Assembly: GCA_903876875.1 (NCBI GenBank)
Contig: CAIRBT010000185.1
Location: forward strand, 1-43,592
DNA: 43,592 nucleotides
Direction of reading: 5' to 3'
Origin: an uncultured Geobacteraceae bacterium
Lineage (GTDB): Bacteria > Desulfobacterota > Desulfuromonadia > Geobacterales > Pseudopelobacteraceae
How positions within the stretch are numbered: position 1 is the stretch's first letter; each line of letters begins with the position of its first letter. The notes beneath the pieces were generated by a model, which had not been told where the DNA came from, made no database searches, and saw nothing but the letters and a program-made list of their open reading frames with translations. Position numbers and translations under genes: made by a program. Of the stretch, positions 1-43,592 are shown one piece after another.

Positions 1-739
1 CCCCGCCGGTGGTAAAATTCGGAAAGCGGGTGAGGTAGCGCATTTCTGCGTCACGCAGCATAATCGAACCGGTACGCCCCACGTTGGCCTTTGCCAACTC
101 CTTACTCAGCCTGTCCAGATCAATACCACCATAGACAACACCGAGAAACTCCCCCCCACTCCCGGTGATCCGTTGGGCAAGATAGATGGTGCGGATGCCG
201 CTCAGCGCATCCCGAACCGGATGGGAGAAATATAATTTCCGGTCAAGGGAATTTTTGATACTCTGGAAAAAACTGCTGTCCGATACGTTCAGCTGTTCCC
301 CCGCCTTGAGACCGTAAAGAACGGTGCCGTTGGCATCGGCAAGACGAAACAGATCGGAGTGCCCCACCAGAATCCCGGCCTGTTGGGCAAAATAGTGAGC
401 CACCTCACCCGGTGGCAGATACTGACTGTTTTTCAGGTGGGGATATTCGGCGGCCATACCATTCACCACAGACTCGATGACCCCGAGATCACCCTTGATG
501 GTATTTTGAAGCAGGGTAACCCCATTGGTGGCCTGCTCGGTGGCCTGGGCCATGAAGTGGGAATGGCTGTAGGTAATGAAACCGGCGGCAGCAACTGCAA
601 AAATACACACAACCGCCAACCAGCTCAGGATGAGCTTGCGGCGCAGGCGATGCAATTCCCCCGTGAGCGGAGATGCTCCCGTCAGGGAAACGGCCTGCCG
701 TACCCCCGGAGGAGTACTCTGATCGACGAATCGGAACAT
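1..739 (-). CDS. Membrane sensor protein with dCache domain, C-terminus cut by window edge
   Basis: The reading frame opens at ATG 739, with AAGGG six bases upstream, and runs off the left edge after about 246 residues. One hydrophobic segment (residues about 37-57) follows a basic stretch. After it comes an extracytoplasmic region that looks like a dCache_1 ligand-binding fold, with the typical 'VVYGGIDL' and 'GRTGSIML' strands. Such domains usually precede a kinase, GGDEF or methyl-accepting output module, but that part lies outside the window, so the output is unknown. The start is 11 bases after the stop of the upstream response regulator gene, so it is very likely the third gene of that operon and may provide the sensory input. 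The frame was read by hand. Confidence 0.75.
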   Translation of the reverse strand, partial: MFRFVDQSTPPGVRQAVSLTGASPLTGELHRLRRKLILSWLAVVCIFAVAAAGFITYSHSHFMAQATEQATNGVTLLQNTIKGDLGVIESVVNGMAAEYPHLKNSQYLPPGEVAHYFAQQAGILVGHSDLFRLADANGTVLYGLKAGEQLNVSDSSFFQSIKNSLDRKLYFSHPVRDALSGIRTIYLAQRITGSGGEFLGVVYGGIDLDRLSKELAKANVGRTGSIMLRDAEMRYLTRFPNFTTGG

Positions 740-750
740 CGAATGCCCTT

Positions 751-1389
751 TTAGGAACCGAGACTATGCTGCACGCTGTATTTAATAATATCGGCAGTTG
801 TCCTGAGATTAAGTTTTTCCAACACGCGGGACTTGTAGGTACTGACCGAACTAATACTCAATTCAAGTTCCCGTGCTATTTCGGTGAGGGTAAACCCTCT
901 GGTCATCAAACAGACCATCTGATACTCCCGCTCCGACAGGGTTTTCAAGGAGTCCTGGGAATCAGTGGCAAAACTGGGGGTATCTTCTAGGAGTTCCGCC
1001 TGACTGGTACTGATACACTTTGCACCGCTCAAGGCCCGTTCTATGGTAGCCTTGAAGACGGACGTACTGCTCCCCTTGTTGACATAGCCACTGGCACCGG
1101 CACGCAGTGCCCGCACGGCATACTGTTCCTCCGGATGGGAACTCAGCACTACAATGGGCAGAGAGGGCTTCATTTTTCGTAACTGTTTGAGGATTTCAAG
1201 TCCCGAAGTATCAGGAAGGTTGATATCCAGCATGACCAGGTTATAGCTGCGACGGGTCACCATCTCCAGAGCTTCCTGCCCGGTCACCGCCTCCTCAAAG
1301 CTGAGCTGGCCGGAGAGCAGGCGGTTCAGGATATTCATGGCCCCTTCCCGAAACAGCGGATGATCATCAACTATCAGTAGGGAAAGCAC
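751..1389 (-). CDS. NarL/FixJ-type response regulator
   Basis: This 212-residue protein has an N-terminal receiver domain with acidic residues D8/D9, phospho-acceptor D55 and K105. A C-terminal GerE/LuxR helix-turn-helix follows (about residues 148-208, 'LSEREYQMVCLM' through 'LEKLNLRTTADI'). It should be phosphorylated by the histidine kinase encoded immediately upstream and then bind DNA. The start is GTG at 1389, two bases from the kinase stop at 1391, with a GGGGGAA Shine-Dalgarno overlapping the kinase end, so translation is probably coupled. All expected receiver residues are present. Its targets are unknown; the palindrome in front of the kinase gene (3059-3086) is one candidate site. 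Confidence 0.92.
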   Translation of the reverse strand: MLSLLIVDDHPLFREGAMNILNRLLSGQLSFEEAVTGQEALEMVTRRSYNLVMLDINLPDTSGLEILKQLRKMKPSLPIVVLSSHPEEQYAVRALRAGASGYVNKGSSTSVFKATIERALSGAKCISTSQAELLEDTPSFATDSQDSLKTLSEREYQMVCLMTRGFTLTEIARELELSISSVSTYKSRVLEKLNLRTTADIIKYSVQHSLGS

Positions 1390-1390
1390 G

Positions 1391-3025
1391 TTACGATTCC
1401 CCCAGGGGGAGCGTAAGACGAAGCACCGTCCCTACCCCCGGCATGCCATTAACCAGAAGGGTGCCCCGACAACTTCTGGCCCGTTCCCCCATGCCCATCA
1501 TGCCGTAAGAGGTTGCCGCCACCAGTTGCTGTTCCGTAATACCACAGCCATTATCAGAGATTTCAAGGATCAGCTCCCCGTCCCTTTCGCAGAGTGACAG
1601 GGCAACCTCGGTGGCACCGGCATGGCGGACAATGTTGGTAAAACTCTCCTGTATAATGCGAATCAGTGCCGTTGACCGCTGTTTATCCAGATGATCCACA
1701 TGGTTATTGAGCATGACAAAGCATTCGATACCGCTGTATTTTCTAAACTCATGAACCTGCCACTCAATGGCCGCCGTGAGCCCGACGCTGTCGAGCAGGG
1801 GGGGCCTGAGGTTACCGGCCAGGCGCCTGATGGTCTCAATCGCCTGGTCAGTATTCTTCCATAACCGATCCAGTTGGGGCTGTACCTCTGCCATGCCGTT
1901 CTGCTCCATGAGGGATTCAATGCCCAACTTTATTATGGAGAGAGATTGTCCCAAATCATCATGAATATCCCGGGAGATGGCGATACGCTCCTCCTCGATG
2001 GCCGTATGCAGATGTTCATGGAGTGCCCGATTGTTCTCCAGGGCGATGTTGAGTTTTTCCTCATTTTGCACCCGATCACTGATGTCCCGAATGGCTGCCA
2101 CGTACACCATCTGCCCATGGTACTCAAAGCGATGGGCTGATATCTCCACCGGAAACCGGCTGCCATCTTTTCTGACATGCCAGCGTAACGGGAAATAGGC
2201 ATTCTCCTCCTGGAGAACTTCCGCAGTATCAGCGGCATCGGCTGAAAGACCGGCAAACGTCAAACCAAGAATCGCTGCCCGCGAGTAGCCATACATGGTG
2301 AGTCCGGCACTGTTGACATCGAGAAGGGAGCCGGTGCCGCACTCGATCAAGAGCACCCCGTTCAGATTCATTTCAAAGAGATGTTCATAACGTTCTTCAC
2401 TACTTTTCAGGGCATCTTCCGCCAGCTTGCGGATGGTGATCTCCTTGACAACCACAATGTGGCACAGCTGGTGAGCATCATCCATCACCATGTTGGAAAC
2501 CACGAGACTCAGCCAGATGACCGAACCGTTGGCGTGGAGACAGCGAATCTCTTGGGTAAAATCACAGAGATTTCCCGAAGCAAGCTGACCGAATTTACCG
2601 TTACAGGTGTGACGCCCTTCGCGGTGAATGAGCGTTAATACATCGACACCGGTCAGCTCCCCCTTTGAATAGCCGAGCAGGGTACAGAATTTTTCGTTAA
2701 CCCTACCGATACATTGATCGTCCGCCCGCACCAGCGCAATACCAACACCGCACCGTTCAAACAACAGCTCAAAATGCTCTTCGCTTACTTTGAGTGCCTG
2801 TTCAAACCCTCTCTTCTCCGTCAGTTCGGCATTTATCCGGGATAGTTCATCATTCTGCATCTCCAGTTCGATCTGATGCAGTTGCAGTTCATGGAACTGA
2901 CGCACCATGTCGTGAGAGGAGAGCGGAGACGGCGCAACCCGCTCCATGGCATGCAGATGGCTCTCTGCCCGCCGTCGCAAACCGCTTTCAAAGGCACTTT
3001 TTTGTGACTCTGGATTCTCTTTCAT
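1391..3025 (-). CDS. Soluble PAS-PAS sensor histidine kinase (HisKA_3 family)
   Basis: The kinase has no obvious membrane segment. It starts with a helical region rich in Glu/Gln ('HQIELEMQNDEL'), then two PAS domains (about residues 80-205 and 205-325), a HisKA_3 dimerisation helix with 'RDIHDDLGQSL' (His about 355), and a C-terminal HATPase with the N-box around 'ESFTNIVRHAG' and G1 box 'DNGCGI'. HisKA_3 kinases typically partner NarL-type regulators, and one is encoded directly downstream. ATG 3025 was chosen because AGGGA lies just upstream. An in-frame ATG at 3055 would add ten residues, but it sits directly behind a perfect hairpin and has no ribosome binding site. The PAS ligands are unknown. 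Confidence 0.9.
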   Translation of the reverse strand: MKENPESQKSAFESGLRRRAESHLHAMERVAPSPLSSHDMVRQFHELQLHQIELEMQNDELSRINAELTEKRGFEQALKVSEEHFELLFERCGVGIALVRADDQCIGRVNEKFCTLLGYSKGELTGVDVLTLIHREGRHTCNGKFGQLASGNLCDFTQEIRCLHANGSVIWLSLVVSNMVMDDAHQLCHIVVVKEITIRKLAEDALKSSEERYEHLFEMNLNGVLLIECGTGSLLDVNSAGLTMYGYSRAAILGLTFAGLSADAADTAEVLQEENAYFPLRWHVRKDGSRFPVEISAHRFEYHGQMVYVAAIRDISDRVQNEEKLNIALENNRALHEHLHTAIEEERIAISRDIHDDLGQSLSIIKLGIESLMEQNGMAEVQPQLDRLWKNTDQAIETIRRLAGNLRPPLLDSVGLTAAIEWQVHEFRKYSGIECFVMLNNHVDHLDKQRSTALIRIIQESFTNIVRHAGATEVALSLCERDGELILEISDNGCGITEQQLVAATSYGMMGMGERARSCRGTLLVNGMPGVGTVLRLTLPLGES

Positions 3026-3058
3026 GGCTTCCCTGGTTTTGACACATACCAACATCGA

Positions 3059-3086
3059 CTCAGGGCGTATGACTATACGCCCTGAG
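3059..3086. repeat. Perfect 12-bp inverted repeat before the PAS kinase operon
   Basis: The arms CTCAGGGCGTAT and ATACGCCCTGAG are separated by four bases (GACT). There is no T-run on either side, so this is not a standard intrinsic terminator. On the minus strand a TTGACA sits at 3104-3099, and a TATAGT overlaps the loop region at 3077-3072, although the 21-base spacing is long for sigma-70. An operator for a dimeric regulator is the simplest reading; an RNA hairpin in the leader is an alternative. Confidence 0.6.
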
Positions 3087-3210
3087 TTCTCCGCCTACTG
3101 TCAAGCACCGAAATAACGCGTGCTCATGGAATTCTGCTTAAGTATATCAGTTGTGGAGTGTACTGTATGTAGCAGGATTGCTACAAGAATGATTTTTTGT
3201 GCAGGTTTTG

Positions 3211-3555
3211 TTATCGCACACTGTTTTTGATCGCCGCAACGGTAAGAGTAATAACCTCAGCCAGTTCGGGAAGCTGCTCTCTCGCCGTCTCGAAATCCCC
3301 CCCATGGGAGGCATCTTCGATCTTGAGACAGACGTCACGCAGGGCCGGAGCGGAGATATTGGCAGCAACCCCTTTCATGGTATGTGCCAGAATATGGATC
3401 CCCCCCCTGTCGTCACGTGCAAAAAGAGCCTGGAGGTTATCAAGATAGCTGACCAGCGCGACCATGGAATCTTCAAGGATTGATTCCATGAATTCCGTAT
3501 CATTATCCATGTTTTCCAGCATTTCGTCCTTATTAAACAGTACCCGTTCCGTCAT
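3211..3555 (-). CDS. Free-standing HPt phosphotransfer protein
   Basis: This is a 114-residue, all-helical single-domain protein. The HPt motif 'AHTMKGVAANI' supplies the phospho-accepting His58. HPt proteins pass phosphate between receiver domains of a phosphorelay and act in the cytoplasm. The start lies 12 bases after the stop of the REC-PAS gene (3568-4641), so the two are probably co-transcribed. It closely resembles the C-terminal HPt of the hybrid kinase at 4752-6764 (both contain 'GVAANIS' and 'LPEL' at matching positions), which suggests duplication. No other domain is present. Confidence 0.9.
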   Translation of the reverse strand: MTERVLFNKDEMLENMDNDTEFMESILEDSMVALVSYLDNLQALFARDDRGGIHILAHTMKGVAANISAPALRDVCLKIEDASHGGDFETAREQLPELAEVITLTVAAIKNSVR

Positions 3556-3567
3556 ATATTCCCCATG

Positions 3568-4641
3568 TTATTTCAGTAGCCCCGGCAGTTGTCCCCGGGC
3601 CGATTTACAGTACAATAGCAGGTCGTGAGTCAGGGTACTGGCCTGTGCCGACGCCGTTAATATCATTTTAACATACTCCTGCGATTCCTCCGCCAGCTCC
3701 GGTGCTAGTTTAAGCAACGCCCCATAACCGTTAATCACACTTAAAACATTGTCCAGCTTATGAACCAGCCCCCCCGCCAGACGACCGGTTGGATCCTCTA
3801 CGGCAGTCGGCAGCAGTATTCCGGTCAACTGTTTCTTGACGGTAATATCTTCCAAGGTGATCATATAACTGGCCACCCTGCCACTCTCGTCACAAAGGGG
3901 AGAGATAACGGTATATTCCCAGTAGCTGGCACCATCTTTCCGACGACTGTAGATTTCACCCTGCCAGATTCCACCGGCAGCAATGGTGGCAGAGATGTCA
4001 TGACACAAAGCGGGTAATCCGGCACGCGAATTCAATTCGGCGATACTCTTCCCCACAAACTCGTCGGCTCCATAGCCGGTCAGCGTGCAGAAACTTCGGT
4101 TGGTAAATTCAATAATACCGTTACTGTTGGCAATCACCAGTGCTGACGGGCAGAGTTCAACAATACAAAACAGTTTACGGAAAGCCTCACAAATCGTGTC
4201 GAGCAACCGCTTCTCACCATGCCGCCGTTCAGACTCACCCCGCAGGCGACGGGCACACTCAACAAGCGTGTCTGACAAACTGGTCCGGGTGAACGGTTTT
4301 GCCAGATAGGTATCCACACCAACTTCAATGGCCCGCTTCAAAAGATGCAACTGCTCATAGGCAGAAGCAACGATGATCGGCACGGTGCGATCCTCTTTAC
4401 GGATCTCTTCGGCCATGGCAAGGCCATCCATAATCGGCATATCGACATCTGTTATGACTATATGGGGCTGATGGGTACGGTACTTGTTAAGCCCCTCCGA
4501 CCCATTGCGCGCCGTCAACACCTCTCCGCAGTACCGGGACACCAGCGTACTCCCGACGGCACGGGCAGAGTCATCATCTTCTACATACAAGACAGTGAGT
4601 TTTTTAAGGAACTCCGTATCTGTTGTACAATCACTTGCCAT
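3568..4641 (-). CDS. Receiver-PAS protein with H-box helix but no ATPase domain
   Basis: The 357-residue protein contains a receiver domain (about 12-130, phospho-acceptor D65, K115), a PAS domain (about 155-272) and a C-terminal segment (about 285-345) that resembles a histidine-kinase dimerisation helix. That segment has 'GGLVHKLDNVLSVINGYG' with His294, where related kinases have HDFNN. It then ends, with no catalytic ATPase domain. It therefore cannot autophosphorylate by itself; it may be phosphorylated in trans, act as a scaffold, or be a degenerate kinase. The receiver domain is clearly paralogous to that of 8295-9464 (shared 'KTLTVLYVEDD'-like start and 'ITDVxMPxMDGLAMA'). The HPt gene lies immediately downstream. 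Confidence 0.85.
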   Translation of the reverse strand: MASDCTTDTEFLKKLTVLYVEDDDSARAVGSTLVSRYCGEVLTARNGSEGLNKYRTHQPHIVITDVDMPIMDGLAMAEEIRKEDRTVPIIVASAYEQLHLLKRAIEVGVDTYLAKPFTRTSLSDTLVECARRLRGESERRHGEKRLLDTICEAFRKLFCIVELCPSALVIANSNGIIEFTNRSFCTLTGYGADEFVGKSIAELNSRAGLPALCHDISATIAAGGIWQGEIYSRRKDGASYWEYTVISPLCDESGRVASYMITLEDITVKKQLTGILLPTAVEDPTGRLAGGLVHKLDNVLSVINGYGALLKLAPELAEESQEYVKMILTASAQASTLTHDLLLYCKSARGQLPGLLK

Positions 4642-4679
4642 ACCCCCCCCTCACACGCCTGAAATCGTGTATGAGAGGT

Positions 4680-4685
4680 ATTATA
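4680..4685 (-). promoter_or_regulatory. Possible -10 box for the REC-PAS/HPt pair
   Basis: A TATAAT reads on the minus strand about 38 bases before ATG 4641, in an AT-rich gap. The -35 position 17 bases upstream reads TGATTT, which is a poor match, so the call rests mainly on the -10. Confidence 0.3.
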
Positions 4686-4751
4686 CTATAGATTACCGGT
4701 TAAAATCACCTCTATAATGTAGTTTAGTTACTACGTGCTAAAAAAAAATAC

Positions 4752-6764
4752 TTACACGCCAGAGACATACTTATCGATCACTGCCATGGTACGCTCGGTC
4801 TGTTCCTGTAATTCGGGGAGCAACCGCCGCACCGTTTCAATATCGCCATTTTTCGCCGCATTTTCCACATTCATGGCACAGTCATGGAGCACATAGGCAC
4901 TAATGTTGGCTGCCACCCCCCGCAGGGTGTGGGCTTGACGACGCATAACCGGAAAGTCATCACCGCTTGACAACCGCAGGAGTACCTCAAGCAGCTCCGG
5001 TATCTCCTGAAGAGAGTCATCCAGGATACTCCGCTCAAGATCCCGGTCATCGAGCCGTTCCATAAGATCCGCCTCATCGAAGAGGAGAATCTCAGAAATG
5101 GCCTGGGGGGATATATTGGGCCGTTCCGGGTGCGCTTTGAGATCGACGGCACGGTGGTTAAGCCACTTTTTCAGCAGTCCGGCCAACTTTTCCTTGGTAA
5201 CCGGCTTGACCAGATAATCATCCATACCGGCCTCAAGACAGAGCCCCCGGTCGCTGCTCATGGCATTGGCGGTCACGGCAATGATAGGCAGATTGTGATT
5301 AAGTACCGCCGTCTCCCGGCTCCGGATAATCCGCGTGGTCAGGTACCCATCCATCACCGGCATCATGCAGTCCATCAGCACCAGATCGTAATTGGTAAGT
5401 GCCAAGGCCCGAATGACCTCCACCCCATTGGTAACCACGTCAACCCGATACCCCAGCTTAACAAGCATGCTCTGGGCCACCTTCTGGTTTATGATATTAT
5501 CTTCAGCAAGTAAGATGCGCACCGAATGTTCAGGGCCCACGTCTTTGATCCCCGCAAGCGACTGCTCTGGAAGTGATGCCCCCCCCTCCTTCCCCAGCAG
5601 GTGGGACAGACACTCCTGCAGGTGCCGCTGCCGTACCGGCCGGGTCAGAGTCGCGGCACAGCCGGGCAGTTCACCGTCACGAGGCTGCTCTGTGGCAGAA
5701 ATCACCACCAGTGACGTTTCCATGAGCAATTGTTCCCCGGCTCTTTGGCGGATCCACTCCCTGTCCTCGGCAGAGTCCCGCTGTTCCAACAGAATAATCC
5801 GATAGGGAGCCCCACGGCGAATCCCATCGGCAAACAGCGGCACCGCCTCCCGGCACGAGGCAACAGCTTCAGCTCCATATCCCCACTGGTTCAGCAACGC
5901 CAGCGTATGTCTCCGCCGGGTAGCGTGCTGGTCGATGACAAGCACTCTGGTGCCCATGCCCTTACCGCTTCCCGTGGGGGGTACCGACACTTCAACTGGC
6001 GCACCACCCGGCTTTTCAAAGGGGAGCGTAAACCAGAACAGTGAACCAGAGCCATAACTGCTCGTCACACCAAGTTCTCCCCCCATCAATTCGGCAAGTT
6101 GTTTACTTATGGTTAATCCCAGACCGGTTCCCCCCAGGTTACGGGTGGTGGAGCCATCAACCTGGGCAAAGGGTACAAAGAGTGAATCAAGCTGGCCGGG
6201 AAGAATGCCAACACCGGTATCCGTCACCTCACAGCGCAGGGAAACAACCGATTTATTCTCCTCCACCGGCTTCACGGTCACCACGATGTCACCCGTATGG
6301 GTATATTTGACGGCATTACTCATCAGATTGGTCAACAGCTGCTTAACCCTGACCGGATCACCCAGCAGCCTGGTCGGCACAGACTGGTCAATACAACAGA
6401 TCAGCTCCACCCCCTTCTCAGCTGCTTTCCGGTAATAAAGTTCCACCGTCTCTTCAACGATATCAGTCAAATGAAACTCCGCAATTTCAAGATCGAGCGT
6501 CCCGACCTCTATCTTGGAAAAATCCAGAATATCACTGATCAGCTCCAGCAGGTTATCACCGCTCTTGCCGATTATTTCCGCATAGCCCCGCTGCTCAGCT
6601 GTCAGATCGGTTTCCAGCAGCATATGAACCATGCCGATGATACCGTTCATGGGAGTACGGATTTCATGACCCATGGTGGTGAGAAAGTTATTGTGCCGAA
6701 TTTCCCGACACACTGCAGATTTGTTGGCATCCATCGGAGTACCAGCAACTGAATCAGCTCCCAT
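4752..6764 (-). CDS. Hybrid histidine kinase: HisKA-HATPase-pseudoREC-REC-HPt
   Basis: This is a 670-residue soluble hybrid kinase with almost no sensor region: the H-box 'MGHEIRTPMNG' (His33) begins near the N-terminus. The ATPase domain follows (N150, G1 'DTGVG' 182-186, 'GGTGLGL' 211-217). The first receiver (about 271-390) is degenerate, with 'VIDQ' for the acidic pair and E327 at the phospho-site. The second receiver (about 415-535) is intact (D465, K520). An HPt domain (about 565-665) carries His612. The chain His33 to D465 to His612 forms a complete internal phosphorelay. ATG 6764 was chosen because AGGAGGGGGG precedes it; the frame extends 16 codons further without a ribosome binding site. 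Sensory input must come from a partner, possibly a neighbouring receiver or PAS protein. Confidence 0.92.
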   Translation of the reverse strand: MGADSVAGTPMDANKSAVCREIRHNNFLTTMGHEIRTPMNGIIGMVHMLLETDLTAEQRGYAEIIGKSGDNLLELISDILDFSKIEVGTLDLEIAEFHLTDIVEETVELYYRKAAEKGVELICCIDQSVPTRLLGDPVRVKQLLTNLMSNAVKYTHTGDIVVTVKPVEENKSVVSLRCEVTDTGVGILPGQLDSLFVPFAQVDGSTTRNLGGTGLGLTISKQLAELMGGELGVTSSYGSGSLFWFTLPFEKPGGAPVEVSVPPTGSGKGMGTRVLVIDQHATRRRHTLALLNQWGYGAEAVASCREAVPLFADGIRRGAPYRIILLEQRDSAEDREWIRQRAGEQLLMETSLVVISATEQPRDGELPGCAATLTRPVRQRHLQECLSHLLGKEGGASLPEQSLAGIKDVGPEHSVRILLAEDNIINQKVAQSMLVKLGYRVDVVTNGVEVIRALALTNYDLVLMDCMMPVMDGYLTTRIIRSRETAVLNHNLPIIAVTANAMSSDRGLCLEAGMDDYLVKPVTKEKLAGLLKKWLNHRAVDLKAHPERPNISPQAISEILLFDEADLMERLDDRDLERSILDDSLQEIPELLEVLLRLSSGDDFPVMRRQAHTLRGVAANISAYVLHDCAMNVENAAKNGDIETVRRLLPELQEQTERTMAVIDKYVSGV

Positions 6765-6968
6765 TATCCCCCCTCCTATCGCGTGTGTAGCCATTGTACA
6801 TTTGATAAACAACTAATTATATACTATAAATATACCATTTACCAGACTTTCTGTTATCACCGGTTAATCTCGACATAATTTGAGGAAAGTATCGACTTTT
6901 TTATCGGCATTTGGTACATAGATACACTCCAGAGAGAGTAGTTAATTAAACGTTATCAGGATACGCAA

Positions 6969-8264
6969 TTGAATAATAATACCATTCTTGTTGTGGACGA
7001 TGAGCCTCTCGGCGTCAGGATTCTCTGTCATCATCTCAAAAGAGACTACTCGGTAGTCGTTGCCACCAATGGAGAGGAGGCGCTGCGCATTGCCCGGAGC
7101 GATGTGCCACCTGACCTTATTCTGATGGACGTTATCATGCCCGGCATGACCGGGTATGACGTCTGTACGCTTCTCAAAAATGACCCCAATACGGCCGGAA
7201 TTCCGGTCATACTGGTTACCGGCCTGTCCGAGGAAGCCGATGAAAAACGGGGACTCGACCTGGGTGCGGTGGATTTTATTCAGAAACCGTTTGCCCCCTC
7301 CCTGGTTCGGGCACGGATTCGTAATCAGCTCGAACTAAAAAAATACCGTAACCACCTTGAAATGTTGGTTATTGAACGCACCACCGAGCTTGAACTGAAA
7401 CAACGTCAACTTGCGGAACTTAATAAAGAGCTGGAAAACCGGGTTGCCGAAGAGGTGAATAACAGCCGTAAGAAAGATACGTTGCTCATCCATCAGGACA
7501 AACTGGTTTCCATCGGCTATCTGGCGGCCGGTGTGGCCCATGAGATTAACAATCCCATGGGATTTATCATGAGTAACTTAAAAACCCTCCACAACTTCAC
7601 CAACTCCCTGCGGCAGTATGTGGACGCTGTCCATGAAACAGCCACCGACGAACAGCGTTCCCGAACAGCTGAACTCTATGCGGATCTGGACATACCGTAT
7701 ATACAAGAAGAGTTACCCTTGATCATTGCAGAGACCCTGGAAGGTGCCGAGCGGGTCAAGAATATCGTGCTGGACTTAAAGGACTTTGCCTGCCCGGACA
7801 AGGACTGCATGGATGAAACCGACCTGAATCGTTCTATCCAAAGGGCGGCTAACCTCTTCCAAAGTGAATTGTCACCCATTGCCCATATTACGCTGCAACT
7901 GGGCACCATTCCGCTCGTGCTCTGTAACGCCCAGCAGATAAATCTGGTTATTGCCAACCTGCTCATGAATGCGTCGGAGGCCATTGACGACCATGGCAAC
8001 ATTACGATCACCACCCGGTACGATGGTACGTATGTCTCCATTGATGTCAGTGACACCGGCCACGGTGTCGCCGAAGAGATCCGCGAACATATTTTTGATC
8101 CGTTCTTCACCACCAAGGATGTGGGTAAAGGAGCCGGCTTAGGTCTCAGCATCTGCTACGGCATCATCAAAAAACATGGGGGAGATATCACTCTGGAGAG
8201 TCAACAGGGGGGCGGAACAACATTTACCGTTATTGTGCCGGTTGAGGGGACTGTCTGTGAGTAA
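6969..8264 (+). CDS. Receiver-histidine kinase (REC-coiled coil-HisKA-HATPase)
   Basis: The 431-residue soluble protein has an N-terminal receiver (D10/D11, D54, K107), a charged coiled coil (about 125-175), an H-box '[16 protein letters not shown]' (His191) and a full ATPase domain ending with 'DTGHGV' and '[10 protein letters not shown]'. A kinase with an N-terminal receiver is usually tuned by an upstream kinase or HPt protein. The start is TTG at 6969, preceded by CAGGA; no in-frame ATG gives the complete receiver. The gene is divergent from the hybrid kinase, with 204 bases between starts, and is followed after 30 bases by a second REC-kinase, probably in the same operon. Confidence 0.9.
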
Positions 8265-8294
8265 AGGTAGCTCGCTGTCGGGAGGACACTTCAT

Positions 8295-9464
8295 ATGAAA
8301 ACCAATGATCGCTTGGATCAGCAGTATCTGAAAACACTTACCGTGCTCTATGTGGAGGACGATTACGACACCAGAGCCCAGTTCACCGAATTTCTCAGCC
8401 GCCCGGTTGACACTCTGATTACCGCAGAAAACGGCGTGGAGGGGTTGGAGCTGTTTAAGAAGCACCGGCCCGATATTGTCATCACCGATGTCATGATGCC
8501 CCGCATGGATGGCCTGGCCATGGCCCGTGAGATTCATGAGATAAACCCCACGGTACCGATCATCGTCATAACAGCCTTTGAACAGAATGACTATCTGATA
8601 CGAGCGATCAACATTGGCATTGACAAATACGTTACCAAACCGGTCAACAGCTACCTGCTGTTTGCCGCCCTGCTGGAATCTGCCCATCGCCTGCGAGGGG
8701 AACAACAGCTTAAGATTCAGCACGAACGAGATATCCGGGATGCCCGTTCAAAGCAGAATGAAACCATTGCCGTGCTGGCCAGCGGCATGGTGCATGATTA
8801 TAACAACCTGATTCAGACCATTAGTGGCTATGCCTCACTGGCGTTGCAGAAACTGGAAGCGGGCAGTCCAAGCAGGGTCTACCTGGAAAAAGTGGGCACC
8901 TGCACCTCCGATGCCCACGAACTGGGTCGCTTGTTGAACATTATCGGCAATGGCTATACCGACAACACCCGAATCGGGCCGGTTGTCCCCTGTATTATCG
9001 ATACCATTGAGGGTGTGCTGCCGAGTGACACCGTTACCTTCAGCTATGAAGTTCCGGAGCAGCTGCCGGACATAGACTTTTCCGAGCCGTTGATGCAACT
9101 GATTTTTTCCGGATTGGCCATTAATGCGGTGGAAGCCATGCCCCAGGGGGGAACACTCACACTGGCCGTCCAGACGGTCACCCTGTGTCAGGCAGATATG
9201 GTGCCACTGAAGCCCGGTTCCTATATCCATCTCCGTCTCACCGACAGCGGAAGCGGCATTGCCCCGGAAATCCTCCCCACCATCTTTGATCCCTATTTCA
9301 GCACCAAAAAGAAGGGGGAGCAAAGGGGTGCAGGATTAAACCTCGCCCTCTGCCAGGTTGCCATTATGAAAAGCGGTGGCAGCATTACGGCAGAGTCGGT
9401 CGTGGGTGAAGGTACTACCATTCTGGTCTGGCTGCCGGTGCCTGAAGTGGCAGAGGAACAGTGA
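8295..9464 (+). CDS. Receiver-histidine kinase, paralogue of the REC-PAS protein
   Basis: The 389-residue protein has a receiver (E21/D22/D23, D65, K115), an H-box of the HDxNN type ('GMVHDYNNLIQTISGYA', His167) and a C-terminal ATPase domain with 'DSGSGI' and a slightly altered G2 loop ('GAGLNLAL'). Its receiver closely matches the one at 3568-4641, so the two genes probably arose by duplication; this copy keeps the catalytic domain that the other lacks. GGGAGGA precedes ATG 8295. A strong GC-rich hairpin with a T-run (9480-9526) follows the stop and may end the transcript. Confidence 0.9.
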   Translation: MKTNDRLDQQYLKTLTVLYVEDDYDTRAQFTEFLSRPVDTLITAENGVEGLELFKKHRPDIVITDVMMPRMDGLAMAREIHEINPTVPIIVITAFEQNDYLIRAINIGIDKYVTKPVNSYLLFAALLESAHRLRGEQQLKIQHERDIRDARSKQNETIAVLASGMVHDYNNLIQTISGYASLALQKLEAGSPSRVYLEKVGTCTSDAHELGRLLNIIGNGYTDNTRIGPVVPCIIDTIEGVLPSDTVTFSYEVPEQLPDIDFSEPLMQLIFSGLAINAVEAMPQGGTLTLAVQTVTLCQADMVPLKPGSYIHLRLTDSGSGIAPEILPTIFDPYFSTKKKGEQRGAGLNLALCQVAIMKSGGSITAESVVGEGTTILVWLPVPEVAEEQ

Positions 9465-9479
9465 GAGAGTACCGTCACC

Positions 9480-9526
9480 CCCCCCTCAGTCCCCCTTTTA
9501 TAAAGGGGGACTGAGGGGGGATTTTT
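9480..9526 (+). terminator. GC-rich 19-bp hairpin with T-run; terminator-like dispersed palindrome
   Basis: Two 19-base arms (9480-9498 and 9502-9520, built on CCCCCCTCAGTCCCCCTTT) enclose three bases, followed by ATTTTT. It has the form of an intrinsic terminator for the kinase gene ending at 9464. The same CCCCCTCAGTCCCCCTTT core recurs in the larger element at 30792-30875, so it also belongs to a dispersed palindromic repeat family that may have been recruited as a terminator. Confidence 0.7.
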
Positions 9527-9561
9527 CATGGGAGCCCACACACATCACAAGGAGACCTGCT

Positions 9562-10068
9562 ATGGCGATCAATGAAGCTGTTATTAAACAGTTACATCTG
9601 ACGGAAGATCAACTGACTGACTTTCTAATCGGTGACATAGCGACCGTTTTTGAAAACATGGCCGGCATCACCAATGTTTCCCGCCACCCAAAGATCATTG
9701 ATCCGATAAACGTGTTTACCGACTGCGTAACCGCGCTGGTCGGACTGGGGGGTGCCTGTAGCGGCCTTGTCAGCCTCCACCTGCCCGATCTACTGGCCCG
9801 GGAGTTCACCTCCGGGATGCTCGGCACACCGGTTACCGTCATAAACCGTGATGTGCATGACGCCATTGGTGAGCTTGCCCTCATGATTGCCGGATCTTTC
9901 AAATACCACCTCGGTAACCATGGCAACGACATCCATCTTTCAACACCGTCTACCTTTACCGGTGGAGAATATTTTTTCAACAACAGTGCCCCTGCGGAAT
10001 CACTTGCCATTCTCTGTGATGTCGGCGAGCAGTGGTTCATGGTAAGCATGACGCTCAAACAGCCATAG
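9562..10068 (+). CDS. CheX-like chemotaxis phosphatase-fold protein lacking the catalytic Asn
   Basis: This 168-residue protein fits the CheX/CheC-type fold, with 'VHDAIGELALMIAGSFKYHLG' (98-118) matching the family's helix. CheX enzymes dephosphorylate CheY-like receivers through an E-x-x-N pair; here E104 is present but the Asn position is Leu107. It may therefore bind phospho-receivers without hydrolysing them, or be inactive. ATG 9562 was chosen because AAGGAG lies eight bases upstream; the frame stays open to 9376, but that part overlaps the kinase gene and the hairpin. It sits among receiver-kinase genes, so a role with their receivers is likely but inferred. Confidence 0.75.
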   Translation: MAINEAVIKQLHLTEDQLTDFLIGDIATVFENMAGITNVSRHPKIIDPINVFTDCVTALVGLGGACSGLVSLHLPDLLAREFTSGMLGTPVTVINRDVHDAIGELALMIAGSFKYHLGNHGNDIHLSTPSTFTGGEYFFNNSAPAESLAILCDVGEQWFMVSMTLKQP

Positions 10069-10113
10069 AAGATCGTTCCTACAAAATACCCCGGGAGTCT
10101 GTTGGACGCAGGG

Positions 10114-10186
10114 AATCGTCGCGAAAATTCGGCGGGGCGAGAGCAGATTTCGACGATTTTAAAGGTCAATAGTCGTTCTATTGACC
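10114..10186. repeat. Double-hairpin repeat-like element downstream of the CheX-like gene
   Basis: Two inverted repeats lie side by side: AATCGTCG (10114-10121) with CGACGATT (10151-10158), and a perfect 9-bp hairpin GGTCAATAG / CTATTGACC (10164-10172, 10178-10186) with a 5-base loop. There is no T-run after either on the plus strand. The block resembles a dispersed palindromic element rather than a gene. The remaining gap (10069-10355) holds no gene I can support. Confidence 0.5.
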
Positions 10187-10290
10187 GAAAAAACGGTAAA
10201 ATATGATCCGTTCAGACGGATTTGCAGCAGATTCCTCCTCATTCCGACAGGTTCCTAAACTCCTACACGCTCTGTCAGAATTTTGTGACA

Positions 10291-10319
10291 TTGTCGTTTG
10301 CTCTTTTTTCTGCTATGTA
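10291..10319 (+). promoter_or_regulatory. Possible sigma-70 promoter for the PAS kinase
   Basis: TTGTCG (10291-10296) and TATGTA (10314-10319) are 17 bases apart, about 37 bases before ATG 10356. Both boxes are only partial matches. Confidence 0.3.
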
Positions 10320-10355
10320 AAAAACTGTATCATTATTTTTATATCGGGAGTTCCT

Positions 10356-11489
10356 ATGGAAACCAGCTTTGCTCCGGCAGAACGAACTGACCAAACTGTT
10401 TTCGTCCGCCAGATTGAAAACATCAGTAACAGCCCGGTAATGAGTAAACTGCTGGAGGCCTCCTGCGGTTTACTGGTGGTACTTAACGAAGAGCGCCAGA
10501 TAGTCGGACTTAACGAAGCCTTCCTCAATTCCCTCGGCATGAAGGAGCCAGCAGCAATTTTAGGGTTGCGACTGGGGGAAACACTAGAGTGCGTTCACGC
10601 CTCCGGGGCGCCCAATGGCTGCGGCACGACCCCCCACTGTGCAACGTGCGGAGCCGCAATCGCCACAATGTCGGCCATCGTCGATGATGTGCCATCTGAA
10701 CAGACCTGCGCGCTTACCGCCGAGAGGGAGGGGAAAACAGTCGATCTGTTTCTGTCGGTGACAGCACGACCGTTCAAGGTTGATGGGAACCGGTGGATTC
10801 TTATATTCGCACAGGACATTACCCAACAACACTCACTTGCCTCCCTTGAAAACATTTTCTACCACGACTTTAATAATATCCTGATGGTACTTACCGGATG
10901 TGGGGACTTACTTTCGACCAAACAGCCGGATGATGCCCTCGCCTCCATGATTCAGAATACCGCACGGCGACTGAGTGCAGAAGTTCAACTGCAGCGTTTT
11001 TTGAGTAATAACAAGGGGGACAGCACCCTGCTGTCAAATAGCACGGCCGTATCCATGGCTGCCCTTCAGGAAGAGCTTGATCTTATTATTTTAAATCACC
11101 CGAGTGCCGATGGGAAAACGGTGGCACAGAGTTGGCCCGGCGAATCGTTCGAACTCCAGACCGACATTAACCTCCTCTCCCGTGTAGTGGGGAACATGCT
11201 GTTGAATGCGTTGGAATCGACCGACCTAGGTGGTACCGTCCGGCTCGTTACGTCATTACATGGCCGGGAAATCACGTGGGATGTCTGGAATGACACCTAT
11301 ATAACCCCCGACATTCAACGGAGGATTTTTCAGAAGCACTTCAGTACCAAGAATACTCTGGGGAGAGGTCTGGGTACCTATTCCATGAAATTGCTTGGCG
11401 AAAAGTACTTACCGGGCAATGTCAGCTTCACCTCAACCCCTGAAGGGGGAACCACGTTCCAATTCAGACACCCCCTAACTCATCACTGA
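10356..11489 (+). CDS. PAS histidine kinase with Cys-rich PAS domain and divergent ATPase site
   Basis: The 377-residue soluble protein has a PAS domain (about 25-160) that contains several cysteines in 'ECVHASG' and 'GCGTTPHCATCGA', a spacing that could hold a metal, cluster or haem or act as a redox switch (inference). An H-box 'FYHDFNNILMVLTG' follows. The ATPase domain has an N-box ('NMLLNALEST') and 'GRGLGTYSMKLL', but the usual DxGxG loop is replaced by 'WDVWNDTYI'. A variant of this loop occurs in a subgroup of deltaproteobacterial kinases, so activity may be retained. ATG 10356 was chosen because GGGAG precedes it; an upstream in-frame start at 10203 lies in non-coding-looking sequence. 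No receiver partner is fused to it. Confidence 0.82.
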   Translation: METSFAPAERTDQTVFVRQIENISNSPVMSKLLEASCGLLVVLNEERQIVGLNEAFLNSLGMKEPAAILGLRLGETLECVHASGAPNGCGTTPHCATCGAAIATMSAIVDDVPSEQTCALTAEREGKTVDLFLSVTARPFKVDGNRWILIFAQDITQQHSLASLENIFYHDFNNILMVLTGCGDLLSTKQPDDALASMIQNTARRLSAEVQLQRFLSNNKGDSTLLSNSTAVSMAALQEELDLIILNHPSADGKTVAQSWPGESFELQTDINLLSRVVGNMLLNALESTDLGGTVRLVTSLHGREITWDVWNDTYITPDIQRRIFQKHFSTKNTLGRGLGTYSMKLLGEKYLPGNVSFTSTPEGGTTFQFRHPLTHH

Positions 11490-11566
11490 CCGCACAAATC
11501 AGGCGGCGTACCATGGCATCTGGCACCAGATATAATAAGAAATTATTCACCTTACGATATTAATAC

Positions 11567-11597
11567 TTGACATATCTCAGCATTAGTATAGTCTAAA
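11567..11597 (+). promoter_or_regulatory. Candidate promoter for the riboswitch operon
   Basis: A perfect -35 TTGACA (11567-11572) lies just upstream of the riboswitch. The best -10 is TCTAAA (11592-11597) at a long 19-base spacing; TAGTCT at 16 bases is an alternative. Transcription would start shortly before the aptamer's first stem at 11614. Confidence 0.4.
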
Positions 11598-11613
11598 TAT
11601 AATTTTATAATTT

Positions 11614-11704
11614 CCTCTACAGTTATTAAGAGCAAATTCAGGGTAACCTGAAGACGCAAAGCCACGAGTCCACTTTTTTGGATAGTCGGGTTGCCAAATA
11701 GAGG
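11614..11704 (+). ncRNA. GEMM-I riboswitch, probable 3',3'-cGAMP (GEMM-Ib) subtype
   Basis: All GEMM-I landmarks are visible. P1 pairs CCTCTA (11614-11619) with TAGAGG (11699-11704). GCAAA comes before P2, whose arms TTCAGG / CCTGAA (11637-11642, 11647-11652) carry a GTAA (GNRA) tetraloop. The tetraloop receptor GACGCAAAGCC (11653-11663) is exact, and P3 ends in TAGTCGGGTTGCC. Lining up with the Vibrio Vc2 aptamer, the strand before GCAAA reads A-G-A-G, so the base equivalent to G20 is A (11631). In Geobacter, G20A marks the variants that sense 3',3'-cGAMP rather than c-di-GMP. The ligand call is therefore inference from one base plus lineage; the riboswitch class itself is secure. Confidence 0.9.
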
Positions 11705-11745
11705 GTGTTTTCCACCCTTCTCTAGTTTCTATTGAAGGGTTTTTT
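11699..11745 (+). terminator. Riboswitch expression platform: intrinsic terminator and competing antiterminator
   Basis: The terminator pairs ACCCTTC (11714-11720) with GAAGGGT (11734-11740) and runs into six T's (11740-11745). A competing hairpin can form between TAGAGGGTG (11699-11707) and CACCC...TCTA (11713-11724). It uses both the 3' strand of aptamer P1 and the 5' arm of the terminator. On paper, ligand binding (P1 formed) blocks the competitor and favours termination, an OFF switch. Several Geobacter cGAMP switches are ON switches, so the direction needs a direct test. Confidence 0.75.
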
Positions 11746-11776
11746 GTATTTAAATCACACGATCGGAGGAAATGGT

Positions 11777-12067
11777 ATGACATTAACAAAAGCGGATATT
11801 GCGAAAACGATTCATGAGCGCATGGGATTTAAGGTAAAGGAATCACTGTCCCTGTGTGAAGAGGTTCTTGACATTATCAAAAGCACGCTGAAATCAGGTG
11901 AAGAGGTCAAGGTTCACCGTTTTGGCAAGTTCGAAATCAGACAGAAAATGGGACACAAGGGGAGAAACCCCCACACCGGCGAAACTGTCTCAATCACCTC
12001 ACGAAAAATTGTCACCTTCAAACTGAGCGGCCAGCTCAGAGAGCGTATCAACAGCGCTCAGAATTAA
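11777..12067 (+). CDS. ihfA: IHF alpha-like / HU-family DNA-bending protein
   Basis: The 96-residue protein matches the IHF/HU family over its full length. It has the N-terminal 'LTKADIAKTIHERMGF', the beta-arm region 'GRNPHTGETVSITSRKIVTF' including the Pro that intercalates into DNA, and a C-terminal helix. The 'SRKIVTFK' segment is closer to IHF alpha than to HU, but paralogues are common in this lineage. ATG 11777 follows GGAGGAAAT; an ATG five bases earlier hits a stop at once. It is the first gene behind the riboswitch and terminator, so it should be directly controlled by the cyclic dinucleotide. Control of a nucleoid protein could spread the signal to many promoters (inference). Confidence 0.88.
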   Translation: MTLTKADIAKTIHERMGFKVKESLSLCEEVLDIIKSTLKSGEEVKVHRFGKFEIRQKMGHKGRNPHTGETVSITSRKIVTFKLSGQLRERINSAQN

Positions 12068-12077
12068 TACCATCACC

Positions 12078-13121
12078 ATGGACTCAGCAAAGATCCTCAT
12101 CGTCGATGACGACGAAGTAAGCTGCGCTATTCTGAAGCATATGCTTTCTGAAAATTTCAGTAACTTCCTCACCGCAGCGAACGGGGTGGAAGGACTGAGC
12201 CAGATTACCCGGCATCCTGATATCGACTTGATACTTCTGGATCTTGAGATGCCGATAATGAACGGCAAAGCTCTGTTGAGCGAGATACGTAACACTGAAG
12301 AGTTACGGCACCTGTCGGTCATTGTCGTGGCGAGTAACCGGGATGATGCCATCCTGACCCTTGCCGCCGGTGCGGACGACTTCATCACCAAACCCTATGA
12401 CCGGGTTGAGATGACGTTACGCATCAAGAATCATCTGCAAAAGAACATCGACTCCCAAAAACGCATACGGGCGGAACACCTCCTCCGAAGGAGTGAAGAG
12501 AATCTGCTGCGGGCTCAATCGGTTGCCCAGACCGGTAGCTGGAGCCTGGATCTCAGTACCGGCGACATGGAATGGTCAGCCGAGGCACGTCACCTCTGCG
12601 GCATTGACCAGAAAAAACCATTTTCAATAGATGACTATTTTTGCCAGTTGCATCCGGAGGATCGGGCCCTGGTTACTGCGGCATGGCACGAGATTTTGCA
12701 CAATGGCACCTCCTCTGATATGGTCTATCGCCTCAAAGTCAACGGCAGTTTCCTCTGGATCAGGGGGAGGGCTGAGGTTGAGCGAAATGACCTGGGGAAA
12801 CCACTGTGGGTCACCGGAACGGTTCAGAACATTACCGCCCTCAGGGAAGCCGAAATTGAGTTACAAAAGCGTAATGATCTGGTAAAAGAGCAGAGAGATC
12901 AACTTGAGGATGCCCTTGCCCGTATCAGTCAACTTGAGGGGATCATACCGATCTGCTCGTACTGCAAGAAGATTAAGGATGATAAAAACAGCTGGTTGCA
13001 AGTTGAAGCCTATATCACCCGCCACTCGGAGGCGGTGTTTAGTCACGGTGTCTGCCCCGAGTGTGCTGAGGAACAACGAGCCATTATCCGTAACATGAGA
13101 ATCAATGGGGAAAGAGTATAA
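12078..13121 (+). CDS. Receiver-PAS protein with C-terminal four-cysteine module
   Basis: The 347-residue protein has a receiver (D10-D12, D55, K105), a linker helix, a PAS_3-like domain (about 145-258), a short coiled coil, and a conserved C-terminal module with C293-x-x-C296 and C326-x-x-C329 ('PICSYCKKIKDD', 'SHGVCPECAEE'). I know this module as a recurrent ending of PAS/REC proteins in deltaproteobacteria; the cysteine pairs suggest metal binding, but its function is not established. The gene begins 10 bases after ihfA, and its stop TAA shares a base with the next ATG. It has a weak ribosome binding site, so translation may depend on coupling. Confidence 0.85.
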   Translation: MDSAKILIVDDDEVSCAILKHMLSENFSNFLTAANGVEGLSQITRHPDIDLILLDLEMPIMNGKALLSEIRNTEELRHLSVIVVASNRDDAILTLAAGADDFITKPYDRVEMTLRIKNHLQKNIDSQKRIRAEHLLRRSEENLLRAQSVAQTGSWSLDLSTGDMEWSAEARHLCGIDQKKPFSIDDYFCQLHPEDRALVTAAWHEILHNGTSSDMVYRLKVNGSFLWIRGRAEVERNDLGKPLWVTGTVQNITALREAEIELQKRNDLVKEQRDQLEDALARISQLEGIIPICSYCKKIKDDKNSWLQVEAYITRHSEAVFSHGVCPECAEEQRAIIRNMRINGERV

Positions 13122-14113
13122 TGATTCTATTTGTTGATGACGAAGAACAGGTACTCCTGTCACTGAAACGTCTGTTCAGGAGTGAACCCTATGAGGTGGT
13201 ATTTGCCACATCAGGGAGCAGTGCCCTCGAACTGTTGGCGGCTCGTGGTGAAGAAGTTGAGGTCATAGTTACGGATCAGCGTATGCCCAACATGACCGGC
13301 ACTGAGTTTTTGATTCGCTCCCAGGAATTTGCCCCCACTGCAGTGCGCATGGTAATGACCGGTTATTCTGACATACAGGTGACCATTGACGCCATCAACA
13401 AAGGAGGGGCCACCCGCTATATCAGCAAACCATGGGATAATCAGGAAATGCTCGGTTATGTGCAGGAAGCACTCAGCAGATTTCGTCACGATCTCAAACT
13501 GCGTACCGATCTCCAGAAAGTTCATGAACAGCAGCGACATCATCAGCAACATTTCAGTGCCCTGTTTGGTGCTCTGGCCGGTTTTATCGACTTGAGTCTG
13601 CCGGAAGCACGACGCCATGCAGCCATAACAGCGAAACTGTCGGTCGGTATTGGGGTAAGTCTTGGCCTCTCGCCAACCGATCTGGAAAAAATAAGAATGG
13701 CCGCCCTACTCCATGACATTGGCCTGAATACCCTTTCCAGCGATGTAGCCGAAATGGATCCCCTCTGCATGACCGATTCCCAGTTTGCCCTGTACCGTTC
13801 CCATCCGGTCATGGGACAGAGCATGATCGAAACCGTCGAGCATCTGCATGATATTGCGCTGATTGTGCGGCATCACCATGAATATTTCGACGGCAGCGGT
13901 TTTCCCGACGGCCTGGCCGCTGAAGCCATTCCCCAAGGATCAGCCATCATATGCCTTGCTGATACCCTTGAGAGTGAAATGGAAATAAGTGGTGACAAAG
14001 TGCCCTTGCAAAAAGTGCTGGAGAAAGTGAGTGCCCGGAGCGGCACCGAATTTGATCCCCAGTTGATCCCCCACATGGTGAGGGTGGCTGAAGATATGTA
14101 CCGTGGCAGGTGA
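13121..14113 (+). CDS. Response regulator with HD-GYP phosphodiesterase domain (RpfG-type)
   Basis: The 330-residue protein has a receiver (D6/D7, D52, K103), a helical linker and an HD-GYP domain (about 150-325). The motifs are 'LLHDIG' (H198-D199), H228, and 'HHEYFDGSGFPDG' (252-264), where Phe replaces the Tyr of GYP, a tolerated variant. HD-GYP proteins hydrolyse c-di-GMP, and some Vibrio members cleave 3',3'-cGAMP. The ATG at 13121 overlaps the preceding stop by one base, so the genes are translationally coupled. Being downstream of a cyclic-dinucleotide riboswitch, it could close a feedback loop by destroying the ligand (inference). The metal ligands I can identify are present, although the region after 'LAD' is shorter than usual. 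Confidence 0.88.
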   Translation: MILFVDDEEQVLLSLKRLFRSEPYEVVFATSGSSALELLAARGEEVEVIVTDQRMPNMTGTEFLIRSQEFAPTAVRMVMTGYSDIQVTIDAINKGGATRYISKPWDNQEMLGYVQEALSRFRHDLKLRTDLQKVHEQQRHHQQHFSALFGALAGFIDLSLPEARRHAAITAKLSVGIGVSLGLSPTDLEKIRMAALLHDIGLNTLSSDVAEMDPLCMTDSQFALYRSHPVMGQSMIETVEHLHDIALIVRHHHEYFDGSGFPDGLAAEAIPQGSAIICLADTLESEMEISGDKVPLQKVLEKVSARSGTEFDPQLIPHMVRVAEDMYRGR

Positions 14114-15542
14114 AAACTTCGCATACGACCTGGTACAGGCCGGTTACACCCTCCGCCTGGATTTATTAGACAACGCGACGCTATGTACGGCACGTTACAC
14201 ACCGGCCAAAAGCGGAGCCGCCATGACCGAGGCGGCACTCCGGGATTTTTTGGCAAGCCATGCCATAACCGAAAACATTAATGAAGAGGGCATTACATTA
14301 GTGATGGAGGCCGCCTCGGAGAACAAGCCGGTCTCAGGAGTCGTCCTGGCACTGGGGTTGGTCATGGATCCGGGTATTGACGGCTGGTTTGAAATGCTTG
14401 TCCCCGATGCCCTGAAAGATGAAGATGATGAAGAAGATATTAGTGAACCCCACCATTACACCCGCGTTAATTTCAAAAAAATACAGACATTCCAGAATGT
14501 TGAAGCCGAAGACCCCATTGGTATCATCCACCCCTGCACTGACGGTATGGACGGCCTAACCGTTCAGTCGAAAATTATCCCTGCCATTCCGGGCAAACCG
14601 CTCCATGTCCGGTACGGCAAAGGGATCTTTATGGGAGAAGATGAGAAAACCCTGTATGCTAACCGCTCCGGACGAGTATTCAACTCAACGGACGGTCTCT
14701 CGGTGGAAAATGTCTATGTGGTGAAGGGAAATGTTGACTACCATGTGGGGAACATCAGATATAACGGCCTCGTGGAGATAACCGGCGACGTGTTAGACGG
14801 CTTTGAGGTGTTTGCCTCGAAGGGTATCAAAGTAAAAGGAATTGTCGGAAACTGTCAGATTTATTCAAAAGGCAATATCGATATTAACGGCATGAGCGGT
14901 GCCGGCATTGGAAAGATCACCTGTGGCGGAGATCTAACACTAAAGTATTGTAATGATACCACCATAATCTGCACAGGAAATATTACCGCCCAGATTGAAA
15001 TACGGAGTAGCAAGGTCAATTGTCTCGGCTCGTTAACCATCACCAAAGGAGCCTTCTGCGGTGGGACCTGCATCGTACTGGCAGGTATGGAAGCCATGGT
15101 ACTCGGCTCTAAAACATCACTGCCAACCACGGTCATTGTCGGCGTACACTATGCTGATTTTGACCAGATTGAGCTACTGAACCGCGCACTGCTCGATTTA
15201 AATGAAAAGTTTGCCGCAACGCCCCCCAATCAGCGGGATCTCATGGCCTTCATGACAGAACGAAACCGGCTTTCCACACTGCTGCAGGAGGTTAACAGTC
15301 ACCAGTACGACAACGCCAACCCCAAGGTCAATGTCCATAAGATTGTCTATGAAAACGTTCGCCTTAAGTTTGACCGGGTGGCTTCTGTCACCACCGAAGA
15401 AATTAAAGGGCCAGCGACCCTCATCAGTAATCTTGACGAGTCGGAACTGCTGCAGCTACAGATGAGCGGCTTGCCGATCACGGCTAACCAATTGAAGGAA
15501 GCTCTTATTCGGGAGCAGAAGGAAAAATTGGAAGAGAGTTAG
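14103..15542 (+). CDS. FapA (DUF342) family protein
   Basis: The 479-residue protein matches FapA/DUF342, a family with a central right-handed beta-helix made of repeated 'GNI..G.V.ITGDV..GF.V.A.G.I.V.G' strands (about 210-340) and a C-terminal coiled coil (about 365-410). In some bacteria FapA affects flagellar assembly or polar localisation of flagellar proteins; its biochemical role is unsettled. The start is GTG 14103, inside the end of the HD-GYP gene (11-base overlap), so it belongs to the riboswitch operon. No flagellar structural gene is visible nearby. The gene ends five bases before the stop of a convergent small gene, with no clear terminator between them. Confidence 0.82.
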   Translation: MAGENFAYDLVQAGYTLRLDLLDNATLCTARYTPAKSGAAMTEAALRDFLASHAITENINEEGITLVMEAASENKPVSGVVLALGLVMDPGIDGWFEMLVPDALKDEDDEEDISEPHHYTRVNFKKIQTFQNVEAEDPIGIIHPCTDGMDGLTVQSKIIPAIPGKPLHVRYGKGIFMGEDEKTLYANRSGRVFNSTDGLSVENVYVVKGNVDYHVGNIRYNGLVEITGDVLDGFEVFASKGIKVKGIVGNCQIYSKGNIDINGMSGAGIGKITCGGDLTLKYCNDTTIICTGNITAQIEIRSSKVNCLGSLTITKGAFCGGTCIVLAGMEAMVLGSKTSLPTTVIVGVHYADFDQIELLNRALLDLNEKFAATPPNQRDLMAFMTERNRLSTLLQEVNSHQYDNANPKVNVHKIVYENVRLKFDRVASVTTEEIKGPATLISNLDESELLQLQMSGLPITANQLKEALIREQKEKLEES

Positions 15543-15547
15543 GCTTA

Positions 15548-15862
15548 TCAGGCGTTGAGATCATGAAACAGCGAGGTAACCGTGTGGGATAAGGCGGCAT
15601 AGGCTTTGTACAGGGCGTTTTTTTCGTCATAGGTAACGGGAAGTGATGGAGGTTTAATTTCAAAAGTCGGCTGGTCACCACGTGCAGTGTAATCGGACGA
15701 GAGGCTCACCGTATCCCCGGTAGCGGCACTATTCGCTGTTTTAACCTGATTCCTGGCCTGCTCAGCTGCCAGCACAGGACGTTGAACCTGATCGGACGAA
15801 CTCCCCTGTTTTAGGCTTGTTGACAGATCATTCACATTGCTGGAAGTAACACCCTGAACCAT
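15548..15862 (-). CDS. Small hypothetical protein
   Basis: I do not recognise this 104-residue protein. The first two thirds are rich in Ser, Gln, Asn and Thr and look disordered; 'GDTVSLSSDY' in the middle recalls short motifs seen in flagellum-associated small proteins, but this is weak. The last 35 residues are likely helical ('EKNALYKAYAALSHTVTSLF'). ATG 15862 has GGAG nine bases upstream; a GTG seven codons earlier has no better site. A TATAAT on the minus strand (15890-15885) may be its -10. The gene is convergent with fapA and divergent from the MgtE_N/CBS gene. Confidence 0.6.
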   Translation of the reverse strand: MVQGVTSSNVNDLSTSLKQGSSSDQVQRPVLAAEQARNQVKTANSAATGDTVSLSSDYTARGDQPTFEIKPPSLPVTYDEKNALYKAYAALSHTVTSLFHDLNA

Positions 15863-16070
15863 GCCGTTGCACTCCGTCACCACGATTATATATTTTTCAT
15901 TAGTAAGAAGTTTACACGATAGGAATGAACGTCTATCACAGTAAAATCAGTATTTCAAGGATAATTTTTCACGGAATATGCTCTCCGCCCCGCCACGAAA
16001 CCGCTTCTTTTATCAACGAGTAACGATTCATACTATATATTGTGGACAAAGAGACAACAACCACAACTAC

Positions 16071-16203
16071 TATAATAATGGGCACAGTTTTTTTATTCTC
16101 GCACCATGCATATTCTTATATAGGAGGTTGCACAGACCAGCCGAACGTGCTATAAAATTGTGTCATATCTGTGAGACCCTTACTTCCCGACGGGGTCTTT
16201 TTT
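16071..16203 (+). promoter_or_regulatory. Structured leader with attenuator-like terminator before the metal-transport pair
   Basis: The 361-base gap 15863-16223 holds a -10-like TATAAT (16071-16076) and a leader ending in an intrinsic terminator. AGACCC (16174-16179) pairs with GGGTCT (16193-16198), followed by six T's (16198-16203), 20 bases before the start codon. The nearest upstream gene points the other way, so only transcripts of the downstream operon meet this terminator. CACAGA (16131-16136) can pair with TCTGTG (16168-16173), and AGACC at 16134-16138 can pair with the terminator's 3' arm, so alternative folds exist. The leader matches no riboswitch class I know; a metal-sensing role is inference from the genes. 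Confidence 0.5.
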
Positions 16204-16223
16204 ATTGCGTGAAAGACGAGCCT

Positions 16224-17486
16224 ATGAATATTGAAATCAACGAAATATATCTCAGCTCCGTCATTGGCCGCTCGGTGATCAACTTCAAGGGTGAGCAGAT
16301 CGGCATCCTACGGGATCTCATCATGGTTCCGGGGGAAGTTTTTCCCGAAGTATCCCATATCGTCATCAAATGCCGTAAAGGGCTCAAAACCCTCCCCTGG
16401 GGAGAAGTCTCCCTCTTCACCCATGTGGTAATCTCCACCGGCAGTAATACCCCCCAGCAGCTGCACACCTTTGACCCGGACGCAAAGGACATTCTTGTCA
16501 AACGGGATCTGCTCGACAAACAGATTGTCGATGTTGATGGCGCCAAGGTTGTCCGGGTAAATGATATCAAACTGGGCAACCTGAATCATAAACTCTGTAT
16601 TTTCTCCGTTGATATCGGCTTTCGCGGCCTGCTGAGACGCCTTGGATACGAGCGTTTTGGCGAACAGGTTGCCACCCTGCTCAAACGGAACATCCCCCAC
16701 AATGAAATCAGCTGGGAATATGTCCAACCCCTGGAAGCCAACTCTTCAAAACTGGCTCTCAACATCGCCCGGGATCAGATGAACGAACTGCATCCTGCCG
16801 ACCTTGCCGATATTCTGGAGAATATCCCGATCCAGAGCATCCGCACCGTGCTTGATTCCATTGATGTTGAAACCACCGGTGAAGCCCTCTACGAGCTGGA
16901 ATCGGACATGAGAAATCTGGTTATCAGCCAGCTCGATAACGAGCAGATGACCGACATTCTCGAAGAGATGGAACCGGATGAAGCCGCCGATGTTTTGAGC
17001 GACCTGCCAGAGCAGAAAGCCCAGGAACTACTGGACATGATGGACCAGGAAGATGCCGAGGATATCCAGGAACTGCTGGAGCATGAAGAGGATTCGGCCG
17101 GTGGTCTCATGAACCCGGACTACCTGCGGCTCACCTCCGAAATCACCGTGGGACGGGCTCTGGAAATCCTCAAGGAGTCTGCCGACGAGATAGAAACCAT
17201 CTTTTACGGCTATGTGGTGTCGGCCGATGACCAGCTTGAGGGCATCGTGTCACTCAAAGGGTTGATTATGAACCCGCCAGAAACCCTCTTGACCGACATC
17301 ATGGAAGAAAATATCAAGTACGTCCGGATCGATGCCGAACCGGAGGATATGCTGGAAACCTTAACCAAGTATGACCTGATTGCCGTTCCGGTTCTTGATC
17401 TGGACGACAAAATGGCGGGCATCGTCACCGTTGACGACGTACTCGCCCATTATCTGCCACAAATCATAAAAATCAAGCGACGTTAG
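16224..17486 (+). CDS. Soluble PRC-barrel / MgtE N-domain / CBS-pair protein
   Basis: The 420-residue protein has no membrane segment. It begins with two PRC-barrel-like units (about 10-75 and 85-165), then the MgtE intracellular N domain (about 180-285, with repeated 'D.AADVLSDLPEQKAQELL' helices and 'EDSAGGLMNPDY') and a pair of CBS domains (about 290-410). In the magnesium channel MgtE, the N and CBS domains sense magnesium and gate the pore; here they stand alone. The next gene is an Nramp-type transporter 11 bases downstream, so a regulatory partnership is likely. ATG 16224 was chosen because MNIEINEI starts the conserved fold; the frame stays open to 15978, but that stretch includes the terminator. 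Confidence 0.85.
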   Translation: MNIEINEIYLSSVIGRSVINFKGEQIGILRDLIMVPGEVFPEVSHIVIKCRKGLKTLPWGEVSLFTHVVISTGSNTPQQLHTFDPDAKDILVKRDLLDKQIVDVDGAKVVRVNDIKLGNLNHKLCIFSVDIGFRGLLRRLGYERFGEQVATLLKRNIPHNEISWEYVQPLEANSSKLALNIARDQMNELHPADLADILENIPIQSIRTVLDSIDVETTGEALYELESDMRNLVISQLDNEQMTDILEEMEPDEAADVLSDLPEQKAQELLDMMDQEDAEDIQELLEHEEDSAGGLMNPDYLRLTSEITVGRALEILKESADEIETIFYGYVVSADDQLEGIVSLKGLIMNPPETLLTDIMEENIKYVRIDAEPEDMLETLTKYDLIAVPVLDLDDKMAGIVTVDDVLAHYLPQIIKIKRR

Positions 17487-17497
17487 AAGCCCAGACT

Positions 17498-18796
17498 ATG
17501 TTCACTACGATCTCACAATTCAGGTTCCTGAAACCGCTCAAGAGCTTCAGCCCCCGCAATATCCTGATTTTTCTGGCCATTCTTGGCCCGGGCATCATTA
17601 CCGCCAATGTGGACAACGATGCCGGCGGTATTACCACCTACTCCCTGGCCGCCGCCAATTATGGCTATTCGATCCTCTGGATGATGATACCGACCACCAT
17701 CGCCCTGGTGGTTATCCAGGAGATGTGTGCCCGCATGGGAGCCATCACGGGCAAGGGGTTATCGGATCTGATCCGGGAATCCTTCGGCGTCAAGGTCACC
17801 TTCTATGTCATGATCGCCCTGCTACTGACCAACATGGGTAACTCCATATCGGAATTTGCCGGGATTGCTGCCAGTCTGGAGATTTTCGGCATCAGTAAAT
17901 ATATCTCGGTGCCCATTTCCGCCATATTAGTCTGGTTACTGATCGTCAAAGGCTCCTATAAAGTGGTGGAAAAGGTCTTTCTGGTGGCCTGCCTGGTTTA
18001 TATCGCCTACCCCATCGCTGCCTTCATGGCCGGTCCGGACTGGCCGGTTGTCCTGAAAGCCACCGTCACCCCCACCTTCAAGACCGACAGTGCCTACCTC
18101 ATGACCCTCATCGGTATTGTCGGCACCACCATCGCCCCCTGGATGCAGTTTTACCAACAGGCGGCCATTGTAGAGAAGGGAATTACGGCGGATCAGTACA
18201 GCTTTTCCCGTATTGACGTGGTATTTGGCTGCATTATGGCCATTGTGGTGGCTTTTTTCATGATGGTCGCCTGCGCCGCCTCCATCCATCTCCATGGACT
18301 GAAAATTGAAACGGCCGCCGATGCCGCCATGGCTCTCAAACCGCTGGTTGGCCAGCATGCATCGGCACTCTTTGCCTTTGGTCTCTTTAACGCATCACTG
18401 TTTGCCGCCTGCATTCTGCCGCTGTCGACCGCCTACTATATTTGTGAGGGGATGGGGTGGGAATCGGGGGTTGATAAAGATTTCAAACAGGCACCGCAAT
18501 TTTTCTGGCTGTTTACCATCATCATTATTATCAGTGCCGGACTAATTCTGATTCCTAATGCACCACTGATGGCAATCATGTTTATTTCACAGGTGGTAAA
18601 CGGTGCCGTTCTCCCCTTCGTGCTGATGTTCATGATAAAACTGATTAACGACAAAAACCTCATGGGGAGTTACGTCAACGGCCCGGTTTTCAACATCATT
18701 GCCTGGTTTACCGTGGTGGTCATGATCGTGCTGACCTTCATCATGACCGTGGATATGGCATTTCCCGGCCTGATCAAGCGGCTTATGGCGTTTTAA
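17498..18796 (+). CDS. Nramp-family divalent metal transporter with altered metal site
   Basis: This 432-residue membrane protein has about 11 hydrophobic segments and an Nramp/SLC11 layout. The two metal-site motifs differ from manganese and iron transporters. The DPGN of helix 1 is D41-A-G-G44 ('NVDNDAGGITTY'), and the MPHN of helix 6 is A213-P-W-M216 ('TTIAPWMQFYQQ'). Loss of the helix-6 Met is known in Nramp-related magnesium transporters. Together with the neighbouring MgtE-type sensor protein, this suggests magnesium or another hard cation as substrate; that is inference. The two genes are 11 bases apart and are surely co-transcribed. The 3' end overlaps the convergent DUF4124 gene by 14 bases. 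Confidence 0.88.
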   Translation: MFTTISQFRFLKPLKSFSPRNILIFLAILGPGIITANVDNDAGGITTYSLAAANYGYSILWMMIPTTIALVVIQEMCARMGAITGKGLSDLIRESFGVKVTFYVMIALLLTNMGNSISEFAGIAASLEIFGISKYISVPISAILVWLLIVKGSYKVVEKVFLVACLVYIAYPIAAFMAGPDWPVVLKATVTPTFKTDSAYLMTLIGIVGTTIAPWMQFYQQAAIVEKGITADQYSFSRIDVVFGCIMAIVVAFFMMVACAASIHLHGLKIETAADAAMALKPLVGQHASALFAFGLFNASLFAACILPLSTAYYICEGMGWESGVDKDFKQAPQFFWLFTIIIIISAGLILIPNAPLMAIMFISQVVNGAVLPFVLMFMIKLINDKNLMGSYVNGPVFNIIAWFTVVVMIVLTFIMTVDMAFPGLIKRLMAF

Positions 18797-19301
18797 TTTT
18801 CCTGATTTCCACCGGAATACCTGACGCACGGATTGTCTCAACCAGAGCGGTGTACTTCCGATAGGTCTGCTCGTACAACAGTCGCCCCTCCTCATAGTCG
18901 TTTTTCATTTTATCAAATTGTGCCTTGGTCATCTCCTTCGGGGAGAAAATCTGCGTGCGTAACCGTTGCAGATTCTGTTCCGCATCTCCCAGTTCAACTT
19001 CAAGGACCTCCAGATCCCGTCGAAAATCGGTGCGACTCCTGCCGGTCGAGTTTTTTTCCTTTTCAACGTCACCCGGTACGGAGGCAGCCCCCCCCTTCAT
19101 CGCCGATTCAGCGGTCACCGGAGCGGTAGTCGCCCCCATATCCCCCCGCAGTTTAACTTTCTTACGGTATTTTTTGGGAACCCGTGAGTAATCTTCCGTG
19201 AAGTTATAGGTACCGCTGTCATCAACCCACGAATAGGTTTCACCCCAGAGCGGTGATGCCACCAGCAACAACAAAAAACCGGACAGGATAGAACGTGTCA
19301 T
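18783..19301 (-). CDS. Exported DUF4124-type protein
   Basis: The 172-residue protein starts with a signal peptide (basic start, hydrophobic 'ILSGFLLLLVASPLWG', cleavage near residue 21). The short N-terminal DUF4124 motif follows ('TYSWVDDSGTYNFTEDYSRVP'-like strand pair). A low-complexity linker (about 55-88) leads to a helical, probably coiled-coil C-terminus (about 90-160). It is likely periplasmic or envelope-associated; the function is unknown. ATG 19301 is preceded by GGGGCAG; a TTG one codon earlier is possible. It is the last gene of the leftward group that includes the HIT protein, with nine bases between them. Confidence 0.75.
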   Translation of the reverse strand: MTRSILSGFLLLLVASPLWGETYSWVDDSGTYNFTEDYSRVPKKYRKKVKLRGDMGATTAPVTAESAMKGGAASVPGDVEKEKNSTGRSRTDFRRDLEVLEVELGDAEQNLQRLRTQIFSPKEMTKAQFDKMKNDYEEGRLLYEQTYRKYTALVETIRASGIPVEIRKIKTP

Positions 19302-19310
19302 CAACTGCCC

Positions 19311-19655
19311 CTAGCCGGGAGGCCAGGCGAATTCACGGCCTGCCAGCAGATGGAAATGAATGTGAAAGACCGATTGCCCCGCCCCTGTCCCGTTATTTTG
19401 CACGATGCGGAAGCCTCCATCACCATCCCCCCTGCCCCGGGCGAGGTCGCCGCCGGTGCGGAGAATATGCCCAACCAGAGCATCATCTTCCACCGTCATA
19501 TCCAGCAGGTTGGCAAAGTGCTTTTTTGGTATCAACAGCAGATGCAGCGGAGCCTGGGGAGTGATATCCTCAATGGCAATGAAGTGCTCATCCTCAAAGA
19601 CGATGGAAGCCGGGATGCTGCGGGCGATTATGCGACAAAAGAGACAATGTTCCAT
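19311..19655 (-). CDS. HIT-family nucleotide hydrolase (HinT-like)
   Basis: The 114-residue protein spans a complete HIT domain. The histidine triad is H98-I-H100-F-H102 followed by 'LLAGREFAWPPG', and the N-terminal 'CLFCRII' holds the C4/C7 pair found in many HinT proteins. HinT enzymes hydrolyse purine nucleoside phosphoramidates. Its place behind purine and pyrimidine genes suits a nucleotide role. ATG 19655 follows GAGGAA; the upstream tlyA stop is 10 bases away, so the genes are probably co-transcribed. Confidence 0.92.
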   Translation of the reverse strand: MEHCLFCRIIARSIPASIVFEDEHFIAIEDITPQAPLHLLLIPKKHFANLLDMTVEDDALVGHILRTGGDLARGRGDGDGGFRIVQNNGTGAGQSVFHIHFHLLAGREFAWPPG

Positions 19656-19665
19656 AGTAAGTTCC

Positions 19666-20439
19666 TCATTCGGAGATGGAGGGATATATATATGTCAAGG
19701 GGGATTTCCTACACCGCAACAACAGCAGAAATTCCCGGTTACCGTCGGCACCGGTGATGGGTGACTCACACATACCGGCGACCTCCAGGCCCAGTTCACG
19801 GGCATGGGCACTGACATCTTCGACAACCTGCTGCTGGACGGCGACGTCGCGTACCACTCCCCCCTTCCCCACCGCACCCCGGCTCACTTCAAACTGGGGC
19901 TTGACCAGGGCGATAATATGCCCCCCCCGGGTCAGCAAATTGACCGTGGGGGGGAGTACTTTCACAAGAGATATAAAGGAGGCGTCGATGACCGCGAGGG
20001 TCGGTATCTCAGCTAACTGGTCGGCGGAAACAGTGCGAATATTGGTGCGTTCCATACTGATGACCCGGGGGTCTGTTTGCAATTTCCAGGCGAGCTGGCC
20101 GTACCCCACATCTATGGCATAGACACAGGCAGCTCCGGCCTGCAGCAGGCAGTCGGTAAAGCCCCCCGTGGAGGAACCCACATCCACCGCCACCACCCCC
20201 GCCACATCAAAAGCGAATTCATCGAGGGCTTTACGGAGTTTGAGCCCCCCCCGGCTCACGTAGGGGAGCTGTTCCCCCTTGCGGCGAATTTCCACAGTTG
20301 GGGCGAACAGCAACCCCGGTTTGTCAGCCAGATGGTCATTAACGACCATCTGGCCGGCCATAATGAGGGCACGGGCACGGGAGATATCCGGTGCCAGCCC
20401 CTGACTGACCACCAAGCGGTCAAGGCGCTGTCTGGTCAT
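19666..20439 (-). CDS. tlyA: TlyA-family rRNA 2'-O-methyltransferase
   Basis: The 257-residue protein has an N-terminal S4 RNA-binding domain (about 1-60, 'RLDRLVVSQGLAPDISRARALI') and an FtsJ/RrmJ methyltransferase domain. The SAM-binding loop reads 'VDVGSSTGGFTDCLL' and later strands carry 'AVIDASFISL' and 'LVKPQFE', holding the expected catalytic acidic and Lys residues. TlyA proteins methylate 16S and 23S rRNA cytidines; the older name haemolysin is misleading. ATG 20439 has no strong ribosome binding site; it lies 25 bases after pyrE. It is part of the leftward pur/pyr gene string. Confidence 0.9.
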   Translation of the reverse strand: MTRQRLDRLVVSQGLAPDISRARALIMAGQMVVNDHLADKPGLLFAPTVEIRRKGEQLPYVSRGGLKLRKALDEFAFDVAGVVAVDVGSSTGGFTDCLLQAGAACVYAIDVGYGQLAWKLQTDPRVISMERTNIRTVSADQLAEIPTLAVIDASFISLVKVLPPTVNLLTRGGHIIALVKPQFEVSRGAVGKGGVVRDVAVQQQVVEDVSAHARELGLEVAGMCESPITGADGNREFLLLLRCRKSPLTYIYPSISE

Positions 20440-20464
20440 AGGTGATGCCGTTCATGCCGCACGC

Positions 20465-21016
20465 TTATGCTCCGACAAGCTCACTTTTAGTAAAGATGGT
20501 GCGCAGCCAGTACCCTTCAGCTTCGATATTTTCCCGACCACCCTCTTCACGGTCAACCAGGGTCACGATACCGAGCACCACCAACCCTTCCTCTTCGGCC
20601 CGTCTCACCGCTTTCATGGAGGAACCGCCGGTTGTCACCACATCCTCAACGATAATCACCCGGGTTCCGGCCGGAAGATTTTTTCTCCCTTCCAACCACT
20701 GTCCGGTGCCATGCCCCTTCGGTTCCTTACGGATAATAAAAGCGTGCATGCTTTTGCCAGCTAAATGAGCAGCAATGGAGGTGGCGGTGGCAATGGGGTC
20801 AGCACCCAGGGTTATGCCACCGACGGCCTGAACCGCTTCAACATCTTTGATAGCTTCATAGAACAGCTTCCCCACCAGAAAGCCCCCCTCGGCGTGGAGG
20901 GTGGTCTGCTTGCCGTCGAAGTAAAAATCACTCTGACGTCCCGAAGCCAGGGTTACCAGACGTTTTTCATAGGAAAGTTCCAGGATAATTTTTTTTAATT
21001 GTTCGCGATCACTCAT
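20465..21016 (-). CDS. pyrE: Orotate phosphoribosyltransferase
   Basis: The 183-residue protein is an OPRTase, which joins orotate and PRPP to give OMP in pyrimidine synthesis. The PRPP-binding motif is 'RVIIVEDVVTTGGSS', and 'LASGRQSDFYFDGKQ' is the family's orotate-side loop. ATG 21016 overlaps the end of purF by eight bases (the purF stop TGA lies inside codons 2-3), so it is translationally coupled. A longer frame upstream would lie within purF and is not supported. Confidence 0.95.
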   Translation of the reverse strand: MSDREQLKKIILELSYEKRLVTLASGRQSDFYFDGKQTTLHAEGGFLVGKLFYEAIKDVEAVQAVGGITLGADPIATATSIAAHLAGKSMHAFIIRKEPKGHGTGQWLEGRKNLPAGTRVIIVEDVVTTGGSSMKAVRRAEEEGLVVLGIVTLVDREEGGRENIEAEGYWLRTIFTKSELVGA

Positions 21017-22436
21017 GTTCCGAAAGCTCCTCTTCAAATAGTCCCAACTGGGGAAGATCCACCGGTTTGGGGAATGCGACCGGATAATTTCCGGCAAAAC
21101 AGGCTTTACAATAGCGGGTATCACCCTGACCGATTGACGAGACAAGCCCCTCTTCCGACAGATAGCCCAGGGTATCGGCGGTCACATAGCGGCAGATTTC
21201 GTCGATGGTGTGAGACGAAGAGATCAGCTCCTTCCGGTTCGGTGTGTCGATACCGTAATAGCAGGGATAGCTGGTAGGGGGTGAGGAAATTCGCAGATGC
21301 ACTTCGGAGGCACCGGCGTTGCGCACCATCTTGACGATCTTGCGAGAGGTGGTACCCCGCACAATGGAATCGTCAATAACCACCACCCGTTTTCCCTTTA
21401 GCAGTTCCCGCACCGGGTTGAGTTTAATCTTCACCCCAAAGTGACGGATGGACTGGGCCGGCTCGATGAACGTCCTCCCCACGTAATGGTTACGGATCAG
21501 CCCCAACTCAAAGGGGATACCGGACTCTTCCGCATAGCCCATGGCGGCCGGCACGCCGGAGTCCGGCACCGCGATCACCACATCGGCATCCACCGGATAT
21601 TCCCGCGCCAGCTGACGCCCCAGCTCCTTGCGGGCCAGATAGACGTTGCGACCGAAAATAGTGGAGTCGGGACGGGCGAAATAGACAAATTCAAAAATGC
21701 AGGGGGTCTGTTCAATTTTCTTGAAGGGGAACAGGGATTTGATGGCGCCATCCTTGGTGCAGACGACCATCTCGCCCGGTTCGATTTCCCGCACAAAATC
21801 AGCCTCAATCAGGTCAAGGGCACAGCTTTCCGAGGCGACCACCCAGGCATTACCCAGTTTACCGAGGCAGAGAGGACGGAACCCGTTGGGATCACGTACC
21901 GCAATCATGCGTGATTCAGTGAGAAACAGCAAGCAGTAGGCTCCCTGAATCCGTTTCAGGGCATTGACAATTCGATCCACCAGGGAATTGGTTTTGGAAG
22001 CGGCAATCAGGTGAATGATGATTTCCGTATCCATGGTGGTCTGAAAGATAGAACCGTAGGCCTCCAGTTCGGCTTTCAGCAACTGGGCGTTAACCAGGTT
22101 GCCGTTGTGGGCAACGGCGATGGAACCACGGGAATAATCCACCATGATCGGCTGCACGTTTTTTTCAACGGAGGCACCGGCCGTCGAGTAGCGCACATGG
22201 CCGATGGCAGACTTGCCGGGGAGCTTTTTGAAGACATCGGGATTGCTGAAGACATCGGCCACTAACCCCATCCGTTTATGGGCATGGAGTGCCGTACCGT
22301 CGGAGGAGACGATACCGCAGCTTTCCTGACCACGGTGTTGGAGGGCGTAGAGCCCCAGATAGGTCAGGTTGGATGCTTCCGTATGGTTGTAGATGCCAAA
22401 GACACCACATTCTTCTTGGGGACGGGTTAACTTCAT
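21009..22436 (-). CDS. purF: Amidophosphoribosyltransferase
   Basis: This 475-residue enzyme makes the first committed step of purine synthesis, PRPP plus glutamine to phosphoribosylamine. The start 'MKLTRPQEECGVFG' shows a short propeptide before the nucleophile C10, which must be exposed by processing. The PRPP motif 'KRVVVIDDSIVRGTTS' is intact, and the C-terminal cysteines ('RYCKACFAG') suggest the Fe-S type of the enzyme. ATG 22436 has GGAG nine bases upstream; a GTG five codons earlier has none. It is 24 bases after purQ and overlaps pyrE. Confidence 0.96.
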   Translation of the reverse strand: MKLTRPQEECGVFGIYNHTEASNLTYLGLYALQHRGQESCGIVSSDGTALHAHKRMGLVADVFSNPDVFKKLPGKSAIGHVRYSTAGASVEKNVQPIMVDYSRGSIAVAHNGNLVNAQLLKAELEAYGSIFQTTMDTEIIIHLIAASKTNSLVDRIVNALKRIQGAYCLLFLTESRMIAVRDPNGFRPLCLGKLGNAWVVASESCALDLIEADFVREIEPGEMVVCTKDGAIKSLFPFKKIEQTPCIFEFVYFARPDSTIFGRNVYLARKELGRQLAREYPVDADVVIAVPDSGVPAAMGYAEESGIPFELGLIRNHYVGRTFIEPAQSIRHFGVKIKLNPVRELLKGKRVVVIDDSIVRGTTSRKIVKMVRNAGASEVHLRISSPPTSYPCYYGIDTPNRKELISSSHTIDEICRYVTADTLGYLSEEGLVSSIGQGDTRYCKACFAGNYPVAFPKPVDLPQLGLFEEELSEHE

Positions 22437-22460
22437 AGGTAAAGACTCCACTGGTATCTG

Positions 22461-23288
22461 TCAGATCAGGTTATTTCGGACATATTGGGCAGCATTCTTA
22501 TAGAGGATCAGCCCGTCGCCATCGACCGGCAGTTCCTCCCTGGTCCAGCGGGGATGCTGGGTGTAATTGACAAAGGCCTCAGGGTGGGGCATGAGCCCCA
22601 TGATACGGCCCGACGGGTCGCAGAGTGCCGCGATGCCGTTGACCGAACCGTTGGGGTTAGCGGGAAATTCCAGAGCTGTTTCGCCATAGGTGGCGTCACT
22701 GTAGCGGAGCACCGCCAGATGTCCCTCTTCGATGCGTGCCAGAGTAGCCGGGGTGTCGGTGAGAAACTTCCCCTCCCCATGGCGCACCGGCAGGTAAATC
22801 CCCTTCTCGATACCGGCGGTGAAGACCGAAGGGGACGCGGGATTGACTTTCAGGTAAGTCCAGCGATCCTGAAAGCGGCCACAGTCGTTGTGGGTCAGGG
22901 TGACACTCTGTCGGAGATAGTCACCGTCAAAACCGGGGAGCATGCCCATCTTCACCATCAGCTGGAAACCGTTGCAGACACCGAGAATCAGCTTGCCCGC
23001 CCCAATGAAGCGGGTGAACTGATCCACCAGCTTCTCGCCGCTGCCGGATACCACCCCGTGGATGAGGCGGTTAGCCTGAGCCTTGGCACTCCCCAGGTCG
23101 TCACCATCGAGAAAGCCACCGGTCAGATTAAGAAAATGAAAATCATCCAATGAAATTTCACCGGAGAGAATTTCTGAAATATGGGCAATAACCGCCACAT
23201 CAAAGCCACCAAGGCGACAGGCATGGGCCGCCTCCATTTCACAGTTGGTTCCATTCCCGGTTATAACGATTGCTCGTGTCTGTGTCAT
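22461..23288 (-). CDS. purQ: FGAM synthase glutaminase subunit
   Basis: The 275-residue class I glutamine amidotransferase supplies ammonia for formylglycinamidine ribotide synthesis. The catalytic triad is visible: C105 in 'LGVCNGFQLM', and H235 and E237 in 'MPHPEAF'. The partner PurL is encoded about 2 kb upstream with recQ and a repeat cluster in between. The length is somewhat above that of Bacillus-type PurQ and typical of the form in this lineage. The start is ATG 23288; the ribosome binding site (GGAGA) lies in the tail of the repeat region. Confidence 0.94.
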   Translation of the reverse strand: MTQTRAIVITGNGTNCEMEAAHACRLGGFDVAVIAHISEILSGEISLDDFHFLNLTGGFLDGDDLGSAKAQANRLIHGVVSGSGEKLVDQFTRFIGAGKLILGVCNGFQLMVKMGMLPGFDGDYLRQSVTLTHNDCGRFQDRWTYLKVNPASPSVFTAGIEKGIYLPVRHGEGKFLTDTPATLARIEEGHLAVLRYSDATYGETALEFPANPNGSVNGIAALCDPSGRIMGLMPHPEAFVNYTQHPRWTREELPVDGDGLILYKNAAQYVRNNLI

Positions 23289-23318
23289 TATATCTTCATC
23301 TCCTTATTCTCTGTTGCC

Positions 23319-23490
23319 GTAGAGACGCCCTATGTTGCGTCTCTACGTTTAATCGTCGGTGGTTTACCGAGACGCAAAATTTTGCGTCTCTACGTTCAAT
23401 CAATCCATGGTTTGTAGAGACGCACTATTTTGCGTCTTGTCTGTTCAATCAATCCATGGTTTGCAGAGACGCACTATTTTGCGTCTCTAC
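23319..23490. repeat. Cluster of four 28-bp palindromes between recQ and purQ
   Basis: Four copies of a palindrome of the form GTAGAGACGC-N8-GCGTCTCTAC lie at 23319-23346, 23366-23393, 23414-23441 and 23463-23490; copy 2 has a diverged left flank and copy 3 a changed right end. Copies 3 and 4 sit in a 49-base direct repeat that also contains CAATCAATCCATGG. The same palindrome family forms the core of the 103-bp tandem repeats at 43288-43592. The repeats fill the 205-base gap in the pur string and may form RNA hairpins that reduce read-through or protect mRNA ends (inference). Confidence 0.85.
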
Positions 23491-23493
23491 ACA

Positions 23494-25293
23494 TTATGAA
23501 TTCCCAAAATCCCGTATTTCCGCCAGAAACCGTGTGCCGTATTTCTGAAGTTTGTGTTCACCCACCCCGTTCACGGCAAGCAGCTCCCGGAAATCGTGGG
23601 GTTTGCTGGAGGCCATTTCCAACAGCGTGGCATCGGAAAACACCACGAAGGGGGGAACACCAGCAGCATCGGCAATCTCTTTGCGGACCCCCCGTAACCG
23701 GTCAAACAGCCCCTGATTGAAACCGGCGGAGACACCTTTTTTGCGGCGGCTCTTTTCTTCCGGTTTCACCGTCGCACGGGGCAGACCGAGAATCACCTGA
23801 ACTTGCCCCGTGAGCACCGGCCGTGCAGCGGGGGAAAGCCCCAGCACCCCGTAGCGGGTAAAATCCTGTACCAGATAGCCGAGATGAATCAGCTGCCGGA
23901 AAATATTCTCCCATTCCAGGGGAGACAGGTCGGCTCCGATACCGTAGGTAGAGAGTTCATGGTGCCGTAATTCCAGAATCCGCTGATTTTTGGAACCGCG
24001 CAATACCTCGATCACGTGCCGCACGCCGAACCGTTCACCGACCCGGTAGACGCAGGACAGAGCCTTCTTTGCCAACTCCGAAGCATCCATCCGCTGGGGG
24101 GGATCGGTGCAGATATCACAGTTATCGCAATCATGGGGCATCTGATCGCCGAAATAGGAGAGCAGTGCCCGGCGGCGACAGGTTAATGCCTCACAGTAGG
24201 CCACCATGGCATTGAGTTTTTGCAGCTCGATCCGCACCCGTTCGGCGTTGTCGCTGGTTTCAATCAGGGAGCGTGCCGTCATGACATCCCCCATGCCAAA
24301 CAGCATGACCGCTTCCGAGTTGAGACCATCCCGGCCGGCACGACCGGTCTCCTGATAATAGCTTTCCACACTTTTGGGCATGTCATAATGCACCACAAAG
24401 CGGACGTTCGGCTTATCAATCCCCATGCCAAAGGCCACAGTTGCCACAACAATCCTGATATCATCACAGCGAAAGCCGTTTTGCACCCGGCTCCGCTCCC
24501 GGTCGGACAGTCCGGCGTGGTAGGCGGCGGCGGAAAAGCCCTGCTGAACCAGTTGGTCGGCAATCTGCTCAACCCGTTTCCGACTTAAGGCATAGACAAT
24601 GCCGGATTCATCGCTACGCCCCTTGAGAAAGCCGCACAGTTGCACAAACGGTTTATGTTTGGGTATCACCGTGTAGGTGATATTGGGACGATCAAAGCCG
24701 GCCACAAAGACCCGTGCCTGCTGGATTCCCAACTGATTAACAATGTCTTTGCGGGTTTCCGGGTCAGCAGTCGCCGTCATGGCCACAATCGGCACCTGGG
24801 GAAACAGTGCCCGGAGCTGACCCAGCCTCACATAGTCGGGACGAAAATCATGACCCCACTGGGAGATACAGTGGGCTTCATCAATGGCAAACAGTGCCAG
24901 AGAAAGGGTTGCCACCGTTTCCAGAAAATCGGGGAGCAACAGCCGTTCCGGTGCCACATAGAGCAGATCAAGTTCACCGCAATGCATCTGCCGTAACACC
25001 TGACGTACTTCATCGGAAGTCAGGGAGGAGTTGAGGCAGGCGGCTCGTACGCCGTTATCCTGCAAGGCATCGACCTGATCCTTCATGAGAGCGATCAACG
25101 GCGATACCACAATGGCCACTCCGCTTCGATGGAGAGCCGGGATCTGATAGCAGAGGGATTTCCCCCCGCCGGTCGGCATGACCAAAAACACATCCTCACC
25201 CGCGATGACCCGTTCAATGACCTCCTGTTGGGGAGCCCGGAACTGGTGAAAACCGAAGACGGTTTTCAGGGTGTGGTGGATGGCCTGGATCAT
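23494..25293 (-). CDS. recQ: ATP-dependent DNA helicase RecQ
   Basis: The 599-residue protein has the full RecQ layout: helicase core with Walker A 'MPTGGGKSLCYQ', 'DEAHCISQWGHDFRP', and motif VI 'YYQETGRAGRDG'; a zinc-binding region with 'CDNCDIC'; the RQC winged helix; and a C-terminal HRDC domain. It unwinds DNA 3' to 5' in recombination repair. ATG 25293 forms an ATGA overlap with the purL stop, so translation is coupled to purL; a start eight codons earlier is possible but lies further inside purL. Its place within a purine operon is unusual but clear here. Confidence 0.95.
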   Translation of the reverse strand: MIQAIHHTLKTVFGFHQFRAPQQEVIERVIAGEDVFLVMPTGGGKSLCYQIPALHRSGVAIVVSPLIALMKDQVDALQDNGVRAACLNSSLTSDEVRQVLRQMHCGELDLLYVAPERLLLPDFLETVATLSLALFAIDEAHCISQWGHDFRPDYVRLGQLRALFPQVPIVAMTATADPETRKDIVNQLGIQQARVFVAGFDRPNITYTVIPKHKPFVQLCGFLKGRSDESGIVYALSRKRVEQIADQLVQQGFSAAAYHAGLSDRERSRVQNGFRCDDIRIVVATVAFGMGIDKPNVRFVVHYDMPKSVESYYQETGRAGRDGLNSEAVMLFGMGDVMTARSLIETSDNAERVRIELQKLNAMVAYCEALTCRRRALLSYFGDQMPHDCDNCDICTDPPQRMDASELAKKALSCVYRVGERFGVRHVIEVLRGSKNQRILELRHHELSTYGIGADLSPLEWENIFRQLIHLGYLVQDFTRYGVLGLSPAARPVLTGQVQVILGLPRATVKPEEKSRRKKGVSAGFNQGLFDRLRGVRKEIADAAGVPPFVVFSDATLLEMASSKPHDFRELLAVNGVGEHKLQKYGTRFLAEIRDFGNS

Positions 25294-28280
25294 AATTCCC
25301 GCAGGGTCTGCTGCCATGCCTCTTTTAATGTGGCCAGATCAGCAGAAATGACCGGCGTACCATGGATGCCCGTAACAAGTAACTGTTCCCCTTCGGTAAC
25401 CAGACCGACTACGGCACAGCACTCACCGGCCATGGCCGCCTCAAAGGCACTCTGTTGTTCCGGATGAACCGTAACCAGATGGCGGGACGCCGATTCTGAG
25501 AAGAGTAACAGTTCGTCACTCCAAAGGGCACCCTCCCCCTTCCAGGGGACGGACGACAGGTCGAGGGTGATGCCAAAACCGCCGGCAAAGGCACTCTCCG
25601 CCGCAGCAACCGCCAGGCCGCCGTCGGAAAGGTCGTGGCAGGAAGCCACCAGCCGCTCGGCTACTGCCCCCTGATAGGCACGATACCGCCGGTAGGCGGA
25701 AGGGGCATCAACCCGTGGCACCTTGTTGCCAACAGCACCGGACAGGGCTAAATATTCGGAGCCCCCCAGTTCATCGGCCGTGGCACCCAGCAGATAGACG
25801 ATATCACCCGGTCGTTTGACGTCCATGGTCACCGCTTTCCGAGCATCGTCGATCTTGCCGATCACCGAGAAGAGTAGTGTCGGGGGAATGGAAATTTTGG
25901 TGGTGCCGTCATAAAAATCATTCTTCATGGAGTCCTTGCCGGAGATGAGCGGCAGGTTATAGTCCATGCAGATATCGTAGAGTGCCTGATTTGAACGTAC
26001 CAACTGAGCCATCTTGTAGGCACCATCCGGGGTTTTGTCCGATTCCACCGGATCACACCAGCAGAAATTATCCAGACCGGCCACCAAGTCCAACGAGCCA
26101 CCTACCGCTACATAATTACGCAGAGCCTCATCTACGGCGTTGGCGGTCATGTGATAGGTGTCGATATCCGAGTAGCGGGGGCAGATGCCATGGGCGGTGA
26201 CGACCCCTTCGAAGGAATCCAGCAACGGCCTGACCACCGCTCCGTCGGAAGGACCGTCGTTGGTCACGCCGCTGAACGGTTTGACCACCGAGCCCCCCTG
26301 AACTTCATGGTCATAACGGCGCACCACCGATTCCTTGGAGCAGATATTGAGGGCGGAGAGCAACTGCTTCAGGTCACCGGTATAGTCGCTTTTGGGAGCC
26401 GGTTCCGGCTCTGTGTGACAGGGGGGTGTCCATTTTGCCGGCAGCTGCATGGGGGGAAGCCCCTCGTGCATGAACTCCATCGGCAGCAGGGCCACGGTCT
26501 GTTCACCGTACATCATATGAAAGACGCCGTTGTCGGTAAATTCACCCAGCACGGTGGCCTCCACCCCAAAACGGGCGGCCATTGCCAGAAATTCCGTAAT
26601 CTGTTCCGGCGGTACCGCCAGGGACATCCGCTCCTGGGCTTCGGAAATGAGGATTTCCCACGGATTGAGTCCGGGGTATTTGAGGGGTGCCTTGGCAAGA
26701 TCCATACGACAACCGCCGCACTCACCGGCCATTTCACCGATGGAGGAGGACAAACCACCGGCACCGTTATCGGTAATAAAGCGGTAGAGCCCCTTGTCAC
26801 GGGCACGGATCAAAAAGTCGAACATCCGCTTTTGGGTAATCGGGTCACCAATCTGCACCGCGGTTACGGGAGAATTTTCATTTAATTCTTCCGAGGAGAA
26901 GGTGGCACCATGGATACCGTCCTTGCCGATTCTGCCACCGGTCATGACGATCAGGTCGCCAGGCAGGATGGACTTGTCGTGACCCGGCTGGCCGTTGACG
27001 TGGGCTGGCATGAGGCCGGCCGTACCGCAGAACACCAGTGGTTTACCGCAAAAACGTTCATCAAAGACCAAGGAGCCGTTGACCGTCGGAATACCGCTCT
27101 TGTTGCCGCCATGCTCAACCCCTTCCACAACCCCTTCATAAATTCGGCGGGGGTGGAGCAGACGGCTCGGCAACGGTTTGGCATAGAACGGATCGGCAAA
27201 ACAGAATACGTCCGTATTGAAAATAAGTTTGGCACCCTGCCCCGTTCCGAACGGGTCGCGGTTGACACCGACGATACCGGTCAACGCTCCGCCGTAGGGA
27301 TCCAGAGCCGAGGGGGAGTTGTGGGTTTCAACTTTGAAAACCAAGGAATGTTCTTCGTTAAATTTAATGACACCGGCATTGTCCTTAAAAACCGACAGGC
27401 AGAAATCCTTCTCCCCCATCCGTTCCCGCACATCTTTCGTAGTTCGCTGGATAAAGGATTTGAACAGTGATTTGATCTCCTGTTTGTGTCCCGTTTCATC
27501 CTCGTACTGCACCGTGCCGGCGAAAATCTTATGCTTGCAATGCTCGGACCAGGTCTGGGCCAGACACTCCAGCTCCACATCGGTGGGGTGTGCCGACAGA
27601 CCGAATTTCGCCCGTTCCGCCCGCACCGATTCAGAGCGATAGTGTGCCTGAATAATCTGCATTTCGTCGAGGGTCAGGGCCAGTACCCCCTCTTTGCTGA
27701 TCCGCATCAACTCTTCGTCGGAGACCTCAAGGTCAATGTCTCTGACCTGAACCACTGACTCACTGCTGACCTTGGGTACGGCTACCGCAAAACCCTTCTG
27801 GGCGGCAAAGTCGGCACGGGAGAGTACCGTATATCGTTGAATGAGAGTGTTACAGAGCAGACCGGTGGCAATGGTTTCCACATCAGCTCCGGTAATAGCA
27901 CCCCGCAGCAGATACTGGACCGAATAATAGACCCCGTCACCATCGGACAAAGCACGTCCGGTCAGGTAGGAAACCGCCTCCCGCGCCGTGCGCCCCACGT
28001 TGTCGGTCACCCCAGGGCGGAAACCGACCTCAACGGCAAAGTCGAAGCCGTCGGCAACCGGCCTATCTATGGCCCACGTCTGAATAACCGGATCACAGAA
28101 CGGCCCGGCGGCGGCCTGTTGCAACTCTTCTCCACTCAGGGGGGCATCCACGGTATACACATCAATGGTACGCACCTCAGCAACTGCAAGGTGGAGAAAA
28201 TGTTCAATTTCCCGTTTGATCCGCTCGCCACGGGCGTCACGCACACCGGCATGCAGGGCTATTTCGACTCTATTTGGCAT
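25290..28280 (-). CDS. purL: FGAM synthase, PurS-PurL fusion
   Basis: The 996-residue protein carries an N-terminal PurS-like region (about 1-165, apparently two units) fused to the large PurL synthase with its ATP-grasp-like AIRS folds ('CEGGGKNKSGIP'-type loop 'VEHGGNKSGIP', 'DNGAGGLSSSIGEMAGE', 'CHDLSDGGLAVAAAES'). It has no glutaminase domain, which comes from purQ. It converts FGAR, glutamine and ATP to FGAM. ATG 28280 follows AGGAAA. The stop TGA overlaps the recQ start. The upstream mscS gene ends 36 bases before it. Confidence 0.95.
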   Translation of the reverse strand: MPNRVEIALHAGVRDARGERIKREIEHFLHLAVAEVRTIDVYTVDAPLSGEELQQAAAGPFCDPVIQTWAIDRPVADGFDFAVEVGFRPGVTDNVGRTAREAVSYLTGRALSDGDGVYYSVQYLLRGAITGADVETIATGLLCNTLIQRYTVLSRADFAAQKGFAVAVPKVSSESVVQVRDIDLEVSDEELMRISKEGVLALTLDEMQIIQAHYRSESVRAERAKFGLSAHPTDVELECLAQTWSEHCKHKIFAGTVQYEDETGHKQEIKSLFKSFIQRTTKDVRERMGEKDFCLSVFKDNAGVIKFNEEHSLVFKVETHNSPSALDPYGGALTGIVGVNRDPFGTGQGAKLIFNTDVFCFADPFYAKPLPSRLLHPRRIYEGVVEGVEHGGNKSGIPTVNGSLVFDERFCGKPLVFCGTAGLMPAHVNGQPGHDKSILPGDLIVMTGGRIGKDGIHGATFSSEELNENSPVTAVQIGDPITQKRMFDFLIRARDKGLYRFITDNGAGGLSSSIGEMAGECGGCRMDLAKAPLKYPGLNPWEILISEAQERMSLAVPPEQITEFLAMAARFGVEATVLGEFTDNGVFHMMYGEQTVALLPMEFMHEGLPPMQLPAKWTPPCHTEPEPAPKSDYTGDLKQLLSALNICSKESVVRRYDHEVQGGSVVKPFSGVTNDGPSDGAVVRPLLDSFEGVVTAHGICPRYSDIDTYHMTANAVDEALRNYVAVGGSLDLVAGLDNFCWCDPVESDKTPDGAYKMAQLVRSNQALYDICMDYNLPLISGKDSMKNDFYDGTTKISIPPTLLFSVIGKIDDARKAVTMDVKRPGDIVYLLGATADELGGSEYLALSGAVGNKVPRVDAPSAYRRYRAYQGAVAERLVASCHDLSDGGLAVAAAESAFAGGFGITLDLSSVPWKGEGALWSDELLLFSESASRHLVTVHPEQQSAFEAAMAGECCAVVGLVTEGEQLLVTGIHGTPVISADLATLKEAWQQTLREL

Positions 28281-28316
28281 TGGTATCGGTTTCCTGTCTT
28301 TGGTAGTAGTAACTGT

Positions 28317-29405
28317 TCACTTTTCCATCAGAATCGTTCTGGTCGGAAAGGGTATTTCAATGGAGTGCTCGGTAAAACGGCTCAAAATCAACGTATTCAC
28401 CTGATCGGTGACACTTACCAGCGTATTATAATCACCGACCCAGAAAAAAAGGGACATAGTGAGAGCCGAATCACCAAAGGCGATAAAAAAGGCTTCGGGT
28501 GCCGGCTCGTCAAGCACCAGAGCAACTTCACGGGCAGTGGCAACCAGCACCCGCTTTACCAGTTCAACATCACTGCCGTAGGCAACGCCAATAGTGACGC
28601 GCCCCTTGACCCGCTGATCCGGAAAGGCCTGATTGGTCAGCATGGTATTACAGAGTTCTGAATTGGGGATAATCAGCAGCTGATTATCCGGGGTTTTAAT
28701 CTTGGTGCTCCGGAGGCCAATGTCGGCTACATCACCAATCTGTCCCCCCACCAGTTGAATGCGGTCACCAATCCGAAAGGGGCGATCCAGCATGATGGTG
28801 AAGCCGGAGATCATATGAGCCAGGGTATCCTTTGCCGCCATACCGATGGCCAAAGAGCCGATACCCAGTGCGGTCACCAGGGAGAAGATATCATAGTTGA
28901 AATGTTTCAGAATAACGATGAGAGCCGCACCCATCAAAAACAGTGAGAGGATCTTCCGGGCAACCGGCATCATCTGCCGGGACATCAGTGCCCCCGCACT
29001 CTCCTGCTGGGCGGCCACATAGCGACCCATGATTTCATCCATGAGAATGAGCAGCAGATTACCGACCAGTGCCACTAACACAATAAAGACGGCACCACAG
29101 GCAACCACCACCACCTTTTCATGGAACGGCAGCGAATCGATGGCCAGATAGGCACCGTACACCACAAAGAGACGGGACAGGCCGGGTGAGAGACGGGCAA
29201 CAACATCATCGTCGCCACTCTGCTCCGAACCGGTTGCCAGATGTTTTCTCCACCGGAGCAACAACAGGACAACCAGCTGCGAAAGCCCCCAGAACAGGAA
29301 CAGGATCAGCAGTGCCCCCAACCCCTCCTTACTCCAGAATAACAGGAAAGAATCGCCTTCTTGCCCCCGGAGTAAGATATCCCGCAGCAACAGCAGACTA
29401 TCCAT
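28317..29405 (-). CDS. MscS-family mechanosensitive channel
   Basis: The 362-residue membrane protein has about five hydrophobic segments before a typical MscS core. The pore helix region holds 'LGIGSLAIGMAAKDTLAHMISG', and the beta domain has 'DRPFRIGDRIQLVGGQIGDV' and 'NQLLIIPNSEL'. Such channels open under membrane tension and release solutes during osmotic downshock. ATG 29405 overlaps the last codons of purB by eight bases, so it is coupled to purB; a longer frame to 29435 lies inside purB. It belongs to the purB-mscS-purL string, whose purine link is unexplained. Confidence 0.92.
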   Translation of the reverse strand: MDSLLLLRDILLRGQEGDSFLLFWSKEGLGALLILFLFWGLSQLVVLLLLRWRKHLATGSEQSGDDDVVARLSPGLSRLFVVYGAYLAIDSLPFHEKVVVVACGAVFIVLVALVGNLLLILMDEIMGRYVAAQQESAGALMSRQMMPVARKILSLFLMGAALIVILKHFNYDIFSLVTALGIGSLAIGMAAKDTLAHMISGFTIMLDRPFRIGDRIQLVGGQIGDVADIGLRSTKIKTPDNQLLIIPNSELCNTMLTNQAFPDQRVKGRVTIGVAYGSDVELVKRVLVATAREVALVLDEPAPEAFFIAFGDSALTMSLFFWVGDYNTLVSVTDQVNTLILSRFTEHSIEIPFPTRTILMEK

Positions 29406-30693
29406 TAAATACCCGCTTGAAAATGGTATCAACATGTTTCAGATGATACGACAGGTCGAAGGATTCACGGATTTTTTCCGCACCAAGTGCCCCGACCACT
29501 TCCGGATCGGCCAGCAGTTCGGTCTGAAAATCCTTCCCCTCTTCCCACACCTTCATGGCGTTGCGCTGCACCAGACGGTAGGAATCTTCACGGGATACCC
29601 CGGCCTGGGTCAGATCCAGGAGGATTTTCTGGGAGAAGACCAGCCCCTTCATCTGATTGAGGTTTTTAACCATGTTTTCCGGGTAGACCACCAGATTACG
29701 GATGAGACCGTTCAGACGACGCAGGGAGAAATCCAGTGCAACCGTCGCATCGGGGGCGATATACCGCTCAACCGACGAGTGGGAGATATCCCGTTCATGC
29801 CAGAGTGCCACGTTTTCCAGTGCCGGAATGCACATGGCCCGGATGTAGCGAGCCTGACCGGTAAGATTTTCGGAGAGAATCGGGTTCCGTTTATGGGGCA
29901 TGGCCGAGGACCCCTTCTGCCCCTTGGTAAACTGTTCTTCCGCTTCCAGAACTTCGGTCCGTTGCAGATGACGTACTTCGATGGCGATTCGCTCGATGGA
30001 AGAGGCAATAATCGACAACACACAAAAATATTCGGCATGACGGTCACGGGGGATGACCTGACTGGAGACCGGCTCCGGATTCAGCCCCATTTTGCCGCAG
30101 ACATACTCTTCCACAAAGGGATCAATGTTGGCAAAGGTACCGACCGCGCCGGAGATGGCACCGGTAGCGATATTTTCACGGGCGGCTTTCAGACGGGTCC
30201 GGTTCCGCTGCATTTCGGCGTAGAAAGAGGCCAGTTTGAGACCGAAGGTAACCGGTTCGGCATGGATACCGTGGGAACGCCCCATGCAGACCGTATCCTT
30301 ATGCTCCAGGGCACGAACTTTAAGGGATTCCAGCAGCAGGTCAAGGTCAGCCAGCAGCTCATCGGCCGCCTGCACCATCTGCACGGAAAGACAGGTATCC
30401 AGCACGTCGGAAGAGGTCATCCCCTGATGGATGAAACGGGCTTCCGGGCCGACAAATTCGGCAACTGAGGTCAAAAAGGCGATGACGTCATGCTTGACTT
30501 CAGCCTCGATGGCATCGATCCGTTCAATATTAAAATTACCCTTTTCACGGATAACCGGTACGACCTCACGGGGAATAACTCCCAGTTCGGCTTGAGCCTC
30601 ACAGGCCAATGTCTCGATTTCAAGCCAGATGCGGAAACGGTTTTCCGGTTCCCAGATTTTTGCCATGTCGGCACGGGTATAGCGTGGGATCAT
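29398..30693 (-). CDS. purB: Adenylosuccinate lyase
   Basis: The 431-residue enzyme of the fumarase/aspartase superfamily splits SAICAR and adenylosuccinate in purine synthesis. The family signature 'GSSAMPHKRNP' is complete, and the N-terminal 'MIPRYTRADMAKIWEPENRF' and 'HQGMTSSDVLDT' are typical. ATG 30693 has GAGGAG nine bases upstream. It starts the purB-mscS-purL-recQ block. Upstream is a palindromic element (30792-30875) and the WalJ-like gene. Confidence 0.96.
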   Translation of the reverse strand: MIPRYTRADMAKIWEPENRFRIWLEIETLACEAQAELGVIPREVVPVIREKGNFNIERIDAIEAEVKHDVIAFLTSVAEFVGPEARFIHQGMTSSDVLDTCLSVQMVQAADELLADLDLLLESLKVRALEHKDTVCMGRSHGIHAEPVTFGLKLASFYAEMQRNRTRLKAARENIATGAISGAVGTFANIDPFVEEYVCGKMGLNPEPVSSQVIPRDRHAEYFCVLSIIASSIERIAIEVRHLQRTEVLEAEEQFTKGQKGSSAMPHKRNPILSENLTGQARYIRAMCIPALENVALWHERDISHSSVERYIAPDATVALDFSLRRLNGLIRNLVVYPENMVKNLNQMKGLVFSQKILLDLTQAGVSREDSYRLVQRNAMKVWEEGKDFQTELLADPEVVGALGAEKIRESFDLSYHLKHVDTIFKRVFNG

Positions 30694-30791
30694 AGGGTAA
30701 AACTCCTCGTTAAATGTGTGTTGCGTGATATATGTGTGAATATTGTTGGGTTAGCGTTGCTTTGCCCAACCTGACTTTCTGAAAACCAAAA

Positions 30792-30875
30792 GAAATCCCC
30801 CTCAGTCCCCCTTTGGCAAAGGGGGAGGCTTTTATATAATCCCCCCTTTATTAAAGGGGGGGCAGAGGGGATTTC
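30792..30875. repeat. 84-bp compound palindrome (MITE/REP-like) between walJ-like gene and purB
   Basis: The outer arms GAAATCCCC (30792-30800) and GGGGATTTC (30867-30875) enclose two GC-rich hairpins: CCCCCTTTG / CAAAGGGGG (30807-30825) and CCCCCCTTT / AAAGGGGGG (30841-30861). The core CCCCCTCAGTCCCCCTTT also occurs at 9480-9498. The element ends exactly at the stop codon of the WalJ-like gene (30876). Terminal inverted repeats without coding capacity fit a miniature mobile or REP-type element. Confidence 0.75.
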
Positions 30876-31646
30876 CTACATCTCAACCAGCGCACTGGCT
30901 TTATACTGATCGCCAATAATCATCCGGGGGGCACAGATATTCTGATCCTTCAGGAATGAACGACCGGACCGCTCCACATGATCCGGATGATTGTTGACTT
31001 CAGACAGATGGGCCATTATCACGGTATTCAGCCCTTCGTGGGCAAGGTCATGGAGCAGTTCCAGTGTTTCACCATTGGACAGATGACCATGGCGGGATTT
31101 GATACGCTGCTTCAGTTCCCACGGATAGGGGCCATTCATTAACATGTCAACATCATGGTTGGACTCAAGATTGAGAGCCCGACACCCCCGCAGCTTTTCC
31201 CGCACCAAGTGGGTCACCATGCCCAGATCGGTCACCGAACCGGCACGCCCTTCCGATGAATCAATAACAAAACCGACCGGATCACAACTGTCATGGGTTA
31301 TCGGTATCGGATCTATCTGAATATCCCTGAAGGTAAACGCCACACCGGATTCAAACTGATGTACCCGTGTTTTCTTCAGCAGTTTTTCCGATTTTTGCCG
31401 GAGTAGATGGCTGGCAAACACCGGCACATCAAATTTACGGGCAAAGGAGCCCACACTCCGCAGATGATCGATATGTTCATGGGTCACCAGCAGGGCATCA
31501 ACCCGTGTTGGATCGATCCCGACCTCAGCCATGCGCAGCAGCGTCTCCCGCAACGAGAGCCCCACATCGACCAGAACCCGGCTGTCGCCGGTTTCCAGAT
31601 AGAGGCAGTTTCCCTTGCTGCCGCTCGCCAGCGAACAGATTTTCAC
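30876..31646 (-). CDS. Metallo-beta-lactamase-fold hydrolase, WalJ/YycJ-like
   Basis: The 256-residue protein has the metal motif 'THEHIDH' and later metal-binding His/Asp positions ('ITHDSCDPVGF', 'SNHDVDML', 'GHLSN'). The run 'NHDVDMLMNGPYPWELKQRI' is characteristic of the WalJ (YycJ) group, proposed 5'-3' exonucleases or phosphodiesterases linked to DNA replication or repair. It starts with GTG 31646 behind TGGAGT. It probably begins the leftward purine string, although a palindromic element separates it from purB. Confidence 0.9.
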   Translation of the reverse strand: MKICSLASGSKGNCLYLETGDSRVLVDVGLSLRETLLRMAEVGIDPTRVDALLVTHEHIDHLRSVGSFARKFDVPVFASHLLRQKSEKLLKKTRVHQFESGVAFTFRDIQIDPIPITHDSCDPVGFVIDSSEGRAGSVTDLGMVTHLVREKLRGCRALNLESNHDVDMLMNGPYPWELKQRIKSRHGHLSNGETLELLHDLAHEGLNTVIMAHLSEVNNHPDHVERSGRSFLKDQNICAPRMIIGDQYKASALVEM

Positions 31647-31764
31647 AGAGACTCCAGGATGTTCTGATTAGTGGTATGCCGACCGGATATGGCCCAACAC
31701 TGGGGACTTCTACAGGTTTTTTTACATTCAAACGTGCCGTGGATAGATCATTTCTATGAAGTAC

Positions 31765-31794
31765 TATATACACCGAAGCGGGGGGTTATTTCAA
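31765..31794 (-). promoter_or_regulatory. Candidate sigma-70 promoter for the WalJ/purine string
   Basis: On the minus strand TTGAAA (31794-31789) and TATATA (31770-31765) are 18 bases apart, about 120 bases before the GTG at 31646. Both boxes match the consensus fairly well, and there is no gene between them and walJ. Confidence 0.4.
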
Positions 31795-31852
31795 GGTTTA
31801 TCGTTGTCCCAATAACCTCCACTTCTTCCCGAGCTCCATATACGAAGCGTAA

Positions 31853-32190
31853 AAAGCTTGCCACAATCAGTATGACGTTTTTGATGTTCAGAAGACTCTT
31901 GCCGATGTGATAAGGAGCCTTGACATTCGACTCTGGGAAGGTTTTCCGGCACTGCTCGCCAATGGAGCCAGTGAAAGTGATTTTGAATACAATCGAATAC
32001 ATACATACTTACCGACCACCAAGAAAAGGGGGATTTACCGTCATTACTACTCTTGTCAATGGCTCTGTACGATTTTTACCAGCTCACCTTTTATTGGGTA
32101 GCCCAGCTTAAAACAAAACTCAACACAAAGGTTATAGCACCGGCACATACTGAAATCCATCGAATGGCACGACAGTTACTTGACCATTGA
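31853..32190 (+). pseudogene. Frameshifted remnant of an unidentified protein gene
   Basis: In one frame (31853 onward) a stretch reads protein-like: 'LADVIRSLDIRLWEGFPALL', continuing 'ANGASESDFEYN'. In the next frame from about 31990 it continues as 'LTDHQEKGDLPSLLLLSMAL' and 'YDFYQLTFYWVAQL', ending at TGA 32190. The two halves join smoothly if one frameshift lies around 31990-32035, and neither half has its own credible start. I do not know the family for certain. No intact ORF remains, so I read it as a decayed gene. The rest of the 578-base gap (31647-32224) holds only the walJ promoter candidate. Confidence 0.45.
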
Positions 32191-32224
32191 CACTACATGA
32201 GGGACTCGGAAAATTACACGTCCC

Positions 32225-33610
32225 TTAGAACTCCGCATGCCCCGGCGTCCGGGGGAACGGGATGACGTCACGGATATTCTCCATGCCGGTGAGATACATT
32301 ATCAAACGTTCAAATCCCAGACCAAAACCGGCATGGGGGCAGCTCCCCCACCGCCTGCTGTCCAGATACCAGGAGAGTGCCCCGGTACTAATACCCATCT
32401 GATTCATACGCTGTTCAAGGCGGTCAAGACGCTCTTCCCGCTGACTCCCGCCGATAATCTCCCCCACCTTCGGCACCAGCAAGTCCATGGCGGCCACGGT
32501 GCGACCATCGTCATTCTGTCGCATATAGAACGATTTAATGTCTTTTGGATAATTAAGAACAAACAGGGGGCCACCGACAATCTGCTCGGCCAGATACCGT
32601 TCATGCTCGGTTTGCAGATCAAGCCCCCACTCCACCGGATATTTGAAGGTAACCGGTGCCTGTGTGAGCCGCTCAATCGCTTCGGTATAATCCATTCTGA
32701 CAAAATCTGACTGGGCCAGTGCGGTCACCCGTTGTATGAGACCGGTCTCAATCTGTTTGTCAAAGAAGGCCATGTCTTCGGCACACTCCTCCAGAACAAA
32801 CCGGCAGAGATATTTTATGAAATCCTCCGCCAAATCCGCATCATCGGCCAGATCGGCAAAGGCAATCTCCGGCTCTACCATCCAGAACTCCGCCGCATGG
32901 CGGGAGGTATTGGAGTTTTCAGCACGGAAGGTGGGACCAAAGGTATATATGGACGACAGCCCCATCGCGAGGAGTTCCCCCTCCAACTGACCACTGACGG
33001 TGAGACCGGTCGGTTGTCCAAAAAAGTCATTGCTGTAATCTATTTTCCCATTAAGCATTGGCGGGGAAGCACTATCAATTGTCGTGACCTTGAACAGCTC
33101 CCCGGCCCCTTCGCAGTCGTTGGCGGTAATTATGGGAGTGTGGACATACACAAAACCACGCTCGCGGAAAAACCGGTGTATGGCAAAAGAAAGTGCCGAC
33201 CGGGTACGGAAGACCGCCCCAAACGTATTCGCTCTGGGTCTTAAGTGTGCTATGCTTCTCAGGAACTCGAAACTGTGGTGTTTTTTCTGCAGCGGATAGT
33301 TTTCGTCAACAGTGCCGTAGATGGTGATGGTATCAGCTTTTAGTTCTATCGCTTGACCTGCTGCAGGTGAATCGACCAAAACACCTTCAACAGCGATTGC
33401 ACTACCTGATCCGAGTCTGCACACATCGTCGTAGTTGGGCATTCCCGGCTCAATTACAACCTGTAAACCTGTGACACAAGAACCGTCATTTAACGATATA
33501 AATGTAATCCCTTTGCTGGTTCTTATCGACCGTATCCAGCCTTTTACGGTTAAAGCATTGCCACCTTTTGCCGTTTTTAAAACAGCTGCAATTCGAAATG
33601 ATGTACTCAC
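32225..33610 (-). CDS. asnS: Asparaginyl-tRNA synthetase
   Basis: The 461-residue class IIb synthetase charges tRNA-Asn. It has an N-terminal OB-fold anticodon-binding domain (about 15-110) and the class II core with motif 2 around 'RAENSNTSRHAAEFWMVEPE' and motif 3 'GFGLGFERLIMYLTGMENI'. The C-terminal 'RDVIPFPRTPGHAEF' distinguishes AsnS from AspRS. The start is GTG 33610 with AGGAGG upstream. It lies 29 bases after sbcC and is probably transcribed with it. Presence of AsnS suggests direct charging rather than only the amidotransferase route. Confidence 0.96.
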   Translation of the reverse strand: MSTSFRIAAVLKTAKGGNALTVKGWIRSIRTSKGITFISLNDGSCVTGLQVVIEPGMPNYDDVCRLGSGSAIAVEGVLVDSPAAGQAIELKADTITIYGTVDENYPLQKKHHSFEFLRSIAHLRPRANTFGAVFRTRSALSFAIHRFFRERGFVYVHTPIITANDCEGAGELFKVTTIDSASPPMLNGKIDYSNDFFGQPTGLTVSGQLEGELLAMGLSSIYTFGPTFRAENSNTSRHAAEFWMVEPEIAFADLADDADLAEDFIKYLCRFVLEECAEDMAFFDKQIETGLIQRVTALAQSDFVRMDYTEAIERLTQAPVTFKYPVEWGLDLQTEHERYLAEQIVGGPLFVLNYPKDIKSFYMRQNDDGRTVAAMDLLVPKVGEIIGGSQREERLDRLEQRMNQMGISTGALSWYLDSRRWGSCPHAGFGLGFERLIMYLTGMENIRDVIPFPRTPGHAEF

Positions 33611-33639
33611 AGATGCCTCCTTGTAGTGCGTGTACCGTT

Positions 33640-36600
33640 TTAAACGCGACGACAGCCGGGTCCGGCAATACTACTCCTGCCGCCGGTGTGGGGGGTGACC
33701 TGTATTTGTGTACTGATTCGCTCTTTTAAGGCGGATACATGGGAGATAATGCCGATAAGCTTGCCATCCTGCTGCAACCCGGCAAGGGTCTCAACGGCGG
33801 TATCTAAGGCTTCTTCATCCAGGGTACCGAATCCTTCATCCAGAAAAAGCGAGTCCACGCGGACGTTTTTACTGGCCATATGTGAAAGCCCCAGTGCCAA
33901 TGACAGACTGACAATAAAACTTTCCCCACCGGAGAGGTTCTTGGTAGAGCGGATCTCACCGGCCTGGTAGTTATCTACCACGTTCAGCTCCAGTGGTTGG
34001 CCGATGTCGCGTATAAGAAGATAGCGGTCCGTCATCTTCTGCAATTGCCGGTTTGCGTGGCCAACCATCATTTCAAAGGTCAGCCCCTGGGCGAAATTAC
34101 GGAATTTTTTACCGTCAGCCGAACCGATAAGTTCATGGAGAAGATCCCACCGTAAACATTCCCGTTTTTGGGCGTCTATGGCCTCGGCCCGTTCCTGACA
34201 CTGTTGTTTCAGGTTACTGTTGTCGCTCAATTTCTGATGAATGCCACCAATCTCCAACTGAAGTTCTTTCTGGTCGGTGATCAAAATGGAGAGAGCCTGT
34301 GTGAGATCAATGCGGGATTGATCGGTAACATTACGTAATTTCTCTGTCTCCAGCAATCTGGTTTTCTCGCGGTGCCGCGAAGATAGCTCGATATGCTCGT
34401 CAGACAGCTTCTGGGCCTGCTGCGCGAGAGCAGTACGTTCATTTTCCGGCAGACATGCCGCCAGATAGCAGAGTTCATCGGCGAAACCAAACCCATCAAG
34501 CCGGGTACGGAAGGATGCTTCGGCAGTGTGTACCAGCGGTGAGCGGTCAGTGAGCGCTGTATGCAACGCTTCGATTCTCTGTTGTAAATTCCCACGCTCT
34601 TGAGTCACCCGGTTCAATGTCAGCCGGGAGGTTTCAAGGTTCTTTTCGGCGGTGTCTCTCGCCGCCGACAGAAGTATCTCCTCAGCGTCCGGATTCCTGT
34701 CGCCAAAAAGCTCCTGGCGTTCACTCCGCAAGGCAGCCTGCTCACCCTGCAAAACGGAGTACAGTGCCTGCTGCCTCGTGACCTCCATCACCGTTTGGTT
34801 CACCTGCTCTGCTTGGTGAAGCGTTTGCAGTTCACCTACCGTGATCTGCTGTTCCAGTCCCCGTTTTTCCTCTTGTTTTGCCAGCCATGTATCACGTCGG
34901 CAGATCAGCTCTGCCCGAATCTGCTCCAGAAGGTCACTGGACAGGGAATTGATGCCATACCCTGCAAGCTCCTGCTGTAATGCCGCCAGTAGGTTTATCC
35001 GCTGTGCTTCGAGGGCTTCGGCCTCTTGTGTGACACGTTCACGCTGCTGGAGTGCTGAATCCTTATTGTGTGTGGCCGTGTGGGCATGCTGTTCTGCCAG
35101 CACGACAGAATCCCTTGTTTTTTCAAGTGATTCCCGCAGCACTGCAAGCTCTTTTTCTAACGTTTCGGCACTGCGGACAATGTTTGCAACATAGTTTAGT
35201 GTATCTTCACGCTCCTGCCGAAGGTGCCGTACAATATCAAACAGATCGGGGGCAGCCCCATCAATGTTCAAAAACTCGCACTGCTGGTTAATCACCGCTT
35301 CTGAAACCGCAAGGCTTTCAGCACACGCCTGTTGCTTTGTTATGAGTTGCTCACGGTCTTTTGTACGTTCAGCCAACAAAATTCTTTGCTGGGCAATTGT
35401 TTCATTTACTCCCTTCAGAACGGCTCTGGCCTTAAGCAGCAGAGCAGTGGTTTCATCGGCAACGGGAATATTCCCCTCAGCAAAGGGATGTTCAAGGGCA
35501 CCGCATAATGGGCAGCATTCTCCATCCTGAAGGTGGTGGCGCGCCTCTTGGTAACTCTGAATTTTTGTGAGGAGAGAGAGCTGTGTTTCAAGCAAACTCA
35601 CCTCTCGTTCCAGGGCGGCACTCTGTTCGTTATGGGTCAGCAACTGTTCCGTGAGGGTCGCGTGTTGTGCCACAAGTTCATCATGTTGCCTGCCGAACAA
35701 CAGAAGGGAAGACCTCATATCAGCGCACGACCGGGCAGCTTCTCTGACAGTATCAAGGCGTGACATGCTCTCCGTCAGTGACGACATCCGACTCCGCCAC
35801 TCGGGCAGCTCCTGATCTTCAAGGGTGGTGGCAAGAAGACGTTGCTGTTCGGCACAGGCATGTTTACTCAGCTCAAAGCCGCTTTGCAGTGCGGTCAGTT
35901 TTTCAGTCAGCCCACTCCATATGTGTGTGGTTTCTGTCACCTGACGGCCGGCTGTGGCAACCTCTTCGCGTTTGAGCGTATGCTGTCTGTTCAGAGTAAT
36001 CACCCCGTCGATTCTTCCCTGAATCCCGGTGAGATTTTCAACCAGTGCCCCATCTGCCCCGGTCACCGCGAGATGTTCAAACAGACCTTCAAGGGTTTTC
36101 CTGTTGCTCTCGAGGGAGGCAACATCGTGCTCCTGTTTCAGCCGAAGTGCGGCAAGTGCCTTTTCTGACGCAGAGATCACCTCCGCAGCTGACATGAGCG
36201 GCTTGTCTTTTTCCTGAATTTTGAGATCAAGCTCCCGTACGTTACGGATGATAAATGAAGCGTCATGTTGCTCACGCTTCCTCGCAGCAAGCTGTTCACC
36301 AGCCAGCTCCACCGTTGCTTGCGCATTTTTCACCAATTCAGTATGGATCGGGAGCAGCTCAAGACATTCCCCATGAACAGCGGTATCCGTCTCCTGTACA
36401 CGTCGCAGGGCGGTCAGCCCCGCATAATCGCCCGACAACTCCAGGCCGTGGATAGCCCGTTGCAGCCTCTCCTGTTCCGGTGCAAAGCTCAGTTGCCGTA
36501 GTTGCCACTGCTGCTTTTCTTCAGTAACAAGCAGTAATTCCTGCTCAAGCCGGGCAATTCCCTCAAGCCATGCGATGGCGTGATGTGTCTGTGCAACCCT

Positions 36601-37311
36601 CTGACTGAGTTCCGTGTCGAGGCCGGTTTTCTCCTCCAGACGACCCTTCAGGTGCCGTTCATCCTCCTCGCTCAGAAGTTGCATCCCGGCAAGCTCCGCC
36701 AACAGTAAATCGAGTTTTTTCCGTTCACCAGAGCGGGTTTCATGGACACGTATGGAAATCTTACTATAAATTTCCGTTCCGGTAATCTGTTCCAGAATGG
36801 GGGCTCTCTCATCGGGTGCCGCTTGCAGAAACGCTGCAAAGCCCCCCTGGGCAAGCAGCATGGAGCGGGTAAAACGGTCAAAATCCATGCCGGTCACCGC
36901 TTCAATTTGTTCCCCAACCCCCCGCAGCTTTGACTCAAAAATCTGTCCGGAATCGGCATTGGCAATTTCATGTTTTGGTGACTGGAGCTCTCCATCCGGC
37001 TTTCTGCGGGAGCGGTGTTGACTCCAGTGGCAGCGGTAGCGACCGGTCTGGGTCTCAAACGTTACCTCGGCAAAACATTCGCCGGTCTGCCGGGACATAA
37101 TTTCGTTGCCGCTTCTGGTGACTTTGGTAAGGCGGGGGGTACGGCCATAAAGGGCCAGGCAGATGGCGTCGAGGATTGTCGTTTTGCCCGCACCGGTCGG
37201 ACCGGTAATAGCAAAAATGCCGTCGGAGGTGAAGGCCGGCTTGGTTAAGTCGATTTCCCATTCACCGGCCAGTGAATTCAAGTTTTTGAACCGTACCTGT
37301 TGGATGCGCAT
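33640..37311 (-). CDS. sbcC: SbcC nuclease subunit (SMC/Rad50-like ATPase)
   Basis: The 1223-residue protein has an N-terminal ABC half with Walker A 'GPTGAGKTT' (37-45), very long coiled coils, and a zinc hook 'CPLC' near residue 600 ('GECCPLCGALEHPF'). The C-terminal half carries the signature 'LSGGESFIVSLSLALGLS' (about 1120) and Walker B with 'LFLDEGFGTLDEEAL'. With SbcD it forms the Mre11-Rad50-type complex that cuts hairpins and blocked DNA ends. ATG 37311 follows GGGGGG. It is 11 bases behind sbcD. Hairpin cleavage is notable given the many long palindromes nearby. Confidence 0.95.
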   Translation of the reverse strand: MRIQQVRFKNLNSLAGEWEIDLTKPAFTSDGIFAITGPTGAGKTTILDAICLALYGRTPRLTKVTRSGNEIMSRQTGECFAEVTFETQTGRYRCHWSQHRSRRKPDGELQSPKHEIANADSGQIFESKLRGVGEQIEAVTGMDFDRFTRSMLLAQGGFAAFLQAAPDERAPILEQITGTEIYSKISIRVHETRSGERKKLDLLLAELAGMQLLSEEDERHLKGRLEEKTGLDTELSQRVAQTHHAIAWLEGIARLEQELLLVTEEKQQWQLRQLSFAPEQERLQRAIHGLELSGDYAGLTALRRVQETDTAVHGECLELLPIHTELVKNAQATVELAGEQLAARKREQHDASFIIRNVRELDLKIQEKDKPLMSAAEVISASEKALAALRLKQEHDVASLESNRKTLEGLFEHLAVTGADGALVENLTGIQGRIDGVITLNRQHTLKREEVATAGRQVTETTHIWSGLTEKLTALQSGFELSKHACAEQQRLLATTLEDQELPEWRSRMSSLTESMSRLDTVREAARSCADMRSSLLLFGRQHDELVAQHATLTEQLLTHNEQSAALEREVSLLETQLSLLTKIQSYQEARHHLQDGECCPLCGALEHPFAEGNIPVADETTALLLKARAVLKGVNETIAQQRILLAERTKDREQLITKQQACAESLAVSEAVINQQCEFLNIDGAAPDLFDIVRHLRQEREDTLNYVANIVRSAETLEKELAVLRESLEKTRDSVVLAEQHAHTATHNKDSALQQRERVTQEAEALEAQRINLLAALQQELAGYGINSLSSDLLEQIRAELICRRDTWLAKQEEKRGLEQQITVGELQTLHQAEQVNQTVMEVTRQQALYSVLQGEQAALRSERQELFGDRNPDAEEILLSAARDTAEKNLETSRLTLNRVTQERGNLQQRIEALHTALTDRSPLVHTAEASFRTRLDGFGFADELCYLAACLPENERTALAQQAQKLSDEHIELSSRHREKTRLLETEKLRNVTDQSRIDLTQALSILITDQKELQLEIGGIHQKLSDNSNLKQQCQERAEAIDAQKRECLRWDLLHELIGSADGKKFRNFAQGLTFEMMVGHANRQLQKMTDRYLLIRDIGQPLELNVVDNYQAGEIRSTKNLSGGESFIVSLSLALGLSHMASKNVRVDSLFLDEGFGTLDEEALDTAVETLAGLQQDGKLIGIISHVSALKERISTQIQVTPHTGGRSSIAGPGCRRV

Positions 37312-37322
37312 CGAAAGCCCCC

Positions 37323-38561
37323 CTATTCCGCCATGGTGTCTTGTTCAGAGAGAGCCGTCAGGGTCTCCTGATAGGCACGGAGCAGTTCCGGGCGTTGTTC
37401 TTCCGGCACGTTATGCAGCGACATGCAGCGTTCAAACACCTCATGTTCGTTCAGGTCATCCAATGTTTCCTCCTGAGGAGTTTGTCCGAGTATTCTGTCG
37501 ATAATGCGGCTGTTTTTTACCCGCAGAATTTCCATATGGGAACCTTTGGTGGCCGTATCCAATCGTTCCCGCAAATCACCGATGATTTCGTCTCCTTCGT
37601 AGATCACTTCGAGCCATGCGTGGGAGCCGGTTGCCGACAGTTCGAGTATCCGGTTGGCAATAGAGCCCCAGTTCCCCTTGACACGTTCAAGCCTTTGAAA
37701 CACCGGCACATCGATGACCTGGACCGTCGCAGCTGAATTATGAAATTCAACCTGGCAAACACTCTTCTGCTGTTTCGCCTCGCCAAAGCCCATGGGGAGA
37801 GGCGAGCCACTGTAACGGATAACCTCGGAACCATTCACTTTTTGCGGCACATGGAGATGCCCGAGCGCCAGATATGTGAAGCACTCAGGGAATATTTTCG
37901 TGGTAATGTGAGCCAGTGATCCGACATAGAGTTCTTTCACACCATCACCATCAACGGTCTGCCCCCCGGCTGCAAAGAGATGACCCGTGGCAACAATCGG
38001 GATAGCAGATCCGACGTGAGCTTTTTTCTGTTCCGCCAGTGCCCCAATGGCTGAATAATGGCTCCGAATACCTTCGATCAGCTTTGATTCCTTGTCCTCG
38101 ATACTCTCACCAGCTTCCGCCACACGGATATCCCGGTCACGGAGATATGGCACAGCACAGACAATCAGCTCTGGCACACCCTTTGTATCAGAGAGTACCA
38201 GCACTTCATCTTCCGGTGATTCGGTCGCATGACCGACCACATGGACGTCAAGAACCTTGAGCAGCTCACGGGGGGCATTCAGGAAGGAAGGGGAGTCGTG
38301 GTTGCCTGCAACAACCACCACATGACGACAGGGTGAAGCAGCTATCCGGCAGAGGAAACGGTAATATAACTCCTGGGCGCGATTGCTTGGAGCAGTGGTA
38401 TCAAAGACATCGCCAGCGACTAGAAGGACATCAATCTCATTGTGTAGAATCGTCTCAGACAGCCAGGTCAGAAACGCCGCGAATTCTTCGTAGCGTTTTC
38501 TACCATACAGGGTGCGGCCGATGTGCCAGTCGGATGTGTGGAGAATTTTCATAATATCCAT
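37323..38561 (-). CDS. sbcD: SbcD nuclease subunit
   Basis: The 412-residue protein is the Mre11-like nuclease of the SbcCD complex. It has all metallophosphatase motifs near the N-terminus ('HTSDWHIGR', 'VAGDVFD', 'VAGNHDSP') and 'GHLH' further on, followed by a C-terminal capping region that contacts SbcC. The start could be ATG 38561 or ATG 38552 ('MKILHTSDWHIG'); neither has a strong ribosome binding site, and the second matches the usual family start. It lies 23 bases after the GmrSD-like gene. Confidence 0.95.
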   Translation of the reverse strand: MDIMKILHTSDWHIGRTLYGRKRYEEFAAFLTWLSETILHNEIDVLLVAGDVFDTTAPSNRAQELYYRFLCRIAASPCRHVVVVAGNHDSPSFLNAPRELLKVLDVHVVGHATESPEDEVLVLSDTKGVPELIVCAVPYLRDRDIRVAEAGESIEDKESKLIEGIRSHYSAIGALAEQKKAHVGSAIPIVATGHLFAAGGQTVDGDGVKELYVGSLAHITTKIFPECFTYLALGHLHVPQKVNGSEVIRYSGSPLPMGFGEAKQQKSVCQVEFHNSAATVQVIDVPVFQRLERVKGNWGSIANRILELSATGSHAWLEVIYEGDEIIGDLRERLDTATKGSHMEILRVKNSRIIDRILGQTPQEETLDDLNEHEVFERCMSLHNVPEEQRPELLRAYQETLTALSEQDTMAE

Positions 38562-38584
38562 TTGTAATCAGAGTCTTCTTACAA

Positions 38585-40303
38585 CTACATAAACTCTACA
38601 CGCCATATTCCAGCCGCCACATCAGCCATACGGCTTTGCCGGGAATATATCTTGCTTTCATTCCATTCATTATAATGTTCTGATATTGCTTGTGTAATTT
38701 GAAAATAACTGTGGGAGTAGAGTATCCGTTTACTGTCGTAATCGCCGTTTCCCGCACGCCGATTAACTTTTGTCTCAAGCAGTGTCATATTGCCAAGCCG
38801 ATAGAGTAAACGAGCCTGCTGAGACTCTTCAATGTGTGACCATGCATCGGATGGATTCTCTGGCAGGATATGTTCCAGATTGTAGGTAGCACGTTCAAAA
38901 TCAAAGGCCCGACCCGAGCGTTGTTTTTCAATTTGAAAGAGGATATACTGTACAGTTTTCCGATTTCTGGAGTTTGTCGTGGGTAATTCCTTGTCAGCAA
39001 AAGCGGCCTTAAACACATCGTCTTCAGGATAGACACACCTGAGTGCATTCACTATGGAATGATACGTCGAAAACGTCCCGTCGGAAACCTTCCAGGCGAC
39101 TTCATTATACGTCCGTTCCTGCTCATGTGTTTGCAGGTTACAGATCACGTTGTATCGAAAGGAGATAACCGCAACTACCCGGAGTATCCGTGAAAAAAGC
39201 TGGCGTTCTGCTCCAAAAAAGCGTTCATAACAGGCCAACAGCAATGCCAGTGGCTGTCGTACGTCACACATTACAAGGTGCTGTAACGCCTGCCGTTCCT
39301 CGGTACCCCACAGAGGATCCAGAGGGTCGTGCAAGGCTCCGTACATTGCCGCACTCTGATCAAGCCCCCTCATAATTTCAAACGCCGACTCTCGGGTAGT
39401 CACTGTGCGACGGATGGCGTTGAAGAGGTCGCCCTTACGTACCAGCTTGTACCGACTGTTCCAGTATACCCGTAAAAACTCAGGAAAACTTTCACTCCCC
39501 AGCAATCCGACGATTCTTTCCCAACGTTCCTCAAGGGCTTTTAATTCGGTTTCATGGGAATCAGAACAGCTGATGACTGAAAACAGATAGTTTTTAAGCA
39601 AATCGGTGGAAGAAAGCCGCACCCCACGAGAATTAAGTGTTTCAAACACCTTAAAAGCGTTAAGTTCATCGGTCACGGTAATGACGGTAAAAAAGAGCTT
39701 ATCCACCAAACGATCGATACAAGCCGCCACCGTTTCACCGCTATCAGCACCGTTACCCGCAGAACGTTTCAGTTTATCCTTGAACCAGTAAAATGCCGAG
39801 CGGAGCAGATGTTCAGAAGCATTCAAACCACGTTGCGGCAATGTAACAAGGGTAACCAGATAGGTTTGATAGTAGCGATTATTGTGACGGTTAAGTTCTA
39901 ACTTGGAACGGGGCACCAGAGAGACCGGATCCACATAGCCAATGTAACTGTTCTGAAGATTATCTTTACGTCTCCGGTTTCTGTCCCCATCCAAACCTGA
40001 TGCCACCAGATCGTCCAGGTGTCCCAGTGCAGCCAGAATCAGGATACTGATGGTGGTGATACGTTGTTGACCATCAATAATATCAAACTTCTTACTATCC
40101 GGTGATTGCAGTACAAGATACCCCATATAATGGGTTACTTCTCCGTTATCATCTGACAAACCACATATATCCTGCCAGAGATCATCCCACTCATCCTCAC
40201 CCCATGAATAGTCACGCTGAAAGGGAGGTACACGGTAGATAAGGCCATTTCCCAACAACTGGCGAAATGTTTGATTTGCGGTAGCAAAATTCATAATTGA
40301 CAT
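38585..40303 (-). CDS. GmrSD-like DUF262/DUF1524 protein, probable anti-phage nuclease
   Basis: The 572-residue protein has an N-terminal DUF262 domain (ParB-like NTPase/nuclease fold) with 'YRVPPFQRDYSW' (23-34) and 'IDGQQRITT' (76-84). Its C-terminal DUF1524 HNH-type domain has 'LEHILPEN' (His478), 'YRLGNMTLLE' and 'NRRAGNGDYDSKR'. This is the single-chain GmrSD arrangement of type IV restriction, which uses NTP and cuts modified phage DNA; some members defend against other phages. ATG 40303 has GGGAGG eight bases upstream. It sits between ybeY and sbcD with 12- and 23-base gaps, so it is probably co-transcribed. No other defence gene is visible here, so it looks like a solitary insertion. 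Confidence 0.88.
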   Translation of the reverse strand: MSIMNFATANQTFRQLLGNGLIYRVPPFQRDYSWGEDEWDDLWQDICGLSDDNGEVTHYMGYLVLQSPDSKKFDIIDGQQRITTISILILAALGHLDDLVASGLDGDRNRRRKDNLQNSYIGYVDPVSLVPRSKLELNRHNNRYYQTYLVTLVTLPQRGLNASEHLLRSAFYWFKDKLKRSAGNGADSGETVAACIDRLVDKLFFTVITVTDELNAFKVFETLNSRGVRLSSTDLLKNYLFSVISCSDSHETELKALEERWERIVGLLGSESFPEFLRVYWNSRYKLVRKGDLFNAIRRTVTTRESAFEIMRGLDQSAAMYGALHDPLDPLWGTEERQALQHLVMCDVRQPLALLLACYERFFGAERQLFSRILRVVAVISFRYNVICNLQTHEQERTYNEVAWKVSDGTFSTYHSIVNALRCVYPEDDVFKAAFADKELPTTNSRNRKTVQYILFQIEKQRSGRAFDFERATYNLEHILPENPSDAWSHIEESQQARLLYRLGNMTLLETKVNRRAGNGDYDSKRILYSHSYFQITQAISEHYNEWNESKIYSRQSRMADVAAGIWRVEFM

Positions 40304-40315
40304 CTACCGGCCTCC

Positions 40316-40774
40316 CTACCCCAGCAACCCCTCAGCTTCGAGAATACCAAACAGCTCCTGCTCTTTCTGCTCCATTTTCACCGCTTCCGCTTCCCCGCTC
40401 CGCTCGTGATCGTAGCCGCAGAGGTGCAGAATACCATGCATAAGCAGAAAAGAAAGGCGGCCAAAAAATGTCTGGCCGCACTCCTCCGCTTCGCGGGCGG
40501 CGGTGTCCGCCGAAATAATGACGTCCCCCAGGGCGTGGGGGTTGATGCCGCCGCACTCCCCTTCCTGCAACGAAAACGAGATCACGTTGGTCGGCCGGTC
40601 TTTGCCCAGATATTCCCGGTTGACAATACGCATGGAACGGTCACCAACAACGGACAGGGACAGCTCCGTGCCATCAGGACATGCCAAGGCGCTTAAGATT
40701 CTCTCCGCTACTTTTTTGAGCTGTCGACTCTTGAACGGGTGGCGACGTTGACGGTTGTTCAGCAGTATCTCCAT
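40316..40774 (-). CDS. ybeY: Endoribonuclease YbeY
   Basis: The 152-residue protein carries the zinc motif 'HGILHLCGYDHER' (H-x3-H-x5-H) and the family core 'LGKDRPTNVISFSL' and 'LGDVIIS'. YbeY acts in 16S rRNA maturation and ribosome quality control. ATG 40774 was chosen because GGGAGGAG precedes it and 'MEILLNNRQRR' matches the family start. The first 101 bases overlap, in another frame, the end of the 7TM-HD gene (stop at 40674), an unusually long overlap for neighbouring genes. Confidence 0.93.
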   Translation of the reverse strand: MEILLNNRQRRHPFKSRQLKKVAERILSALACPDGTELSLSVVGDRSMRIVNREYLGKDRPTNVISFSLQEGECGGINPHALGDVIISADTAAREAEECGQTFFGRLSFLLMHGILHLCGYDHERSGEAEAVKMEQKEQELFGILEAEGLLG

Positions 40775-43115
40775 GGGGCACTCCTCCCTGAGTGACCTTT
40801 GCTTGGTCACGCTGTTCAGTTTTTTTGTTCCGATCTCCCCCCTTGTAGGCGGGCTCCGGATATTCGATGCGATGGTGGAAAATGCCGTTCAAAATGACGG
40901 TAAAACTTTTGGCTATTTCATGAAGGTTCTTCAAAGTAAGCTCGCACTCGTCAAGCTGACCATCGATAAAAATGTTGTTAATCAGCTTCTGCACCAGCCC
41001 CTGAATTCGGTCGGAGGTCGGATTTACCAACGTACGTGAAGCAGCCTCAACGCAGTCAGCCAACATGACGATACCGGCTTCACGGGTCTGGGGCTTGGGG
41101 CCCGGATAACGGAAATCCTTTTCCTCAACCGTATGACCAGAGATGGCAGCCTGGCTTTTGGCACGTTCGTAAAAGAATTTAATAAGCCCGGTGCCATGGT
41201 GCTGACGGATAATATCGATAATCGGCTGCCCCAACCGATGTTCCCGTGCCAGTTCAGCCCCCTCCTTGATATGGGAAATCAGAATCAGGGCACTCATGCT
41301 GGGAGCCAGTTTGTCGTGACGATTCTCTTCCCCCCCCTGGTTTTCAATAAAATAAAGCGGTTTATTCCCTTTACCGATGTCGTGATAATAGGCCGAAACC
41401 CGTGCCAGCAGCGGATTGGCACCGATTGACTCGGCAGCCGCCTCCACCAGATTCCCCACCACCACACTGTGATGGTAGGTACCGGGAGCCTTGACCATCA
41501 GTTCACGTAGCACGGGGGAATTAAGGTTGGCCAACTCCAGCAGTTTGATATCGGTGGTGTACTGGAAGAGTGTTTCTATCAATGGAATGAAACCGGAGAC
41601 AAAACCGGCACAGAGAAAACCACTCAGCAGGGCGAAAAACGCCACGTAGGCGGTCTGCAGGGTAAAAATAGCGTTATTAAAGGTTTGGAATGACAGGGCC
41701 AGTGCCAGATTGACCACCGAAACCTTGATACCAGCCGCATAGATGGTACCCCGACTTGAACAGTGACGAACCCCATGGGCACCGACGATACTCCCCAGCA
41801 ACGAGTAAATGACCACCAGCATGTCGTTCTCGAACATGATCCCCAGTAGTGGTGCCAGAATGGCACAGTAGACCAGGGCAACTTCCGAGTTGATGAATAA
41901 GCGGACGATCATGGCTCCGGCGGCAAACGGGAACAGGTAGAAATAGCTGGATACGGCTATTGTCGGAAACACCGGCCCGATATTATGGGAAATAAGCAGA
42001 GCCGTTTTAAAGCAGATAAAGCTGATGGCGATCAGCAGTGAAATAAGCAGCACATCTTTGTTGGTTGGATTAAATTTACGGATGTTTTTACAGGCAAACC
42101 GGTAGGGGAAATAGAAGAGCACCAGAATCAGGGCAAAGGTGCCGCAGGCTTTATAGATCAGGGTGTCACTGCGGTGAATGCCAAAAATTGCTTCCAGTTT
42201 ATGGGCCTGTTCGATGGTAATCCGCTCGCCAACCCTCACCACCATCTCCCCCTTCTGGAGTTTGAAGAGCACCGGCCTAACCACCTCCATGGCCCGGCGG
42301 GCACGTACTTCGGATGCTTCCCGGTTGTAGAACAGATTGGGAAGCAGAATTCTGCTGATAATGGCTGAAATCCGGGCGGTATCACCTTCCCCCCCCACCC
42401 CTTTGTAACTCCAGGACGAGACCGACTTCCGGGCGTCCCCTATTTCCGTGACCCCATCGGCAAAATCGCCCCCTTCAAAGGGGTGACCGTTATTGTCGGT
42501 GATTTCAAGCCCCCGATGGCTGTCGGTCTGAAAAACTTTTTTATCAAGTACGATCTTTTGGCGATACAGTTCATCAAGCAGCTCGGTTACCGCAGTCTGA
42601 AAAATCTTGACCGATTTAATCCGGGTCAGTGCCTTGATTTCCCCTTCGCTCAGATCGGTATCCAGTATCGGCACCAGCAGAGCCCGCCACTGTGCGACAG
42701 TTTTTTCGGCAGCACCTCCATGGATGCCATGAACAAGGATGACCGCCTGGCTGATTTTGTCGGCAAGTGCCGTGGCCACCTGTCCATTCAGGTTGTACAC
42801 CACCGGCGCACCATTGCCGGCATCCTTACGCCGCTGTTCGGTGAGAGCCTTATCCTCAACCAGCAGATCCTGGGTAACCCGGATATCCGAAACGGCAATT
42901 TCACCGACTTTAAATGAGAGATTGGCGGAATTCTGAACCGGAAGAATGGTAAGCGTCAAGAGCAGTGCCGTTGACACCAGCAGCACAAAGCGGTTACGCC
43001 GGGCTGTTTCGGCGTTGGAAAACCGCTTGACGATTTTGTCCAGCACGTTTGACCCAAACTGGCTGAGATTGATCAGAAAGTTTTGTTCCTGTTTTCGGCT
43101 TGGTTGTTCAGACAT
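40674..43115 (-). CDS. 7TM-HD phosphohydrolase (PgpH-like)
   Basis: The roughly 813-residue membrane protein has an N-terminal membrane helix, a large 7TMR-HDED extracellular domain, a seven-helix membrane block (about 320-500) and a cytoplasmic HD domain with 'YYHDIGKGNKPLYF' (about residue 577) and an upstream metal His in 'GTYHHSVV'. This is the PgpH layout; PgpH in Listeria degrades c-di-AMP, so the same is likely but not shown here. The C-terminal 50 residues are polar and low in complexity and overlap ybeY. The start could be ATG 43115 or GTG 43130; neither has a strong ribosome binding site. The gene pair with ybeY is conserved in many bacteria. Confidence 0.9.
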   Translation of the reverse strand: MSEQPSRKQEQNFLINLSQFGSNVLDKIVKRFSNAETARRNRFVLLVSTALLLTLTILPVQNSANLSFKVGEIAVSDIRVTQDLLVEDKALTEQRRKDAGNGAPVVYNLNGQVATALADKISQAVILVHGIHGGAAEKTVAQWRALLVPILDTDLSEGEIKALTRIKSVKIFQTAVTELLDELYRQKIVLDKKVFQTDSHRGLEITDNNGHPFEGGDFADGVTEIGDARKSVSSWSYKGVGGEGDTARISAIISRILLPNLFYNREASEVRARRAMEVVRPVLFKLQKGEMVVRVGERITIEQAHKLEAIFGIHRSDTLIYKACGTFALILVLFYFPYRFACKNIRKFNPTNKDVLLISLLIAISFICFKTALLISHNIGPVFPTIAVSSYFYLFPFAAGAMIVRLFINSEVALVYCAILAPLLGIMFENDMLVVIYSLLGSIVGAHGVRHCSSRGTIYAAGIKVSVVNLALALSFQTFNNAIFTLQTAYVAFFALLSGFLCAGFVSGFIPLIETLFQYTTDIKLLELANLNSPVLRELMVKAPGTYHHSVVVGNLVEAAAESIGANPLLARVSAYYHDIGKGNKPLYFIENQGGEENRHDKLAPSMSALILISHIKEGAELAREHRLGQPIIDIIRQHHGTGLIKFFYERAKSQAAISGHTVEEKDFRYPGPKPQTREAGIVMLADCVEAASRTLVNPTSDRIQGLVQKLINNIFIDGQLDECELTLKNLHEIAKSFTVILNGIFHHRIEYPEPAYKGGDRNKKTEQRDQAKVTQGGVPHGDTAEQPSTSPPVQESTAQKSSGENLKRLGMS

Positions 43116-43164
43116 ATTTGCAAACGCCACGTGAATGAATGGGATTGGGTTTAATTAAGTTCAA

Positions 43165-43193
43165 ATTGTAGTCTGAATACCAAAACGTGTCAA
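43165..43193 (-). promoter_or_regulatory. Sigma-70 promoter of the 7TM-HD/ybeY string
   Basis: On the minus strand, -35 TTGACA (43193-43188) and -10 TACAAT (43170-43165) have the ideal 17-base spacing. Transcription would start near 43158, leaving a short leader of about 40 bases before ATG 43115. This is the best sigma-70 promoter in the window. Confidence 0.75.
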
Positions 43194-43287
43194 CAAAACT
43201 GCTACGGTGGGGTTACGAAGGGGGGAATCCTCTTGTTGAATAAACATTGTTGGACACATCCTCTACGGCAAATTTCCCCTACCCCCC

Positions 43288-43592
43288 TTTTGCAAAATTA
43301 TCACATCTTTATCGTAGAGACGCAAAATCTTGCGTCTCTACTGCGAAAGGCGGGCGATCACATGGGGTCGCCCCTACGGTTGCGGGTTGATTTTGAAAAA
43401 TTACCACATCTTTATCGTAGAGACGCAAAATCTTGCGTCTCTACTGCGAAAGGCGGGCGACCACGTGGGGTCGCCCCTACGGATGACGGTTGATTTTGCA
43501 AAATTATCACATCTTTATCGTAGAGACGCAAAATCTTGCGTCTCTACTGCGAAAGGCGGGCGATCACATGGGGTCGCCCCTACGGTTGCGGG
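43288..43592. repeat. Three 103-bp tandem repeats, each with two palindromes
   Basis: The units start at 43288, 43391 and 43494; the third is cut after 99 bases by the window edge. Each has a 28-base palindrome (arms GTAGAGACGCAA / TTGCGTCTCTAC, for example 43314-43341) and a second one built on GGGCGATCAC / GGGGTCGCCC. Units differ by a few substitutions (for example ATCACAT versus CCACGTG). The first palindrome matches the family at 23319-23490. Open reading frames here are by-products of the repeats. Nothing else is visible in 43194-43287. Confidence 0.9.

Follow-up and report, generated by a model that had tools for sequence, protein, structure and literature searches.

The window analysed here is a 43,592-nucleotide stretch of DNA from an uncultured Geobacteraceae bacterium. 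It carries four co-oriented genes behind one riboswitch, listed below with the neighbouring features and with comparisons to G108, a Geobacteraceae MAG.

8295-9464, + strand: REC-HATPase kinase (Pfam)
9559-10068, + strand: CheX phosphatase (Pfam)
10203-11489, + strand: PAS-HATPase kinase (PAS match under the Pfam cut-off)
11567-11572, + strand: TTGACA, candidate -35 element, found by eye and absent from the consensus-scan list
11613-11619, + strand: P1 5' arm, UCCUCUA (folding; identical letters in G108)
11621-11698, + strand: GEMM-I (c-di-GMP-I) aptamer, RF01051 (cmscan, 65.1 bits)
11699-11705, + strand: P1 3' arm, UAGAGGG (folding; GGG common to the antiterminator)
11703-11717, + strand: antiterminator hairpin, GGGUG / CACCC (folding; same stem, different loop in G108)
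11715-11745, + strand: intrinsic terminator, CCCUUC / GAAGGG then UUUUUU (folding; CCUUC / GAAGG and U7 in G108)
11777-12067, + strand: IHF-alpha-like DNA-bending protein, 96 aa (PF00216, 90.2 bits)
12078-13121, + strand: REC-PAS_3-Cys4 protein, 347 aa (REC and PAS by Pfam, Cys4 by module alignment)
12954-13064, + strand: Cys4 module, CSYC...CPEC (alignment of Cys4 modules)
13121-14113, + strand: REC-HD-GYP protein, 330 aa (Pfam HD_5, 89.3 bits; solved structures; alignment)
14103-15542, + strand: FapA, 479 aa, GTG start (Pfam FapA_N and FapA beta-solenoid)
15548-15883, minus strand: convergent gene downstream of FapA

The open reading frame coordinates matched the spacing given in a preliminary description of this DNA (a gap of 10 bases, then overlaps of 1 and 11 bases), which had also rightly placed one riboswitch ahead of the four genes; its calls of IHF, REC-PAS-Cys4, HD-GYP and FapA domains were correct. 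Spacing and conservation together suggest that the four genes form an operon read as a single transcript. The three genes at 8295-11489 probably form a separate unit. The candidate -35 element (TTGACT in G108) lacked a convincing -10 hexamer 16-18 bases away, AGTCTA at 17 bases being poor. A consensus scan of both strands returned seven promoter-like sites against 5.6 (sd 2.3) in shuffles, and seven terminator-like sites against 4.2 (sd 2.3). One promoter-like site with 10/12 matches (13095-13122, + strand) lies immediately 5' of the HD-GYP gene, and an internal promoter is therefore possible.

We examined recurrence of the unit across the order. The full unit including the riboswitch was found in 2/141 genomes, the window's own and G108, which rules out an operon common to the whole order; the gene order that the preliminary description proposed to search for in Geobacterales is not unique to one genome, though only just. 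The G108 proteins were 79-93% identical to those of the window, and dN/dS values for the four genes (0.05, 0.12, 0.09 and 0.10) indicated purifying selection. The last two G108 genes seemingly keep the same 11-base overlap, judged by match ends, and the upstream kinase-CheX-kinase order is also present there. Among 76 genomes of the family, three full-length REC-PAS-Cys4 genes were identified (one in the window's genome, two in G108), and all three lie in an operon led by an A20 GEMM-I aptamer with a REC-HD-GYP gene next. The third belongs to a separate G108 operon, behind leader C10, in which a chemoreceptor replaces IHF and the HD-GYP protein is catalytically complete. Partial arrangements were also seen: a CheX-PAS-kinase lies near HD-GYP and FapA in G085, and REC-kinase homologs (58 and 63%) stand directly 5' of FapA in G082 and G110.

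The IHF-like protein has the PF00216 domain and, by alignment, a GRNP-TG loop that retains the bending proline, Pro65, which places it in the IHF/HU superfamily; its score against IHF alpha model NF001401 was 102.5 bits, below the curated cut-off of 111. Relatives outside G108 were at most 57% identical, and GEMM-I was absent from the eight of their loci that were scanned. Excerpts of PMC2700814 list two Geobacter species whose genomes each have several copies of IHF-alpha; the copy described here differs in sitting behind a riboswitch. The Cys4 module is no peculiarity of the operon, as it occurred in 31/39 genomes (the window's own included) with up to 14 per genome; with a stricter text pattern, loci totalling 2.08 million bases had yielded only three distinct copies. 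Sensors of the Mcp40H type are presumably linked with haem. FapA matched PF20250 (92.4 bits) and PF03961 (151.6 bits). It has both Pfam domains of flagellar assembly protein A, here near REC-kinases, CheX and HD-GYP. A riboswitch ahead of FapA is not a general rule: besides the window, GEMM-I was found in 1/33 scanned FapA loci (that of G108), some of which end soon upstream of FapA, in a scan that left out L030, L031, L033-L038, L068, L069, L287, L288 and L294.

The RF01051 match (65.1 bits against a gathering threshold of 35, E 1.2e-10) was the only Rfam match at gathering in the window. Aptamer positions follow Vc2 numbering, and A14-C15 of structure 4YAZ are taken to correspond to positions 20-21. 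The pattern AGCAAA...GACGCAAARCY starts at 11631, and the key bases are A20 (11631), G21 (11632) and C92 (11694). The aptamer therefore lacks the G20 of c-di-GMP-selective GEMM-I. It shares the RF01051 fold, A20, C92 and bacterial order with the Geobacter GEMM-Ib 3',3'-cGAMP switches (Gs1761, pilM), and differs from them in carrying G21 where they have C21 (nucleotides A14-C15 in the Geobacter switch 4YAZ; excerpts of PMC7288161). The UAU variant of c-di-GMP-I (RF03168) was rejected, with 61.4 bits against a gathering threshold of 65.9 and with A20 and C92 where its consensus is U. J1/2 of the operon aptamer, seemingly 2-3 bases longer than in sister aptamers by eye, might weaken ligand binding. 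Overall, the riboswitch probably senses a cyclic dinucleotide.

The preliminary description had been silent on the sign of this control. The leader was analysed by folding. P1 and the terminator have no base in common; the antiterminator overlaps the P1 arm by three bases and the terminator arm by three (three and two in G108). As long as the terminator is unable to close, the fold with the antiterminator lies 1.8-5.1 kcal/mol under the P1 fold (2.2-3.8 in G108). At full length without ligand the minimum-energy state is already P1 plus terminator, and the ON state would thus rest on co-transcriptional kinetics. In a two-state model, a ligand bonus of 3, 5 or 8 kcal/mol gave 4%, 53% and 99% P1, respectively. 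All energies are from a nearest-neighbour model without aptamer tertiary contacts. Ligand-stabilised P1 is predicted to coexist with the terminator and exclude the antiterminator, as in an OFF switch; since folding predicts ligand-induced termination, the circuit would be one of repression. A similar layout is described for the c-di-GMP-I switch Cd1 of Clostridioides difficile, where the aptamer can form alongside the terminator in competition with an antiterminator (excerpts of PMC9262584); the operon leader differs by A20, gene set and phylum. In contrast, the pilM switch is described as ON (excerpts of the same source), and the computed fold of the operon leader does not show the ligand-turns-genes-ON behaviour of GEMM-Ib. 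Of 16 leaders from the two genomes, a heuristic layout test gave the OFF three-way layout for eight, among them the leader of the four-gene operon in each genome. Four had an assigned terminator overlapping the P1 arm and were formally ON (C107 and C155 of the window's genome, C50 and C71 of G108), the call for C107 being a misread according to its folds, with the antiterminator taken for the terminator. G108 leaders C10 and C84 showed neither layout, and a terminator was not found by this test in C35 of the window's genome or C148 of G108. In a separate fold of the C10 leader, a P1-strand hairpin coexists with a terminator.

The preliminary description had assigned phosphodiesterase activity to the HD-GYP protein. 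The domain call stands; the activity is doubtful judging from the residues, as the protein no longer has the substrate-contact motifs and its G108 ortholog does not keep the metal site. The motifs read HDIGL / HHHEYFDGSGFP, without R..Y[RK]; where active HD-GYP proteins have HDIGK and R..Y[RK], HDIGL and EISGDK are found. Metal-ligand positions, named after the residues of PmGH and placed by structure comparison, are all present in the window protein (E162, H166, H198, D199, H228, H252, H253 and D281), and two are lost in the ortholog (A at 162, N at 281). The best solved relative of the domain is V-cGAP3. The best whole-protein NCBIfam match was the NosR family NF053512, at 305.1 bits, below its cut-off of 400. 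The HD-GYP domain of described NosR is degenerate (excerpts of PMC12570481); the operon protein differs in keeping HD itself, and a FIST domain was not found among the six neighbouring proteins scanned.

Taken together, these data led us to favour, at roughly even confidence, a four-gene unit behind an A20 GEMM-I leader that works as a ligand-repressed two-component output module. Sequence, gene order, conservation and residue states were observed directly, and the OFF topology was computed. With little ligand, the antiterminator would take the P1 3' strand UAGAGGG and the terminator 5' arm, and transcription would continue; with ligand bound, P1 would be locked, the antiterminator blocked and the terminator formed, leaving the operon silent. 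By a phosphorylation route that we infer, the neighbouring kinases, damped by CheX, are possible partners of the operon receivers and would phosphorylate REC-PAS-Cys4 and REC-HD-GYP. The product functions are likewise conjectural: HD-GYP would probably act chiefly through its receiver and a substrate- or partner-binding fold, with weak hydrolysis at most, FapA may serve as a multimeric partner, and when the messenger is scarce the IHF-like protein may adjust DNA architecture.

The ligand divides the alternatives. A c-di-GMP riboswitch of the ordinary kind in which A20 is tolerated, with the operon repressed at high c-di-GMP and cGAMP uninvolved, is tenable though rather unlikely: 12/13 GGDEF domains of the window's genome have Asp348, its G20 leader C102 has the same P1, antiterminator and terminator layout, and G21-C46 is the same as in G20 aptamers, yet A20 is kept in the G108 operon aptamer and in 5/8 GEMM-I aptamers of the window's genome, while the G20 pattern is commoner across the order (90 against 29 of 141 genomes). 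This reading differs from the favoured module in ligand and is compatible with its mechanism. Another, distinctly speculative, possibility is a cGAMP-selective OFF switch (A20/G21) fed by a Thr348 Hypr cyclase whose family occurs in many genomes of the order, and controlling a recurrent REC-PAS-Cys4 / REC-HD-GYP cassette. The circuit implied by the preliminary description, with 3',3'-cGAMP acting on GEMM-Ib (taken here with the Geobacter ON sign) and HD-GYP degrading the messenger as feedback, appears improbable. A20 with C92 speaks for it, as do the frequency of A20 in the genome and the cGAMP binding of a G20A class I GEMM mutant (excerpts of PMC6274999 and PMC7288161); so does the kinship of the HD-GYP domain to V-cGAP3. 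Both the window's genome (C144) and G108 encode a Thr348/GGDEF cyclase, with Thr and GGDE[FY] retained in 30/30 fetched loci of its family, those two included; natural Ser/Thr348 enzymes are reported with GGDE[FY] only (excerpts of PMC6456294). Against it stand G21, the OFF topology, the lost HD-GYP motifs and the cyclases: no Ser348 Hypr cyclase was seen among the 13 GGDEF domains of the genome (95.84% complete; one Thr, 12 Asp) or the 22 parsable of 25 in G108. A looser neighbourhood, in which the riboswitch governs the IHF-like gene, perhaps with REC-PAS-Cys4, and HD-GYP and FapA form a separate unit, is very improbable: these two adjoin without IHF or GEMM-I in C33 of the window's genome and in G085, and the site at 13095-13122 precedes HD-GYP, but the tight spacing is retained in G108, promoter-like sites are no commoner than chance and the other A20 operon also pairs REC-PAS-Cys4 with REC-HD-GYP.

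The operon is best read as a new combination of known parts. If the favoured module is right, neighbouring families within a single order use one and the same aptamer family with opposite signs, and a DNA-bending protein and two-component machinery are among the targets of that aptamer family. If the cGAMP-selective OFF switch were true and the C10 leader, which showed neither layout, had the same sign, low messenger would raise a catalytically complete HD-GYP, which would lower the messenger still more; the result would be a positive-feedback switch with two states, the reverse of the known ON logic of cGAMP in Geobacter. The A20/G21 aptamers allow a test of whether A20 alone suffices for natural cGAMP selectivity, and the Thr348 cyclases of whether Thr-type GGDEF enzymes make cGAMP.

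The unit at 11567-15542 comprises a GEMM-I leader followed by four genes, as listed here:

11621-11698, plus strand, GEMM-I aptamer (65.1 bits, the sole Rfam match at gathering within the window)
11777-12067, plus strand, IHF-alpha-like gene
12078-13121, plus strand, REC-PAS_3-Cys4 gene (REC-PAS-Cys4)
13121-14113, plus strand, REC-HD_5 gene (REC-HD-GYP)
14103-15542, plus strand, FapA_N-FapA gene

The preliminary description had placed four genes behind one riboswitch with a 10-base gap and overlaps of 1 and 11 bases, and this spacing matched the ORF coordinates. A consensus scan of both strands identified 7 promoter-like sites, compared with 5.6 (sd 2.3) in shuffled sequence, and 7 terminator-like sites, compared with 4.2 (sd 2.3). 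One of the promoter-like sites, with 10/12 consensus matches, lay just upstream of the HD-GYP gene. Conservation was examined in 141 genomes of the order Geobacterales, including the source genome. The complete gene order and the aptamer were also present in G108, a Geobacteraceae MAG, with protein identities of 92.7% (IHF-like), 79.2% (REC-PAS-Cys4), 84.2% (HD-GYP) and 80.3% (FapA) and dN/dS values of 0.05, 0.12, 0.09 and 0.10, respectively. The gene order behind GEMM-I was thus present in 2/141 genomes, as judged from homolog positions; because most genomes are draft assemblies, absences are soft. A FapA match was found in 104/141 genomes. Only G108 yielded a relative of the IHF-like protein with more than 90% identity (next best 56% in the genome table, up to 57% in the alignment), and HD-GYP relatives above 60% were the window gene, its G108 ortholog and a paralog on contig C33 of the source genome, among the best 15 or fewer candidates scored per genome. 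On C33 and in genome G085, HD-GYP adjoined FapA and the aptamer was absent. The unit is a genuine small operon, conserved in a second genome and headed by a riboswitch of the cyclic-dinucleotide kind; judging from spacing and conservation, it is probably read as a single transcript.

The C33 pair (locus L039; REC-HD-GYP at 7131-8117, FapA at 5690-7135) had no GEMM-I, and a T-box headed the gene next to it. Between FapA and mgtE, a gene convergent to the operon (15548-15883, minus strand) encoded a 111-residue protein with 62% identity in G108 and no match in a Pfam search. In G108, the mgtE-like gene behind the operon was preceded by an M-box (129.5 bits; window 15890-16230 compared with L041 4090-4255); none was detected in the riboswitch search of the window. 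The terminator-like stretch preceding this gene was nearly identical in both despite the M-box difference.

Analysis of a second G108 operon behind an A20 GEMM-I aptamer (L307; G108:C10:73000-81000, minus strand) revealed the order chemoreceptor, REC-PAS-Cys4, REC-HD-GYP, with gaps of about 100 bases. The chemoreceptor contained MCPsignal, Mcp40H-20 sensor and CZB domains and a CxxCH motif, and the REC-PAS-Cys4 protein was 59.8% identical to that of the window over 333 residues. Across 76 family genomes, searched at E up to 1e-40 with the best 27 or fewer candidates scored in each, four REC-PAS-Cys4 genes were recovered: one in the window, two in G108 and a partial match in G110 (40%, inside a 909-residue frame). 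All three full-length genes were the second gene of an A20 GEMM-I-led operon and were followed by REC-HD-GYP; since two of these operons are orthologous, they represent two independent events. The Cys4 module (CxxC...FSHGxCPxC; window 12954-13064) was present in 31/39 genomes, the source genome included, with up to 14 per genome in relatives. It matched no Pfam model above cut-off, and 11 copies chosen among those fetched shared 29 invariant alignment columns.

We compared the HD-GYP domain with its nearest solved structures, V-cGAP3, PA4781 and PmGH. In the window protein the positions aligned with their metal ligands were kept; HDIGL replaced HDIGK, the R..Y[RK] stretch was absent, and the G108 ortholog carried Ala at 162 and Asn at 281. 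These losses and changes make the phosphodiesterase activity proposed in the preliminary description doubtful. Residue 281 was Gly in the C33 paralog, changing a metal-ligand Asp, and Asn in G085. The gene was under purifying selection (dN/dS 0.09) despite the motif losses, a pattern that suits a regulatory or binding role better than catalysis. The top family model for REC-HD-GYP was NosR (305 bits, below the cut-off of 400), a described member of which is a degenerate HD-GYP according to a passage of PMC12570481. The second-cassette HD-GYP in G108 retained complete catalytic motifs (HDIGK, GSGYP, RCYR), so messenger feedback would be more likely there than at the window operon.

The order of the upstream REC-kinase, CheX and PAS-kinase genes was kept in G108. 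HD-GYP and FapA of G085 were accompanied by a REC protein, a CheX-PAS-kinase and a chemoreceptor (assigned by eye), and in G082 and G110 REC-kinase homologs (58 and 63%) lay immediately upstream of FapA. These neighbourhoods point to a phosphorelay module. The genes behind other GEMM-I leaders of the source genome encoded a chemoreceptor with a CxxCH motif (by eye) and CheX (matched at 43%), and also, all by eye, STAS-like proteins, secreted proteins of repeat and papain-like type and a two-partner secretion-like protein; one leader ran into a contig edge.

We take position 21 of the aptamer (Vc2 numbering) to be C15 of the solved Geobacter cGAMP switch. Position 20 was A in the window (11631) and in G108; among the 8 aptamers of the source genome it was A in five, G in two and C in one. 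The A20 change enables cGAMP binding by a class I GEMM aptamer, as stated in PMC6274999 and PMC7288161, and the latter gives A14-C15 at the corresponding site of the Geobacter structure. The window aptamer shares A20 with that switch but has G at 21, the base at this position in all 8 aptamers of its genome. The A20/G21 pattern occurred in 29/141 genomes (51 matches, still including a few chance-like ones without a P2 stem; reversed-pattern control 6) and G20/G21 in 90/141 (control 7). At position 348, the Hypr signature site, the 13 GGDEF domains of the source genome (95.84% complete) had Asp in 12, Thr in one and Ser in none; in G108, 22/25 domains were parsable, with 21 Asp and one Thr. Ser/Thr-type cyclases reportedly need the central Asp of GGDEF (PMC6456294, within section 12). 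The Thr348 enzyme (L152 946-2037, contig C144; membrane part by eye) keeps this Asp, and Thr with GGDE[FY] was found in 30/30 fetched loci of its family, including both genomes; this is a candidate cGAMP synthase family. Assignment as a cGAMP-responsive GEMM-Ib switch is thus favoured by A20 but not by G21 or the lack of Ser348 among the 13 domains; cGAMP is a possible, not an established, ligand. Genomes of another family of the order (L081, L083, L086) carried mixed tandem aptamers, in which an A20/C21 core of the solved cGAMP type preceded a G20 core of the same strand by 185-249 bases.

In the window leader, P1 (UCCUCUA/UAGAGGG) had no base in common with the terminator (CCCUUC/GAAGGG, U6), and the antiterminator hairpin (GGGUG/CACCC) overlapped each by three bases. 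Before the terminator can close, the folding model favoured the antiterminator fold over the P1 fold by 1.8-5.1 kcal/mol (2.2 to 3.8 kcal/mol in G108), and a two-state model gave 4% P1 when ligand binding contributed 3 kcal/mol, 53% at 5 kcal/mol and 99% at 8 kcal/mol. In the folding model of the full-length leader without ligand, P1 plus terminator was the state of lowest energy, and read-through would therefore have to be kinetically controlled. In its predicted layout the window leader agrees with Cd1 (OFF, ligand-induced termination) and differs from Geobacter pilM (ON), both as given in PMC9262584. Deletion of gacA in G. sulfurreducens lowers genes behind GEMM-Ib, according to part of PMC6456294, which implies ON switches in that species. 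A simple layout test of 16 leaders from the source genome and G108 revealed the three-way OFF layout in 8 (the window, C102, C142, C56 and C33; G108 C70, C85 and C161), with only 4 pairs in C142 and G108 C85. Four were formally ON, the assigned terminator overlapping a P1 arm: C107, a misread according to separate folds, C155, and G108 C50 and C71, both with weak U tails. The test gave neither sign for G108 C10 and C84 and no terminator for C35 and G108 C148.

Literature searches of open-licence papers, pairing riboswitches or response regulators with IHF, HU, HD-GYP or FapA, listed no title or abstract on this unit. Taken together, the operon is a new arrangement of known parts, and its predicted repression by the ligand is the point most worth testing.
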